Source: Rhodospirillaceae bacterium (lineage in GTDB: Bacteria > Pseudomonadota > Alphaproteobacteria > Rhodospirillales > Rhodospirillaceae). Taken from it: a DNA stretch of 64,000 bases. Each line of letters begins with the position of its first letter. Position 1 is the stretch's first letter. The translations under genes were made by a program, and so were the position numbers. The notes under the pieces were generated by a model, which was given only the letters and a program-made list of their open reading frames with translations, did no database searches and was not told the DNA's origin. Of the stretch, positions 1-64,000 are shown piece by piece. The stretch spans positions 86,756 to 150,755 of the forward strand of contig SHWP01000001.1 of NCBI GenBank assembly GCA_009693785.1. Direction: 5' to 3'.

Positions 1-14
1 ACCGCTCCGGGCGA

Positions 15-281
15 TTAGCCCTTGGCGGCTTTGACGATTTTTTCCACGGCGAGGCCCAGGTGCTGAATGGTCGCGATATCCGGTAAAATGTTCATCGGTA
101 CCGAGATATCGAACCGGTCCTCGACCGTCGCCACGAACTCCATCACCACCAGGGAATCGAAATTCAGGTCTTCGCTGAATCGCGTCTCTGGCTTGAGGTC
201 CACTCCGGTTTTGTTGAACGGCTTCAGAAGCTCATAAAAGGCCGCGAACGTGTCCGGCGACAGTTCACCGTTCGCAGTCAT
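15..281 (-). CDS. Acyl carrier protein, probably dedicated to sphingolipid synthesis (AcpR-like)
   Basis: Translation from ATG at 281 (MTANGELSPDTF...) has the phosphopantetheine-site motif DLNFDSLVVMEF. It lies directly downstream of an epimerase and an AMP-ligase on the same strand. Confidence 0.85.
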   Translation of the reverse strand: MTANGELSPDTFAAFYELLKPFNKTGVDLKPETRFSEDLNFDSLVVMEFVATVEDRFDISVPMNILPDIATIQHLGLAVEKIVKAAKG

Positions 282-392
282 GACCCTGAAACCAATCCTA
301 CCCAAACCATGTTCAACCGAGCGCCTTCTTGGGCGGGCGCGGGGGCTTAGCCTTCCCATTGGGTGGGGTAGAGCCAAAAATGACAAATCAAC

Positions 393-1355
393 TTAGCTGT
401 AACTCTTTAACAAACCTTGTGAAATTGCCCAATTCACGGTGTTTTTGAAGCCCTTGGCCAAGTCCCACTGGGGCGTCCAGCCAGGTACGGACGGGCCCTG
501 GGCGACCCAATCGGGGTGGAGAAGCTCGGGCACTTTGCCCCAACTCAAGATCGAAGGCCGTCCGGTGACTTGTGCCACCAGTGAGCCAATGGCCCCACCC
601 AGGTACATCGCCATGGCCGGTATCGGGATCAGGGTCGGGGTTGTCTGCAGGGCATGGCCCGCTGCCGTGACCACGCCAGGCCAATCATGCCCGCCGGGCT
701 GGCCATCGTCGATTTCCAGGGGCTCACCCATGTCATCGCGCAGGGGCATCAGGTTCAATATGGCGCTGACCAGATCCTCCACATGGATGATCGAGAAGCG
801 CGCGTTAACAACCGATGGGGCCAGCGCGAAACCTCGCGCGGCCATGGCGAATAGGCGCAAGGTCTCGGTATCGCCGGGGCCATAGACAGCGGGCGGGCGC
901 AAAATGCTCACCGACATTTTGGGCCGCAATGCTGCCACGGCTTTTTCGCCTTCGCGTTTACTGGCGGCATAGGCCGATAGGCGTGGCTCGCGCGCGGCCA
1001 GCGAGGACACATAAATAAACCGGGGCGGATTTTTTTGCCCCGCCGCGATCGCAGCGATCCGTCTGGTGCCTTCAGTATTGTCCCGCAAAAAATGCTCACG
1101 GCTCAAAGCCTTGATGGCGCCTGCCATATGAATCACTCCATCGCACCCCGCAAGCAGTTCGCCAATTGCCCGGTCATCATCCAGCGAGCCAGGCACCCAA
1201 GTCAGGGGGCCTAGAAGGTTTTCAGGGGTCGAGGGCTGCGCGCGGCGCGTCAGCGCCTTAACGCCTGCTCCATCGCGGCGCAAGGCGCGCACCAAATGCT
1301 GGCCAATAAACCCGGTGGCGCCCGTGACAGCAATGGTGACAACGGGATGTGACAT
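393..1355 (-). CDS. NAD-dependent epimerase/dehydratase, candidate ceramide reductase (CerR-like)
   Basis: N-terminal Rossmann motif VTGATGFIGQHLVRAL; YAASKREGE active-site-like motif; position between ACP and acyl-AMP ligase. Confidence 0.8.
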   Translation of the reverse strand: MSHPVVTIAVTGATGFIGQHLVRALRRDGAGVKALTRRAQPSTPENLLGPLTWVPGSLDDDRAIGELLAGCDGVIHMAGAIKALSREHFLRDNTEGTRRIAAIAAGQKNPPRFIYVSSLAAREPRLSAYAASKREGEKAVAALRPKMSVSILRPPAVYGPGDTETLRLFAMAARGFALAPSVVNARFSIIHVEDLVSAILNLMPLRDDMGEPLEIDDGQPGGHDWPGVVTAAGHALQTTPTLIPIPAMAMYLGGAIGSLVAQVTGRPSILSWGKVPELLHPDWVAQGPSVPGWTPQWDLAKGFKNTVNWAISQGLLKSYS

Positions 1356-1364
1356 GCCAGCGCC

Positions 1365-3113
1365 TTATGCCGCCGCATCGAGCGATTGAATCTCGCCGGC
1401 CTCGAACATGGTCTTGGCTTTGCCGCGCGCGAGCTTGCCCGAGGTTGTCTTGGGCAAGCTGCGGGCCGGAACCAGCACTACATCACAGAGAATGCCCACG
1501 GCATCTTGAACCCGAGCCTTGACGTCGGCGACAAGTTTCGCTCGCTCTTCGGCTTTGGTGGCGCGGCACTGGACCAAGATCGTCGGTTTTTCATTGCCCT
1601 GGGCATCCACCAGCACAATGGCGGCAGAATCGCCCGAGCGCATGTCGTCCATGTGCTCGACGGTCCATTCAATGTCTTGGGGCCAGACGTTGCGGCCATT
1701 GACGATCATCATGTCCTTGGCGCGGCCGACGATGACGATTTGTTCACCAAGCCAATAGCCAAGATCGCCGGTATCAAGCCAGCCATCGATTAGGGCTTCG
1801 GCGGTGGCCCCGGGATTGTTGTAATAACCAGTCATGACGCTAGGCCCAGAGAAAAACACCCGGCCGATCTCGCGCTCACCCAGAACATGCCCATCGTCGA
1901 TATCGCGCACCTCAAGCTTGTGGCCTTTGATCACGACACCGCAACCGACAAACGTACGCCCCACATGCGATCCATCATCGGGTAAGGGTGTTGCCCTGTG
2001 AGTGGCCAAGCCATCCTTGGCGATGTGGTCGAGCGTCATGCCCGTCATGGGCCGCGAGAACGACACGCCAAGCACGCACTCAGCCAAGCCATAGCTTCCA
2101 CAAAAGGCCTTGTCGGAGAATCCGTAGGGTTTGAACGTCTCGCCAAATAATTTCATCACTTGCGGCTTGATCATCTCTCCGCCAATCCCGGCGATGCGCC
2201 AGCTCGACAGATCAACGCCAACCGAACCCTCAGGCATGGTTTGCACTCGCCGGGCGCACAACTCGTAGCCAAACGATGGCGAGAACGACATCGTACCGCG
2301 ATTCTCGCTCATCAGTCTCAGCCAGGTGAGCGGGCGGCGGGCGAAATCCTCGGTTGCAAGATAATCGGTCGATGTTTGCCCGGCCATCACGGCCAGCATG
2401 AAGCCGACCAAGCCCATGTCATGAAAAAACGGCAGCCACGACACCGCGCGTTCGCCAGGCCGGTTATCCACGGCATGGTTCATGGCCGCGCAGTTTTTCA
2501 TCAGCGCGTCATGGGTCACGCACACGCCTGTCGGAAACCGCGTCGAGCCCGAGCTATATTGAATGTAAGACAAGTCGTTGGGGCGAGCGCGGTGCACATC
2601 GCCTCTGCCTTCGGGCCATGTCGCAATCTCATCGTAGGAACCCAACTGCTCCAGCCCGCCTATGTCAGCGGCTTCCTTTAACAACGGCAGAAAATCCACG
2701 GGGCCGAAAGCCTGGCGCGGCTTTGCGGACATAATTTGATTCTGGATTTGCGCCACATAGGCCTCGCGGCGGCCAAAGGCCGTGGGCAACGGCATCGGTA
2801 CGGGGATGACCCCTGCATACTGGCAAGCAAAAAAATGGATCAGGAACTGCGGCGAGGTCGCAGCCAAAAGCGCGATTCGCTCGCCTGGCTTTATTCCTGC
2901 CGCCGATAGGCGCAGCGCATGACTGATGGCCGTCTCGCGCAACTCCCGGAATGGTAGGGTCAAGGCCAGCTCGCCGCGTGCTGAATAGAAATTGAATCCA
3001 GTCTCACCGCGTGCGGCATAGTCCAAGGCTGCCGTTAGGTTCTCGAAGTCGCCGAGAACCTTGGGCAGAGTTTGATTATCTGTCGGCGTCGGCCGGCGCG
3101 GTGTGGTGGTCAC
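1365..3113 (-). CDS. Fatty acyl-AMP ligase / acyl-ACP synthetase (AasR-like)
   Basis: AMP-binding motif YIQYSSGSTRFPTGV typical of FAAL-type ligases; TGDLGYW and GRAKDMMIVNGRNVWPQDIE motifs; GTG start. Confidence 0.85.
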   Translation of the reverse strand: MTTTPRRPTPTDNQTLPKVLGDFENLTAALDYAARGETGFNFYSARGELALTLPFRELRETAISHALRLSAAGIKPGERIALLAATSPQFLIHFFACQYAGVIPVPMPLPTAFGRREAYVAQIQNQIMSAKPRQAFGPVDFLPLLKEAADIGGLEQLGSYDEIATWPEGRGDVHRARPNDLSYIQYSSGSTRFPTGVCVTHDALMKNCAAMNHAVDNRPGERAVSWLPFFHDMGLVGFMLAVMAGQTSTDYLATEDFARRPLTWLRLMSENRGTMSFSPSFGYELCARRVQTMPEGSVGVDLSSWRIAGIGGEMIKPQVMKLFGETFKPYGFSDKAFCGSYGLAECVLGVSFSRPMTGMTLDHIAKDGLATHRATPLPDDGSHVGRTFVGCGVVIKGHKLEVRDIDDGHVLGEREIGRVFFSGPSVMTGYYNNPGATAEALIDGWLDTGDLGYWLGEQIVIVGRAKDMMIVNGRNVWPQDIEWTVEHMDDMRSGDSAAIVLVDAQGNEKPTILVQCRATKAEERAKLVADVKARVQDAVGILCDVVLVPARSLPKTTSGKLARGKAKTMFEAGEIQSLDAAA

Positions 3114-3252
3114 GGGCGGCTATCCGGCAGGCAAAGACAATTGCAGCATGGCCGCGTTTCACTACACTGCGGTGCAAGGGGTCAACTCACCGAATGTAAC
3201 ATTTATTGCAAGACCGCTCACAGAGACTGCGACTAAGGGAGAATCACACATC

Positions 3253-4092
3253 ATGCTCATCGACCGCGCGTTTGTCCGTATCGCCGAAGGCTTGGTTCAT
3301 TACCGCAGCTGTGAGGCCGAGCAGGCCTCTGGCCATTTACCGCTCTATATGATTCACGCCTCGCCAGCCTCCTCCATCACGCTTGAGCCCATCATGACGC
3401 AATTCGCGCAGACCCGCCGTTGCATTGCGCCTGACACGTTGGGTAACGGTGATTCTGCTGCTCCCGCGCTGGACGCCCCGGATATGGACTATTACGCCGA
3501 CAGCGTGGCGCGCGTTCTCGACAAATTGAAACTCGATAAGGTCGATGTCTATGGCAGCCACACTGGCGCGCACATTGCTTGCGAATTGGCCATCCGCCAC
3601 CCCAGCCGCGTGCGCAAGGTGGTGTTTGACGGTATTGCCATGTTCAGCGCTGAGGATAAAGTTGATGTCTTGAAAAACTACGCCCCCGAAATCAAACCTG
3701 ACGAATTCGGCCGTCAGTTTACATGGGCGTGGCACTTCATCCGCGATCAGGCGATCCATTTTCCGTATTTCCGGCGCACGCCCCAGTACCGCCGCAACGA
3801 AGCGATGCCATCAGCCGAATCTCTTCATAAGATCGTCGTCGAAGTCCTGAAGGCGCTCACCACATATCATAAGGGCTACCGGGCGGCGTTCCGCCATCAA
3901 GAGAGCGAACGCATTCCTCTGATCCCCTGCCCAGTATTTTGTATGGCAAGCGAAGATGACCCGCTTAAAGGCGGTGTTGAACAAGCTCATGCGCTGGCCA
4001 AAACAGGTATCAAAGCTGTTCTGCCAAGCGAGCGCAACCCCGCCGGTCTCAAGGCCAAGACTGAGGCCGTGTTGCGATTTCTCGACGCCTGA
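3253..4092 (+). CDS. Alpha/beta hydrolase
   Basis: Nucleophile-elbow-like motif VYGSHTGAHIA and overall alpha/beta hydrolase pattern; ATG at 3253 preceded by a purine-rich stretch. Confidence 0.75.
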   Translation: MLIDRAFVRIAEGLVHYRSCEAEQASGHLPLYMIHASPASSITLEPIMTQFAQTRRCIAPDTLGNGDSAAPALDAPDMDYYADSVARVLDKLKLDKVDVYGSHTGAHIACELAIRHPSRVRKVVFDGIAMFSAEDKVDVLKNYAPEIKPDEFGRQFTWAWHFIRDQAIHFPYFRRTPQYRRNEAMPSAESLHKIVVEVLKALTTYHKGYRAAFRHQESERIPLIPCPVFCMASEDDPLKGGVEQAHALAKTGIKAVLPSERNPAGLKAKTEAVLRFLDA

Positions 4093-4107
4093 CGGCGGAC
4101 GCGATTC

Positions 4108-4686
4108 CTAGTTCGGATTGCGACCGATAATTGTCATCACCAAGATCTTTGTGTTGGGCGTGACGCTCATTGTCAACGTGCGCCCATCAATCGTGGTTGA
4201 TGCGCTGCCGGACTGAAAGGCAGCTGGAATGTTTGCGTTGACCCAAACCTCGCCTTCCGTCCAATCTGGCAATGCCAGTTTGGCGGCATTCATCAATGCA
4301 TTCAGGTTTTTGACCTGAGCCAGCTTGTTGTTGTCGGGCATGTTGGCCGTCACGACGGCCGCGGCCAGGCCTTCGGGCGGGCCGATCAGATCAATTTTAG
4401 TCATGCCGTCCATTGTCTGGCCGATCATGCGCGAGCGTCCATCGGCGAGCGGCTTGAACTCGAACGTCAACTTATAGGGCGCCCGCTCGAAAACGGACTG
4501 CAATTGATCGCGGCGGATACCTAAATTGACATTGTCTGGAATGGCAATCTCGGCGGCAGGTGCTGGCGTTGGTGCGGCAACGACTTCGGGTTGTGGCGGG
4601 CGCGCTGCCTGCCGGGGCACGAAATAGTAATAAAGCGCGATCGCCAAGATGATGCCGTAGGCCGGAATGCGCCAATTCTTGATCAT
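4108..4686 (-). CDS. Hypothetical protein with N-terminal membrane anchor
   Basis: 190-aa ORF with a hydrophobic N-terminus (YGIILAIALYYYFV) followed by a Pro/Ala-rich linker. Confidence 0.6.
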   Translation of the reverse strand: MIKNWRIPAYGIILAIALYYYFVPRQAARPPQPEVVAAPTPAPAAEIAIPDNVNLGIRRDQLQSVFERAPYKLTFEFKPLADGRSRMIGQTMDGMTKIDLIGPPEGLAAAVVTANMPDNNKLAQVKNLNALMNAAKLALPDWTEGEVWVNANIPAAFQSGSASTTIDGRTLTMSVTPNTKILVMTIIGRNPN

Positions 4687-4819
4687 TTATCGTTCAATGC
4701 CGAAGGTGCTGTTGGTGGGTAACCAACCCATCATCGGGGCTGCTATCGGGGGCGTCAACCAAGCCCTGCATAAGCGAATTGTGATAATATAAGTCTCTGC
4801 CATTCCGAGGACCGGCGCC

Positions 4820-5233
4820 ATGACCCTATCTGAAGACGCGAAACGAAAAATCGAAGAAGCCAAGAAAAATGGTTACCGCATTGACATTGCACCCTATCGA
4901 GGGCGGGCCAGGGTGACGTGGAATGGCGTCGTCGTGGCCGAGTCTACGCAAGCCTTGGCGCTGACCGAGACGCGTCACGCCACTGTGATCTATATCCCCC
5001 GCGCGGATACCGACATGTCCCTGCTGCAGCGAACCGCCCATACCACCCATTGCCCCTTCAAGGGCGATGCCAACTATTTTAGCCTCGTGTCGGGCGCTAA
5101 CCGTGCCGATAACGCGGTGTGGACCTATGAAAACCCCATTCCTGATGTAGCGCCAATCAAGGACCATTTGGCGTTTTATACCAAGGCCATGGGGGCCAGT
5201 TTCGGGATCGAGGTCGACGCACCGGCGGTTTAA
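4820..5233 (+). CDS. DUF427-domain protein
   Basis: Motifs VTWNGVVVAES...HATVIYIPRADTDMSLLQRTAHTTHCPFKGDANYFSL match the DUF427 family as I recall it. Confidence 0.8.
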   Translation: MTLSEDAKRKIEEAKKNGYRIDIAPYRGRARVTWNGVVVAESTQALALTETRHATVIYIPRADTDMSLLQRTAHTTHCPFKGDANYFSLVSGANRADNAVWTYENPIPDVAPIKDHLAFYTKAMGASFGIEVDAPAV

Positions 5234-5333
5234 GAATTCACACCGCTGTGATTAGCCCGGATCGCAACAAAGGTGTTTAGTACAGCACAAGATCATCGCA
5301 TTCGGGCGCGGTTACCGTGCTGTCTGGTTTAAC

Positions 5334-5663
5334 ATGAGTTCAAGGCCATTTTTTCGCGAGCGGCTTTTTACCGCAGTCATTGCGTCTGCTGGTCTTGCGT
5401 CTGCTGCCCTGACGCCAGCCATGTCGCAAGAGTCCAGCAAGCCTGCCAAAGGTAAAGAAAAATGCTATGGTGTTGCTAAGGTGGGCGAAAACGGCTGCCA
5501 ATCCTTGAGCGGGGCTCACACTTGTGGCGGATGCTCGACCGTTAATTACAGCGGCGAAAATTGGAAATGGGTGCCCATGGGCACATGCCTAGAGATGGGC
5601 GGCCAATACGAACCTTTCGAAGGTTTGGGTAAACTTGCCACCACCACGCCGATACCAAAGTAA
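5334..5663 (+). CDS. DUF2282-like bufferin precursor (BufA-like), five-Cys variant
   Basis: Signal-peptide-like N-terminus, then GKEKCYGVAKVGENGCQSLSGAHTCGGCS...GTCLEMGG. Located upstream of DUF692/DUF2063 genes. Confidence 0.85.
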   Translation: MSSRPFFRERLFTAVIASAGLASAALTPAMSQESSKPAKGKEKCYGVAKVGENGCQSLSGAHTCGGCSTVNYSGENWKWVPMGTCLEMGGQYEPFEGLGKLATTTPIPK

Positions 5664-5863
5664 CGTGAGATTCTAACGCTCTCGCGTATGTGATGCGGCT
5701 TTGGGAACTTATCACAAAACTTTGATTCGAGATTCTACGCTTGGATCCTGTAACAATGCGCCTGCCGCGCGACGTGGGCCAACCGGTGTTCACATCGGCA
5801 CGGCCCTGCGGGAGCGACCTCACTCGTTGCGACCTCAATTCGTATCAACAATAGGAGACCTCG

Positions 5864-6166
5864 ATGTCCGAACTTAACCTCAAGACGCTTACCGCCGCCG
5901 TTGCTGGTGCGGTTGCGATGGCCGCGTTTGTGCTGCCCTCGGCTGCCAGCGCACAACAAGGCAAAGAAAAATGCTACGGCGTGTCGAAAGCCGGTGAAAA
6001 TCAATGTGCGGCCGCCAATGGTGCGCATAGCTGCCAAGCTCAATCGAAGGCCGATTTCGACGGTAACGAGTGGAAATATGTCGAAGCCGGTTCCTGTGAC
6101 AAGATGGGCGGCAAGACCCAAGCCTTCCAAGGCAAAGGCACGCCAATGGATAAAAAGGGCGGCTAA
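5864..6166 (+). CDS. DUF2282 bufferin precursor (BufA-like), canonical four-Cys
   Basis: Signal peptide, then GKEKCYGVSKAGENQCAAANGAHSCQAQS...GSCDKMGG; strong SD (AGGAG) before ATG. Confidence 0.9.
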   Translation: MSELNLKTLTAAVAGAVAMAAFVLPSAASAQQGKEKCYGVSKAGENQCAAANGAHSCQAQSKADFDGNEWKYVEAGSCDKMGGKTQAFQGKGTPMDKKGG

Positions 6167-6222
6167 CCCCTGACCGTTTCCTAAAGCTTGAGGCACGCGG
6201 CATTCTGGCGCGATTATCGGCC

Positions 6223-7113
6223 ATGACCGTGTCTCTGACTGATTCGACAAGCCCGGTTCCCGCTAAAGCGGGGATCGGGCTTCGTCTTCAGCACATGCCG
6301 ATGCTTGCGGTTGACCCGCAAGAAACGCCACCCCGTACGCCATGGTTTGAGGTTCACAGCGAGAATTTTCTCAATCCTGGCGGACCCCGGCAAGCGATGC
6401 TGGCCGACATCCGGCAGCGTTACCCCATCAGTTGTCACGGCGTCGGGTTATCGCTGGGCTCAGCCGAGGGCCTTGATCCATCTCATTTGCGCCGTCTCAA
6501 GGATTTATTTTCATGGGTGAAGCCTGCGCTATTGTCTGAACACTTGTCGTGGTCAGTGATTGACGGTGCGTATCTCAACGACCTCTTGCCGCTGCCCTAC
6601 ACTGAGGAAACATTGCGTATCGTCAGCGCTAATGTCGCCCGTGCGCAGGATACGTTCGGTCAACGCTTGTTGATCGAAAACCCATCGTCGTATCTCAGCT
6701 TCGCGGCCTCGACGATGCCCGAGTGGGACTTCCTTGCCCAACTGGTCAAGGCCACCGGATGCGGCCTCCTGCTCGACGTGAACAACATATATGTCAGCGC
6801 CAGCAACAACGCCTTCGATGCCCATGAATATCTCGCGCACGTCGATATGACAGCCGTTGGTGAAATTCACCTGGCCGGACATTCAATAGAGGACGAAGGT
6901 GAAGCGCGCGTGCTGGTCGATACCCATAGCACCTACGTGTGCGATTCTGTCTGGGCGCTTTACCGTGCGGCCGTGGTACGGCGCGGTCCCGTGCCGACGC
7001 TGATCGAATGGGACATGGATATCCCCGCTTTCGAGGAATTGCAGGCAGAAGCCGCGCGGGCACAAACTATCATGGACTCGCTCTCAAACCTGGCGCGCGC
7101 TCGTGTTGCTTGA
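6223..7113 (+). CDS. MNIO family (DUF692) enzyme, BufB-like
   Basis: Motifs AGIGLR, LSEHLSWS, IENPSSYLSF, LLDVNNIYVSA characteristic of DUF692. Confidence 0.92.
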   Translation: MTVSLTDSTSPVPAKAGIGLRLQHMPMLAVDPQETPPRTPWFEVHSENFLNPGGPRQAMLADIRQRYPISCHGVGLSLGSAEGLDPSHLRRLKDLFSWVKPALLSEHLSWSVIDGAYLNDLLPLPYTEETLRIVSANVARAQDTFGQRLLIENPSSYLSFAASTMPEWDFLAQLVKATGCGLLLDVNNIYVSASNNAFDAHEYLAHVDMTAVGEIHLAGHSIEDEGEARVLVDTHSTYVCDSVWALYRAAVVRRGPVPTLIEWDMDIPAFEELQAEAARAQTIMDSLSNLARARVA

Positions 7114-7864
7114 ATTACAACGTACGTTCCGAGCCACTGTCACCAGCCGTGATGACGCTGTGGCGCCATTGGTGCGCGCGGCCCATGGGCCCGTATCGCG
7201 GCGCATCGCGGTCTATCGCAATACTGTGCAAAAAAGTTTGATCGATGTGCTGGCGGTTGCGTTTCCCGTCACCCAGAGAATTGTTGGCGAGCGCTTTTTT
7301 GCGGCCATGGCGCGCGACTTCGTTGTGCAGCACCCGCCACGAGCGCCGCAATTATCATTGTATGGCGATGGTTTTGCCGCGTTCATTGCCGCACACCAGC
7401 GCACCCAAGGGCTGCCCTACCTTGCGGACGTCGCGCGCCTGGAATGGGCGCGTGGCGAGGCGTATTTCGCCGCTGACGCACCCGCTCTTGATCCCGCAGC
7501 GTTGGCTGCAATTGCGCCAGATCAACTGGTGAAGGTAAAACTCAACCCGCACCCGGCCACGCGGCTGATGACTTCGACTCACCCAATCCACCGGATCTGG
7601 GCCGTCAACCAGCCCGACGTGGCCGATGTTCCGGCCATCGACATGAACGTGGCGGAAAGTGTTCTTATTTCCCGGCCGCTTTATGAAGTGCATTTGCGCA
7701 AGATTACGCAAGCCAATGGGGCTTTTGTGGCGGCTTGCGCACAGGGCCAGATGTTAGGTGAGGCGGTGGCACAGGCCTTTGTCGCCGAGCCAGCATTCGA
7801 TTTTCAGGCAGCGCTGCAAGACCACCTGATCAACGGCACATTCACAGCACTTACTTTATCCTGA
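7103..7864 (+). CDS. DUF2063 putative DNA-binding-domain protein, BufC-like
   Basis: HGPVSRRIAVYRNTVQKSLIDVLAVAFPVTQRIVGERFF motif of DUF2063; GTG start overlaps the end of the MNIO gene by 11 nt. Confidence 0.9.
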   Translation: MLLELQRTFRATVTSRDDAVAPLVRAAHGPVSRRIAVYRNTVQKSLIDVLAVAFPVTQRIVGERFFAAMARDFVVQHPPRAPQLSLYGDGFAAFIAAHQRTQGLPYLADVARLEWARGEAYFAADAPALDPAALAAIAPDQLVKVKLNPHPATRLMTSTHPIHRIWAVNQPDVADVPAIDMNVAESVLISRPLYEVHLRKITQANGAFVAACAQGQMLGEAVAQAFVAEPAFDFQAALQDHLINGTFTALTLS

Positions 7865-9007
7865 CTACTCTGCCGCTTGGGCGCGTACGGCTTTGGCCGC
7901 AATACGCGGTACTGCAGGAAATGCCCAGCCTGCAGGGGTCTTGCGCCGGGCGGGCGAGGGAATCAGCAACGGTTTGTTGTCTGCGGCCATCTCTCGACGG
8001 GCTTTCGCGTCAATCTGCCAGCCCTTTTCGCGCATGCCACGCAAGATACGGTGAAACGCACCGACTAAGTGGTCGTGTTCGGTTTGCACTTCCCAATCAC
8101 GCGCGACGGTTGGGCTTTTTGGGTAAATCTCTTCGCATATCTTGCGGTCTTCGCGAATGGCTTGTTCGTTGCGTTTAATGTTGGTTTTGTCGAAAAATGG
8201 GTGTGTCATGAACGCGCGGAAGAATAACAGCCGATTCTGAACGTGCTCATCATCGATGGGCGTGGCAAAATGGTAAAACGCGAAATGCATCTTCGAGCCT
8301 TCGCCGCCGATGAACACTTGCACGCGGCGGCAGAACCCGGGCAGTTTGAATTTTAAGTATGACGGCACACCCTTGCCTTCCTTGCGCAACAACCGCCACA
8401 GGCCGCGATTGGGTTGCGACTTGGCGATTAAGTGCGTGGCAAAACCGTGCTCGGAAAAATCTTCCACCACGTGATCGGGCGGGCGGGCGCGATGCTCTTC
8501 ACCAAAGGCGCCATGCACGAAATGGGAATGAACATAATCAAGATCAATTTCGACCGCCCGTTCGTAACTGCAGTTCCAAACTTCATTGACGTCGATCTGG
8601 CGGTATTTGGAATCGCCGACCTCTGGGATGTCGAACGGTGGCGCTGCCTGCTCGGGCTCATCGCCCAGGAACACCCAAATCAATCCATTTTTCTCAATGA
8701 CGGGGTATGCGTCGACTTTGGCTTGCGGCAGTTCGATCTTATCGGGTTGCGTTTGCGAGGGAATGCGCACGCACTGGCCGTCGCGGTTAAAGCGCCAGCC
8801 GTGGTAGGGGCAGGCCACGCTGCCATCGTCACGGCATTTTCCGCCCGCTAAATTCGCACCCCGGTGAGGGCAGACATTGCTCAGGCATGCAGCCTTGCCC
8901 GTCTTGTCGCGAAACAGCACAAAGTCGCACCCCAACATCCGGACCTTGATGGGCTCGGCGCTTAAGCTCGCGCTACGTTCGGCGACGTACCACACGTTGG
9001 TAAACAT
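7865..9007 (-). CDS. Rieske 2Fe-2S ring-hydroxylating oxygenase, alpha subunit-like
   Basis: Rieske motifs CPHRGANL and CPYHGWRF; mononuclear iron-type region EIDLDYVHSHFVH. Confidence 0.9.
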   Translation of the reverse strand: MFTNVWYVAERSASLSAEPIKVRMLGCDFVLFRDKTGKAACLSNVCPHRGANLAGGKCRDDGSVACPYHGWRFNRDGQCVRIPSQTQPDKIELPQAKVDAYPVIEKNGLIWVFLGDEPEQAAPPFDIPEVGDSKYRQIDVNEVWNCSYERAVEIDLDYVHSHFVHGAFGEEHRARPPDHVVEDFSEHGFATHLIAKSQPNRGLWRLLRKEGKGVPSYLKFKLPGFCRRVQVFIGGEGSKMHFAFYHFATPIDDEHVQNRLLFFRAFMTHPFFDKTNIKRNEQAIREDRKICEEIYPKSPTVARDWEVQTEHDHLVGAFHRILRGMREKGWQIDAKARREMAADNKPLLIPSPARRKTPAGWAFPAVPRIAAKAVRAQAAE

Positions 9008-9050
9008 GACCGCATCTCCCCGCTGTTCAAATGTAGCTTATCACTTGCTT

Positions 9051-9440
9051 CTAGCTTTTCACTGGAAACGCCCAGGCCCGGCGCAGCTTGCCGTCCTTGA
9101 TTTCATAGACGCCCAGTGTGACCTGGGTTTTGGGCCCTTGTGGGGTCTCAAACGTATCCTTCTCCTCGGCAACGATGTAGTTACCTACGCTCATGGTGCG
9201 GTCCACCGCCGAACCGGTATAGGGCACAGTCTTGAAAAATGCAGCCATGCGCTCGGCCACCTCTGCCTTGCCCGAAGCCGACTTGACCGCGCTGCCGTCA
9301 TCGAGAATGCGAAACCAGGCGTAATCGTCGGCCAAATCCGCCAGCATCGCCGTGGTGTCTTTGCGCGTGAAGGCGTCGCGCTGGCGTTGCACTAATGCCG
9401 CGAATTCATCCATCGGTCTCTCCCGTTTGCCGCGTTGCAA
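9051..9440 (-). CDS. SnoaL/NTF2-like small protein
   Basis: Short ORF with NTF2-like pattern (MDEFAALVQRQRDAFTRKDTTAMLADLADDYAWF...); probable start near 9413. Confidence 0.6.
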   Translation of the reverse strand: MQRGKRERPMDEFAALVQRQRDAFTRKDTTAMLADLADDYAWFRILDDGSAVKSASGKAEVAERMAAFFKTVPYTGSAVDRTMSVGNYIVAEEKDTFETPQGPKTQVTLGVYEIKDGKLRRAWAFPVKS

Positions 9441-9498
9441 TCTGCTCAGAATACCGCATGATCAATCGTAGGATAGCGCGCTGTTACAGGACACACGC

Positions 9499-10140
9499 AT
9501 GAAGATCGCTATTTTAGGCGCGGGCGGCATGACGGGCGAACGGCTGATTGCTGAAGCTCTGAAACGCGGCCATCATATTATCGGCCTTGCCCGCACACCG
9601 GCCAACATCAAGGGCGATCCCGCCAAAGTCGAGAAGAAGCTCGGTGATGCCTTTGACCGGCCATCTGTCATCGAGGGCCTCGCCGGTGCCGATGCTGTCA
9701 TTACCACGGTGGGCAAACGCGATCTGTTCGACAAACGCTATTGGCTGAATACCGAAGCGCACCGTAATGTGCTTGATGGCATGAAACAGCATGGCATCAA
9801 GCGCTTGGTTGCGATCTCGTCATTCGGTGCGGCGTTAGATTTCACCAGACCTGGAATTCGCCGGAAAATATATTTGTATTTGCGCCGCCGTTATTACGGC
9901 GACATGCAGGAGATGGAGCGCATGGTCACGGGTGCGGGGCTTGAGGGCATCGCGTTACGCGCGCCCATGCTCTACAACACGCCCGCCAAGTCGGCGTATT
10001 TCATCGAGAAAGGCCGCAATGTGCCGGGCGGGCGTAGCGTATCGCGCGAAGACTTGGCGGCATTCGTGCTCGATTGCATTGAAAAGCCGGATTATGTCGG
10101 CCAAGTCGTCTCGTTGGCCGATCAGCGCGATGCGTCTTAA
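9499..10140 (+). CDS. NAD(P)-binding SDR/NmrA-like protein
   Basis: KIAILGAGGMTGERLIAEALKRGHHIIGLAR N-terminal Rossmann motif. Confidence 0.8.
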   Translation: MKIAILGAGGMTGERLIAEALKRGHHIIGLARTPANIKGDPAKVEKKLGDAFDRPSVIEGLAGADAVITTVGKRDLFDKRYWLNTEAHRNVLDGMKQHGIKRLVAISSFGAALDFTRPGIRRKIYLYLRRRYYGDMQEMERMVTGAGLEGIALRAPMLYNTPAKSAYFIEKGRNVPGGRSVSREDLAAFVLDCIEKPDYVGQVVSLADQRDAS

Positions 10141-10149
10141 CCGCGCAGA

Positions 10150-11508
10150 ATGACCGCTCCACCAAAACAATCCTCGCTCACTATCGGCCAGCAAATTGGA
10201 TGGGCGGCCGGAACCCATGGCACGTCCACCATGATCGGTGTTTTGGTCACGATCATGCTGGGGTACCTGACGACAGTACTTGGTATCGACGCGGCCATTG
10301 CCGGGGCGATTATCTTTGCTTCGCGCCTGTACGATGTGATTATCGACCCGCTCATGGGTCATGTCAGCGACCGCACGCAATCTAAATTAGGACGCCGCCG
10401 TGTTTATTTGCTTTGGGGCGCGGCCGCCTGCTTCATCACCTTTGTTCTAATTTTCAACGTGCCTGACATCGTCGACATGACGGTGCGGGTAGTCTATGTC
10501 GCGGTGCTGCTGTTTCTCTTCAATACGGCTTACACGGTGTTCAATATTCCGTATCTCGCGATGCCCGCTGAGATGACCGAGCACTATCACGAGCGCACGA
10601 TTTTGATGTCGTACCGGGTAATTTTCTTTACCACGGCATCGTTGATGATTTTTCTTGGGACTGCGGGCCTGACAAAGGTATTTGGCGCAAGCCAAGGTTA
10701 TAATGTTTTTGGCTGGCTTGTGGGCGGGGCCATGGGGATCAGCATGCTCGCGTCTTTTTTCAGCAGCGCCAAAGCCCCACGCTATGAACGTTCGGAAAAA
10801 GTACAATTACCCCTTCGCGAACAAATTCGCCTTGTGCTCGCAAACAAGCCTTTTGCGATCTACTTGGGCGTTAAGTTGCTTCAACTCACCGCCCAAGCCA
10901 GTTCGAACGCCGCGCTACTTTTTTTCGGCGCGTATGTGTTGAAGAATCAACAAACCATGCTGCTGGCGTTTGGCTCATTCTTCCCCGTTGGCACATTCTT
11001 GGCCATTCCAGCCTGGGTCTGGTTGGGTAGGCGCTTTGGCAAACGTAATTCGTTCATGGCGGCGGGCGTAATTTATGCCGCGGTCATGCTAACGTGGCTG
11101 CTTGTGAACGAGGGCGAACCGACCTGGGCGTTGGGCATTCGGTTGCTATTCCTTGGTGCGGCAGTTTCTGGCGTACTGGTGATGGGTTTTGCCATATTGC
11201 CCGACACCATCGAGTATGACCGCCGCCGCACGGGCATTAACCGCGAGGGCGTTTATGCTGGGCTCTATTCGACTATGGAAAAACTAGCCGCGGCTTTTGG
11301 GCCATTGATTTTCGGCGGCTATCTTGGTGTGGCGGGCTTTCAATCGAGCCTTGGCGGCGAGGTGGTGGCACAGCCCGATGCGGCGATCTCGGCTATCTAT
11401 ATCGGCATGGCGGTGATTCCCGCTGTGGTCTCATTGCTGAGCGCAGCGTTGTTGAGCTTCTACGATCTCAGCGAAGCAAAACTCAAGGCCACGACTCTGA
11501 TCGTCTAG
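10150..11508 (+). CDS. MFS transporter, GPH (MelB-like) family
   Basis: Polytopic; motif YDVIIDPLMGHVSDRTQSKLGRRRVYLLWG typical of GPH symporters. Confidence 0.85.
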   Translation: MTAPPKQSSLTIGQQIGWAAGTHGTSTMIGVLVTIMLGYLTTVLGIDAAIAGAIIFASRLYDVIIDPLMGHVSDRTQSKLGRRRVYLLWGAAACFITFVLIFNVPDIVDMTVRVVYVAVLLFLFNTAYTVFNIPYLAMPAEMTEHYHERTILMSYRVIFFTTASLMIFLGTAGLTKVFGASQGYNVFGWLVGGAMGISMLASFFSSAKAPRYERSEKVQLPLREQIRLVLANKPFAIYLGVKLLQLTAQASSNAALLFFGAYVLKNQQTMLLAFGSFFPVGTFLAIPAWVWLGRRFGKRNSFMAAGVIYAAVMLTWLLVNEGEPTWALGIRLLFLGAAVSGVLVMGFAILPDTIEYDRRRTGINREGVYAGLYSTMEKLAAAFGPLIFGGYLGVAGFQSSLGGEVVAQPDAAISAIYIGMAVIPAVVSLLSAALLSFYDLSEAKLKATTLIV

Positions 11509-11510
11509 GG

Positions 11511-12639
11511 CTACTCCGCTGCCGCCCGGCTTTCATCGGCTACCGGCAACCTTGGTGCTTCGGGGAAAACCCAGCCCTTCGGATCCTCGCGCCGGGTGGG
11601 GCTGGGAATCACCGCCGCCTTCACGCCCTTCATGGTTTCGGCATAGAGCTTGGCATCAAGCCCCCAGCCGCGCCGGTAGAGCTCATCGCGTTTTTTACGA
11701 AACGCGATCATCATGCCGTCGGATTGCACCGAGTACTCGTCTTGGGCGCGGGTCGGCAGTTCCAGCGGCGTCAGGCGGCTGATGACCTCGTGATCTTGCT
11801 CGAAGATCTTGATATTGCGCTTGTAGGTATCTCTGTCGAACAGCCGCGACGTGAAAAAGTTGCGCAGCGAAATCCAATGGGTAAGCGTCGTATTTTCATC
11901 CACCGGCGTGTTCACGTCGATCAGCACGTTGGACCATTTGGGTGTGATTTGAATGCGCAGCACGATGCACAGCCCCGCGATATGCCATTCGGGCTGTGCC
12001 ACCACCTCTTCGCGCTCAGAGCTGCGAATATATTTCCATAATCCGGAATAGGGGGTGTGCGCATTGCCAGGCGTGCTTTGGCGCTCCACTCCCCTTGTTC
12101 CATGTTGAAATTCTTGATCTCAGGGCGATTGCGGTTGCCAAACGAGGGGTGAACAAAAGAGGCGCGAGCAAAGTCCACGCCGTTCTCCACCACCCGGCCA
12201 TAATTAGCTTTCCATAAAAATGTCCCGCGCACTGGACGAAGCGCAGGGTTGTCGAACTCAGCGACGACCGGTAGAGGCGGGCGCTGCGCTGCAGGTGCGT
12301 CGCCTAAAAATACCCAACCCAGCCAAATCGTTCCTCAACCGGGTATGAGTCCACACGCACCCGCTTGGGCATGTTTGTGCCGGGGTGGGCGGGAATCTCG
12401 GTGCAGGCGCCATCGGCCTTGTAGCGCCAACCATGATACGGGCACTCGATGCAACCATTGTGCAGCCGCCCCCGCGACAAGGAGCCGCCGCGGTGAACGC
12501 AGATATCGCTGACGCAGTTGATTTTGCCCGATCTATCGCGGAACAGCGCGAAGTCATGGCCCAGCATGCGCACGTGCTTGGGTTTGTCATGGGGCACGTC
12601 GGCGGCATCGCATGCGACATACCAGGTATTGATCAGCAT
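11511..12639 (-). pseudogene. Rieske oxygenase alpha-subunit-like gene split by two frameshifts
   Basis: ORFs 12304..12639 (CVHRGG, CPYHGWRY), 11921..12232 and 11511..12089 are in three frames but together give one Rieske oxygenase. Frame changes sit near 12314-12317 and in the G5 run at 12051-12055. Confidence 0.85.
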
Positions 12640-12720
12640 GGTTTGGCTCCGGCGTTAAGTTTTCATCTTAATACGCATCGGAAGCAGTTTCAGAGCGCGA
12701 CTTGGGCTTGGAACATAAAT

Positions 12721-14456
12721 TTAAGTACCGACATTAAAGCCAGTTTTGGCCAGCAAGGCGTAAAACTCGCGAATCGCCTTTTCCTTTTCAGCCGGTTCAG
12801 CGATATCGCTAGTGTATTCGCTGACAAAATCTTTGCGCCGCAGATAACCCACCACGCTATCGCGGGCAATTGAGGTGGCCTTGCCCACGGTTAGAACGCC
12901 GCCCGTGCAGAACATCACCAGGCGTTTGGCCCGTTCGCGGAAGGGCAGCGCCTTATCATCGATACGTTCGATCACTTTGTTGGTGATGAGATATTGCGAC
13001 ACCACTTCATCGAACTTTGTCGCCAGCGAGGACTTCAAAGATTCGCCCAATTGAGAATCCAACACCAAACGCTGAACTTGGGCGGCCTCCTGCAGCCGGG
13101 CCTTTTGAGTCTTAGCTTCGGGCGCGATTTTTTGAATCGTATCAAGCTGGCCAACGAAAGTTTTTAATTGAGTCATGATGGCATCGGTCAAGTTGGGGTC
13201 GCCAGTGGGGTCGTACATGGCGATCAGGTAAACGAATTTGCGCGTGGTCGAGCTTAGCTTGTCGCGCACTTCCTCCATGGCTTTCTTGCGGCCCGACAGA
13301 CCACCCAAATTGATCAGCCGCGCCCAGCGATCGGTAAGCCCATACGCCATGCTGCGCCCGCCCGTCACACCATGATCGGTCACAACACGGTTGAGAATTT
13401 GCAGGAAAATTTCGCGGTCGGCTGTGGTGTCCTCGGTATTCGTTAGCCGCGTCGGCCCCTTCAGATCGCGCTCGATACGGTCGAACAGAATTTTTTTGCG
13501 CGCGGCAGGCCTTCAGCAGTGAACAGAACGTTAAGTAGATCGACCAGATCTTCGACCGCGAACTTGCTCGGTTGGCATTTGCCTTCGACCAGGTCGAGCA
13601 TGCGCATGATCGCATCGCCCATGTGTTTGGATACGCCAATGACGTCCTTGATCACGGTCTTGGCGATCAGAATGTCCGACATCATTTCATCGACCATGTC
13701 CCGTGCGCGCTGATCCTTCAGCGTTTTGGCCATGGGCAGCAGTTCGGCCATTTTGCCGAGCCACCCGGTCCACTGCACCGAGGCACGTACCAACGCGGTG
13801 TTGGCCATGTACCTGCGCTCGTTCTCGTCGGCGACCTTGGAATCGATTTGGGCCCAAACGTCATCGAGTGACGAGCCCTTTAGCTCTGGCAAGGGCTTAC
13901 TATCGATCTCACGCGCCCGCGCGGCGATACGGTCGATCGCGGCGTAGATGATGTCCTTGCGTTTGCGGCTGTCGGTGCTGGTGGCGCGTGCATGCAGCGA
14001 AGCAATTTTGTCGACCGCCGAAGGCACCATGCTGTCGAGGTTGAGCGCGCGCTTCAGGCTCTTGTGGCTATGCAACATTTCCAGCGGCGTCATTTCCATT
14101 TTCTCGAGGTACTTCGAGAAAACGCGCGCCATCGTTGTGCGGGCTTGGGTCTCGTAATATTCCGACACCTGTTCGCAGAGCGGGGCGTCGTCGACCGGCG
14201 TGATGGAGAAATCTTCCTTCTTGTCGATCTCTTTCATCTCCTTGAAGATTTCGCTTTCGCGACGATTGTCGGAACCAAAATGCGATTCTTTAATGATCCG
14301 CACGCCCTCGGTATCTTTCAAGGCCAACAGTTCATCGGCTTTGCGTTTGGCAGCCTCCTCCGTCGGCAGCACATCGCTGATGTGCCACTTGTTGGCCTTT
14401 GAGACCTGAACCTCGAATTTAACCCGGCCAGAATTCATCGCCGCCGTAGCCCTCAT
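12721..14456 (-). pseudogene. Uncharacterised large cytoplasmic protein, one frameshift
   Basis: ORFs 13461..14456 and 12721..13383 join into one protein if the T7 run at 13491-13497 is read as T8 (coding strand ...PRAKKILFDRIERDLKGPTRLTNTEDTTADREIFLQILNRVVTDHG...). Confidence 0.75.
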
Positions 14457-14538
14457 CCCCTGAGAAAGCCGGACTGTCGTAGCAAATTGTTAATGATCGG
14501 CAAAGAGGTGAACGCCCTTGCGGCCAGCCCAAAGGGCC

Positions 14539-16221
14539 TTATCCAGCCTTGAAATCCTTGAATTGTGTGCGCAGCTTGCTCTTTTGGATTTTACCTGTGG
14601 CGCCCAGGGGAATGGCATCCACAAAGGCTATGGCTTCGGGAAGCCACCACTTCGGTACCTTGGTCGCGAGAAAGGCGTTAACCTCTTCCAGGCTGGGTTT
14701 TGCCGTGCCCCGGGCGACGCAAATCAGGAGCGGCCGCTCCTGCCATTTAGGGTGCGGGATGCCGATGACCGCCGCATGGGCAATCTGAGGGTGACCTAAA
14801 GCAGCGTTTTCCAAATCCACCGAGCTTATCCATTCCCCCCCGGATTTGATGACATCCTTGGCCCGGTCGGTGATGTGCATGTAGCCGTCGGCATCGAGGG
14901 TGGCGATATCGCCCGTATCGAACCAGCCATCTGGTGTAAGGGCTGAGGTGCCAGCTTTAAAGTATGACTTGGCGATCCAGGGGCCGCGGACTTGCAAATT
15001 GCCGGGGGTCTGGCCATCACGCGCCAAGGGTGTCCCGGCTTCATCAACAATACGCATCTCAACGCCGTAGACGACGCGGCCTTGTTTTAGTTTCTGGCGC
15101 ATCTGTTCGGCGCGCGGTTTTTTCTGAAACTTGGGCTTCAAGGTGTTAACCACCCCCAAGGGTGACATCTCGGTCATGCCCCAAGCGTGGTTGACTTGAA
15201 TACCGAACTCTAACTCGTATGCATCGATCAACATTTCCGAGGCTGCTGCACCACCCACGAGTACTCGCTGCAGCGATTTTGGTTTGCGGCCCTTCTCGCG
15301 CATGGTGGTCAGCAAACCCATCCATACCGTCGGTACGCCCTGTGAACACGTGACCGCTTCATCATCCATCAGCCTGAACAAGTTCGGCCCGTCGAGATCA
15401 CGGCCCGGCATTACCAAGGCTGCACCGCTCATCGGCCCCGCATAAGGCACGCCCCAGGCATTGACATGAAACATGGGCACCACCGGCAACACGCGGTCGT
15501 CGGTGGACAGGCCCATGGTCGAGGTGAGGCAACAGGCAAAGGAATGCAACACCAGCGCACGATGGCTATAGAGCACGCCCTTTGGGTTTCCGGTGGTACC
15601 CGAGGTGTAGCACAGCGAGGCTGCAGTGTTTTCGTCGAACTCTGGCCAATCGAACGTATCGCTGTGTTGGCCAATGAGTTCTTCATAAGTCACAACGTCG
15701 GATAGGCCTGGATGATTGGGCCGGTGAGCGTTATCTGTCAGCGCGATCCGGTGCAGCAAGCTCGGGCTACCCTTGCAGTTCTCAGCCACGGCATCGGCAA
15801 AGGTCAGGTCGAAGAACAACAGGCGGTCTTCGGCATGGTCGATGATATAGCGCATCTGCTCGCCCGACAGGCGCGGGTTGATGGTGTGGCAAATCGCGCC
15901 GATTCCCGCGACGGCGAAATACAATTCCATATGCCGCCAGGTGTTCCACGCCAAAGTCGCCACCCGGTCGCCGGGCTTGATGCCCAAAGCAATGAGCGCG
16001 TTGGCGAGCCGCTGCGTGCGGCGATAAAGCTCTGCGTAGGTGGTGCGGTGAATCGGGCCCTCGACGCTACGGGTCACGACTTCGGTATCGGAGTGAAATT
16101 GCGCCGCATATTGCAACAACGGCACCACCAGCAGCGGGCGATCCATCATTAGGCCATGCAATGCGCCCGGCAGTAATCCTGGTGTTTCGCGTGACATTAC
16201 CGCTCCCCTTTGTCTGCGCAT
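14539..16221 (-). CDS. AMP-dependent acyl-CoA synthetase (medium/long-chain, AlkK-like)
   Basis: CYTSGTTGNPKGVLYSHRA, GWFDTGDIATLD, ITDRAKDVIKSGGEWISSVDLE motifs. Confidence 0.9.
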   Translation of the reverse strand: MRRQRGAVMSRETPGLLPGALHGLMMDRPLLVVPLLQYAAQFHSDTEVVTRSVEGPIHRTTYAELYRRTQRLANALIALGIKPGDRVATLAWNTWRHMELYFAVAGIGAICHTINPRLSGEQMRYIIDHAEDRLLFFDLTFADAVAENCKGSPSLLHRIALTDNAHRPNHPGLSDVVTYEELIGQHSDTFDWPEFDENTAASLCYTSGTTGNPKGVLYSHRALVLHSFACCLTSTMGLSTDDRVLPVVPMFHVNAWGVPYAGPMSGAALVMPGRDLDGPNLFRLMDDEAVTCSQGVPTVWMGLLTTMREKGRKPKSLQRVLVGGAAASEMLIDAYELEFGIQVNHAWGMTEMSPLGVVNTLKPKFQKKPRAEQMRQKLKQGRVVYGVEMRIVDEAGTPLARDGQTPGNLQVRGPWIAKSYFKAGTSALTPDGWFDTGDIATLDADGYMHITDRAKDVIKSGGEWISSVDLENAALGHPQIAHAAVIGIPHPKWQERPLLICVARGTAKPSLEEVNAFLATKVPKWWLPEAIAFVDAIPLGATGKIQKSKLRTQFKDFKAG

Positions 16222-16262
16222 GCTATCGTCCCTGATGCTGCGGCTCTAGCCTTTCCCGCTTC

Positions 16263-16736
16263 TTATATGGGGAGTGGCAACGCGGTTCGAAAGCTGACTT
16301 GTTTCAAGGCGAAGCTCGACTGAATGCTCGCGATCGCTGGAATTCGCGTCAGGTGCTCTTTCAAAAAGCGTTCATAAGCGGCCAAGTCGGCGGTCACAAC
16401 ACGCAGCAAATAATCCGCGGTTCCTGTCATCAGGTAACACTCCATCACTTCTGGCAGAGCGCGAATGCGGCTTTCGAATTCATCGAGTGCCCGTTCCGAT
16501 TGTTCCTTCAGTGTCACGGATATGAAAACGCTAACGGGCAGACCGACAGCGTTCTGGTCAAGTAGCGTCATGTACCCTTTGATGATGCCACTGTCTTCCA
16601 ATTGGCGAAGCCGCCGGAGACACGGTGATGCTGACAGGCCGACGCGTTCGGCTAGCTCAACGTTTGTGAGCCGTGCGTTTTCCTGGACGATCCGCAAAAG
16701 CCGCACATCGGTAGCATCAAGGGCATGTTTTGGCAT
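16263..16736 (-). CDS. Lrp/AsnC family transcriptional regulator
   Basis: DATDVRLLRIVQENARLTNVELAERVGLSASPCLRRLRQLEDSGIIKGY: classic Lrp HTH. Confidence 0.93.
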   Translation of the reverse strand: MPKHALDATDVRLLRIVQENARLTNVELAERVGLSASPCLRRLRQLEDSGIIKGYMTLLDQNAVGLPVSVFISVTLKEQSERALDEFESRIRALPEVMECYLMTGTADYLLRVVTADLAAYERFLKEHLTRIPAIASIQSSFALKQVSFRTALPLPI

Positions 16737-16863
16737 AAATCACCAATAATTACTAAAATAATCGTAGTTAATTGTGTTTATCATGCCTTTTCAGCAATGA
16801 ATAGCAAGGACCTGCCGAGGACCCCCGCTTTAATATCCGCGCGAAAGAGGGAGGCGGTGGACG

Positions 16864-19236
16864 ATGATTTCAGCCCAGAACCTTGCAACACTCAAAACGC
16901 TTGAACAGCGGATTCTGTGGTTGGCGACGTGGATGATCCATCACGCCAATAACATTCGCGACAACGTCGACGGCATCAAGGTCGGTGGCCATCAAGCCTC
17001 GAGCGCGTCCATGGCGACGGTTATGACCGCGCTGTATTTACATACACTGCGCCCCGAAGACCGCATCGCGGTGAAGCCCCATGCGGGGCCCATATTTCAC
17101 GCTATTCAGTATCTCTTCGGCAACCAAACTTTGGAGCGGATGAAAAACTTCCGGGCCTTCGGGGGCGTTCAACCCTACCCCTCGCGTACCAAGGACAAAG
17201 CCGATGTTGATTTCTCGACGGGTTCTGTCGGCCTTGGGGTGGCGGAAACATTGTTCGCCTCAATGGTGCAGGATTACCTACGTTCACACGACCTGGTTGA
17301 TGCCAAGACTCCTCGCGGGCGCATGATCGCGATGTTGGGCGATGCCGAGTTAGACGAAGGTAATATCTACGAAGCGTTGCTCGAAGGTTGGAAGCACGAA
17401 GTCAAAAACGTGTGGTGGATCGTCGACTACAACCGCCAAAGCCTCGATGGCGTGGTTAATGATCAGCTTTTCAAACGCATTACCGGGTTTTTCGAGACTG
17501 TTGATTGGAACGTCGTGTTGCTGAAGTACGGCATGAAACTGCAAGCCGTATTCAAGACACCGATTGGTCCGGCGCTTAAATCATGGATTGATGACTGCCC
17601 CAACCAGCTTTACTCGGCGCTGACGTTCCAGGGCGGCGCGGCGTGGCGCGAGCACTTGAGCAAAGTTTTGAAATCCAAAAGGGGCCTCGGCGAGTTCTTG
17701 AAATCTCATGACGACGCGGCATTGCACGCGCTCATGACCAACCTCGGTGGCCATGACATGGAAGCCATCATTCAAAGCTTCGAGGCGGCTGCCAAAAACG
17801 ACAAACCAACCTGCTTTATTGCGTACACCATCAAGGGCAACGGCCTACCGTTGGCGGGGCATAAGGACAATCACGCCGGAATCATGACCGACGAGCAAAT
17901 CTCGGTCTTCCGCAAATCGCTCGGCATCACCGAGGGGCGCGAATGGGAGCCTTTCTCTGGGCTGGAGAGAGAAGAAAAAACGCTGCGTGCGTTCATTGAG
18001 GCCGCGCCTTTTAAACACCGCATTCCGCGCGAGAAAAAAACTACAAGCGCCCCAATCGTTTCCGTTCACGATATTGTCGCGCCCAAAGCCGAACGCATGA
18101 CCACCCAAGAGGCTTTCGGAAAAATCATGAACGAATTGGGGCGCAGCAAAACACCGTTGGCTGCACGCGTGGTCACGACATCGCCCGATGTGACGGTCTC
18201 AACCAATCTCGGCGGTTGGGTCAATCAACGCAGTCCGTTCCACACCACACGGCGGGAAGACATCTTCCGCCAAATGCATGTCGCTTCGCCGCAGAAATGG
18301 GCACAAGACCCAAAGGGCCAGCACATCGAGCTCGGAATCGCCGAGAATAATCTGTTCTTATTACTGGGCGCATTAGGACTATCAGCTGACCTATTCGATG
18401 CGCGCCTGTTACCCGTGGGCACTTTGTACGATCCTTTCATTGCGCGCGGCCTCGATGCGATGACCTATGCGATCTATCAAGATGCACGCTTCATGCTGGT
18501 GGCAACCCCCTCTGGTATCACGTTGGGCCCCGAGGGCGGAGCGCACCAGTCGGTGTTCACGCCCCTGATCGGCATCGGCCATGCCAACCTAGCTTATTTC
18601 GAGCCAGCCTATGCCGACGAGCTAGCTGCAATCATGACTTGGGGCTTCGACCACATGCAAAAGCCCGATGGCGGTTCGATTTACTTGCGCCTCTCGACCC
18701 GGCCCTTGAAGCAACCTGACCGCATGATCACGCCTGATCTGCGGGCAGATATTTTGTCGGGAGCCTATTGGGTGAAAGAGCCCGCGCCCGGTAGTGAGTT
18801 CGCACTGGCCTATTGCGGTGTGACTGCGCCGGAGGCCACGGCAGCCCTCGCGGCGATTACCGATGACATCCCAGGCGCTGGGCTGTTGGCGATCACATCG
18901 CCTGATCGTTTGCATGCAGGGTTTCGCACTGCCGCCGATGCGCGCCGCAAAGGCTCACGCACGGCTGAAAGCCATATCGAACGTTTACTTGCACCTTTGG
19001 CCAGGAGTGCTGCGCTCGTGACGGTCCACGATGGCCACCCTACTGCCCTTGGGTGGATGGGTTCGGTTCGCGGTCAACGCTGCCAAGCCCTCGGTGTGGA
19101 CCGTTTCGGCCAGGCGGGGGACATTGCTAATCTCTATCGCGAGTATGGGATTGATACCGAGAGCGTGATCGACGCAGTGGCTGATGTCATCTTGGCCGAG
19201 GCCCGGGTATTTGTGCCCCGGCTCGCGGCGGAATAA
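16864..19236 (+). CDS. Transketolase-like / PDH E1-component-like (AceE/MdeB type)
   Basis: 790 aa; MLGDAELDEGNIYEALLEGWKHEVKNVWWIVDYNRQSLDG (ThDP-binding) and IELGIAENNLFLLLGALGLS. Divergent from an Lrp regulator. Confidence 0.85.
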   Translation: MISAQNLATLKTLEQRILWLATWMIHHANNIRDNVDGIKVGGHQASSASMATVMTALYLHTLRPEDRIAVKPHAGPIFHAIQYLFGNQTLERMKNFRAFGGVQPYPSRTKDKADVDFSTGSVGLGVAETLFASMVQDYLRSHDLVDAKTPRGRMIAMLGDAELDEGNIYEALLEGWKHEVKNVWWIVDYNRQSLDGVVNDQLFKRITGFFETVDWNVVLLKYGMKLQAVFKTPIGPALKSWIDDCPNQLYSALTFQGGAAWREHLSKVLKSKRGLGEFLKSHDDAALHALMTNLGGHDMEAIIQSFEAAAKNDKPTCFIAYTIKGNGLPLAGHKDNHAGIMTDEQISVFRKSLGITEGREWEPFSGLEREEKTLRAFIEAAPFKHRIPREKKTTSAPIVSVHDIVAPKAERMTTQEAFGKIMNELGRSKTPLAARVVTTSPDVTVSTNLGGWVNQRSPFHTTRREDIFRQMHVASPQKWAQDPKGQHIELGIAENNLFLLLGALGLSADLFDARLLPVGTLYDPFIARGLDAMTYAIYQDARFMLVATPSGITLGPEGGAHQSVFTPLIGIGHANLAYFEPAYADELAAIMTWGFDHMQKPDGGSIYLRLSTRPLKQPDRMITPDLRADILSGAYWVKEPAPGSEFALAYCGVTAPEATAALAAITDDIPGAGLLAITSPDRLHAGFRTAADARRKGSRTAESHIERLLAPLARSAALVTVHDGHPTALGWMGSVRGQRCQALGVDRFGQAGDIANLYREYGIDTESVIDAVADVILAEARVFVPRLAAE

Positions 19237-19254
19237 AGAAATTGTTTATTACGC

Positions 19255-19710
19255 TTAGAATTTTCGTATGAGAACCACGCCAGTGACAAGCAGGACAGCA
19301 CCAGCCATGCGGCCAGGCGTGAGCGGTTGTGGTGCGTGATTCAACAGCCCGAGCACATCGAACAGCAAAGATGTGCCGACCTGGCCAGCAATAATCGCAG
19401 CAAAGGCCACGGAGGCGCAGAGCCTGGGGGCGGCCTCTAATGTTGTGAACACCACGGCGATCCCGCAACACCCGCCGAACCACGCCCACCAGGGGATCGC
19501 CGAAAACTGAGCTGCCGACGGCCAGGGTGTTTTAAGCACGGGCAGAAGAAAGCCAAGCGCGATCAGGCCGATGCCAAAATTGACCACCGTCGCGAAGAGC
19601 GGGCCAGATGTTTGCGCGCCAACGGCTGTGTTCATCGCCGCTTGAAGGGGGAGAAGTCCCCCCGCGAGGACACAAATGATGATTAGAACTGATGACACTT
19701 CAGCCTCCAT
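19255..19710 (-). CDS. DMT-family transporter (DUF606/YdcZ-like)
   Basis: About 150 aa, hydrophobic; GGLLPLQAAMNTAVG and PWWAWFGGCCGIAVVF patterns. Confidence 0.75.
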   Translation of the reverse strand: MEAEVSSVLIIICVLAGGLLPLQAAMNTAVGAQTSGPLFATVVNFGIGLIALGFLLPVLKTPWPSAAQFSAIPWWAWFGGCCGIAVVFTTLEAAPRLCASVAFAAIIAGQVGTSLLFDVLGLLNHAPQPLTPGRMAGAVLLVTGVVLIRKF

Positions 19711-19820
19711 GATTGTCGGATCTAGCCATGCAAGGTGTGGCGCGTTAACGATTTGGTTGCAACTTCAGCGTTATCTTCACAGACCAAAAATATGACTCAG
19801 CCAAAACGGGCTCAAAACCG

Positions 19821-20573
19821 ATGCCTGCGATGATGTATTCCTTAATCAACCGCCGCGTTGCTACTGCGTTGCTGACTGGCGCGGCATTATCGCTTGCGGC
19901 TTGCGGTAGCCCCGAGGCTGAGATCAAGGATCTGAAAAGCTTGGTTCAGGTCACCTATGGTCAGAAGAAATTTAAAGAGTCGGCTGGTCATGCGGCCAAA
20001 GGCCTCAAACTCGCAACCGGTGTATTGGGACCTAAGCATCCCGATACACTTTATTTTGCTCAAGCCCTGACCAAAGCCTATGTCGAGCTCAATGACAAGA
20101 AGGGAGCGCTTGGCGCGCTCAATCGCGAAATCGAGTTGCGTCTGGGTGCTGGGCAAGGAGAGCCCAAGGTCCAAGCACGCCGCACGCTCGCCATCAAGCT
20201 TGCAGAAGAAACTGGCGATAAGGCCACCGCGGTGAAGCATGCGGTGGCGATTTCAAAGTCTATCGCCATGGATAAGGACAAAGACCCGCAGCCGGTTTAC
20301 CGCACCGAAACGAAGTATCCGGTTGATTTATTCAATCAAGGCGTCGAGGGCGATGTGACCGTCAACTATAGCTTGGATGAAAACGGTGCGGTGACCAGCG
20401 CAAGAGTCATTAGTTCAAAGCCCAGCCAGGTCTTTGATCGGGCGGCCCTTGAAAGCTTCAAGGCCTGGCGGTTTACGCCAGTGTTGGAGAATGGACAGCC
20501 CATCGCGATCACAAATCGCGAATTCACGCTGATGTTTAGGCTTGGGGGCCGTAATCTCGCGCCCAAGAACTAA
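19821..20573 (+). CDS. TonB C-terminal-domain lipoprotein-like protein with TPR-like region
   Basis: Lipobox-like LSLAACGS; C-terminal GVEGDVTVNYSLDENGAVTSARVISSKPSQVFDRAALESFKAWRFTP (TonB C-terminal). Confidence 0.8.
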   Translation: MPAMMYSLINRRVATALLTGAALSLAACGSPEAEIKDLKSLVQVTYGQKKFKESAGHAAKGLKLATGVLGPKHPDTLYFAQALTKAYVELNDKKGALGALNREIELRLGAGQGEPKVQARRTLAIKLAEETGDKATAVKHAVAISKSIAMDKDKDPQPVYRTETKYPVDLFNQGVEGDVTVNYSLDENGAVTSARVISSKPSQVFDRAALESFKAWRFTPVLENGQPIAITNREFTLMFRLGGRNLAPKN

Positions 20574-20614
20574 CGCCGCTTTTTCGCTTTCTCTTTCAGC
20601 GCAGACCTCCTTCA

Positions 20615-22018
20615 TCACGATTCAAGATTCTGCGTCAGCCGCGCCGCCGCGCGCCCAGCCAAGCGCCCCAGCGTCATGGCCATGCACAGCCCCGAGGCAG
20701 GGATATAGCCTGACGCCGTGGGGCCCGAGAGGCCACGCGCCGCACCGCCGCCCGCGAACAAGTTTGGTAACAGCGACCCATCGTTACGTTTCACCTGTGC
20801 ACTGTGATTTACGACGAGGCCGCCTTGGGTATGATAAAGCGCACCCGTGACCTTGATGCCTGCATAAGGCGGCTCTAGTTGAATACAGTCTTTATAAACG
20901 CGCTCGAAAGGATCGGGCTTTTGTCCATGCTTGGCTGCACGGAGGTCGTTCAAGGTTACACTGAGCGCAGCACCTGGAACGCCCAAAGCTTTGGCCAGCT
21001 CATCGGGTGAGTTACCGAACTTTACCGCGTTCAACTCCATGGCTTGGCGCGTTTCATGCAGGTGCTTATAGCGATCATGAAGGACCTGGTCATAAATCAT
21101 GAATGCAATGCTGCCTGGCTGGCGCATCACGTGTACGCCTTGACCCGAGACATCCGCAACTTCGTTGGAGAAACGCTGGCCCAAGGTGTTCACCATAACC
21201 CCGCCGTCAATGATGTAGTTGTAGTTGAACAACTGCAGCTGCGGGTACGCCAGCGCGCCATATCCTTGAAACGCGCTCATGTCGGCCACGGCGGCGCCTA
21301 GGCCTAAGCCCCATTGCACAGCGTCGCCTTGGGAATTTTCCCAGGTGAAGGTGCGGGCGCCCGCCATGTCAGGAATATATTTTTTGACCAGCTCAGGGTT
21401 CGAAGCGTAGCCACATGTCGCCAAAACAAGTGCGCCACAGCCAATGTCTTCCGTACTGCCGTCAGGGCGGCGGATACGTACACCATGTACGCGGCCATTT
21501 ATATCCGCGAACAAGTCGGTCACGTGGGCATTGGTCAGCAAGTCACCACCGGCGCGTTCTAACGCCTGCACCAATCGCCCCATTAAATCTTGGCCGGTTT
21601 TTTCGGGCACCGAATGCAGGCGTTGACGTGAGTGCCCTAGTCCCCGCCAGGATGGGTCGACCTTGAATGGCACGTTGTGCGTCGCGGTCAACCATTCCAC
21701 CGTAGGCGCGGCTTCACGTGCAACGGTACGCACTAGGTCGGCGTCGGTCTGCCCCTTGGTCTTTTCCATCACATCACTGAAAAAAATATCGGGATTATCG
21801 TCGATGCCCGCGTCGCGCTGCATGCGGGTTCCCGCCGCGCACATGGTGCCTTGTGACATCGAACTTGTGCCCTGGGGTGTCGGGTCGCGTTCCAATACCA
21901 GAACCTCGGCGCCCGCATCGTGCGCGGAGAGGGCAGCGGTCAGGCCACACGCGCCGCCACCGGCGACCAGTACAGGGACCGTGGCGGAAAATCTTGGAGG
22001 CGGGGCAAGAATTGGCAT
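20615..22018 (-). CDS. FAD-dependent dehydrogenase (fumarate reductase/succinate dehydrogenase flavoprotein-like)
   Basis: VPVLVAGGGACGLTAALSAHDAGAEVLVLERD; C-terminal GGGAARGLSGPTASGYIPASGLCMAMTLGRLAGR. Confidence 0.85.
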   Translation of the reverse strand: MPILAPPPRFSATVPVLVAGGGACGLTAALSAHDAGAEVLVLERDPTPQGTSSMSQGTMCAAGTRMQRDAGIDDNPDIFFSDVMEKTKGQTDADLVRTVAREAAPTVEWLTATHNVPFKVDPSWRGLGHSRQRLHSVPEKTGQDLMGRLVQALERAGGDLLTNAHVTDLFADINGRVHGVRIRRPDGSTEDIGCGALVLATCGYASNPELVKKYIPDMAGARTFTWENSQGDAVQWGLGLGAAVADMSAFQGYGALAYPQLQLFNYNYIIDGGVMVNTLGQRFSNEVADVSGQGVHVMRQPGSIAFMIYDQVLHDRYKHLHETRQAMELNAVKFGNSPDELAKALGVPGAALSVTLNDLRAAKHGQKPDPFERVYKDCIQLEPPYAGIKVTGALYHTQGGLVVNHSAQVKRNDGSLLPNLFAGGGAARGLSGPTASGYIPASGLCMAMTLGRLAGRAAARLTQNLES

Positions 22019-22138
22019 TAAGGCACTTCCAAAGTGTGCAGCATCATAGGAAGGTTAACGCCTTGATCAAGTGGCCCTTCCAGTGCTGTGCGACAGGCGT
22101 AGGTTTGGTTACACTCGAAGGATAGGAGTTTCACTCGC

Positions 22139-23053
22139 ATGGCGCTTACGGCTTCTCAAAAACTTGGGATTCAAGGTTTAGGCTGGGTGGTGCGGCGCGT
22201 GCCGCAGGGCCCCAAGGGTCTCGTGCCCTTCTACCAGTCCGCATTGGGGCTGCGCCAATTGCGTCCACCGGGCCCCACCGGTGCGGTGATGTTGTGGGCG
22301 GGCGATCTGACAATGTTCGAAGCCAGCACATTGGCGGCAAGTTCTGACGCCGCGGCCCGGCAGAATGAAATCACGGTTCTCATGCGCACGCGGCAGTTCG
22401 AGCGCGCCCAAACCATGGTCAACGCCGCAGGCGCGACGCGGATCGGTGAGACACCAGGCCGCCCTCGCACCGTGACGTTTACCGACCCAACCGGAATGAT
22501 GCTGGCCATCCGTGAGGCGGACGATGCCTCGCCGCATGCGCATGATCAGATTGCTGCTGCGCAATGGCGTAAGGGCGGTACCACATTGCCGAATACCCCC
22601 TCTTTGCCATCCGAGTTTCAAGATGTGGCGGCCATTGCCTTGCGCGTTGTCGATCCGGTGGCGATGGCTGCATTTTACTCCGACTTGTTAGGCCTGCAGC
22701 CCATGGGAACGCCCTCGGCGGAGGGCGCCATTTTGACCTTGGGCCGCGCTGCAGCGCTCGAATTGCAGCCTGGTGGCCATCGTCACGATATTCCAAAAGA
22801 CCGCGACCAAGTTCCCGACGTTTGGATCGCTCGCGTGTACGACCATGACGGCCTTGCCGCGCGGCTCAAGCAGCGCAACGTGCCCATCGTCACGCAACGC
22901 CAAATCACCGGTGGCAAACTCACATACGCCGCTGATCCCGAAGGGCATCTGTTTGGCATCCAACAACGCACGCCCGATCTGCTGCCCGAAGGCGCCAAAG
23001 AACGTGTCGAGGACGTGCTGGCGCGCGCCCTATGGGCGGCGGAGACCGGCTAG
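22139..23053 (+). CDS. VOC (glyoxalase/extradiol dioxygenase superfamily) protein, two-domain
   Basis: Two VOC-like repeats; GLGWVVRRVPQGPKGLVPFYQSALGLRQLRPPGPTG; paralog of the next two genes. Confidence 0.85.
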   Translation: MALTASQKLGIQGLGWVVRRVPQGPKGLVPFYQSALGLRQLRPPGPTGAVMLWAGDLTMFEASTLAASSDAAARQNEITVLMRTRQFERAQTMVNAAGATRIGETPGRPRTVTFTDPTGMMLAIREADDASPHAHDQIAAAQWRKGGTTLPNTPSLPSEFQDVAAIALRVVDPVAMAAFYSDLLGLQPMGTPSAEGAILTLGRAAALELQPGGHRHDIPKDRDQVPDVWIARVYDHDGLAARLKQRNVPIVTQRQITGGKLTYAADPEGHLFGIQQRTPDLLPEGAKERVEDVLARALWAAETG

Positions 23054-23946
23054 TGGCCTATGGCATCCAGGGCTTTGGCTGGTATGTCCGGCGCAGCAAA
23101 GATAGCCCGGCCAATGTGATTCCATTCTACCAAGCCGCGCTGGGCTTGCGCCAATTACGTCCGCCCGGGCCTGGCGGCGTTATCATGCTGTGGACGGGCG
23201 ACATCGGCATGTTCGAGATTAATGTACTCGTGCCGCCCGCCGAAAGCATCGCGCGCAAGGACGATATCACCTTGGTGATGCGCGCCCGCAATTACGAGCG
23301 CGCTAAAGCCATGATGTTGGCGGCGGGTGCGAAACTAGCCAACGAAGAGTCTGCGACCCGCACCGCATATTTCATAGATCCATTTGGGTTTACCACGGGC
23401 GTGCGTGAAGCAAACGATGCTTCGACCTGGCCACATGATCGCGCGGCTGCGGCCACCTGGCGTGCGGGCGGGGTTGCTATCCCGGACACGCCAGCTTTGC
23501 CGCCGGAGCTTCAGGACATTGCAGCCATTGTCGTCAAGGTTGTCGATCCTGTTGCTATGGCGGCGTTCTATAGCGATTTATTCGGATTCGAGATGCTGGA
23601 TAAGCCCTCTGCTAAAGGTGCGATGCTAGCTTTTGGACGAACGGTGGTTCTTGAATTGAAACCGGGCGGGCGTTTGCAAGGTATTCCGCCTGATCGCAAT
23701 CAGGTGCCCGATACTTGGATCGTGCGGCTCTACGACCACGACGCGTTCGCCGAACGCGCCAAACAAAAAAACGTGCGGGTGGTCAACGTTATCTCACTCG
23801 CTGGCGGCAAGCTGACCTATGCTGTCGATCCGGAGGGCCATTTGTTCGGCTTCGAGCAACGCACCCCTGACTTGTTGGCCGAGGGTGGCAAAGAGCGTGT
23901 CGAAGATGCGCTAGCCCGCCGATTATGGGCCGAGGACAGCAGGTGA
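23053..23946 (+). CDS. VOC family protein, tandem paralog 2
   Basis: GFGWYVRRSKDSPANVIPFYQAALGLRQLRPPGPGG; GTG start overlaps the preceding TAG (TAGTG). Confidence 0.85.
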   Translation: MAYGIQGFGWYVRRSKDSPANVIPFYQAALGLRQLRPPGPGGVIMLWTGDIGMFEINVLVPPAESIARKDDITLVMRARNYERAKAMMLAAGAKLANEESATRTAYFIDPFGFTTGVREANDASTWPHDRAAAATWRAGGVAIPDTPALPPELQDIAAIVVKVVDPVAMAAFYSDLFGFEMLDKPSAKGAMLAFGRTVVLELKPGGRLQGIPPDRNQVPDTWIVRLYDHDAFAERAKQKNVRVVNVISLAGGKLTYAVDPEGHLFGFEQRTPDLLAEGGKERVEDALARRLWAEDSR

Positions 23947-24842
23947 TGCAGGGCAGCGTCCAAGGTCTGGGCTGGTTTGTCCGGCGCACCTCCGACGCCG
24001 CTATACTTGGAAAATTCTACCGCGACGCCTTGGGTTTGCCCGTCCTACGGCATTGGGCTTTGCCCGAGAACGCCGGGTATATGCTCTACGCTGGAGGGGT
24101 TACTACTTTTGAAGCTAATCGTGGCGGGCAAATCCCGATCTCCGACCCATTGCAAGCCGAGTGCATCCCGATTTTTCGAGCGCGCGACCTTAAGGCCGCC
24201 ATGGCCGATGCAATTAGTGCTAGCGCGCGGCTTATAGGTGAAGACACCAGCACGAACATTTCGACGAAACTCTTTGCCGATGCGTTGGGCCATCTGTTTG
24301 GTCTAAGGGCCGCAAATGACCAATCGACCCTGGCGCCTGATATTGAGGCGGCACGGGCCTGGAGAGCAGGTGAACGCGGCCTCGCTGGGCTATCGCCAAT
24401 GCCTGATGCAATCCAGGACTTAGGCACAATCCGACCCCGTGTCGAAGATCCTAAAAACTTGGCGGAGTTTTACGCCGAGATGCTTGGCCTCGACATCATG
24501 GGTGAACCAACAAGCCTGGGGGCTTCACTGCACCTTGGCGGCACAGGTATCCTGGAATTAGTGCCTGGCGGCACACGCCGCTCGCCGCCAAAAGACCGTG
24601 TTGATGTGACAGACGTTTGGATACTGCGCGTGCATGACTACGTTGGTCTCAAAGCCCACTTCGCCGTCAACCGCGTGCAGCGCGTCAACAGCCTAGAGAT
24701 GGCCGGTGGTTGGCTTGACTATTACACCGATCCGGAAGGGCATTTGTTTGGATTCCAAGAGCGCAAACCGCCCGATCCAAAAGTCCCCAATACAAACTTG
24801 ATTGAGGATATCGCTGCCCGCAAGCAGTGGGAGGCGAGCTAG
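23946..24842 (+). CDS. VOC family protein, tandem paralog 3
   Basis: GLGWFVRRTSDAAILGKFYRDALGLPVLRHWALPENAG; ATG overlaps the preceding TGA (TGATG). Confidence 0.85.
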   Translation: MQGSVQGLGWFVRRTSDAAILGKFYRDALGLPVLRHWALPENAGYMLYAGGVTTFEANRGGQIPISDPLQAECIPIFRARDLKAAMADAISASARLIGEDTSTNISTKLFADALGHLFGLRAANDQSTLAPDIEAARAWRAGERGLAGLSPMPDAIQDLGTIRPRVEDPKNLAEFYAEMLGLDIMGEPTSLGASLHLGGTGILELVPGGTRRSPPKDRVDVTDVWILRVHDYVGLKAHFAVNRVQRVNSLEMAGGWLDYYTDPEGHLFGFQERKPPDPKVPNTNLIEDIAARKQWEAS

Positions 24843-25990
24843 ATTTTTTTGGCCGACAGAATCCGCGCGGTGAAAGGCACGGCCATGATCAAGATCGCGA
24901 TGCGGGTTAAATGATGCACGGCAACAAAAGCAGGATCCACATCGAAGGCAATGGCGATCAAGCACATCTCGGCCACGCCGCCTGGTGTAAATGATATGAG
25001 TGCGGTGAGATAACGTGTGCCAGTCAACCAGCTCGCCAACAAAGCAAACAGCGCCGAAACGGCAATAATCATGAGTGTCGCGGTTACCGCATGCTTGCTC
25101 ACGCGGAAAAAGGTCTGCGCTGAAACGGTTGAAAAGCGAGAACCGATCGATGAGCCCAACACCCACAAGGCCAGCCACAGCAATGCATCGGGTGGGCGGT
25201 AAGACACGACCCCGCCGAGATAAAGCGCCGTGGCGGCTATCAAGGCCCCGGTCATGGCCGCAGCTGGAAGATTGAACACGGTTGAAACCAAGTAACCGCA
25301 AACTCCGGCTGCGCAGAGCCAGGCCACTTCGGACCACGCAAGTGGACCACCGTCGGGCAGAACAGATCCATGGCTGGGTGCTGTCGACATTATCGCCGTG
25401 ACCACCATCGGCATTAGGATCACCACGATTACCACGCGCAGGCCTTGGGTGAGGGCGATCATGCGTTCATCAGCGCCAGACTCGCCACCAACGATCACCA
25501 TGGCGGTCAATGTGCCCGGTGCTCCGGAAAATATAGCGGTTGAGAGATCGAAACCTGCGACGTGGCGGAAATAAGCTGCCGCCACCCATGCGATCAGCGG
25601 AACGAATATCAGCATCAGAGATAAGCTCAGCACCCATTCTTGTGCACGATCTAGCAGTTCGGGCGTGAACGAGCCGCCGAGAAACACGCCCACCACACAC
25701 AGCACCACAAGGCGTATCCAATTGGGAATCAGCACCGGAAAGCCGCGCACTGAAGCGGCGATATTGAAAATCATTGGCCCCAGCATCCACGCCAAAGGCA
25801 CGTTGAGAATTGAAAACAGTCCACCCCCCACGGCGCCAATGCCCAGCGACCAGGCGATGGGCTTAAATCCTGGCCGGGTGAGGGGTGGCGGGGTGGTGTC
25901 AGTCGCGGCGTTCTCGGTCATGGCGCCGCACCATAACATCAAGTTGAAAAAGGTCGATTGTCCGCGGGCAGGAGGGCAAACTACAAACAC
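24839..25990 (-). CDS. AbrB family membrane protein (AbrB duplication)
   Basis: Polytopic with two repeats (WMLGPMIFNIAASVRG..., AAAMTGALIAATALYLGG...) and FSGAPGTLTAMVIVGGE and FTPGGVAEMCLIA motifs. Convergent 4-nt overlap with the VOC gene. Confidence 0.8.
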   Translation of the reverse strand: MFVVCPPARGQSTFFNLMLWCGAMTENAATDTTPPPLTRPGFKPIAWSLGIGAVGGGLFSILNVPLAWMLGPMIFNIAASVRGFPVLIPNWIRLVVLCVVGVFLGGSFTPELLDRAQEWVLSLSLMLIFVPLIAWVAAAYFRHVAGFDLSTAIFSGAPGTLTAMVIVGGESGADERMIALTQGLRVVIVVILMPMVVTAIMSTAPSHGSVLPDGGPLAWSEVAWLCAAGVCGYLVSTVFNLPAAAMTGALIAATALYLGGVVSYRPPDALLWLALWVLGSSIGSRFSTVSAQTFFRVSKHAVTATLMIIAVSALFALLASWLTGTRYLTALISFTPGGVAEMCLIAIAFDVDPAFVAVHHLTRIAILIMAVPFTARILSAKKI

Positions 25991-26005
25991 AGAATGGGGG
26001 CAACC

Positions 26006-26998
26006 ATGGCAATGAACTTAGCATTAGACGTCGACGGCGGCTGGAAAGAGGCAATTACGATTGTGCATGACCTCGCCTGGTGGGTTGATGTGGCGCAAAC
26101 GGAATTTGCCTGGACCCTGGGTCACCACGGCAGCGTTGGCCGCGATGTTATTGAGGCTTGGGGGTTGCCGGACCAGGTGAGCGCCGAGGAAGCGCTATTT
26201 CATTGCGGCGATGAGGCGCAAGGGTTCGTGCGATTTATCGCCTTCAAGGGCGCCCAGCAAATCCGTATCCGTGCCGGTGCTATGCCTTGGGACACGGGCG
26301 GAATCTTCACGCTGATGCTGCGTGCGCGCGAGATTGGTGCTGTTACGGAAGGTTTGTTGAATCGCGGCTTTACCATGATCACCGATCCCGTGACTTTCGA
26401 CTACAATGGCCAAATTCTCACGAACATTATCTTCCGCGGGCCCGATGGTATCGGCTTTGGCGTTTATGAACGTGTCAAGCCACCCTTAGCCGGGTGGCTT
26501 CATGTGAAGCGGCTGAGCCAACCATTCAATTGCATGCAAATCGTGCGCAGCCGCGATGCGACACGTGACTTTCATCGCGACGTCTTGGGCTTTGGCCCTT
26601 TTGTGGACAACGATTCGCGCAACGCTACACCAATCGATAGCAACTTTGGCTTTCCGAAAAACCTTACGACCCAGTACACCACGCGAGCAGCGATCATGCA
26701 TCCGCGTGGACGGTTTGATGTGAAGGAACGCGACAATGGCCGGGTGGAGTTGATCGAGTGGCACGGTTTCGAGGGCTGCAATTTGGCCGAACGTGCCATC
26801 GTACCTAATCTGGGCCATTTGATGCTGCGCTGGCCAGTGACGGATGCTGCAGCAAAAGTGAAAGCCGTCGCAGCAAAGGGCGCGGAGATTTTCCGGCCGC
26901 TGGCGACGGTGAACGTCGCGCCTTACGGCAAACTTGCGGTGTTTTCGATTCGAACACCTGATGGCGTGATCTACGAGATGTTTTCGCCGGCCAAGTAA
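26006..26998 (+). CDS. VOC family protein
   Basis: LMLRAREIGAVTEGLLNRGFTMITDPV...RGPDGIGFGVYER and a second half with RDATRDFHRDVLGFGPFVDND. Confidence 0.8.
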   Translation: MAMNLALDVDGGWKEAITIVHDLAWWVDVAQTEFAWTLGHHGSVGRDVIEAWGLPDQVSAEEALFHCGDEAQGFVRFIAFKGAQQIRIRAGAMPWDTGGIFTLMLRAREIGAVTEGLLNRGFTMITDPVTFDYNGQILTNIIFRGPDGIGFGVYERVKPPLAGWLHVKRLSQPFNCMQIVRSRDATRDFHRDVLGFGPFVDNDSRNATPIDSNFGFPKNLTTQYTTRAAIMHPRGRFDVKERDNGRVELIEWHGFEGCNLAERAIVPNLGHLMLRWPVTDAAAKVKAVAAKGAEIFRPLATVNVAPYGKLAVFSIRTPDGVIYEMFSPAK

Positions 26999-27002
26999 CT
27001 CG

Positions 27003-27311
27003 CTACTGTGCAGCCGTCAGGCACTGCACGGCGATATTCGTGACTTTGTTTTGCAACGCGGCCGGCAGCGGTTTGGCTGCGGCGTTGAGTTTATCGTATG
27101 TTTCCATTTCTGTTCGCGAGAGCTGCCCCTTTACCTCACGCACGAGGCAAGTGCACAGCTTTGCCATGTCGCCGCCAACCTTCAGGCTGTTTTGTTCTAA
27201 AAAGCCCGAGCAAATCTCTTGCAGCGGGTCACCGGAAGCTTTGGGCACTGTCTGGGCTGTGGCCGCACCAGCCCATAACACAAGCATGATAGCAGCGAAG
27301 GGGATTCGCAT
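27003..27311 (-). CDS. Small secreted hypothetical protein
   Basis: 102 aa with signal peptide (MRIPFAAIMLVLWAGAATAQ) and cysteines. Confidence 0.65.
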   Translation of the reverse strand: MRIPFAAIMLVLWAGAATAQTVPKASGDPLQEICSGFLEQNSLKVGGDMAKLCTCLVREVKGQLSRTEMETYDKLNAAAKPLPAALQNKVTNIAVQCLTAAQ

Positions 27312-27329
27312 GGCGCACTCCTGTGAGGA

Positions 27330-27791
27330 TCAGGCGGCCTGAGCTTCAGATTGTGTGAGCAACATGTAAAGGCCGTCGGAGCCTTTAGCGCCACGCAATT
27401 TTTCGCACATGCGGGCATCGCGCAGCAGGCGGGAGACACGGGCGAGTGCTTTGAGGTGATCAGCGCCAGCGGATTCGGGCGCGAGAAGGAGGAAAATAAG
27501 ATCGACTGGTTGTTCGTCGATGGCTTCAAAATCGATTGGTTTTTCGAGGCGGGCGAAAAGCCCGTGGAGCCGTTTAAAGTCGCCAAGCTTGCCGTGAGGG
27601 ATGGCGATGCCATTACCGACACCTGTCGAGCCTAAGCGCTCACGTTCCAGCAAGGTTTCGAAAATGCGCCGTTCGCTGGTGCCGGTGATCTCGGCTGCGA
27701 GCTTGGCCAGCTCCTGCAAGGTCTGCTTTTTGCTGGTGGCTTTAAGGCCCGCCACAACGGATTTCGGCTGAAGGAGGTCGGTGATTTCCAT
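27330..27791 (-). CDS. ptsN: PTS IIA-like nitrogen regulatory protein PtsN
   Basis: From ATG at 27791: MEITDLLQPKSVVAGLKATSKKQTLQELA...RERLGSTGVGNGIAIPHGKL (phosphorylation-site motif). Confidence 0.93.
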   Translation of the reverse strand: MEITDLLQPKSVVAGLKATSKKQTLQELAKLAAEITGTSERRIFETLLERERLGSTGVGNGIAIPHGKLGDFKRLHGLFARLEKPIDFEAIDEQPVDLIFLLLAPESAGADHLKALARVSRLLRDARMCEKLRGAKGSDGLYMLLTQSEAQAA

Positions 27792-28061
27792 CAGACGCGA
27801 AACCCCCGTCCACGCCTGCTGCATTTGCATATAGGCCAATTGTTTGTGAAGTCGAGAATTATCATCGGGCGTTGAGCGCGCGTTGAACCTTGAGATGTGT
27901 CGTCGTTGATTGTGGCGGTGTGTGCCGTGTGTTTCGTGAGTCAGTTCACGATCTGAGGGCTTTATTGACCCTGCGTTATCGGGATCCCCGAAAAAAGGTG
28001 GCGGACCATAGGCGCGGCCCCCCATGAAGTCAAGCAATCGGAAGGCTGGGATTCGCCTACG

Positions 28062-29585
28062 TTAAAACTTAGGCGACTTCGCCCGCCGGCGCTGCACAGA
28101 TGACGGAATGTTTAGCGATTCCCGGTACTTAGCGACGGTGCGCCGAGCCACATCAATGCCCTCGGCCTTCAATAAATCCACCAGTTGATCGTCCGATAGC
28201 ACGGCTTCGGGCTTCTCCAGATCGATCATGGATTTGATGCGGTGCCGCACGCTTTCCGATGATGTCGTGCCTTCGCCGCTGGCGCTGGGCAGGCCCTGGC
28301 TGAAGAAATATTTCAGGTCGAAAACGCCGCGTGGCGTTTCCATGAACTTGTTCGTGGTTACACGGCTCACGGTGCTTTCGTGCATCTCGATGGCGGTCGA
28401 CACATCGCGCAGGATCAACGGTTTGAGGTGCGTAATGCCGTGACGGAAAAACCCTTCTTGCTGTTTCACGATTTCGGTCGAGACTTTCAAGATGGTCTCG
28501 GCGCGTTGCTGCAAGGCTTTCACCAGCCAGTTGGCGGCTTGCAGCCGTTCGTTCAAAAACTGTTTTTCATCCTTCGATGAAACAACTTTTGTGACTTCAG
28601 CGACGTAACTTTGATTGATCAACACGCGCGGTAAGGTTTGCGGATTAAGCTCGATGCGCCAGCCGCTACTGGCCAGTGGCGTCATAATGATATCAGGCAC
28701 GATCGTTTCATCAGCGGCTCGTTCGAACCGCAACGCGGGTTTGGGGTCCAACGCGCGAACTTCGGCGATCATGTCTTGCACGTCTTCGATCGACACCGCG
28801 CAGATCTCGCGCAGCTTCTTCAAGTCGCCTGTGCCAAGCAGCTCCAGATTGGCGATAAATTTTTCCATCACCGGATCGAGGCGATCACGCTCGATCAATT
28901 GTAATTTCATGCATTCCTTCAGATCGCGCGCGAATATGCCGGGCGGGTCAAATTTTTGTAACTCGCCAAGCACTTTTTCAACGCGATCCAGTGGCGCGCC
29001 AAGCTGTGCGGCAACCTCCTCGAGCGGGGCTGTCATGTAGCCGTTCTCGTCGAGTTGCTCGATGAGCGCGAGACCAATTAGGCGGTCCGTTGCGTTCGAT
29101 AGCGATAGATTGAGTTGCTGAACCAGATAGCTGCGTAAATCGCCCGCTTCTGCGGCGAGGCGGTCAAGGTTCGGGCCTTCGCCGCCTGAAGCCATGGTCC
29201 CATTTGGCATCGGCACGGCCGAATAGGCGCCTGCGCCCAGAGCCTCAGCCGCGACCCCGCCCATGGTGTCGGTCGTGGGGTCATCGGTTTCGCCGTAATC
29301 CTTGCCATCGTAATCTTCATCCCCGCCTGGCGCCGCGCGGTCTAACGGGGCTGGGTCAGCTGACTGAGGTTTATCACCCACCGGTTCGCCGCCCATGGTG
29401 TCAGCGTAAGTCTCCGCTTCGACGGCATCATCGCGCTCAAGCAAGGGATTGGATTCAAGCTCTTGGTCGATATAGGTGGTTAATTCGACGGATGACATTT
29501 GCAGCAGCTTGATTGCCTGCTGCAGTTGCGGCGTTATGACAAGGCCTTGCGATTGTCTGAGATCAAGCCGTGGGCCGATGGCCAT
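28062..29585 (-). CDS. rpoN: RNA polymerase sigma-54 factor
   Basis: LDLRQSQGLVITPQLQQAIKLLQMSS N-terminus; RpoN box-like C-terminus (ARRTVAKYRESLNIPSSVQRRR). Confidence 0.97.
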   Translation of the reverse strand: MAIGPRLDLRQSQGLVITPQLQQAIKLLQMSSVELTTYIDQELESNPLLERDDAVEAETYADTMGGEPVGDKPQSADPAPLDRAAPGGDEDYDGKDYGETDDPTTDTMGGVAAEALGAGAYSAVPMPNGTMASGGEGPNLDRLAAEAGDLRSYLVQQLNLSLSNATDRLIGLALIEQLDENGYMTAPLEEVAAQLGAPLDRVEKVLGELQKFDPPGIFARDLKECMKLQLIERDRLDPVMEKFIANLELLGTGDLKKLREICAVSIEDVQDMIAEVRALDPKPALRFERAADETIVPDIIMTPLASSGWRIELNPQTLPRVLINQSYVAEVTKVVSSKDEKQFLNERLQAANWLVKALQQRAETILKVSTEIVKQQEGFFRHGITHLKPLILRDVSTAIEMHESTVSRVTTNKFMETPRGVFDLKYFFSQGLPSASGEGTTSSESVRHRIKSMIDLEKPEAVLSDDQLVDLLKAEGIDVARRTVAKYRESLNIPSSVQRRRAKSPKF

Positions 29586-29608
29586 GGTCGATCCTTACTC
29601 CCGGCCAC

Positions 29609-30397
29609 TCAAAGGCTAAAGCGCTCGCCCAAATAGACGCGGCGAACACCCTCATGGGCGACGATCTCTGATGGTGTTCCTTCCATCAGCACCGTGCCTT
29701 CGTGCAAAATGTAAGCGCGGTCGATAATGTCCAGTGTTTCGCGCACATTATGGTCCGTGATCAACACGCCTAAGCCGCGATCTTTCAGATGCGAGACCAT
29801 GCCGCGAATTTCGGCCACCGCGATGGGATCAATCCCTGCCAGCGGTTCGTCGAGCAATATGAAGCTAGGGCGCGACGCCAATGCGCGGGCAATTTCACAA
29901 CGACGGCGCTCGCCGCCCGATAAGGCCAGTGCAGGTGATTTGCGCAAATGATCGATGGAGAATTCCTTCAGCAAAGATTCGACCAAGGCATCTTGTGCGG
30001 CTTTGTCTTCCTCAACGATCTCGGCCACCGCGCGCACGTTGCCTTCCACGCTCATGCCACGAAAGATCGAGGCTTCTTGGGGTAAATAGCCAATGCCGAG
30101 CCGCGCGCGGCGGTACATGGGCAATGCGGTGATGTCCTGGCCATCAAGATAAATCTTGCCCTTATCGGGGCTAATCAGTCCGGTCACGCAATAGAACGAG
30201 GTGGTTTTACCTGCGCCGTTTGGGCCCAGTAGCCCTACGGCTTCGCCGCGTTGGACCGACAGGCTGACGTCGCGCAAAACCGGGCGGCTCTTGTAGGTTT
30301 TGCCCAAGCCCACGACGACCAGGCCCGTTGTAGGAACGGGGTTCGTGGTTTTTTCAGTGCCCGGGTGAGGCGGGGTTAGGGTCGCGGTGTCGGCCAT
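29609..30397 (-). CDS. lptB: LPS export ABC transporter ATP-binding protein
   Basis: GLLGPNGAGKTTSFYCVTGL; ALSGGERRRCEIARALA; LDEPLAGIDPIAV. Confidence 0.95.
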   Translation of the reverse strand: MADTATLTPPHPGTEKTTNPVPTTGLVVVGLGKTYKSRPVLRDVSLSVQRGEAVGLLGPNGAGKTTSFYCVTGLISPDKGKIYLDGQDITALPMYRRARLGIGYLPQEASIFRGMSVEGNVRAVAEIVEEDKAAQDALVESLLKEFSIDHLRKSPALALSGGERRRCEIARALASRPSFILLDEPLAGIDPIAVAEIRGMVSHLKDRGLGVLITDHNVRETLDIIDRAYILHEGTVLMEGTPSEIVAHEGVRRVYLGERFSL

Positions 30398-30495
30398 AGA
30401 GCGATAAATAACCCGTGTTGGTTTCTAAAGGTTTGACGAAACAACGTTTTCCGATGATCTCACAGCCAGGTCAACCGTCGGTATGGGCAATCGCG

Positions 30496-31398
30496 TTAAC
30501 GATTGGGGCTAGGTTGGCCTGTGGTTGGGGCTGCTGGCGCGCTGTTTGCTGACTTTGGCTTGGGTGCGATCAGCGCTTTCACGCGGGCATCGGCCCGTGG
30601 GCTTGAGGTCTTGGCTTCGGCGGCGCTGCCAAACAGACGGCTGGTCCCCGCTTTGGTGTCGACCACCGCAAAGCCGCCGTTCAACTGGTTCTCGCCTTGG
30701 GTCATCATCACATTGCCTTCGATTTTGGCGATTCCTGTCTCGCGGTTGTACTCACCGCGGGCCCCACGCACGGTCTCTTTGGCGGTGCGCAATATGACGT
30801 TCCCTTCGGCCTGGACCACGCGAATGTCGCCTTGGCGTACCGCTGATGATTTTGACGGAGCCGTCTCTTCACTAAAGAAAGCGGTCAGGCGGTCAGCCTT
30901 GATGCGGCGGGTATCGTCTTGGGCTTCGGCATCTCCTTCAGCCACGGCCACTTTCTCGCGCGACCAATATTGAATCGCCTGTTGAGCCGTAACTTTGCCG
31001 CTCGTGGTGGTGAGGGTAACGGGACTGCCTTCAATCACCAGCACGGCTTTATCGAAATCATACACCGCGGCCGATCCGGCGGCTTGTTCCGAGGCCGAGG
31101 CAATAGCCACGCGGCCCACGGCGTCGACACGATATACCTCGGTGCCGCCGCCAGCCGTGTCGCGGTAGTGCGCCGTCAGTTCGTCGGCGGTGACGCTGAA
31201 ATCGCCCTGTTTGGCTTTGGCATTGCCGCGGGCAATGAACAACTTTCCATTTTGCTGCCACTCAATACCCTGGTCGGCCGTCACCTCGATCGGCTTGTTG
31301 GGGTCCTTTGAGGTGAAACTCAACGACTGTGCCGCCACGGCGAAGGGCAGCGTTAAACTAATCAACAGGCTGAAGCTTAAGGTCTGTTTCATGCGCAA
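30496..31398 (-). CDS. lptA: LPS transport periplasmic protein LptA
   Basis: Signal peptide; PIEVTADQGIEWQQNGKLFIARGNAKAKQGDFSVTADELTAHY OstA-like; position lptC-lptA-lptB. Confidence 0.9.
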   Translation of the reverse strand: MRMKQTLSFSLLISLTLPFAVAAQSLSFTSKDPNKPIEVTADQGIEWQQNGKLFIARGNAKAKQGDFSVTADELTAHYRDTAGGGTEVYRVDAVGRVAIASASEQAAGSAAVYDFDKAVLVIEGSPVTLTTTSGKVTAQQAIQYWSREKVAVAEGDAEAQDDTRRIKADRLTAFFSEETAPSKSSAVRQGDIRVVQAEGNVILRTAKETVRGARGEYNRETGIAKIEGNVMMTQGENQLNGGFAVVDTKAGTSRLFGSAAEAKTSSPRADARVKALIAPKPKSANSAPAAPTTGQPSPNR

Positions 31399-31403
31399 GA
31401 CTC

Positions 31404-32117
31404 TTAGTTTTTTGTCGAGGCAGGCGCGGCGTTATTGGCTGCGCCATCGCTTTTGATCGCTTGGGTGAGAACAAGTTTGGCCGGGCCTAAAAACAGCACG
31501 CGTTCACCCTTATCGAAGAGATCAAATCCTTGGGCATCGAGTTGACCAAATGGGCCCTGGCTTTGCACTGCGGTCCGGCCTGAAGCGCTGCTATCTTTCA
31601 GGCGAATGTTGGCCGCAGACGTATGCATTTCATAGCCCTTGTCTTGGAACAGACTCACATTGTCGGTCAAATCCAATGTTTCGCTGTCGCGGTCGTAGAG
31701 GCCGCTGCCCGCCGTGATTGACAGCCACTCGCCACCCGTCAGAGTAATATCGGCTTGCGGCGCGGTTAGTTCGATACGTTTGTCACCTTCGCCCCGCTCC
31801 TTCACGCCTTTTGCAGTTAACGAATAGGGTTGGCCTTTTTTATCGGTGCCAAAGTAGCGTGCATTGACCATGCTCAGCGCATCCACCGCAGCCTCGGTGA
31901 GTGGCGTAGTGACCGTGCCAACGCGAAACCGCTCATCATTGCCCATGAAATACGGCAACACAAAAACCAGCAACACCAAGATGACCGCCACGGCGGGCAG
32001 TCCGATGCGCATGTACCCGACGAACTTGCTGTACCGGGCGACATCTCCCGCTGCGTTTACGTTGCGCGGCTGCCACGAGGCATCTGGTGGTGTGGGCTTG
32101 CCGGTGCGTTCGCTCAT
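31404..32117 (-). CDS. lptC: LPS export protein LptC
   Basis: Single TM (VGYMRIGLPAVAVILVLLVFVLPYFM) plus LptC-like beta region; position between kdsD and lptA. Confidence 0.88.
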   Translation of the reverse strand: MSERTGKPTPPDASWQPRNVNAAGDVARYSKFVGYMRIGLPAVAVILVLLVFVLPYFMGNDERFRVGTVTTPLTEAAVDALSMVNARYFGTDKKGQPYSLTAKGVKERGEGDKRIELTAPQADITLTGGEWLSITAGSGLYDRDSETLDLTDNVSLFQDKGYEMHTSAANIRLKDSSASGRTAVQSQGPFGQLDAQGFDLFDKGERVLFLGPAKLVLTQAIKSDGAANNAAPASTKN

Positions 32118-33097
32118 GCGGCTCCCGCACGCAAGATGTCGTGCAAGCGTACGATGCCCACCGGCTGCCCATCATCGACAACAAAAAGGCAGGCGACTTT
32201 CCATTCGTTCATCAAGCGCAGGGCTTCCTGTGCTAGCACGCTGCCATGGGTGGTCTTGGGGTTCTTGGTCATGACGTCGCCGGCAGTTTTTTGTAGAACG
32301 CCCGACTGCATATGACGGCGCAAGTCGCCGTCAGTGACGACACCCATAAGTTTGCCATTGTCGATCACGCCCGCAATGCCAAAGGTTTTTTTGGTCATGA
32401 CTAAAATCGTGTCTGACATGGAAGCGGTGTGTTTGACCAAGGGCAGCTCATCGCCCGTGTGCATCAAGTCCTTGACCTTCAGCAGCTTGCGGCCCAATTT
32501 GCCGCCGGGGTGAAACACTTTGTAATCATCGGCCGTAAATCCACGCCGTTCTAACAGCGCCACGGCAACGGCATCGCCCAAGGCCAGCATCATGGTGGTT
32601 GAGGTGGTGGGGGCTAGGCCAAGCGGGCAGGCTTCGGCCACGTTTGGCAGCTCCAAAACAATGTCGGCGGCTTGACCGAGGCTTGAGTCGCGTTTGCTGG
32701 TCATGGCCACAAGCTTGATGCCAAAACGGCGGGTGTAATCGATTAGGTCGGCGAGTTCGGAGGTTTCGCCACTGTTGGATAAAGCCAACACGGCATCGTC
32801 ATTGGTGATCATTCCCAGGTCGCCGTGGCTAGCTTCTGCCGCATGCACGAAAAAAGCAGGCGTACCAGTCGAGGCCAGGGTGGCTGCGATCTTGTGGCCG
32901 ATATGTCCGCTTTTACCCATGCCCGAGACAATAATTCGGCCCCTAATGCTAAGGAACAGATCCACGCATTTGGTGAAATCCTGACCCAAGGACTTCGCCA
33001 TAGCTTGAATGCCATTGGCGGCTAAGTCGAACACGCGCGCGGCGGAGGTCACGGCGTCGATCGGATTGGCGGGGGCTTTTGGGGCAGGGGTTGCCAT
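32114..33097 (-). CDS. kdsD: Arabinose-5-phosphate isomerase (KpsF/GutQ family) with SIS and CBS domains
   Basis: IIVSGMGKSGHIGHKIAATLASTGTPAFFVHAAEASHGDLGMI; CBS-type C-terminus. Confidence 0.94.
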   Translation of the reverse strand: MATPAPKAPANPIDAVTSAARVFDLAANGIQAMAKSLGQDFTKCVDLFLSIRGRIIVSGMGKSGHIGHKIAATLASTGTPAFFVHAAEASHGDLGMITNDDAVLALSNSGETSELADLIDYTRRFGIKLVAMTSKRDSSLGQAADIVLELPNVAEACPLGLAPTTSTTMMLALGDAVAVALLERRGFTADDYKVFHPGGKLGRKLLKVKDLMHTGDELPLVKHTASMSDTILVMTKKTFGIAGVIDNGKLMGVVTDGDLRRHMQSGVLQKTAGDVMTKNPKTTHGSVLAQEALRLMNEWKVACLFVVDDGQPVGIVRLHDILRAGAA

Positions 33098-33263
33098 TCG
33101 TGTCGTGGCCTAGGTTGATGTCGTGCACACGGCATATAAACCGCCGTAGCACTTTCGCCAGAAGTATCGCTCGGGGGATTCGGCCGGTCAACGCGCGCCT
33201 AGGCCCACTCTGCCTACCCACAATGACAAAGCCGCCATGTCACAAAGACGTGCTGCCAGGAGC

Positions 33264-33872
33264 TCAATGTGCGAAGAGGTCTTCGTCGGCCCAGCCCGCA
33301 AGGTCGAGAGCAGCGCGGTCGGGTAAAAACTTAAAGCAGGCTTCGGCCAAAGCCGTACGTCCTTCGCGGGCCAGCATTTTGTCCATCTCGGTCTTGAGGC
33401 GGTGCAGGTACAGTACGTCGGCGGCAGCGTAATCTACCTGATCCTGGCTTAATTGGGCCGCGCCCCAATCGGAGGTTTGCTGCTGCTTCGAAAGCTCGAC
33501 CCCGAGCAGTTCTTTGCAAAGATCTTTCAGGCCATGCTTATCGGTATTGGTGCGCGTCAGGCGCGAAGCTGTTCGCGTGCAGTACACAGGAGTGCATCGC
33601 ACACCGAATTGACGTTGCAGCATGGCCAAATCAAAACGCGCAAAATGAAAAATCTTTTGAATGGTTGTGTCGGCAAACACACGGACCAAATTCGGCGCCG
33701 CCTGGCTTTGCACGATCTGCACAATATGACTGTGGCCGTCGCCGCTTGACAACTGAACGACGCAAAGCCGGTCGCGATTGAGGCGTAAGCCCATGGTTTC
33801 GGTGTCAACCGCCACGCTGCCGCTAAAGGAGACATTGGAGGGTAGATCGCCGCGGTGAAGATGATTGGTCAC
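33264..33872 (-). CDS. Ribonuclease D-like 3'-5' exonuclease
   Basis: VDTETMGLRLNRDRLCVVQLSSGD; DYAAADVLYLHRL DEDD exonuclease motifs. Confidence 0.9.
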   Translation of the reverse strand: MTNHLHRGDLPSNVSFSGSVAVDTETMGLRLNRDRLCVVQLSSGDGHSHIVQIVQSQAAPNLVRVFADTTIQKIFHFARFDLAMLQRQFGVRCTPVYCTRTASRLTRTNTDKHGLKDLCKELLGVELSKQQQTSDWGAAQLSQDQVDYAAADVLYLHRLKTEMDKMLAREGRTALAEACFKFLPDRAALDLAGWADEDLFAH

Positions 33873-33908
33873 GATCTCACTCGTATCGGTTTGGTTTGGT
33901 CATTCGTA

Positions 33909-33923
33909 AGCCCACAATGGGCT
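33909..33923 (-). other. Short stem-loop directly downstream of tRNA-Leu
   Basis: Perfect 6-bp inverted repeat AGCCCA-CAA-TGGGCT; no T-tract follows on the minus strand, so terminator function is uncertain. Confidence 0.4.
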
Positions 33924-33932
33924 AAAATAAAG

Positions 33933-34019
<87 letters not shown>

Positions 34020-34240
34020 ATCGGGTTGCCGGTTCAGGGCACAAGCGGCCAAGACCAGCGGAAACAGGGCGAGACGGATACAGCGCAGGGCGCCGTGAGT
34101 CAATCCAAAGGGGCGGATTCCCAGGGATTTAATCCATTTCTCAGGGCCTTAGCGCTCTTGCTTTGGGTGGGTCGTTAGCGTCAAAAAGGTGCGCTAAGAT
34201 AGATCTATTAACGGCATAGGCGGCGGATCAAGGGCGGGCC

Positions 34241-35269
34241 ATGGCACAAAAGCTGGCGGTTGTTTTCGGTGGGTCAGGGTTTATTGGGCGCTACGTGGTG
34301 CGACATCTTGCGGCAGCGGGCTGGCGCGTACGCGTGGCTGTGCGCGATACGCAAAAGGCACAGTTCCTGAAACCTGCGGGCGATTTGGGCCAGGTCTCGT
34401 TCGTCCCCGCTTCGGTCACCGATCCGGCCTCGGTCGCTGCCGCAGTTGTTGGCGCCGATGCCGTGGTGAATTTGGTGGGTATTTTGCTTGAAGTCGGCAA
34501 GCGCACATTCAAGGCCGTGCACGTCGATGGCGCTGCGAACGTTGCCGCAGCCGCCGCACAGGCTGGGGCAACGACACTCATTCACATGTCAGCGCTCGGC
34601 GCTGATGAATACTCGACATCATCCTATGCGCGCTCAAAGGCCGCGGGCGAAAAAGCTGTGCGCGGTGCATTTACACAGGCGATAATTTTCCGCCCCTGCG
34701 TGGTGTTTGGGTCAGAAGATGGATTTTTCAACCTCTATGGCCTCATCGCCCAAACGTTTCCATTCATTCCTTTTTTCACGAATACCAATCCGCAAGCGCC
34801 TAAGGGTGGCGGGGCGTCGTTTCAGCCGGTCTACGTCGGCGATGTAGCCAGCGCAATTCTTCAGGCTGCCAGCGATGGGCGTCATGCAGGCCAAACTTAT
34901 GAGTTGGGTGGCCCGCGAGTATGCACCATGCGCGACATCGTGCAGCTGGTGAACCAGGCGACCATGCGGCACCGGAAAATTATCGGGCTGCCGTATCTAT
35001 TCGCTTGGCCATTGATCATCGCAGGCACGGTTGCGCGCTGGGCCTTGCATCTTGTGCTAAGAATTTCTTTCCAGGCGCCACTCTTGCCCACTGCCGACCA
35101 AGTAAAGTTACTCAAGGCAGGCAGCGTGCTCTCCGGTAAGTTGCCGGGCCTAGAGGCCTTTGGCATCGCGCCAACAGCGCCCGACGCGGTAGTGCCTACC
35201 TACCTTAAACGCTTCCGCCCTTTGCAGCAGAACAAGCGGTTGCGTGTTGCGGCTCGTAACGGGGCCTAA
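34241..35269 (+). CDS. NAD-dependent epimerase, NDUFA9-like (complex I-associated family)
   Basis: AVVFGGSGFIGRYVVRHLAAAGWRVRVAVRD Rossmann motif and RPCVVFGSEDGFFN pattern. Confidence 0.85.
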   Translation: MAQKLAVVFGGSGFIGRYVVRHLAAAGWRVRVAVRDTQKAQFLKPAGDLGQVSFVPASVTDPASVAAAVVGADAVVNLVGILLEVGKRTFKAVHVDGAANVAAAAAQAGATTLIHMSALGADEYSTSSYARSKAAGEKAVRGAFTQAIIFRPCVVFGSEDGFFNLYGLIAQTFPFIPFFTNTNPQAPKGGGASFQPVYVGDVASAILQAASDGRHAGQTYELGGPRVCTMRDIVQLVNQATMRHRKIIGLPYLFAWPLIIAGTVARWALHLVLRISFQAPLLPTADQVKLLKAGSVLSGKLPGLEAFGIAPTAPDAVVPTYLKRFRPLQQNKRLRVAARNGA

Positions 35270-35281
35270 CTCAGCCCGTGC

Positions 35282-36115
35282 TTATAGCTTGATCCAGCCA
35301 TAAGCCGTGGCCAACACGACCGAGCCCAAAATAAGCCGGTAAATCACGAACGGCGTAAAGGTCGAACGCCGCAGCCACGCCATCATGATGGCGATGGCGA
35401 ACAGCCCGGTGACAAACGACATGGCCATGCCCAAGAGCGCGTCTTGAGTCATGCTCATGCTATCGGCTTTCTGCAGTTTCATGATCAGCCATACGCCGCC
35501 CGCGGCGATGGTTGGAATCGATAGCAGCATGGAAAACCGAGCGGCTTCGGCGCGTTCGTACCCTAACAGCCGGGCCATGGTCATGGTGATGCCTGAGCGG
35601 CTGGTGCCTGGAACCAGCGCCAAGATCTGGGCCGCGCCAATCAGAATGGCATCGCCATACGAGGCATGTTCGACACGCTTAATGGTCATGCACATCTTAT
35701 CAAAGATGAATAACAAGATCGCATAACCCACCGTGGTCCAACCGATGATAACCATTTGCCGCACGGCGTCGCCGACGTATTTCTCAAAGGCCCACGCAGC
35801 AGCCAGTGTTGGAATTGTGGCCACGATGATTTGAAACGCAAGCCTAGCGCCAGGGTCGCGCTTGCCGCGCAGAAACCGCGTGAGACCCAACAGCATTGCC
35901 CATAACTCGCGCCAAAAATAAATGCACGCTGCAAACATAGTGCCGACGTGAACCGCCACATCCATCGACAACCCCTGGTCTGGCCAACCGGTAAACATGG
36001 GGATCAGGGCGAGGTGACCTGAGGAACTGACCGGTAAAAACTCGGTCAGGCCTTGCACAATGGCAAGAACGATAATCTGTGTTAGCGGCAAAACAGCCCC
36101 CCAAGGTCGAGACAA
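35282..36115 (-). CDS. uppP: Undecaprenyl-diphosphatase (BacA/UppP)
   Basis: IVQGLTEFLPVSSSGHLALIP and LVPGTSRSGITMTMARLLGYERAEAARFSMLLSIP. Annotated start may be a few codons upstream of the real one. Confidence 0.96.
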   Translation of the reverse strand: MSRPWGAVLPLTQIIVLAIVQGLTEFLPVSSSGHLALIPMFTGWPDQGLSMDVAVHVGTMFAACIYFWRELWAMLLGLTRFLRGKRDPGARLAFQIIVATIPTLAAAWAFEKYVGDAVRQMVIIGWTTVGYAILLFIFDKMCMTIKRVEHASYGDAILIGAAQILALVPGTSRSGITMTMARLLGYERAEAARFSMLLSIPTIAAGGVWLIMKLQKADSMSMTQDALLGMAMSFVTGLFAIAIMMAWLRRSTFTPFVIYRLILGSVVLATAYGWIKL

Positions 36116-36175
36116 GAGCGGTTATACCACCGCCGAGTCGCGAGCCCAAGAGTTGGCTTAGGTAATGACTACTCT

Positions 36176-36205
36176 TTTATAGGAGGCATGTTTATAGGAG
36201 GCATG
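36176..36205 (+). repeat. Perfect tandem 15-bp repeat TTTATAGGAGGCATG x2
   Basis: Direct reading of 36176-36190 and 36191-36205; each unit holds AGGAGG plus ATG. Confidence 0.95.
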
Positions 36206-36223
36206 AGCGTAAGCTTAAAATGT

Positions 36224-36775
36224 CTACAAACAGGTCGTGCTTTTTCGACCAGAGACAAATGTCAGGTGCCCAACAGCATCAGTTTTCCACTGGATCGTCC
36301 AAAGCTGTTGGCAAGGAAAAACCGTATAGGAAAAATCAGCACTTCGTAGTGCCCCTGCCATTTGCCAGCTTGGTTTAAAACCCCACTGTTGAAGTTCATG
36401 AATCAATATGTTTTCGTCAGAGCCGAGTGGAAATCTTAATTTAGTTCGCTGATCGAATTCTATGCTAGCTGGACTATCGAATCGTAGAGAGCTATCGGGC
36501 GGGAGCTTATCCAACAAGGGCGGGATTTCCGGCGCCTGACGCCGCTGTTCAATCCAGATGTACGTAACGGCAGATGAGATTAGAGCCACAAGTGCTATTG
36601 CTGTAATCGTGCCAAATAGCCACTTTATTTTGGACAGCGATCGCTTAAGCAACCATCCGTGCGTGGGCGATTTCGTTACGGCCAACGGTCCGGACAGCCG
36701 TCGCTGGAACAGTGAGTACTGAAACCGTTTCGCCTGAAAGCGTAACAAACTCGACTTCGAAGGCAGTGGCGTCAC
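36224..36775 (-). CDS. Hypothetical single-TM protein
   Basis: TM segment WLFGTITAIALVALISSAVTYIWI. The N-terminus of the ORF overlaps the DUF4926-like gene, so the real start is probably near 36650. Confidence 0.5.
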   Translation of the reverse strand: MTPLPSKSSLLRFQAKRFQYSLFQRRLSGPLAVTKSPTHGWLLKRSLSKIKWLFGTITAIALVALISSAVTYIWIEQRRQAPEIPPLLDKLPPDSSLRFDSPASIEFDQRTKLRFPLGSDENILIHELQQWGFKPSWQMAGALRSADFSYTVFPCQQLWTIQWKTDAVGHLTFVSGRKSTTCL

Positions 36776-36869
36776 GGTGTACCATCACGACCCAGCCGAC
36801 ATCTCCAGCCTTCAGGCCGTTTGTTACAAGATTCTCAGTTAGCACAACTGGATCAAGCTCTTTAATCAC
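36645..36869 (-). CDS. DUF4926-like small protein
   Basis: MIKELDPVVLTENLVTNGLKAGDVGWVVMVHRDATAFEVEFVTLSGETVSVLTV; GTG start overlapping the upstream TGA. Confidence 0.75.
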   Translation of the reverse strand: MIKELDPVVLTENLVTNGLKAGDVGWVVMVHRDATAFEVEFVTLSGETVSVLTVPATAVRTVGRNEIAHARMVA

Positions 36870-37213
36870 TTATCATCTCCAGGCATTGGGTATGCCGTAA
36901 CCAAACGTGGAATTATCTCGCCAATTTCAACGAACCACACCGCGCGAATACGTGGCTTGCGTAGATCGGGACAGGTCAACAATCCCTCAACTATATACTT
37001 CTTGCCGTATTTTGTCTCTTCTACTGTGATTTTATCTCCGGCTGCGGTGTGGCGCAAAAGAGCGTCGCGAAGGGTTCGCCACGACGCTTGTGAAAACTCG
37101 AATTGCTTAAAGTATGCGGCCTTTATCCGGCCAGCAGGATGCCCATCGGACAGAAGATAGTCTGTTATCTTGCGGTCATCGATGACGGCCTTTTCGGCGT
37201 TTGGCAGCGTCAT
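36866..37213 (-). CDS. DUF6883-like small protein
   Basis: LPNAEKAVIDDRKITDYLLSDGHPAGRIKAAYFKQFEFSQASWRTLRDALLRH... pattern. Confidence 0.75.
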   Translation of the reverse strand: MTLPNAEKAVIDDRKITDYLLSDGHPAGRIKAAYFKQFEFSQASWRTLRDALLRHTAAGDKITVEETKYGKKYIVEGLLTCPDLRKPRIRAVWFVEIGEIIPRLVTAYPMPGDDK

Positions 37214-37284
37214 TGGTTAGCATTCCAGAAACAGCGGACATCGCGATTTAACATAATTTCGGCAGTGGCACCTGTTAAGCCGCG

Positions 37285-38703
37285 CTAGGCATTAAATCGC
37301 GTCGCGATTAGTTCGAACAGCGCCCGTTGGGCATAGGCCTCGCCGCCCTCTGGGCGGCCCGGACGGGAACTTTTGTTCCAGGCGTAGAGGTCGAGGTGAA
37401 TCCAAGGCGTGCTTTCGCCGACAAACTCTTTCAGGAATAGGGCCGCTGTAATAGCGCCAGCGAAGGCTGAGTCCCCGGTGTTGTTGATGTCAGCGATCTT
37501 GCTGTCGAGCATGCTGCGGTAGGGTGTCCACAGCGGCAGCCGCCATACCGGGTCGAAAGCTTTAGCAGAGGCTGTGGTCAGCTCGGCGGCGAGTTGGTCA
37601 TCATCGGTGAACATGGCTGGTAAATCAGGGCCTAGTGCGGTGCGGGCCGCACCCGTAAGCGTGGCGCAGTCGATGAGGAGTTCGGGCTTTTCGCTCGACG
37701 CCTCGGTCAAGGCGTCGGCCAAGATCAGGCGTCCCTCTGCATCGGTGTTACCAATTTCCACGCTAGTCCCCTTGCGTGTAGCGAGCACGTCGCTGGGGCG
37801 AAAAGCGTTGCCCGCAACTGCGTTTTCCACGGCAGGCACCAACAGACGCAAGCGTACGGGGAGCTTCGCATTCATGATTGCTTGGGCAAGGCCCAGCAAT
37901 GTCGCCGCGCCGCCCATGTCTTTTTTCATCAACGCCATGCTGCTTGCGGACTTGAGATCAAGCCCACCCGTGTCAAAGCATACGCCTTTGCCAACCAGTG
38001 TAATCTTTGGGTCGCCCTCGCGACCCCAGCGCAGATCGATCAGTCGCGGTGCTGCCGTGCTGGCCCGGCCAACGGCATGAATCATGGGGTAGTTATGTTT
38101 TAACAACTCATCGCCGACGATCTCGGTGACCTGCGCGCTGCAGTCTTGGCCAACAGTCTTGATCGCCTCGGCTAAATCCGCCGGCATCATATCGGCAGCA
38201 GGTGTGTTGATCAGGTCTCGCGTAAGTACGGCCGCAGCGACGTTGCGCTCAACGGCACCGCGATCACAACCCGCTGGCCACACAAGTTTGGCAAGCGGTC
38301 GCGGCTTTTCTTCGCCGCCATTGGTTTTTTTGTAGCGCTTGAATGTGTAAGCGCCCAGTGCCCAGGCTTGTGCAGCCCAGCTTGAAAAGCCCGCTGCCAG
38401 TTTGTCAGCGCAGCCAATTACATTCGTGAGCGTATAGGTGGCAGGCGGTAGGGCTTTGGCCATACCGCCCAAGACCCATGGATCATCGCCTTTGCCCAAC
38501 CCCACAACAGCAGCGCGAATGCCGCCAGCACCATTGGGAATGACGATAGTCGAGCCTGCCTCGCCTTTGAAGTTATTCGCCGTCAACCACAGTTGATCGG
38601 GTGCTGGCAGTGTCGCGAGAAACTCGGAAAGTTTTGCTGCCGCTACCGCATGCAATGGCAGGGCATCAGCGGTGCCCTCAGTCAACACGAGTGCCGTGGT
38701 CAT
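37285..38703 (-). CDS. pepA: Leucyl aminopeptidase family (M17) peptidase
   Basis: VGKGVCFDTGGLDLKSASSMALMKKDMGGAA and NTDAEGRLILADAL motifs. Confidence 0.93.
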   Translation of the reverse strand: MTTALVLTEGTADALPLHAVAAAKLSEFLATLPAPDQLWLTANNFKGEAGSTIVIPNGAGGIRAAVVGLGKGDDPWVLGGMAKALPPATYTLTNVIGCADKLAAGFSSWAAQAWALGAYTFKRYKKTNGGEEKPRPLAKLVWPAGCDRGAVERNVAAAVLTRDLINTPAADMMPADLAEAIKTVGQDCSAQVTEIVGDELLKHNYPMIHAVGRASTAAPRLIDLRWGREGDPKITLVGKGVCFDTGGLDLKSASSMALMKKDMGGAATLLGLAQAIMNAKLPVRLRLLVPAVENAVAGNAFRPSDVLATRKGTSVEIGNTDAEGRLILADALTEASSEKPELLIDCATLTGAARTALGPDLPAMFTDDDQLAAELTTASAKAFDPVWRLPLWTPYRSMLDSKIADINNTGDSAFAGAITAALFLKEFVGESTPWIHLDLYAWNKSSRPGRPEGGEAYAQRALFELIATRFNA

Positions 38704-40007
38704 GGTGTCGATGATCCCGTCGCCGGGGTCTCGGCGGGTTCCGTGGGTGGGGTGGGGATGGGAGCAGGGGCGGGTGTTATTGGTGCTGGTGTCTTGGCAG
38801 CGGGCGCAGGGTTTGTCTGGCGCGCGGCCGGACGGACTGGAAGAGGTTTCGATGGCTCGGCGGGCGCGATGGCTGGCGGAGGCGTCATGAGGCTCTTCGA
38901 GATATAATAACGCCCGGCGCCGGTTTGCATCGGAACGCCAAGACCATGCGCGGCGAGTTTAGGATCCATCAATTTGCCGCGTGAATGCCCGGCCTCGAAC
39001 AGCGCCTTGTTGCGTTCATGCCAAATTGCATTGGCGATCCCAAATCCAAGTTCGTCATCGAGGTCATCACGCGCCACGAGAACGGTTCCTACATCAACTG
39101 TTTGGATTTCAGGGTGCTCGCCGTAGGTGTTGGCCGGAATCGTGCCCAACGTATAGAACGGAAACGCGTGAGTTAGCTTCTCAGCCGTTGGCCCGCTGAT
39201 GGGGACAAGCTCGAAGGGCGCGCTGCGGCTCAAATCCTCGAGAGCGAGCACGGGCGCCCCGCTCACCAAAAACATCGCGTCGATCCTGCCTTCTTTTAGC
39301 GCTGTCGTTGCCGCCGTGACATCAAGTATTTGCATGTGCACTGAGGTTGATTTGACTCCGAAGGCAGCTAACACCGCCTTTACGGTGAAACGGGTTGCGG
39401 TGCCTTCGCCATCGACCGACACGCGTTTACCTGCCAAATCCTTTACCGACGTGATTTTGGCGCCTTTGCGCGCGAGTAAATGGATCGTCGAAGGATATAA
39501 CCGCGCAACAATGCGTACGCGCGTTAGAGGTTCCTTATTTTCAAAATCTCCGATGCTATAAAACGCCCAGTTGGCCACATCGGCCTGCGATAGCGCGAGG
39601 TCAATGTCGCCACGCACGATGGCGAGCAGATTATGGTACGCGCCATCGGTCGTTTGCGAATTGGCGATCAGGCCGGGTACGCCGCAGTTGCCACCGCGAT
39701 CGCACTCGCGTGACCCGGGCGGGTTTGAGATCGCATTGCCAATCAATCCACCAAAAGGAAATTCAGTAGTGTCAATCGGCCCCGTGGCGATTCGCACAAC
39801 TTTTACATCTTGCGCGAGTGCACTGAGCGAGATGAACATCGCAAAAGCAGCGCAGGCCAAGACCGTCATCGAAAATCGGCGAGGCGCTACGTTATGATCA
39901 GGTCGTGTGGTCACGGTGACGGGCTCTAGTGTCATGTTGCGGAGGTTTGGGGCGCTCCGCACATAGGTTTCGTTTGGTGATGAATTGCCGCAACGCGTTC
40001 CTATCAC
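38700..40007 (-). CDS. TAXI family TRAP-type solute-binding protein with long Pro/Ala-rich tail
   Basis: VRIATGPIDTTEFPFGGLIGNAISNPPG..., DLAGKRVSVDGEGTATRFT; C-terminal PAPAAKTPAPITPAPAPIPTPPTEPAETPATGSS. Confidence 0.8.
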   Translation of the reverse strand: MIGTRCGNSSPNETYVRSAPNLRNMTLEPVTVTTRPDHNVAPRRFSMTVLACAAFAMFISLSALAQDVKVVRIATGPIDTTEFPFGGLIGNAISNPPGSRECDRGGNCGVPGLIANSQTTDGAYHNLLAIVRGDIDLALSQADVANWAFYSIGDFENKEPLTRVRIVARLYPSTIHLLARKGAKITSVKDLAGKRVSVDGEGTATRFTVKAVLAAFGVKSTSVHMQILDVTAATTALKEGRIDAMFLVSGAPVLALEDLSRSAPFELVPISGPTAEKLTHAFPFYTLGTIPANTYGEHPEIQTVDVGTVLVARDDLDDELGFGIANAIWHERNKALFEAGHSRGKLMDPKLAAHGLGVPMQTGAGRYYISKSLMTPPPAIAPAEPSKPLPVRPAARQTNPAPAAKTPAPITPAPAPIPTPPTEPAETPATGSSTP

Positions 40008-40079
40008 AGCCCCTTGGGTTATGGCGATTTTTGCGCCCCAAATACGCGTGTAATATTATGTCAGGGCTTGTGCGCAGCT

Positions 40080-40895
40080 TTAGGTGCCCGGCTTGAAGCC
40101 TCTTACGAAAGCGGCCACTTCGCTGTTGGCCGGGGAAGCAGTCAGTGCCGCGTAAGTGCCAATTTGGGCCAAGCGGCCCTCATGCAAGATGGCCATGCGC
40201 TGCGCCATGCGCGCGGCTTCCACCGGATCGTGGCTAACCAGAATAATGGTTTTCTTCAATTCTGCCTGCAGTCGCGATACTTCATCTTGCATTTCAAGCC
40301 GGGTGACTGGGTCCAGCGCCGCAAAGGGCTCGTCCATCAACAACAAGGGTGCCTCAGTGATCAGGGCGCGGGCCAGGCCGACGCGTTGCTGCATTCCGCT
40401 CGATAAGGCGGTGGGTTTCATTTTCTCGTAACCCGAGAGGCCGACTCGGGCCAGCCATGCAGCGGCGCGCTCGTTAGACTGCGATCTCGTCGTGCCCTGA
40501 AGGTTGAGTGGAAAGGCTACGTTTTCCAGCACGCTCTTATGTGGCAGCAAACCGAAGTGCTGAAACACCATGCTTACGCGCGTCTTGCGCAACTGTGTCA
40601 GCGCCGTGGCCCCCATGGTGCATACGCTGTCACCATCGAGCAGTACGTCACCGGTGGTAGGTTCGATCAACCGGTTGATCATGCGCAATAGCGTTGATTT
40701 GCCTGAGCCCGACCGGCCCATGATGAAAAAAAGCTCGCCAGGGTTAATGTCGAGGGAAACTTCATGCAGTGCCACAGCATGACCGGTACGGGCCAGGATC
40801 TCGGCTTTTTTCAAGCCCGCAGCCAGTAGCGGCCACACTTGCTCAGGCTTCGGGCCATAGATCTTGCTGATGGCGGACAAACGAACGGCGGTCAT
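40080..40895 (-). CDS. Glycine betaine/proline-type ABC transporter ATP-binding protein (ProV-like)
   Basis: [61 protein letters not shown]. Confidence 0.92.
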
Positions 40896-41743
40896 CGCGT
40901 CCCTGGCGAACGCGGCGTTGCGAATGATTGCGTCACACGATCAAGCACAATGGCCAAAGCCACGATCACCGCGCCGGCAACGGCGCCACGGCCAATATCA
41001 AGGCGTTGAATACCGAGCAGCACTTCCTCGCCAAGCCCCCGCGCGCCGATCATTGAGGCTACAACCACCATGGATAACGCCAGCATCGTTGCTTGGTTGA
41101 TACCGGCCATGATTGATGGCAGGGCGAGTGGTAATTCCACTTGAAACAACTTTTGTCGCGATGTTGCGCCAAACGCGACTGCGGCTTCCACCGCTTCGGC
41201 ATCGGCGCTACGCAAGCCCAAATCTGTTAGCCGTGCAATAGGTGGCATGGCGTAGATTACGGTGGCGAGCAACGCCGGAACCTTGCCCAAACCAAACAGC
41301 ATCATGGCTGGAACTAAATATACGAAGCTCGGCAAAGTCTGCATGGCATCAAGGATCGGACGTAGGACACGACTTACGTGGCGCGAACGCGCTAACCCCA
41401 CGCCAAGCGGTAGGCCGATAATGGCGCTAAAGAATGTTGCGACCAGCATCAGGGCCAGAGTTTGCATGGCCTGATCCCACAGCCCCAGCACGCCAATGGC
41501 GAACATCGCAACGCTCATGAGACCCGCGAAAGCGATGCGGCGCGAAGCTATGAATGCAAGGCCAGCGACAGCGGCGATCACCAACCACCAGGGCAGCCCG
41601 CGCAGAATTTGCTCGACAGTGACAATGACCCACAAGATGGCGTTGCCGAAGGCACGAAAACCCGCGCCGTAGTCGACGATAAAAGCGTCGATGAACCGGT
41701 TGATCGCGGGCGCGATGGAAATGGTGAGGTTTTCGGGAAACAT
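40892..41743 (-). CDS. Glycine betaine/proline-type ABC permease (ProW-like)
   Basis: [48 protein letters not shown]; overlaps the ATPase gene by 4 nt. Confidence 0.92.
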
Positions 41744-41757
41744 TGCCGGATGAGCCG

Positions 41758-42757
41758 TTATTTCAAACTAGACTGAATCTTTACAGCGATCTCGGGGGTC
41801 ACCCAATCTGCCCAAACCCCAGGCTCAGTCTTCAGAAACCACTCTGCCGCTACGGCGTCACTGACATGATTGTCGCGCATGTAGGCCAGCGCTTTACTGA
41901 CCAGCGTCGAGGATGTGCGGTATTTCGCAAGGAACGCAGTGATCTGCGGTGCGGCTTTGACAAAAGCCGCGTTAGCGCCAATCCAAACTTCGACCTTGGG
42001 GTAATCCACCGCTCGTGGATAATCGCCGCTCGCGGCAATGCCTTTCCAGTCAGCTTCGTTCCAGGCAGGCTCTTGTAGTTTCACCATATCGTAAGCGCCC
42101 AGCACCCAGGTTGGATTCCAGTAGTAAGCTAAAATTGGCTCCCGTTTCAGGTACGCCCCAGCAATGGCTGCGGCCAAGGCGGTACCGGCACCTGGCCGGA
42201 AGTTCGTGAACGAGGCCTCAAGTCCATAGGCCTTGAGTTTGTTCGAGTTGATGACTTCACATGACCATCCGGCGACGCAGTTATAAAAGCGGCCCTTGCC
42301 CGGCTCTTCGGGGTCGGCGAACACTTCTTTGTAGCGCGCAAGATCGGAAACGGACTTTAACTCGGGCGTTTGAGGAGCAAGGTTACGTGCTTGATCGCCC
42401 TCGATCATGTAGCGAGGCACATACCAACCCTGCACCGCATCGGGGAAATTCACGCCAATCTCGGTAACTTGTCCGCGTTTCAGCGCACGCTGCCATACAT
42501 CGGTCACCGCATCCTTCCAAATTTCCATGGCAATATCGATGTCGCCTTGAGCGACACCTTGCAGCAATGGGATGGTCGAGCCTGGGATGGCGTCGGTTTT
42601 ACAACCGTATCCCGACTCGAGAATGCGGCGCGCCACCGCATTGTGAAAGCCCACCGAATCCCAATCCAACCCCGCGAAAATAACCGGGCGGTTGATCTCG
42701 CAGGCGTGTGATAGAGACGCGAAAGATAGCGCGCCGATGACCGTAAAAAGCCGTATC
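41758..42757 (-). CDS. Glycine betaine-type ABC substrate-binding protein (OpuAC-like)
   Basis: From [52 protein letters not shown] (start about 42757); the longer ORF to 42873 overlaps gloB. Confidence 0.9.
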
Positions 42758-42841
42758 ATGGGCACGACCTTACCGCGCCGGTTGCACGCTTCCAAGCGCG
42801 CACTAAGATGCGCCGCCTCGTCGACACAAGGATAGAAATTC

Positions 42842-43606
42842 ATGCTCGATATCCGCCAAATCCCCGTTCTCAATGATAATTACGTGTACCTCGTGCGCGA
42901 GCCCTCCTCGGGTGCCGTGGCCGTGGTTGACCCGGCCGTGTCAGACGAGATTCTCGCCGAGGCAAAAAGGTTAGATTGGCGCATCACGCATATTCTCAAT
43001 ACTCACCACCACGGCGACCACGTCGGCGGCAATCAAGCCATCAAGGCTGCCACGGGCTGCACCATTGTCGGCCCCGCGCATGACCCCGACCGCATTCCCG
43101 GTATGGAGATTCAGGTTAAGGACGGCGACATCTACAAGTTCGGCAATGAGTCTGCCCAAGTGTTTTTTGTGCCTGGCCACACGCGCGGCCACATCGCTTA
43201 TTGGTTTAAGGACTCAAGCGCTTTGTTCTGTGGCGATACCATGTTCTCGATTGGCTGCGGTCGGTTGTTCGAAGGCACGCCGCAACAGATGTGGACTAGT
43301 CTATCGCGCTTGCGTGGGCTGCCGCCCGAAACCCGCATTTACTGCGCCCATGAATACACCGAAAGTAATGTGCGTTTTGCCGTCAGTGTCGATCCGGACA
43401 ACGCAGCGTTGCGCAGCTATGAGGCCGAAGTGAAGACCAAACGCGCACAAAAAATTCCAACGGTGCCATCGACCTTAAAGTTAGAGCGCGCGGCTAATCC
43501 GTTTTTGCGCGCTGATGCGCCCGATCTGCAAGCCGCCATGGCCATGACCGGCCGCGACCCGGTCGAGGTCTTTGCCGAGGTTCGCCGCAGGAAGGATGTG
43601 TTTTAG
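42842..43606 (+). CDS. gloB: Hydroxyacylglutathione hydrolase (glyoxalase II)
   Basis: ILNTHHHGDHVGGN, VPGHTRGHIAYW, FCGDTMFSIGCGRLFEGTPQQM, CAHEYTESN. Confidence 0.96.
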   Translation: MLDIRQIPVLNDNYVYLVREPSSGAVAVVDPAVSDEILAEAKRLDWRITHILNTHHHGDHVGGNQAIKAATGCTIVGPAHDPDRIPGMEIQVKDGDIYKFGNESAQVFFVPGHTRGHIAYWFKDSSALFCGDTMFSIGCGRLFEGTPQQMWTSLSRLRGLPPETRIYCAHEYTESNVRFAVSVDPDNAALRSYEAEVKTKRAQKIPTVPSTLKLERAANPFLRADAPDLQAAMAMTGRDPVEVFAEVRRRKDVF

Positions 43607-43609
43607 CGG

Positions 43610-44524
43610 TTATCGAACGCCGCCGATTTTCAACAGGCGCGGCAGCAGTTTTAATCCGGTGATGATCGGGCTGTGGCGCTCGGCCTCGGTTAACTCAAGC
43701 TTCACACCCGAATGCCGTTCGATTTTCCACACCGCGTAATCGAGTCCGCCTTGAAAGGTGAACGCGGCCTTGATCAGTCGCAGCACGTTCAGGGTTTTGC
43801 CCTGCGCGCGGCGCAAGTTCCAAATTAGGTTTGCCCAACCTGGCGTGCGATCCGATGTGTTGGCGTAATGAGCATCGCTTAATGGCGCACCAAGGACCGC
43901 CTCGGTCACCGCGATGTAACGCGCCAAATCGCTATCGACCAACTCGGCTGCTTTGCTAACGGACTCAGGGCGCAGCTCCGCGCCATATGTGGCGCTCAGG
44001 GCCTGCACCCACAACTCGCGCGCTGTAAATCGTGCGGGCATGAGCGGCTGGGCCGCAGCGATCATGGTATTCACGGCTTGGGCTAGGGCATCTTGAACAC
44101 GTCCACGCACGACATCATTGCGCGCCATCAAAACAATGGCTGGTTGTGAAAATCGTGCCCACAAGCTCGAAGCAAAACACCCAGGGCCAGTATCGCGCAT
44201 GAACCGGGCCATCGACATCACCGCCACCTTGGCCCGCAAGGTGCGGCCTTCGTGCGCAAGCTCGCGATAATAAACATTGGGTGGCAAAGCTGCGCCAAAT
44301 GCCGCCGACAGCGGGTTTTTGATCGCCGCACTCATGCGATCCACCAGCACATAAAAATCCAGCATCAATCCTTGATCCGTCGATTGCCGCAAGCACGATC
44401 CATAAAACACCACGGCCGCCACGCTTGGCCCAAGGCTATCGGCCAAATGACGGGCAAATGTATTTGCCGCCGCGAACGTTGGGCGATTGGTTTCACCAAC
44501 AATAATGTCGCGCAGCACGCTCAT
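43610..44524 (-). CDS. Nucleotidyltransferase-fold-like hypothetical protein
   Basis: Motif AAVVFYGSCLRQSTDQGLMLDFYVLVD resembles GS...D-x-D nucleotidyltransferase signatures; overlaps the upstream kinase gene by 4 nt. Confidence 0.6.
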   Translation of the reverse strand: MSVLRDIIVGETNRPTFAAANTFARHLADSLGPSVAAVVFYGSCLRQSTDQGLMLDFYVLVDRMSAAIKNPLSAAFGAALPPNVYYRELAHEGRTLRAKVAVMSMARFMRDTGPGCFASSLWARFSQPAIVLMARNDVVRGRVQDALAQAVNTMIAAAQPLMPARFTARELWVQALSATYGAELRPESVSKAAELVDSDLARYIAVTEAVLGAPLSDAHYANTSDRTPGWANLIWNLRRAQGKTLNVLRLIKAAFTFQGGLDYAVWKIERHSGVKLELTEAERHSPIITGLKLLPRLLKIGGVR

Positions 44525-45510
44525 GGCTGAACAAGCCGGATGATGGGCAATGTTTGTGTGGCTGAAATCGTCAGGGGCTTGTCGCGCGTTGACTCGTATA
44601 ATTCGCCGTCCAAGGTATAAGCGCCATCGAAGTGAAGAGTGATTTTCCCGGACTTGCGCACGGTGCGCCCATTTCCGGCGGGCACTTTCTTGGTGAAGGC
44701 GTAAGGTAGCGACCGCAACAATGTGCCTACTCCGGAGCGAAGACTCATGTAGTTCATAGGGCCTGAGCCGATGCTCGGCTGTGGCGTAAATCCTAGAATC
44801 AATTCATCGAGGGTGGATGCGCTGACGACAAAAAAACGCCCGCTCTCGGAGTTTTCAACCCCATCCATGTCGGCGCGCAACGGGAGCGTATCGGTCTTCG
44901 TAAAAAGACCACGCCACAGCAAAACACCGACGGCAAGGCTATGGCTAATCACGTTCGGTAATTTGAGTGGATAGATATGTTTGCGGCAGAATAAAATTCC
45001 GTTCACCACATCGGCCGCGCCCAAGAACGCGCCGCGCAAAGGCGCCTCGCCGGTGCTGCGCTCAACCGTCAATATCGGCCGACGGTGAATGTGTTGAGCG
45101 ATCGATCCACCGCGCCAGGCCGCTAACAGGCGCGCAATGGCGTCTCGTTTGTCGCCGTTCAAGCTCCAAGCCGCAGCAGTCATATTGGTTTTGCCCGCAG
45201 GCAAAAGCGCTAACGCTGGAAGTGTCGCGAAGGGGCCATCATTCAGTAATGCCGAGAAAACCACATCGGTGGTGCCGTCCCCGCCGTTGACCACGATGAC
45301 CTCGGCGTTGATCGCAGCCGCCTGGGCGACGGCCTTGCGGATTCCCTCCGGCCCATGGCCATGAAAATGATGAATCCCGGGACCGACCAAGTAAGGCTCG
45401 ATCCAGCCCTGCTCGCGCACATTATGGGTGCTGGCCCCATTGGAGATCACCGCCAGCCTTTGCAGGGGGGCGGTGTTTTGGGTCGGGGATGGAGCAGACA
45501 GGGCGGTCAT
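44521..45510 (-). CDS. Diacylglycerol kinase catalytic-domain lipid kinase
   Basis: VIVVNGGDGTTDVVFSALL...LALLPAGKTNMTA: DAGK/sphingosine kinase GGDGT motif. Confidence 0.88.
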   Translation of the reverse strand: MTALSAPSPTQNTAPLQRLAVISNGASTHNVREQGWIEPYLVGPGIHHFHGHGPEGIRKAVAQAAAINAEVIVVNGGDGTTDVVFSALLNDGPFATLPALALLPAGKTNMTAAAWSLNGDKRDAIARLLAAWRGGSIAQHIHRRPILTVERSTGEAPLRGAFLGAADVVNGILFCRKHIYPLKLPNVISHSLAVGVLLWRGLFTKTDTLPLRADMDGVENSESGRFFVVSASTLDELILGFTPQPSIGSGPMNYMSLRSGVGTLLRSLPYAFTKKVPAGNGRTVRKSGKITLHFDGAYTLDGELYESTRDKPLTISATQTLPIIRLVQP

Positions 45511-45744
45511 GGGCCCGAAAAACCCTAGAATCTCAATGCATTCCAGCTAAATAATGTTGCAAGGCCCGTGAACTCCATCCCCTGATCGTGACCATTCTTG
45601 GGGGCCGTAACCATTGCAACGCCCTGAAAAGGCTGCAATTTAGAGGCCTTAATCGGTCTAACTCCTAGGGTAGGACGACCGCCGATTGGATAAGCAGGCC
45701 TTGGAAGCGATTCCCAAGACCTACGTTCAAGGGCGGCTGGGGAT

Positions 45745-46986
45745 ATGAAAGCCATCGATAGTTACCTCCTGCGCCAGATCGTTCCGACGATTTTGGTCAC
45801 GATTTTTATCGCCGCCATCGTTTTGATGATGGAACGGCTGATGCGCCTATTGGACATCGCCGTGGGTAATGGCGTCTCGACGCTGGTTGTCTTTCAAATG
45901 CTGTTCAATTTGATCCCGCATTATATCGGTCTTGCCTTGCCGATGGCATTATTCCTTGGCGTGTTGCTGGCGTTTCGCACGCTATCGATGCAATCGGAAT
46001 TGGATGCCATCCAGTCAACTGGCATTGGGCTGATGCGGTTTGTCCGTGCGGCGATCGGTTTGGCCGTGCTGATGGCGCTCTTGAATTTTGTGCTGTCAGG
46101 CTACATCCAGCCGTTTGCCCGCTATGCCTATCGCACCATCTTGTTCAACATCACTTCAGGAGTGATCGAGCAAGGCATCGGCGAAGGCATCTTCATGAAT
46201 TTGCCCAATGGCTACACCCTTCGCGTCGAGCACTCTTCGGCGGCCGGGCGCGAACTCTCGGGTGTTTTTGCCCATAAACAAAACGAGGATGGCTCGATCA
46301 TCACCCTCACAGCTAAAAAAGGCGAGCTCGTCAGCGGCGTAAGTGATGGCGTCGTGACCTTGCGGCTGATCTCGGGGCAGCGCGCCGAGTGGAACCCCAA
46401 AACAGGAGAAAGCGCCACGCTCAAGTTTGAAGTGTTCGACTGGCCACTGGATTTGGCCGAGCTGGTGCAGTTTCGTGGCCGCGGCGGTGACGAACTAGAG
46501 CTGACCATCGGCGAGCTGTGGGATACCGCCTTGGCAAACCGTGCATCAGGGCGCAGCGGTATTGTTGGTTCCACCGATGAAAGCTTATCGCCTGCCATGC
46601 GCTTGCCACCAGCGGTGGTGGAAGCCTCATTGCATGGGCGGCTGGTGTTTACGCTGTCAATGTTGATCTTGCCAATCCTGGCCGCCCCCATGGGCATCAT
46701 CACGCGGCGATCCAGCCAGTCCTTTGGCTTGGTGTTTGGTCTGCTGTTGCTCGTGAGTTACCACAAGGTGCTTCAATTCAGCGAAGCTTATGCAGGCAAC
46801 ACTGGCGCGCCTGCAGCCCAGCTGTTGTGGGGAATCTTCATAGGCTTCACGCTGTTGACGGCGCTGCTCTTCCGATCGACTGATACGGCAGCGGGCGCAA
46901 CGCCGCTGCAAAAATTCGAGACCATGTGCTCTGATTTAATCTCGAGCGCGGTCAACCTGTTGCGGCCGCGCAAAGCGGCTGTATGA
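45745..46986 (+). CDS. lptF: LPS export permease LptF
   Basis: MKAIDSYLLRQIVPTILVTIFIAAIVLMMERLMRLLDIAV; YjgP/YjgQ fold; followed by its paralog lptG. Confidence 0.93.
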   Translation: MKAIDSYLLRQIVPTILVTIFIAAIVLMMERLMRLLDIAVGNGVSTLVVFQMLFNLIPHYIGLALPMALFLGVLLAFRTLSMQSELDAIQSTGIGLMRFVRAAIGLAVLMALLNFVLSGYIQPFARYAYRTILFNITSGVIEQGIGEGIFMNLPNGYTLRVEHSSAAGRELSGVFAHKQNEDGSIITLTAKKGELVSGVSDGVVTLRLISGQRAEWNPKTGESATLKFEVFDWPLDLAELVQFRGRGGDELELTIGELWDTALANRASGRSGIVGSTDESLSPAMRLPPAVVEASLHGRLVFTLSMLILPILAAPMGIITRRSSQSFGLVFGLLLLVSYHKVLQFSEAYAGNTGAPAAQLLWGIFIGFTLLTALLFRSTDTAAGATPLQKFETMCSDLISSAVNLLRPRKAAV

Positions 46987-46994
46987 GATAGATC

Positions 46995-48065
46995 ATGATT
47001 TTGTCGCGATACCTTATGCGTGCGTTTCTGGCACGCTTCGTTGGCCTTCTTCTAGGCTTGGTCTTGTTTCTGCAAACCCTCGATTTGCTGGCCAATGCCA
47101 ACGAGGTGCTGGCTGGTGGTGGCGAGCCGCTTCAGTCATTGCTGCGTTACCTCGCATTGCGCTCGCCTTCGTTGATCGAAACAGTGGCGCCTCTAGCTGG
47201 CCTGCTGGGCGCGCTAACGGCCTTGGTCACCTTGGCCAAGAACAGCGAGGTGCTGGCCATGCGGGCGGCAGGACGGTCGGTGTTTAGCCTCGTGGGCGGG
47301 CTAGTGGCGGTGGGCATGGCACTTTCAATTCTGTTGTTCTTGTTTTCGGAGATTGTCGTGGTTCGCGCCAACGGCATGCTCGAAGATTGGCGCGACGCAG
47401 GTTTTAGACCCGATGGCCAAATCGCTGATGGCGAGAACAGCTGGCTTATGGAAGGCGATACGATTGTTCGTGTTGGTCATGTCATGCGTGGCGGCACCGA
47501 GTTGGTGAATGTCCGCCTGCTCAAGCAAGGCCCCGATGCAGATATCGTCGATATCATCGACATTAGCCGTGCGGTTTGGGTGAGCGATCATTGGGACCTG
47601 ACGGGCGCACACCACGCCCGCGCCGATGCGTCCCGTCAGGGTGAAGCGCAGTGGACAACCAGTCTGCGCCCGGAACACTTCATGCGCTTTGCCAACCGCC
47701 CCAATGAGCTTTCATTGAACGCCCTGCAGGAATATGTGGGCAACGTCGCCATCGGCTCACACCCGCAATACTTCTACGATACCTGGCTGCATCAAAAGAT
47801 TGCAGGACCCATTGTGCTCGCATTGATGCCGCTCTTGGCGGCCATCGCGGCCTTTGCGCACCACCGCCAAGGCAGCGCCGTGCTGACCATTGTTTGGGGC
47901 ATCACGCTGGGGTTTTTGTTCATTGTCATCGACAATATGATCCTGGCCATGGGCCAATTTGGCTCGCTGCCACCATTCCTTGCCGCGTGGTTACCGCTGT
48001 TGTTGTTCGCAGTCTTGGGCACGTGGATCGTATTCAGCTTCGAGCACACTGGCGCTCGGACTTAA
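46995..48065 (+). CDS. lptG: LPS export permease LptG
   Basis: MILSRYLMRAFLARFVGLLLGLVLFLQTLDLLANANEVLAGG; second YjgP/YjgQ protein in tandem. Confidence 0.93.
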   Translation: MILSRYLMRAFLARFVGLLLGLVLFLQTLDLLANANEVLAGGGEPLQSLLRYLALRSPSLIETVAPLAGLLGALTALVTLAKNSEVLAMRAAGRSVFSLVGGLVAVGMALSILLFLFSEIVVVRANGMLEDWRDAGFRPDGQIADGENSWLMEGDTIVRVGHVMRGGTELVNVRLLKQGPDADIVDIIDISRAVWVSDHWDLTGAHHARADASRQGEAQWTTSLRPEHFMRFANRPNELSLNALQEYVGNVAIGSHPQYFYDTWLHQKIAGPIVLALMPLLAAIAAFAHHRQGSAVLTIVWGITLGFLFIVIDNMILAMGQFGSLPPFLAAWLPLLLFAVLGTWIVFSFEHTGART

Positions 48066-48202
48066 CCTCCAGCCCTGTAACACTATGACGTGATTGTGAT
48101 TCCTGCGCGGCGGAAAGGCTTGCCTTGAATCGTGGTTCGGCTGAAAAGGCCGCATATATATCGTATACTCACCCATCAGCTTGAAACGTAAGGGCGTGCA
48201 GC

Positions 48203-49012
48203 GTGACCGTCGGTGGTATGAGGATTGGGTTTTGGAGTGACAAGGAATATTTCCTTGATCGCATGAACCTGCGCGAACTGACGGCAGCTTATTTTCAATA
48301 CTATGCCATTGCCGCCTACATCGCTGTCAGTCTTGTCACTGGCGGCATCGTATTGTGGGGTTTGGCGACAGCTGCAGCGCCTCTGTGGGGCGTTATGGCG
48401 TCGATCATCGCGACCATCGTGATTTATCCCGCTGTTTGGTATGTGCTGCATCGCTATGTGTTGCACAGCAAATATATGTGGAAGCATCCGCTGACGGCTG
48501 GAGTGTGGAAGCGCATTCACTATGACCACCATTGCGATCCCAACAACCTGAAGGTTTTATTCGGCGCTTTGTACACCACGCTGCCAACCGTGGCCGTGGC
48601 CACCATGCCCGTCGGCTTTGCGCTGGGCGGCGAGTACGGCGCCTTGGCCGCGCTCTGCACGGGTGCTGTCACCACGTGCTTCTATGAATTTTTTCATTGC
48701 ATCGAGCACTTGGGTTACGCGCCTAGCTGGGGTTGGGTGCGCGAGATGAAAAAAACCCACATGGCGCACCATTTCCACAACGAGAATGGCAACTACGGCA
48801 TCACAAATTTTTTGTGGGATAAGGTGCTGGGCACGTTTTACGAAGGGGCCAAGGATAAGCCCAAATCGATGACCGTGTTCAACCTTGGCTATGACGAAGA
48901 AGTTGCAAATCTTTACCCGTATGTCTCGCGCCTGACGCCCAACTGGCCTTACAACACCAATCCTGTGCACCGTAAACGCGAGGCCGCGGCGCTCAAGTCC
49001 GCTGCCGAGTAA
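48203..49012 (+). CDS. Fatty acid hydroxylase / sterol desaturase superfamily protein
   Basis: His-cluster motifs HRYVLH, HYDHHCDPNN, HCIEHLGY, HMAHHFHNENGNYG. Confidence 0.88.
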   Translation: MTVGGMRIGFWSDKEYFLDRMNLRELTAAYFQYYAIAAYIAVSLVTGGIVLWGLATAAAPLWGVMASIIATIVIYPAVWYVLHRYVLHSKYMWKHPLTAGVWKRIHYDHHCDPNNLKVLFGALYTTLPTVAVATMPVGFALGGEYGALAALCTGAVTTCFYEFFHCIEHLGYAPSWGWVREMKKTHMAHHFHNENGNYGITNFLWDKVLGTFYEGAKDKPKSMTVFNLGYDEEVANLYPYVSRLTPNWPYNTNPVHRKREAAALKSAAE

Positions 49013-49025
49013 TCGTCACATTCAT

Positions 49026-50195
49026 TTGTCATCAACCACCCCCATGACGTCACCGCCCGTCGTTCGTAAGGTTGAGACCGGCGCGGATTGGGATGCCTTC
49101 TTCCAGGCCGCCCACGTCTGCCAGGACCACGACCCTTATTGGGTGGCGCCTTTGCGCATCATTCAGGCCGAGCAACTCAATCCCAAAAAGAATCCATGGT
49201 TTGATCACGGCGAAGCGGCCTTCTGGGTGGCGATCAAGGATGGCCAACCGGTTGGCCGTATCTCGGCGCAGATCGACCGCAGCCACTTAGATCTGCGTAA
49301 GGACGATACGGGCTTTTTTGGCTTTTTCGAAACTATCGACGACCAGGGCACCACCACTGCGCTGTTTGATGAAGCAATTCGGTGGCTCAAAACCAAAGGC
49401 ATGCAACGCGCGTTGGGACCGTTTAGCCTTAACATCAATGAAGAGTCCGGCCTTTTGGTCGACGGCTTTTCTTGTCCGCCGCGCATGATGATGGGCCATG
49501 CGCAGCCCTATTATCAAACACGCGTCGAAGGCGCCGGGTTTTCAAAGTCCGTCGACATGTTGGCCTATCTCACGCCGATGGACACAGCCTTGCCAACCAA
49601 ACAGTTGGCTTGGTTGCAACGTGCACTCGACCGCGACAAGCGGCTGACGTTGCGTCATTTCGACACCAAGCGCTTCGATCAAGACATCAACACCATCGTG
49701 CACATTTTTAACGCCGCCTGGACCGAGAATTGGGGCTTTGTGCCTCTCACCAAGCGCGAAGTACAGCATATGGCCAACGAAATGCGGCTGCTGATCGTGC
49801 CCGAACTCGTATGGTTCGCCGAGGTTTCGGGCCAGCCTGCCGCCATGTGCGTGGCGTTGCCGGACTTGAACGAGATCATCAAGGATCTAAACGGCACCCT
49901 ATGGCCATTCAATTGGGCCAAATTTGGTTGGCGGATGTTGACGCGCAAGTCCTATGTTTCGGGTACGCGCGTGCCTTTTATGGGTGTGATGCCCGAGTAT
50001 AAAAATAAAACCGTCGGTTCTGTACTGGCTTTGCTAACGGTGGGCGCGGTGCGCCGCGAATCACTACGGTTGGGCTTTCCCGTCTGCGAGATGAGCTGGG
50101 TGCTTGATTCCAACTCCCAAACCCGCCGCTCCATCGAGACCATCGGCGGCAAAGTCTATAAGACCTATCGCATGTACGAAAAGGCGATCGCCTAA
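49026..50195 (+). CDS. GNAT-like N-acyltransferase
   Basis: 389 aa; VGRISAQIDRSHLDLRKDDTGFFGFFETIDDQGTTTALFDEAIRWLKTKGMQRALGPFSLNINEESGLLVDGF. Confidence 0.75.
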   Translation: MSSTTPMTSPPVVRKVETGADWDAFFQAAHVCQDHDPYWVAPLRIIQAEQLNPKKNPWFDHGEAAFWVAIKDGQPVGRISAQIDRSHLDLRKDDTGFFGFFETIDDQGTTTALFDEAIRWLKTKGMQRALGPFSLNINEESGLLVDGFSCPPRMMMGHAQPYYQTRVEGAGFSKSVDMLAYLTPMDTALPTKQLAWLQRALDRDKRLTLRHFDTKRFDQDINTIVHIFNAAWTENWGFVPLTKREVQHMANEMRLLIVPELVWFAEVSGQPAAMCVALPDLNEIIKDLNGTLWPFNWAKFGWRMLTRKSYVSGTRVPFMGVMPEYKNKTVGSVLALLTVGAVRRESLRLGFPVCEMSWVLDSNSQTRRSIETIGGKVYKTYRMYEKAIA

Positions 50196-50215
50196 ATTAC
50201 CTGCTGTGCCATGGC

Positions 50216-51498
50216 CTATCGTGCAGCGGCATGTTGCTCCGGCCGCTGGTGCCAATCCTTCAGCGCGCCGTACACAATCGTGCGCATCTCGGTATCGCGG
50301 TCGATGGTGTAGGGTAGGGTAGCGGTATAGAAAATTCCCGCGATTTGTTCGGCCGGGTCGATCCAAAAATGCGTTTGCCCCGCCCCCGACCAACCGTAGC
50401 TGCTCAATGATCCGCGCGACAGCACCTCATCGGCATTGGCCTCAATGCCGACACCCAAGCCAAAGCTTGGGCCACCAGCGGGCACCTGGTTCACATTGAT
50501 CATCTCGACGGTGGATTGCTTTAGCAATCGTTTGCCGTCCCACACTCCGCCATTCAACATCATCTGAGAATAGCGGATAAAATCGCGCGCGGTGGTCGAT
50601 AGGCCCCCGCCGCCCGAGGGAGGCGGTGGAGTGCGATTGGTAAATTGCGGCGCGCCGCTGCCCGTGCGGTTTTCTAGCTTGCCGTCTTTCAACACATAGA
50701 CAATCGCCACGCGGTCTTGTTTGGACTCTGGAATGCGGAACGTTATGTCGGTCATGCCCAGCGGATCGAAGATGCGCTTTTGTAAAAAAATGTCGAAGGG
50801 CTGACCCGACACTTTCTCAATGACTGCGGCCAGCACATCGTGCGCTACGCTGTACTCCCAGCGCTCGCCCGGCTGAAACAACAACGGCACGCTGGTCAAG
50901 TTGTCGATGAATTCTTCGCGCGTCGTGGTCGCGGCCATACCCACTTGTTTGTCGCGCAACATGCGGTGAACGGGTGAATCCCTAAACGAGGCATAGGTAA
51001 ACCCGGCGCGGTGGGCCAGTAAATCACGGATGGTAATGGGCCGCTTCAAGGGCTCGGTGATCATCTCTACGCCCGAACCCGACACATGCGCGCGCAGTTT
51101 GGCGAGTTGGGGTACCCAGCGCGCGGCTTCATCGTCCAACTTAAGTTTGCCATCATCCATCAAAATCAGTGTTGCCGTAGCCGTGAGGGCTTTGGTGGAC
51201 GAAAAGCCGGAAAATAGTGTCAGGCGTTATAGGCCGCTTTTTCTCGATATCCGCCCAGCCGACGGATTCCACCGCCACCACCTTGCCGTGGCGGGCCACC
51301 ACCATCAGCGCTCCGGGGGATCACGCCTTCATTCACACGCACCTGCATGGCCGTGCGTAATTGATTGCCGAGGTCGGGTGCGAAGCCCTGGCTTTCGGGG
51401 GTAGCACGCGGCAGGCCATAGTCCTCGGCCTGCGCAGTCACGGCGCTCAAAAAGACGACAAGAAGGGTGATCAAGGATTTCATGGCAATTTCCCCCAC
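50216..51498 (-). pseudogene. Beta-lactamase-family serine hydrolase split by two frameshifts
   Basis: 50216..51163 (LMDDGKLKLDDEAARWVPQL... to C-terminus) plus 51220..51498 (signal peptide and VRVNEGVIP). The missing SxxK region (FSSTKALTATATLIL) is readable in another frame between them. Confidence 0.85.
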
Positions 51499-51606
51499 TA
51501 TTCAGGGCCTTAAGTCTGCCGCCCAATGGACGTGTAATCAACACTTCATCCCTTGGCAGGTTCGGGCCTGGCCCTTAGCCTAACCCAGTCTTTTAGGGAG
51601 AACCCA

Positions 51607-53073
51607 ATGCCCGCCACCCGCCGCCGCTTACTCACCACCTCCGCTGTTGCCGGACTTGGCAGCGTATTGCCTGGTTTGCTCAAGCCGCGTATGGCGCGCG
51701 CAGCTGAAAAAACAGACGTCATTATCATTGGTGCTGGGTTAGCGGGCCTCAAGGCTGCCATCGAATTGCAAGAGCAAGGCGCCAAGGTGCTGGTGCTTGA
51801 AGCCAACAGCCGGGTAGGCGGGCGTGCCTTCACGGCCGATCACCTCCCCGGCCGTCCTGAATTGGGCGCCAGCCAAATCGGGCCCGACTATGCCCGCGTG
51901 CTTGATATGTGTACCCGCATAAATGTGAAACTCGGCCCCGGCTCGAATATTAACGCGCCATTCGCATTTCATGTGGGGGGCCGGCTGATCAAGAAAGAGG
52001 AATGGAAAGCAGCGCCCGAAAATAAAACCGCTGGCGAGGAACGCGGAGTGCTTCCCGCAGCGCTGTTTTCATTTTATTTGCGCAAGCATATGCCGCTCAA
52101 AGCCGCCGAAGACTGGCTTGAACCAGCCGCCGCGCCATTCGATGTTGCCCCAGGCCCGTGGCTCAAAAGCAAGGGTATCTCCGACGAAGCCTTGCGCCTG
52201 ATGGATTACGGCATCTCACCCGATGTCTGGAATACCTCGTTGCTCACGCTGATGCAGGAAGAAGCGCGCGGCATGACAATTTTTGGCTCATCGAGCGATG
52301 CCAGCAAGGACCGCTTCGCTCAGTACGCCGAAACCTCGCAACATGTCGAGGGCGGCACCTCACGCTTGCCCGAGGCGATGGCCAAGCATCTGAACGGTGC
52401 GGTGCTGACAAATAAAATCGTGGCCGAGATCGCCATGACATCCAAGGATGTCACTGTACGCTGCCTTGATGGCACGTCCTACCAAGCCGACTTTGCCATC
52501 TCAGCGATACCGTTTCGTCCCCTCAATCGCATCGCTATTAACCCGCCGCTTGAAGGGATGCAGGCCGAAGCCGTGCGTCACATGCCCTATAACAACAATA
52601 CGCAGGTCCATTTCGTTTTGAAGGGCTCGCCCTATTGGGAGCAAGATGGCATGGATGCCAGTATTTGGTCCGATGGCCCCGTCACCAGTTTCCGCCAATC
52701 GATTGGCTACGATGGCAGCCGAACAAAGGCCATGGCATTTTGTGTCGGCAAGAAGGGCGATCGCATTGACCAAATGGCGCCCAAAGACCGCGCGGCATTT
52801 GTCGTGACCGAGCTGGAACGCATGCGCCCCTCAATGAAGGGCAAACTTGAGATCACCGGCGTGCACTCATGGCCGCAGTATATGTTCGTGGAGGGGTGCC
52901 GCCATTCTTATGGGCCGGGTCAAGTCACGCGCTGGGCCGCCGACATGATCAAGCCCCATGGCCGCATTCACTTTGCGGGCGAACACACCCGGCGTTTGGA
53001 TGTGGGCATGGAATCGGCGATGGAATCGGGCGAGCGCGCGGCCATCGAGATCATCACCCGGATGCAAGGATAA
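51607..53073 (+). CDS. Flavin monoamine oxidase family protein, TAT-like signal
   Basis: MPATRRRLLTTSAVAGLG; TDVIIIGAGLAGLKAAIELQEQGAKVLVLEANSRVGGRAFT; C-terminal HFAGEHTRRLDVGMESAMESGERAA. Confidence 0.9.
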   Translation: MPATRRRLLTTSAVAGLGSVLPGLLKPRMARAAEKTDVIIIGAGLAGLKAAIELQEQGAKVLVLEANSRVGGRAFTADHLPGRPELGASQIGPDYARVLDMCTRINVKLGPGSNINAPFAFHVGGRLIKKEEWKAAPENKTAGEERGVLPAALFSFYLRKHMPLKAAEDWLEPAAAPFDVAPGPWLKSKGISDEALRLMDYGISPDVWNTSLLTLMQEEARGMTIFGSSSDASKDRFAQYAETSQHVEGGTSRLPEAMAKHLNGAVLTNKIVAEIAMTSKDVTVRCLDGTSYQADFAISAIPFRPLNRIAINPPLEGMQAEAVRHMPYNNNTQVHFVLKGSPYWEQDGMDASIWSDGPVTSFRQSIGYDGSRTKAMAFCVGKKGDRIDQMAPKDRAAFVVTELERMRPSMKGKLEITGVHSWPQYMFVEGCRHSYGPGQVTRWAADMIKPHGRIHFAGEHTRRLDVGMESAMESGERAAIEIITRMQG

Positions 53074-53087
53074 ATCCGGAGACAACA

Positions 53088-54607
53088 GTGAAACCTTGCG
53101 GCCGCAGATATCTGGTTTTGGCGGTCGTAGCCGCGCTTGCCGCGCTACCCGCAGCTGCTGCCGACAAAGTGGTGCGTATCGCTGTCGGTGGTTGGACGCC
53201 CGGGCTTGGCAACCCTTACGCCTCCATGGTCTCGGGCACGAACCATCCCTACGTCGGCATGTTTGACGCGCTCACGTTCCTTGCGAGCGATGGTACCGTC
53301 GAGCCCGCGCTGGCGACTTCATGGCAAGCCGACAATTCGACGACCTGGACCTTCAAACTCCGGCCAGGGATCTCGTTCGTCAACGGCGAGCCGATGAATG
53401 CCGCGGCCGTCGTTGCCATGGTCGATTGGCTTAAGTCACAGGACGGGCAACGATTCTTTCTTGGCAGCGAGGCGCGCAATATCGAAACGGTGATTGCTGC
53501 CGATGACCTGACCGTCGTGTTCAAGACTAAATCCCCGATGTCATTTTTCCGCGCCGCGTCAGTCTGCTGGACATGATCCCACCAAAGTATTTCAAGGAGG
53601 TCGGCGCTGATACGTTTGCTCAGAAACCGATTGGCACCGGGCCGTTCGCACTGCGGACTTGGGGCAGGGATATCGCGCGTTCGATTTGGGACGCGAGCCC
53701 CAACTCGTGGCGGGCTGCAAAACATCTCAACCGTGTCGAATTTGTTATACTCCCCGAACCGGCCCGGAGAACTCAGGCGCTGATGCTTGGTGAGGTGGAT
53801 GTTGCCTACGGCATTGGTCTCATTGATGGCGAGGAACTTGCCGCCAGCGGCATGCACGTTGAGATCGGCAGGTTGCCGACGGTCGGCGGCCTCACGTTGC
53901 CGAACAACCGCGATGGCTCGCCGCTCAAGGACGTTCGCGTCAGGCAAGCGTTCAATTACGCCGTTGACCGCGAGACCATCGCTAAGTTGATATTGCGCGG
54001 GTCAGTCACGCCCTCTGCAAACGGCATTGAGCCTGGTGTGTTCGGCTATAACCCAGCCTTGAAGCCCTATCCCTATGATCCGGCCAAGGCTAAGGCGCTG
54101 TTGGCGGCTGCAGGGTACCCCAACGGAATTTCCTTGACCGCGAGGGTGCTTGCCACCGGCATCACCGATGGCGAAGCCATGTACCAGCGCATCGCACAAG
54201 ACTTGGCGGCTGTTGGAATCAAGGTCGAGTTCCGCAACGCGCTTGGCCCTGATTGGGTCGGCATGTGGACATCGGGCGATTGGAAGGGCGCTGACATCAT
54301 CTCGCATACGTGGGGTGGGTCGACCTATATGGACGCCCAGCGGCCGCTTGAGAACATCATGTGCAAGAAACAGGGCGCTTTTTTCTGCAACCCCGAGATC
54401 GACGCGATGATCGAGGAAAGTAGCAAGACGTTCGATCCCGTTGAGCGCGAAAAGAAGCTGCACGCCGTGCTCGCGAAGTTGTATGATCTGGCGCCAGCCT
54501 TATTCCTATTTCCGCAGACCGACGTCATAGCGTTTTCTCCAAACGTGACGAATATTGCCTTCAAGGGCAGATTTTTGGATTGGGCGGAGCTCGACATAAA
54601 GAATTAG
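53088..54607 (+). pseudogene. Family-5 (peptide/nickel-type) ABC solute-binding protein, one frameshift
   Basis: GTG at 53088; FVNGEPMNAAAVVAMVDWLKS. Frame breaks at the C4 run 53533-53536 and continues in 53573..54607; the join restores SPDVIFPRRVSLLDMIPPKYF, as in the downstream paralog. Confidence 0.88.
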
Positions 54608-54747
54608 ACGGAGAGTGTCATTGTTGGAGATATGCCTATAGTAAGGACGGCCTTGCACGGCCGAAACGCAAGAAAGCCGAAGACCTTGAGAAGATGGATG
54701 GTGAATTCATTCCAATCTGAAAGTACTTCGACTACGATATACGAACC

Positions 54748-56301
54748 ATGCCCATTACGCAGTTCCGCACTTTAGCAAAGATAAAACTCTACGGCCTTAG
54801 CATTGGACTCGCGCTGGGGTTGGCGCTGTTTATGTCAGGCGCATCGGCCAAAACCATTCGCATCGGCGTGGCCCAATGGCCACCAGCCATGGGCAATCCC
54901 TATGGTCAGCAGATGCAAGGCGCGGTGCATCCATTTCCGGGCATATTCGACGCACTGACGTACATGGATTCGCAGGGGCGAACGCAGCCGGGCCTTGCCC
55001 TGTCGTGGCGCTCGGACCGGGCCAACACCTGGACATTCACGCTGCGACCCGGCGTGCGCTTTATCAACGGTGAGCCGTTCAATGCCGCCGCCGTCGTGGC
55101 CATGATCGAGTGGCTGAAATCCCCCGATGCACAGCGATACTTTTATGCTCCTGAAGTGAAAAATATCGCAAGCGTCAACGCGCTCGATGACATGACGGTT
55201 GTTTTTAAAACTCATCAACCCGATGTCATTTTACCCAAGCGCCTCAGCTTACTGTTGGTGGTGCCGCCCAGGCTGTGGCAGGAGGCGGGGGTTGAGGGTT
55301 TCTCGCAGCGCCCGCGCGGCAGTGGTGCGTTCACGATTGAATCGTGGGGCCGCGATAAAGGCGTCTATGCTCTTGAAGCCCAAACGGGCTCTTGGCGGCC
55401 AGCCAAACATCTCAACCGCGTCGAATTTCGCATTTTGCCCGAGCAAACCACCCGCGTTCAGGCGTTGACGACCGGTCAAATCGATATCGCCTACATCATT
55501 GGTTATGAGGACATCGACACGCTCAAAGCACAAGGGTTCAACATCGTCATCAACCCCATCGCCACAGCCAGCGCTATTGCGTTATCCAACTTCAACAAGA
55601 ACTCACCGTTGGCCGACAAACGCGTCCGCCAGGCCATGAACTATGCGGTCAATCGCACGGCCATTGCTCGGGCGATTTTGCACGGAACGGTCAAACCTGC
55701 GGCCAATGGCATCGAACCCGGCGTGTTTGGCTATGACCCCGATGTGATTCCATACCCCTACGACCCCGCCAAGGCGCGCGCCTTGCTGGCCGAGGCCGGA
55801 TACGCCGATGGATTTAAATTGAAGGCCACCGTGCTGACGGTGGGTGCGCCAGATGCACCGGCAGTGTTTCAGCAAGTCGCGCAAGACTTGGCGGCAGTTG
55901 TCATATCGATGGAACTCAACGGCGTGCTTGGCACCGACTGGGTGCAGATGTGGACCTCGGGCGATTGGCGCGGGGCTGACGCGCTCTCATCCAATTGGAA
56001 TGGCGCCACTTACATGGACGCGGGCCGCGCGCTGGAATCTTACACGTGCGCCAGGGCCCAGCCGTTTTTCTGCGCCCCCGAGGTGGAGGACATTTTCGCG
56101 CGCAGCAATGTGGAGTTCGACGAGAACAAACGCGAGATCCAGCTGCGTCAGGCATTGGCAATTTTGTACGACCTTGCACCGACGATCTACCTGTTTCCGC
56201 AACCCGAGATCATGGCCGTCTCGCCTAAAGTGAAGAACATGGTATTCCGCGGACGCTACTTGGACTGGACCGAGGTGGATATTGAGGAGCCGGTGCCGTG
56301 A
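54748..56301 (+). CDS. Family-5 ABC solute-binding protein (paralog of the preceding gene)
   Basis: Signal peptide; FINGEPFNAAAVVAMIEWLKSPDAQRYFYAPEVKNIASVNALDDMTVVFKTHQPDVILPKRLSLL. Confidence 0.92.
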   Translation: MPITQFRTLAKIKLYGLSIGLALGLALFMSGASAKTIRIGVAQWPPAMGNPYGQQMQGAVHPFPGIFDALTYMDSQGRTQPGLALSWRSDRANTWTFTLRPGVRFINGEPFNAAAVVAMIEWLKSPDAQRYFYAPEVKNIASVNALDDMTVVFKTHQPDVILPKRLSLLLVVPPRLWQEAGVEGFSQRPRGSGAFTIESWGRDKGVYALEAQTGSWRPAKHLNRVEFRILPEQTTRVQALTTGQIDIAYIIGYEDIDTLKAQGFNIVINPIATASAIALSNFNKNSPLADKRVRQAMNYAVNRTAIARAILHGTVKPAANGIEPGVFGYDPDVIPYPYDPAKARALLAEAGYADGFKLKATVLTVGAPDAPAVFQQVAQDLAAVVISMELNGVLGTDWVQMWTSGDWRGADALSSNWNGATYMDAGRALESYTCARAQPFFCAPEVEDIFARSNVEFDENKREIQLRQALAILYDLAPTIYLFPQPEIMAVSPKVKNMVFRGRYLDWTEVDIEEPVP

Positions 56302-56341
56302 TGGTGCTCAAGGCCTTTGATAACAACGTGAAACCGTTCTG

Positions 56342-56590
56342 ATGTTCGCCACTTACCTTCGCATCGCCGTCATCATCCTCGCGCTGATTGGCGCGGTGAT
56401 ATTGTTTGCCTTTGCCTTCACCACGGCAGCAGTGGTGTTACTGGTGGTGTTGTTGATCGGGTTTATCTTCGGACGCGGCAGCGTCAGCCGTTGGGTTGTC
56501 GTGCGGCGCAGTTCATCAAACACTCAGCGCGGGCCGATTACCATCGACCACGACCCCAAGGATTTACCAAATCGCGACAAGACCGAGTAA
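56342..56590 (+). CDS. Small hydrophobic hypothetical membrane protein
   Basis: 82 aa with two hydrophobic stretches. Confidence 0.55.
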   Translation: MFATYLRIAVIILALIGAVILFAFAFTTAAVVLLVVLLIGFIFGRGSVSRWVVVRRSSSNTQRGPITIDHDPKDLPNRDKTE

Positions 56591-56604
56591 ACGTGAAGCC
56601 TTTA

Positions 56605-58950
56605 TCACCGCTCGATGATAGTGGGTGGTGCGAAGACGCTTACAGCTGGAACCTCGCCTGCCCAGCGCTCGATCTCGACCAGGCAGGTTTGGGCCGATGA
56701 ACCTTGCGCCAGCTTCGAGGTGCCCGCATCACGCGTCAGCACATTAGCATTGCCATGAACACAGAAGGGCAGCTCATTGCCCCGCGTGGCTGCCGAAGCC
56801 GCCGCCGGATCGAACCACGCCCCCGTGGCCAATTGAAGAACGCCAGGGCGCACCTGATCGGTGATCACCGCACCAGCCAGGCACGAGCCGCGATCGTTCA
56901 ATAGCCTTACCACGTCGCCGGACGTTATCTTGCGCGCCGAGGCATCAATGGGGTGAATCCACACCGGCTCGCGGCCTTGCACTTTGCTAGCCTGGGCGTG
57001 CGCACCATTATCGTACTGACTATGCAATCTCGTGCGCGGCTGGTTCGAAATGAGATGCAACGGGTATTGTTTGGCACGGGTTGCACCCAGCCATTCCGCT
57101 GGCTCGAACCATGTGGCATGACCAGGGCAATCGTAATAGCCGAAGCCCGCGATGCGCTCGGAAAAAATTTCAATCTTGCCGCTGGGCGTGGCAAGTTTGT
57201 GTGCAACCGGATCCTTGCGAAAATCCGCAAGAAAAACCTGTCCCGCGCCACGTTCGGGAAATTCGACATAGCCCTGCTGCCAGAAAGCATCAAAGCCGGG
57301 CATGGTCACGCCAACCTTCTCCGCGCGTTCCTGCCAGCGTTGATACAGCAACCCAATCCAGCCCATTTCATCGCGGCCATCGGTAAAAGCTTCGGCCAAT
57401 CCCAATCGCGCGGCGAGGACTGCGAAAATGTCGTGGTCGCTGCGGGCCTGCCCAAAGGGCTCGACCGCTTTGTGCATGGCCAGCGCATAGGTATCTTGTA
57501 GCGCGCCGGTGATATCGTTGCGTTCCAGTGTCGTTGTCACTGGCAGCACAATATCAGCGTGTCGCGCATTGGCGTTCCACCAGGCCTCGTGAACAATGAC
57601 GGTTTCCGGCCTTTGCCAAGCCCGCACCAACCGGCCCAAGTTTTGGTGGTGATGGAACGGATTACCGCCGCACCAATAAACGATTCTTGCATCGGGGTAG
57701 GTCAAGCGTTGACCGTTGTAATCGAACACAGCGCCTGGGTTTTCCAGCATGTCAGTGATGCGCGCGACGGGAATGAAGGCTTTGACCGGGTTGGCGGGCA
57801 CAGTGAGCGATGGCGGATGAATGCGCGAACCTCCGGCCCCGATGCCGTTGGCAGCGCCGTAGCCAAAACCGATACCACCGCCGGGAAGGCCAATTTGTCC
57901 CAGCATGGCCGCCAGCGTGATCGCCATCCAATAGGTTTGTTCGCCATGATCGGCGCGTTGCAATGACCACGATATCGTAATCAATATGCGTCGCGCGGCC
58001 ATGTCATGGGCGAGTTGACGAATCATTTCGGGTGGCACGCCGGTGATGCGGCTGGCCCAATCGGCGTCTTTGGGCACACCATCGCTTTGTCCGATCAGGT
58101 AAGGCCTAAACTTCTCCCAACCCACGCAATGCGAGTTAAGAAAGGCCTCGTCGGCCAAGCCGTCGGTCACTAACGTATGTGCAAGGCCTAACATCAAGGC
58201 CACGTCGGTATTGGGGCGCGGGGCAATCCACTGCGCCTTCAAAAAATCTGCCGCATCGTCACGCATGGCGCTGACCGAGACGACTTTCACGCCGCGCGCA
58301 GCCAAGCGTTGTTGGGCCTCACGTGCGACGTGTTTACCAAAGCCGCCGCCATGTACTTGGCTGTTCTTTAACGCAAGGCCGCCAAAGGCGACGATCAGTT
58401 GGGTGTGGTCGGCAATCACATCCCAAGTACTCATCTGGTTGGTGAGGCCCCAGAAGTCGCCCATGACATGGGGCACGATGACTTCCGCCGCACCGGCAGA
58501 ATAGGTGTTGACCGAAAACGCATGGCCGCCGAACAGATTCAAAAACCGCCGCAATTGACCCTGGGCATGGTGGAAACGCCCTGCACTGGCCCAGCCATAG
58601 GAGCCAGCGAAGATCGACGCATTGCCGTGAATTTGTTTTACGCGGCTCAGTTCGGCTGCGGCGATATCAAGCGCCTCGTCCCACGGCACGGCAACAAAGG
58701 GCTCGCTCCCACGTGCATTGCCATCGCGGCGCGCGCCATGTTTCAGCCAGCCTTGGCGAATCATGGGCTGGGCAATTCTGACCGCATCGGACAATGCGCC
58801 GGGCATGGAGCGCCCACTCGGCGAGGGGTCCGGGTCGGCGGCAAAGCCATGCATGGACGTGACCGCGCCGTCCTTCACCTCAGCGCGGTAGGCACCCCAG
58901 TGGGTAACGGTCGGAATCAGACGCGTAATGGAGTCGTTGTCCATGTCCAT
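56605..58950 (-). CDS. Molybdopterin-dependent oxidoreductase (DMSO/biotin sulfoxide reductase family)
   Basis: 781 aa; ASIFAGSYGWASAGRFHHAQGQLRRFLNLFGGHAFSVNTYSAGAAEVIVPHVMG; RLHSQYDNGAHAQASKVQGREPVWIHPIDA. Confidence 0.93.
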   Translation of the reverse strand: MDMDNDSITRLIPTVTHWGAYRAEVKDGAVTSMHGFAADPDPSPSGRSMPGALSDAVRIAQPMIRQGWLKHGARRDGNARGSEPFVAVPWDEALDIAAAELSRVKQIHGNASIFAGSYGWASAGRFHHAQGQLRRFLNLFGGHAFSVNTYSAGAAEVIVPHVMGDFWGLTNQMSTWDVIADHTQLIVAFGGLALKNSQVHGGGFGKHVAREAQQRLAARGVKVVSVSAMRDDAADFLKAQWIAPRPNTDVALMLGLAHTLVTDGLADEAFLNSHCVGWEKFRPYLIGQSDGVPKDADWASRITGVPPEMIRQLAHDMAARRILITISWSLQRADHGEQTYWMAITLAAMLGQIGLPGGGIGFGYGAANGIGAGGSRIHPPSLTVPANPVKAFIPVARITDMLENPGAVFDYNGQRLTYPDARIVYWCGGNPFHHHQNLGRLVRAWQRPETVIVHEAWWNANARHADIVLPVTTTLERNDITGALQDTYALAMHKAVEPFGQARSDHDIFAVLAARLGLAEAFTDGRDEMGWIGLLYQRWQERAEKVGVTMPGFDAFWQQGYVEFPERGAGQVFLADFRKDPVAHKLATPSGKIEIFSERIAGFGYYDCPGHATWFEPAEWLGATRAKQYPLHLISNQPRTRLHSQYDNGAHAQASKVQGREPVWIHPIDASARKITSGDVVRLLNDRGSCLAGAVITDQVRPGVLQLATGAWFDPAAASAATRGNELPFCVHGNANVLTRDAGTSKLAQGSSAQTCLVEIERWAGEVPAVSVFAPPTIIER

Positions 58951-59018
58951 AATCTAAACCGTTTCGAGGGGTGCTGTCCTGGCCTATGCTAGCCGCCCAA
59001 TTGATTAGGGAAGGTGTC

Positions 59019-59546
59019 ATGACGAAGTTTGGGTTGCTCTCGGCTATCTTTTTAAGTGCATGGTTTAGCGTAGCCAGCGCGCAAGAATCGGCGGTCTCGT
59101 CGACCTATTTACGCTCAGCTATTTTCGTGGCCGACCGCGCTGCCACCGTGAAGTTCTTCCGCGATGTGATGGGCTATGAGGAAACCGGCACGAACGATCT
59201 GGCTTCGGCGGGCGAAAATGACCCACTTGGCTTGCCGATGGGTGCTAAACGAACCTTGACCGGCATGAAGTCGAAAGATGGAGCAGGCTTGTCGATCATG
59301 GGGATCGATCACCCCGACTTCAAACCGCTGGCCCGGCCCACAGGCATTGGCAACGCCGGTGGCGATGTGATGTTCGTGCATCAAGTGACCAACATCAAAG
59401 AAATCGAGCGTCGCGCCAAGGCGGGCGGTTACAAGGTGATCCGTGACGCCGCGCCATCACCCTCGGGCAAGTCATTGCAAATGTTCCTGCGAGATCCGAA
59501 CGGCGTGCGGCTCGAACTGTACGAGGTGCTGCCGGAGAAGAAGTAA
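59019..59546 (+). CDS. VOC family protein, secreted
   Basis: Signal peptide (MTKFGLLSAIFLSAWFSVASAQ) plus YLRSAIFVADRAATVKFFRDVMGYEE and MFLRDPNGVRLELYEV. Confidence 0.85.
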   Translation: MTKFGLLSAIFLSAWFSVASAQESAVSSTYLRSAIFVADRAATVKFFRDVMGYEETGTNDLASAGENDPLGLPMGAKRTLTGMKSKDGAGLSIMGIDHPDFKPLARPTGIGNAGGDVMFVHQVTNIKEIERRAKAGGYKVIRDAAPSPSGKSLQMFLRDPNGVRLELYEVLPEKK

Positions 59547-59692
59547 TGCGTTGGCGTGCGGCGCTGGCCGGTGGATATAAAGTGTTGAACGCGCCTAGCC
59601 TGTCGCACTCTGGGGCTGCCAAACAAATGTATCTCCGCGACCCGAAGGGTCTCAAGATCGAGTTGAACGAGATTTTAAAAAAACCGAACTAA
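59546..59692 (+). pseudogene. C-terminal remnant of a VOC family gene
   Basis: Reading ATG at 59546 gives ...AGGYKVLNAPSLSHSGAAKQMYLRDPKGLKIELNEILKKPN, aligning with the last ~40 aa of the upstream VOC gene. Confidence 0.75.
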
Positions 59693-59711
59693 TCAAACCG
59701 CGAGAACACAC

Positions 59712-60182
59712 ATGGCGCATGCATACCTTAAACGAACCACGTTCCTCGTACCCAACGCTGAGGAGGCTGCGGGTTTTTACATGCACGTTTTTGGCATGAC
59801 CAAATGGTACGACAGCAAGGTGGCGGTACATTGGGCCTTTCCGCCCGCCGCCCCCGACCAAGCTCCTTGTCACCTGATTTTGCTCAAGGCTGAAGACCCC
59901 GCTATTGGCATGCTGGGGATGATGCAATATCTCGACCAGCCCTTCGATTCGGGCGTGAAAAAGGGCCGCACCAAGGTGCAGATGGGCGACCCATTGTTGG
60001 TATTCGAAACCAAAGATGTCGATGGCATCTACCAGCGCGCGAAGGAGAAGGGGGCAACCATCGTTGCCCCACCCATGAACTGGGAGGTGCCCGGTTTTAA
60101 CGGCGGCCCGCCGATCAAATTGCGCACAATGTCGATGTTCGACCCCAACGGCGTTTACATGGAGGTAAACTTTAAACGATAA
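59712..60182 (+). CDS. VOC family protein
   Basis: YLKRTTFLVPNAEEAAGFYMHVFGMTKWYDSKV; MSMFDPNGVYMEVNF. Confidence 0.88.
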   Translation: MAHAYLKRTTFLVPNAEEAAGFYMHVFGMTKWYDSKVAVHWAFPPAAPDQAPCHLILLKAEDPAIGMLGMMQYLDQPFDSGVKKGRTKVQMGDPLLVFETKDVDGIYQRAKEKGATIVAPPMNWEVPGFNGGPPIKLRTMSMFDPNGVYMEVNFKR

Positions 60183-60220
60183 AGACCGTCTCATTGGTCT
60201 TTATCCTCGTGTGACTCCTC

Positions 60221-61060
60221 GTGTTCAGCGCCATATCCAAGACTATCAAGCCCCGCCGCCGCGACCTCATTGGTGGCTTCGAGGTCGCCCGGGCCTTGCC
60301 CACCGCCGAACAACGCTCGGTCGGCCCATTTGTTTTCTTCGATCATATGGGCCCGGCCAAGTTCGCTGCCGGTAAGGGTCTCGATGTGCGCCCGCACCCC
60401 CATGTTGGACTGGCCACGGTCACTTACCTCTTCGAAGGTGAGATCATGCATCGCGATAGCCTGGGCTCCGAGCAGGCGATTAAACCGGGCGATGTCAACT
60501 GGATGGTGGCGGGCGCTGGCATCGTTCATTCCGAACGCACGCGCACCGAATTGCGTCGGGCCGGACACTCGCTGCATGGCATTCAGCTTTGGCTGGCGTT
60601 GCCGAAGGAACACGAAAATACCAAGCCGGTCTTCGTTCATCATCCGGCGGCGAAATTGCCAACGCTCAATCGCGGTGATGTCAACGTGCGCCTTATTCTC
60701 GGTCGCGGTCTGGGTTTAAAGCCATCGCCGGTGAAGGTGCTGAGCGACATGCTTTACGCCGACGCCATGCTGGCCGATCGCGCGTCGTTTGAAATTCCAC
60801 CCGACCATGCCGAACGGGCAATTTATGTCATCGACGGAGCTGTAGAAATTTCGGGTCAAGTGGTCGAGGCAGGCACCATGGCGGTATTTTTGCCCGAGGT
60901 GGCAATCACCATTCATGCCCAAGGCAATACTCGGTTCATGATTCTTGGCGGGGCCCCCATGGACGGCCCGCGCCAGTTATGGTGGAACTTTGTTGCGAGC
61001 GATCAGGCCAAGCTCGACGCCGCGCGCCGATTGGACCACGGCCACAACGAATGGATTTAA
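60221..61060 (+). CDS. Pirin family protein
   Basis: VFFDHMGPAKFAAGKGLDVRPHPHVGLATVTYLFEGEIMHRDSLGSEQAIKPGDVNWMVAGAGIVHSER. Confidence 0.95.
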   Translation: MFSAISKTIKPRRRDLIGGFEVARALPTAEQRSVGPFVFFDHMGPAKFAAGKGLDVRPHPHVGLATVTYLFEGEIMHRDSLGSEQAIKPGDVNWMVAGAGIVHSERTRTELRRAGHSLHGIQLWLALPKEHENTKPVFVHHPAAKLPTLNRGDVNVRLILGRGLGLKPSPVKVLSDMLYADAMLADRASFEIPPDHAERAIYVIDGAVEISGQVVEAGTMAVFLPEVAITIHAQGNTRFMILGGAPMDGPRQLWWNFVASDQAKLDAARRLDHGHNEWI

Positions 61061-61129
61061 AAAGGGCGGGCGGTTTACGCTGCCCCCGGGCGAGAAAGAG
61101 TTCATCACTTTGCCAAAGTATTAGGGCCA

Positions 61130-62566
61130 CTAGCTTTTTTGCAAAATCGCGCGGGCCTCGCGCTCGCCCGATTCCATTGCGGCTTCCAGACCCACACCCG
61201 TCTCGGCCAAGTGCTCGCCGGAAAAATGCACCCGGCCCCAAGGTTCGAACATCGCCGCGCCAAACGCCGTAACTTGGCCCGGCTTGAAGTAGTGGTACCC
61301 GCCCTTGAATAGCGGATTGACGGCCCACGAATCGGCCCCCAGGTAATCGACCTTTCCTTTTGATGCCGGGCGCAGCTTTGCTAATTCGGACGTTATGGCT
61401 TGCCCGCGTTCGGCATCGCTCATGGCATCGAAACGCGAGCAGCCGCGTCCGCGTAACTCGACCATTAGGGCTGGTGTGTCGTGGCCGGGCTCGTCGAACA
61501 GTTTCGAAACCATTTCTAGCGGACTGTCGGTGAACATCGTGGGAGGAAATCCATCGCTCTCCCAAAACGGCGCACGGGAGATGAGGTGAATGTGCGTCGC
61601 ATGCACGGCGGACAATTCCCGAATCGCTCGGCCAATGCCGCCGCGCGGCGCGGGGTCGAACGTTACGCCAGCAAGCGCTGGGAAAGGAACAGTACAAAGC
61701 GCAAAATCCGCCGAGTAAACTGACCCATCGGCGCACCGCGCCTCAACTTTGGCAAGGCCGCTTGTCATGGCTCTCACACGCTTGCCGAAGTGCACGTCGT
61801 TGCGCAATGCAACGGCCATGGCTTCCGGTAGGGCCGAACTGCCGCCTTGAATGTAACGCGCCGTACTGCCGAACTCGGCTGCTTCCGATTGTTTATGACG
61901 GCGGAACAAATGCAGGGCCGACACGCCATCGAGTCCCATACTGGTGGCCGCGAACTCCATTATCCGCAACGCTTCAGCAGAAACCCCTAACGATGCGGCC
62001 AAGGGCTTAAAGGCCACGTCGTATTTCTGAAATTCTGGTTTGCGCCAGGCCGTCAAGTCGGGCAGCGGATTGATTTTTGTCAGCACCCGAAAGCGCAAGG
62101 TGTTGGGCGGAAAGCCGCGCTCTTCGCCAACGAGTTTGTTAGAAACCGACGATGGCCAATCTTTAAGGTTGATTGCCGCTCCACCAATGTTCACTGCGGT
62201 GCCGTGCATGGGTGTTGGCCGTTTATAAAGACCAACGCCGAGTTGTTTGATGCGCGCTTGAGTGCGAGTGTAACTGTCGTGCACCTGCCGAGCGCCGCCT
62301 TCGGGCGCGCCTTCCAGGTCACGGCGGCTGTGAATTCGGCCACCGACACGGTTGCTGGCTTCCAGCACCGTGACGTGCGCTCCGCCATCCTGCAAATGAA
62401 GTGCTGCATTCAGCCCCGCGAGGCCCGCGCCGATAACGATCACGTCGGTTTTGGCGGCCGCGCGGGCGTGGTGTCCCCATGCCGTCATGGCGCTCGCCGC
62501 TCCCAAAAGTGTGCGTCGTGCCGTTGAGGTTGCCATGTCCCCACTATAGCAAGGGACGGGGCGCAT
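61130..62566 (-). CDS. Flavin monoamine oxidase family protein
   Basis: TDVIVIGAGLAGLNAALHLQDGGAHVTVLEASNRVGGRIHS; C-terminal HFSGEHLAETGVGLEAAMESGEREA. Confidence 0.9.
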   Translation of the reverse strand: MRPVPCYSGDMATSTARRTLLGAASAMTAWGHHARAAAKTDVIVIGAGLAGLNAALHLQDGGAHVTVLEASNRVGGRIHSRRDLEGAPEGGARQVHDSYTRTQARIKQLGVGLYKRPTPMHGTAVNIGGAAINLKDWPSSVSNKLVGEERGFPPNTLRFRVLTKINPLPDLTAWRKPEFQKYDVAFKPLAASLGVSAEALRIMEFAATSMGLDGVSALHLFRRHKQSEAAEFGSTARYIQGGSSALPEAMAVALRNDVHFGKRVRAMTSGLAKVEARCADGSVYSADFALCTVPFPALAGVTFDPAPRGGIGRAIRELSAVHATHIHLISRAPFWESDGFPPTMFTDSPLEMVSKLFDEPGHDTPALMVELRGRGCSRFDAMSDAERGQAITSELAKLRPASKGKVDYLGADSWAVNPLFKGGYHYFKPGQVTAFGAAMFEPWGRVHFSGEHLAETGVGLEAAMESGEREARAILQKS

Positions 62567-62604
62567 CGTCGCTTGTCAAAACGCATTCCATGTATTGAAA
62601 TGCC

Positions 62605-63339
62605 ATGATGCATCTAAGGTTCAACCCTCGTTCTGCGGTTCGCTTGATCTTAGCGATCAGCCTCGCTGCCGTCTTAGCCACGGCGCAAGACGCCTATACA
62701 ACCAAACCGCCGTCGTCCGACGGCATTGGCAAAGTTTACATGGGCCGCGAGATCGCCCAAGTGATGGGCCACCTTGGCGCTTCATGGCTGGAACGCGGCG
62801 AGCGTGCGCAAGAAGAGGGCACCGAGTTACTTGTGAAAAACCTGCCGCTCAAGCCTACTGATGCCGCGGCCGACATTGGCGCAGGTACGGGCTATTTTAG
62901 TTTCCGTCTCGCCGCGAAAGTGCCGAGCGGCAAGGTCTATGCGGTCGATATTCAGCAGGAAATGCTCGATATCATCGAGGGCCGCAAACGCACGGGCCAA
63001 GTTTCAAATGTCATCACCGTGCTTGGCACCGAGAGCGATCCAAAGCTGCCTGAAAATGCGTTGGACCTCATTCTCATGGTCGACGCCTATCATGAGTTCA
63101 ATTATCCGCGCGAAATGGGCGAGGCGATGGTGCGGGCTTTGAAGCCCGGCGGGCGAATCGCTTTGGTGGAATACCGCTCCGAGGACGATGCAGTCCCGAT
63201 CAAGCGCCTGCATAAGATGACCGAGGCTCAGGCCAAAAAAGAAATGGCGGCGCTGGGCCTGACGTGGGTTGAGACAAAAGCGGAGCTGCCTTGGCAGCAC
63301 CTGATGTTTTTTCAAAAACCATCAGGTGCCGCGCATTAA
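62605..63339 (+). CDS. Class I SAM-dependent methyltransferase, secreted
   Basis: Signal-peptide-like N-terminus; AADIGAGTGYFSFRLAAKVPSGKVYAVDIQQEML motif. Confidence 0.88.
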   Translation: MMHLRFNPRSAVRLILAISLAAVLATAQDAYTTKPPSSDGIGKVYMGREIAQVMGHLGASWLERGERAQEEGTELLVKNLPLKPTDAAADIGAGTGYFSFRLAAKVPSGKVYAVDIQQEMLDIIEGRKRTGQVSNVITVLGTESDPKLPENALDLILMVDAYHEFNYPREMGEAMVRALKPGGRIALVEYRSEDDAVPIKRLHKMTEAQAKKEMAALGLTWVETKAELPWQHLMFFQKPSGAAH

Positions 63340-63374
63340 GGCTGCGCCAAACTCAGGATAAGAGTTTGGGAAAA

Positions 63375-64000
63375 TTATTTCGCTTTGGCTTCTTGCTGGC
63401 CTTCGCCACGGACTTGTTCGGGCGTCCATTCCCATGGGTACTGATTCTTCGTCTTGGGCCGGACGATAAACAATGGCGCTGGGCCAGGTGTGGCGCGCAT
63501 GAAGGCGGCGGCCTTTGCCGGGAACGCCGGATCCTTAATGCTCAAAGCTTCCTTGGGCAGGTCGACGTACGGGTCAGTACCCTTGGGGCACACCGTGATG
63601 TTCTTGAAGTAAAGCACTTCGCCCGGTGTATCAGGCAGGCGGACGCGGAATTCGAATGTCGCCCAGCCGTCTGTTGGCATGGGTTGCACGGGGTCTTTCC
63701 AATAAATCTCGTCGATGACTTCCGTGATTTCGCGGCCATGTTGCATGATTGGTTTGTCGAGTTTGCGCATCTTGTACTCGATGTTCCAGCCGGCTTTCTG
63801 GCCAGCCTTGGTCTCGACAATGGATTCCGGAATCTTGAGACGGACACCGACAACAGGCTCGCCCTTGCAGCCATGATTGACACTGAGTGCCATGGGGAAC
63901 AGGTAGTCGGCTTGCCCCTCATTGACACTCAGCACGTTATGCGCTGCCGCTCCGGTTGAAAATGCCGCCCCGATCGCAGCGGCAAAAGCTACTTTTACAT
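63375..64000 (-). CDS. YcnI-like (DUF1775) protein, truncated at window edge
   Basis: Reverse strand: ...AHNVLSVNEGQADYLFPMALSVNHGCKGEPVVGVRLKIPESIVETKAGQKAGWNIEYKMRK. The frame stays open to the window edge through a signal-peptide-like segment (KVAFAAAIGAAFSTGAAAHN). Confidence 0.75.
   Translation of the reverse strand, partial: VKVAFAAAIGAAFSTGAAAHNVLSVNEGQADYLFPMALSVNHGCKGEPVVGVRLKIPESIVETKAGQKAGWNIEYKMRKLDKPIMQHGREITEVIDEIYWKDPVQPMPTDGWATFEFRVRLPDTPGEVLYFKNITVCPKGTDPYVDLPKEALSIKDPAFPAKAAAFMRATPGPAPLFIVRPKTKNQYPWEWTPEQVRGEGQQEAKAK

Follow-up and report, generated by a model that had tools for sequence, protein, structure and literature searches.

A predicted Buf1-type bufferin cluster of the Rhodospirillaceae with two diverged precursors, one carrying a fifth cysteine

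Introduction

Where two different small cysteine-rich proteins are encoded in front of a single MNIO gene, the question arises as to whether both are substrates of that enzyme and how their production is controlled. Such a locus is found in the 64,000-nucleotide stretch of DNA analysed here (hereafter the window), which derives from a draft genome of the Rhodospirillaceae (2.95 Mb, 86% complete). Buf1 (DUF2282) bufferins have been described as modified by MNIO enzymes together with DUF2063 partners and as carrying Sec signal peptides; the central cysteines are modified, whilst the first and last are joined in a disulphide (Antoine et al. 2025, PMC12452194). As that work already mentions tandem precursors, and also precursors that stand alone and clusters that include a DoxX or sigma-factor gene (PMC12452194), a pair of precursors sharing a cluster is not by itself a novelty. 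The points that go beyond the known bufferins are a five-cysteine paralog and a dedicated pair of operator-like sites. The overall picture, namely a bufferin locus whose peptides would be modified, would buffer copper and would be made from co-regulated promoters, is given a probability of roughly 0.78.

Assignment of the cluster

The cluster consists of four genes:

5334..5663, plus strand: A1 precursor, DUF2282 (Buf1), 109 aa, five cysteines (Pfam, 67.7 bits)
5864..6166, plus strand: A2 precursor, DUF2282 (Buf1), 100 aa, canonical four cysteines (Pfam, 76.0 bits; alignment)
6223..7113, plus strand: MNIO (DUF692/MbnB_TglH_ChrH), BufB-type maturase, 296 aa (PF05114, 342.8 bits)
7103..7864, plus strand: DUF2063 partner (BufC / PME-type 1), 253 aa, GTG start (PF09836, 85.9 bits)

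An earlier note on this DNA had placed the four genes at these positions on the plus strand, with an 11-nt overlap between the last two and a minus-strand Rieske oxygenase as the next gene, and had proposed a profile search for the three families. The gene calls agree on each of these points, the overlap running from the GTG start of the partner at 7103 to the MNIO end at 7113, and all three families are assigned above their Pfam cut-offs (22.4 bits for DUF2282, 25 for PF05114 and 27.2 for DUF2063). At the equivalent position in the sister genome G004 the overlap is 8 nt. The MNIO is recognized as MNIO_BufB (NCBIfam NF050167; 370 bits against a cut-off of 310), whereas its score with the HvfB profile, 235.6 bits, is well under the NCBIfam cut-off of 360. 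Membership of Buf2 (BufA2; 6 or 12 cysteines) was rejected, the precursors scoring 18.9 and 25.0 bits where 60 is required, as was a weak Hirudin match of A2 (E 0.09). A chance origin of the cluster is excluded by these profile scores and by the conservation of the cluster and its flanks at 18 loci of the family, and the locus is almost certainly a Buf1-type bufferin cluster as judged from its sequence.

The AlphaFold model of the partner has a mean pLDDT of 84.6, and in a fold search its predicted fold resembled TglI (8hci, 8hi7) and NGO1945 (3dee), with E values of 4e-6 to 9e-5; on this model it is read as a DUF2063 domain joined to an RRE-like domain, of PME-type 1. The solved relatives of the MNIO in the PDB are 3bww, TglH and MbnB. 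His, Glu and Asp columns are conserved in the MNIO alignment, and by our own mapping its EWD motif is aligned with the ERD motif of 3bww, at the place where a catalytic Asp has been proposed for the relative FonB (PMC13097082). A fold search with the A1 model returned nothing significant, and a search by sequence for a solved DUF2282 structure found none.

Comparison with known systems

The cluster resembles BufABCD, for example that of Caulobacter, in its four-cysteine DUF2282 precursor, MNIO, DUF2063 partner and gene order (PMC12452194), but differs in having two diverged precursors, one of them with a fifth cysteine, and a palindromic operator-like site before each. Neither a DoxX gene nor a sigma/anti-sigma pair was found within the cluster, whereas sigma/anti-sigma genes occur in some known Buf1 clusters and a DoxX gene, though frequent, is optional according to the published survey (PMC12452194). 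The statement in the earlier note that no DoxX gene follows is thus accurate for the cluster, but a DoxX gene exists elsewhere in the genome, adjoining a third DUF2282 precursor (see below). The gigPABT operons of Cupriavidus metallidurans and Legionella share the precursor, MNIO and DUF2063 protein (PMC10304878, PMC5413113); unlike the locus here, they hold one precursor and a DoxX gene (gigT), and in Cupriavidus an rpoQ/rsqA sigma pair lies nearby. Captophorins such as fontiphorin and oxazolin, secreted cysteine-rich peptides that receive 5-thiooxazoles, are likewise served by an MNIO and a DUF2063-RRE partner (PMC13097082), but their precursors are of the EGKCG repeat type, and the MNIO here scores as BufB rather than HvfB.

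Two diverged precursors, one with five cysteines

Read by eye, the N-termini of A1 and A2 show a basic or short n-region, an Ala/Leu-rich core and an AxA/AMS-like end, from which Sec-type signal peptides are inferred on both. A1 has cysteines at positions 44, 55, 64, 67 and 85, and A2 has four. In an alignment of 37 sequences the invariant cysteine columns correspond to C44, C55, C64 and C85 of A1, and both precursors keep all four. The earlier note had correctly seen two cysteine-rich DUF2282 proteins but had overlooked the fifth cysteine of A1. This residue, Cys67 (codon 5532-5534), lies in the motif HTCGGCS, where relatives read HTCGGLS or HSCAGQS. A sample of 263 loci gave 191 distinct DUF2282 domains; among these, more than four cysteines were found only in the A1 proteins of this genus, and the resulting CxxC motif (CGGC) is absent from every other sampled domain. 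The five-cysteine A1 is present in all five genus genomes and its fifth cysteine is invariant: the A1 of G003 is cut by a contig end, yet the same CGGC is visible, and that of G002 has a sixth cysteine (CCG). From these sequences, A1 is a distinct five-cysteine paralog, so far known only from this genus.

A1 and A2 are approximately 40% identical. Within the genus, dN is around a tenth of dS for all four genes (dN 0.06-0.41 overall, 0.14-0.33 for A1 and 0.06-0.27 for A2); as dS, at 1.3 or more over the four genes and above 1.2 in the two precursors, is saturated, only the direction, dN below dS, is safe, and this direction indicates that each of the four, A1 among them, is under purifying selection. 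A precursor-domain tree built on 65 columns has low resolution. In it the five A1 rows make up a starred clade close to MNIO-linked precursors from another genus, the grouping of A2 with precursors of G020 and G036 is weak, and a third starred clade holds A3 (the third precursor, described below) with other stand-alone precursors.

Distribution of the tandem and the putative substrates of the single MNIO

One MNIO was detected in each of the five genus genomes, and in a tree the enzymes of this genus fall into a single clade; given a single MNIO per genome, both precursors must use that enzyme if either is modified. The A1-A2 tandem is found in four of the five genomes. In the fifth, G001, the contig covers the whole site and carries only A1 before the MNIO, which shows that A2 has been lost, and A1, as the only precursor left there, is a likely MNIO substrate in that genome. 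In the wider family a cluster with one precursor occupies the equivalent chromosomal place, beside an acyl-AMP ligase gene; hydrolase and DUF427 genes adjoin it in many cases, and genera g2 and g5 have kept DoxX inside the cluster. Two DUF2282 genes near an MNIO were found only in two genus members and one Arenicellales locus among 80 MNIO loci from named genomes, a fourth flagged locus being a spurious double match. The Arenicellales locus (L109, 3892-4964) holds two near-identical tandem precursors, the product of a recent independent duplication.

The G001 locus also bears on the proposal that A1 is no MNIO substrate at all, but an unmodified secreted thiol protein that binds metal or acts in redox chemistry through its CGGC, so that A2 alone would be a bufferin. 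The uniqueness of this CxxC among the sampled domains and the placing of A1 and A2 in different parts of the precursor tree speak for such a role; A1 nevertheless retains all four of the cysteines typical of bufferins as well as a signal-like N-terminus, it shares its operator-like site with other bufferins, and in G001 it is the precursor that has stayed beside the MNIO. The proposal is therefore considered very improbable, and modification of both precursors by the one MNIO is preferred.

A third precursor and its DoxX gene

A further DUF2282 sequence, A3, lies apart from the cluster. On contig C44 a DoxX gene (PF07681, 56.6 bits) follows A3, which in the window genome is a 46-aa remnant without the signal peptide region or the final cysteine. 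The preceding LysR-type gene no longer encodes its DNA-binding (HTH) domain and is frameshifted relative to G004; sequencing error could account for the frameshift, but not for the deletions. The features of these loci are as follows:

G000, contig C44, L004 1489-2700 and L034 5750-6700: decaying LysR-A3-DoxX; DoxX still open, A3 cut at both ends
L004 about 1740-1690 and L035 about 8840-8800, minus strand: conserved stretch GGTTATCGAAAC...CGGTATTAG

The LysR-A3-DoxX arrangement is intact in G004 (L035), and a precursor-DoxX pair is also present in G020 and G073. No MNIO gene was found near any of these loci, and the A3-DoxX locus raises the question of modification in trans. The GGTTATCGAAAC...CGGTATTAG stretch is shared upstream of A3, and because it differs from the sites before A1 and A2, A3 is probably under different control.

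The decay of A3 in the window genome and the loss of A2 in G001 show that copies come and go, as would be expected if the tandem were a neutral relic of duplication, with A1 and A2 interchangeable and the second gene merely raising the dose. This is held to be unlikely: the two proteins share only some 40% of their residues, each is conserved separately over four to five species with dN low relative to dS, and the fifth cysteine of A1 is invariant.

Palindromic sites and predicted promoters

A1 and A2 are each preceded by an operator-like palindrome and a -10-like hexamer:

5238..5253, plus strand: operator-like palindrome TCACACCGCTGTGATT, 96 nt before the A1 ATG, conserved in the genus and family
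5275..5280, plus strand: -10-like hexamer GTTTAG of the predicted A1 promoter, at a fixed distance from the palindrome
5712..5727, plus strand: second operator-like palindrome TCACAAAACTTTGATT, 152 nt before the A2 ATG
5749..5754, plus strand: -10-like hexamer TGTAAC of the predicted A2 promoter

The palindrome, whose paired occurrence had escaped the earlier note, has the form TCACA-N4-TKTGATT. An alignment of upstream regions places it before A1 in four species, with a variant between A1 and A2; the A2 palindrome is conserved in G004 and diverged in G002 and G003. Across the full 2.95 Mb of the genome the pattern TCACANNNNTKTGATT matches just twice, at 5238 and again at 5712. The strict form TCACANNNNTGTGATT has 17 matches in 73 family genomes, 12 of them just upstream of a DUF2282 gene, against a single match for the reversed pattern used as a control; the other five, mostly inside unrelated genes, were taken as chance. 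Over 24 sites linked to precursors in five genera, a -10-like TATNAT lies 37 nt after the first palindrome base (T37 in 20/24, T39 in 24/24, A41 in 20/24). These sites share a common descent, so that the counts are not independent, and the lack of any further match in the genome counts for more as evidence. Transcription is predicted to start near 5287 for A1 and near 5761 for A2; if it starts 7 nt after the hexamer, the palindrome is centred near -42, the usual place of class II activators.

Palindrome uniqueness, precursor linkage and the constant spacing of the -10-like element together suggest that A1 and A2 probably have separate, co-regulated promoters. A single operon had been proposed by the earlier note, but the 200-nt gap between A1 and A2 and the predicted promoter of A2 mean that there may be two overlapping transcription units rather than one simple operon. 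An RNA leader or attenuator between A1 and A2 was rejected: folding gave a z-score of -1.28, and scans for terminator or promoter consensus performed no better than shuffles.

No conserved regulator gene was found adjoining the operons at 18 loci. The CopR/CusR operator, TGACA-N4-TGTCA (PMC12428095), is alike in its 5-nt arms, 4-nt spacer and inner ACA...TGT, but the arms here are TCACA/TGTGA and no membership is claimed. A CopR/CusR-like regulator was considered as the protein recognizing the palindrome, but the best candidate in the genome scores under the family cut-off, the site is absent at its own locus, and at the threshold used it is missing from two genus members that carry the bufferin locus. 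Regulation of the CopR/CusR type is thus no more than a lead.

The cluster might also act chiefly against something other than copper, either a different metal (gold or mercury) or a stress (oxidative or sulphur). The gig operons of Cupriavidus are induced by both gold and copper and have a part in copper resistance (PMC10304878), that of Legionella responds to both metals (PMC5413113), some bufferins are fused to MerC (PMC12452194), and no copper gene was seen adjoining the cluster. Copper, however, is the effect shared by the characterised bufferins and captophorins (PMC12452194, PMC13097082), and the 5-4-5 geometry of the palindrome is that of the CopR/CusR site, though again as no more than a lead. 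A main target other than copper is therefore judged to be of low probability, and copper buffering is kept as the working view.

Proposed mechanism

By analogy with the characterised relatives, both peptides would be modified and would bind copper. A1 and A2 would be made with Sec-type signal peptides and, in the cytoplasm, the DUF2063 partner would present the precursor to the MNIO via its RRE-like domain; the MNIO would oxidise the central cysteines to 5-thiooxazoles, and the modified peptides would be exported to the periplasm, where they would bind copper and buffer its toxic excess. A2 would act as an ordinary four-cysteine substrate, whilst in the diverged paralog A1 the extra cysteine, three residues after Cys III, would probably, if with less assurance, provide a third modified or metal-binding site. 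With a palindrome centred approximately 42 nt before the predicted start at each precursor promoter, the same site at both suggests that one regulator probably activates both; the MNIO and partner would also be driven from the A2 promoter.

Taken to its full extent, this would give a genus-specific five-cysteine bufferin in which Cys67 is a third MNIO-modified metal-binding site, one MNIO making two bufferins that differ in stoichiometry or affinity, and both being switched on from two copies of a dedicated bufferin operator by a new activator of class II type that is conserved among several genera. This joint reading is tentative, and is more doubtful than not. A natural pair of predicted substrates for one MNIO, one cysteine apart, offers a way to ask which cysteine becomes a thiooxazole, and a bufferin-linked operator and promoter common to several genera provides a handle for identifying a copper-stress regulator.

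Neighbouring genes

Several genes around the cluster may be recorded. A minus-strand gene at 4108-4686 encodes a 192-aa protein with no Pfam match that is conserved beside the cluster in eight family loci. Also beside the cluster, at 15-3113, are acyl carrier protein, NAD-epimerase and acyl-AMP ligase genes, which we take to resemble a bacterial sphingolipid cluster; the acyl-AMP ligase is present in 18 of the 18 loci compared. A second Rieske oxygenase gene (11514-12639, minus strand) is seemingly split over frames, with pieces at 11514, 11924 and 12307, possibly as a pseudogene or through assembly errors, and has an intact counterpart in G004 (L036, 13682-14812).
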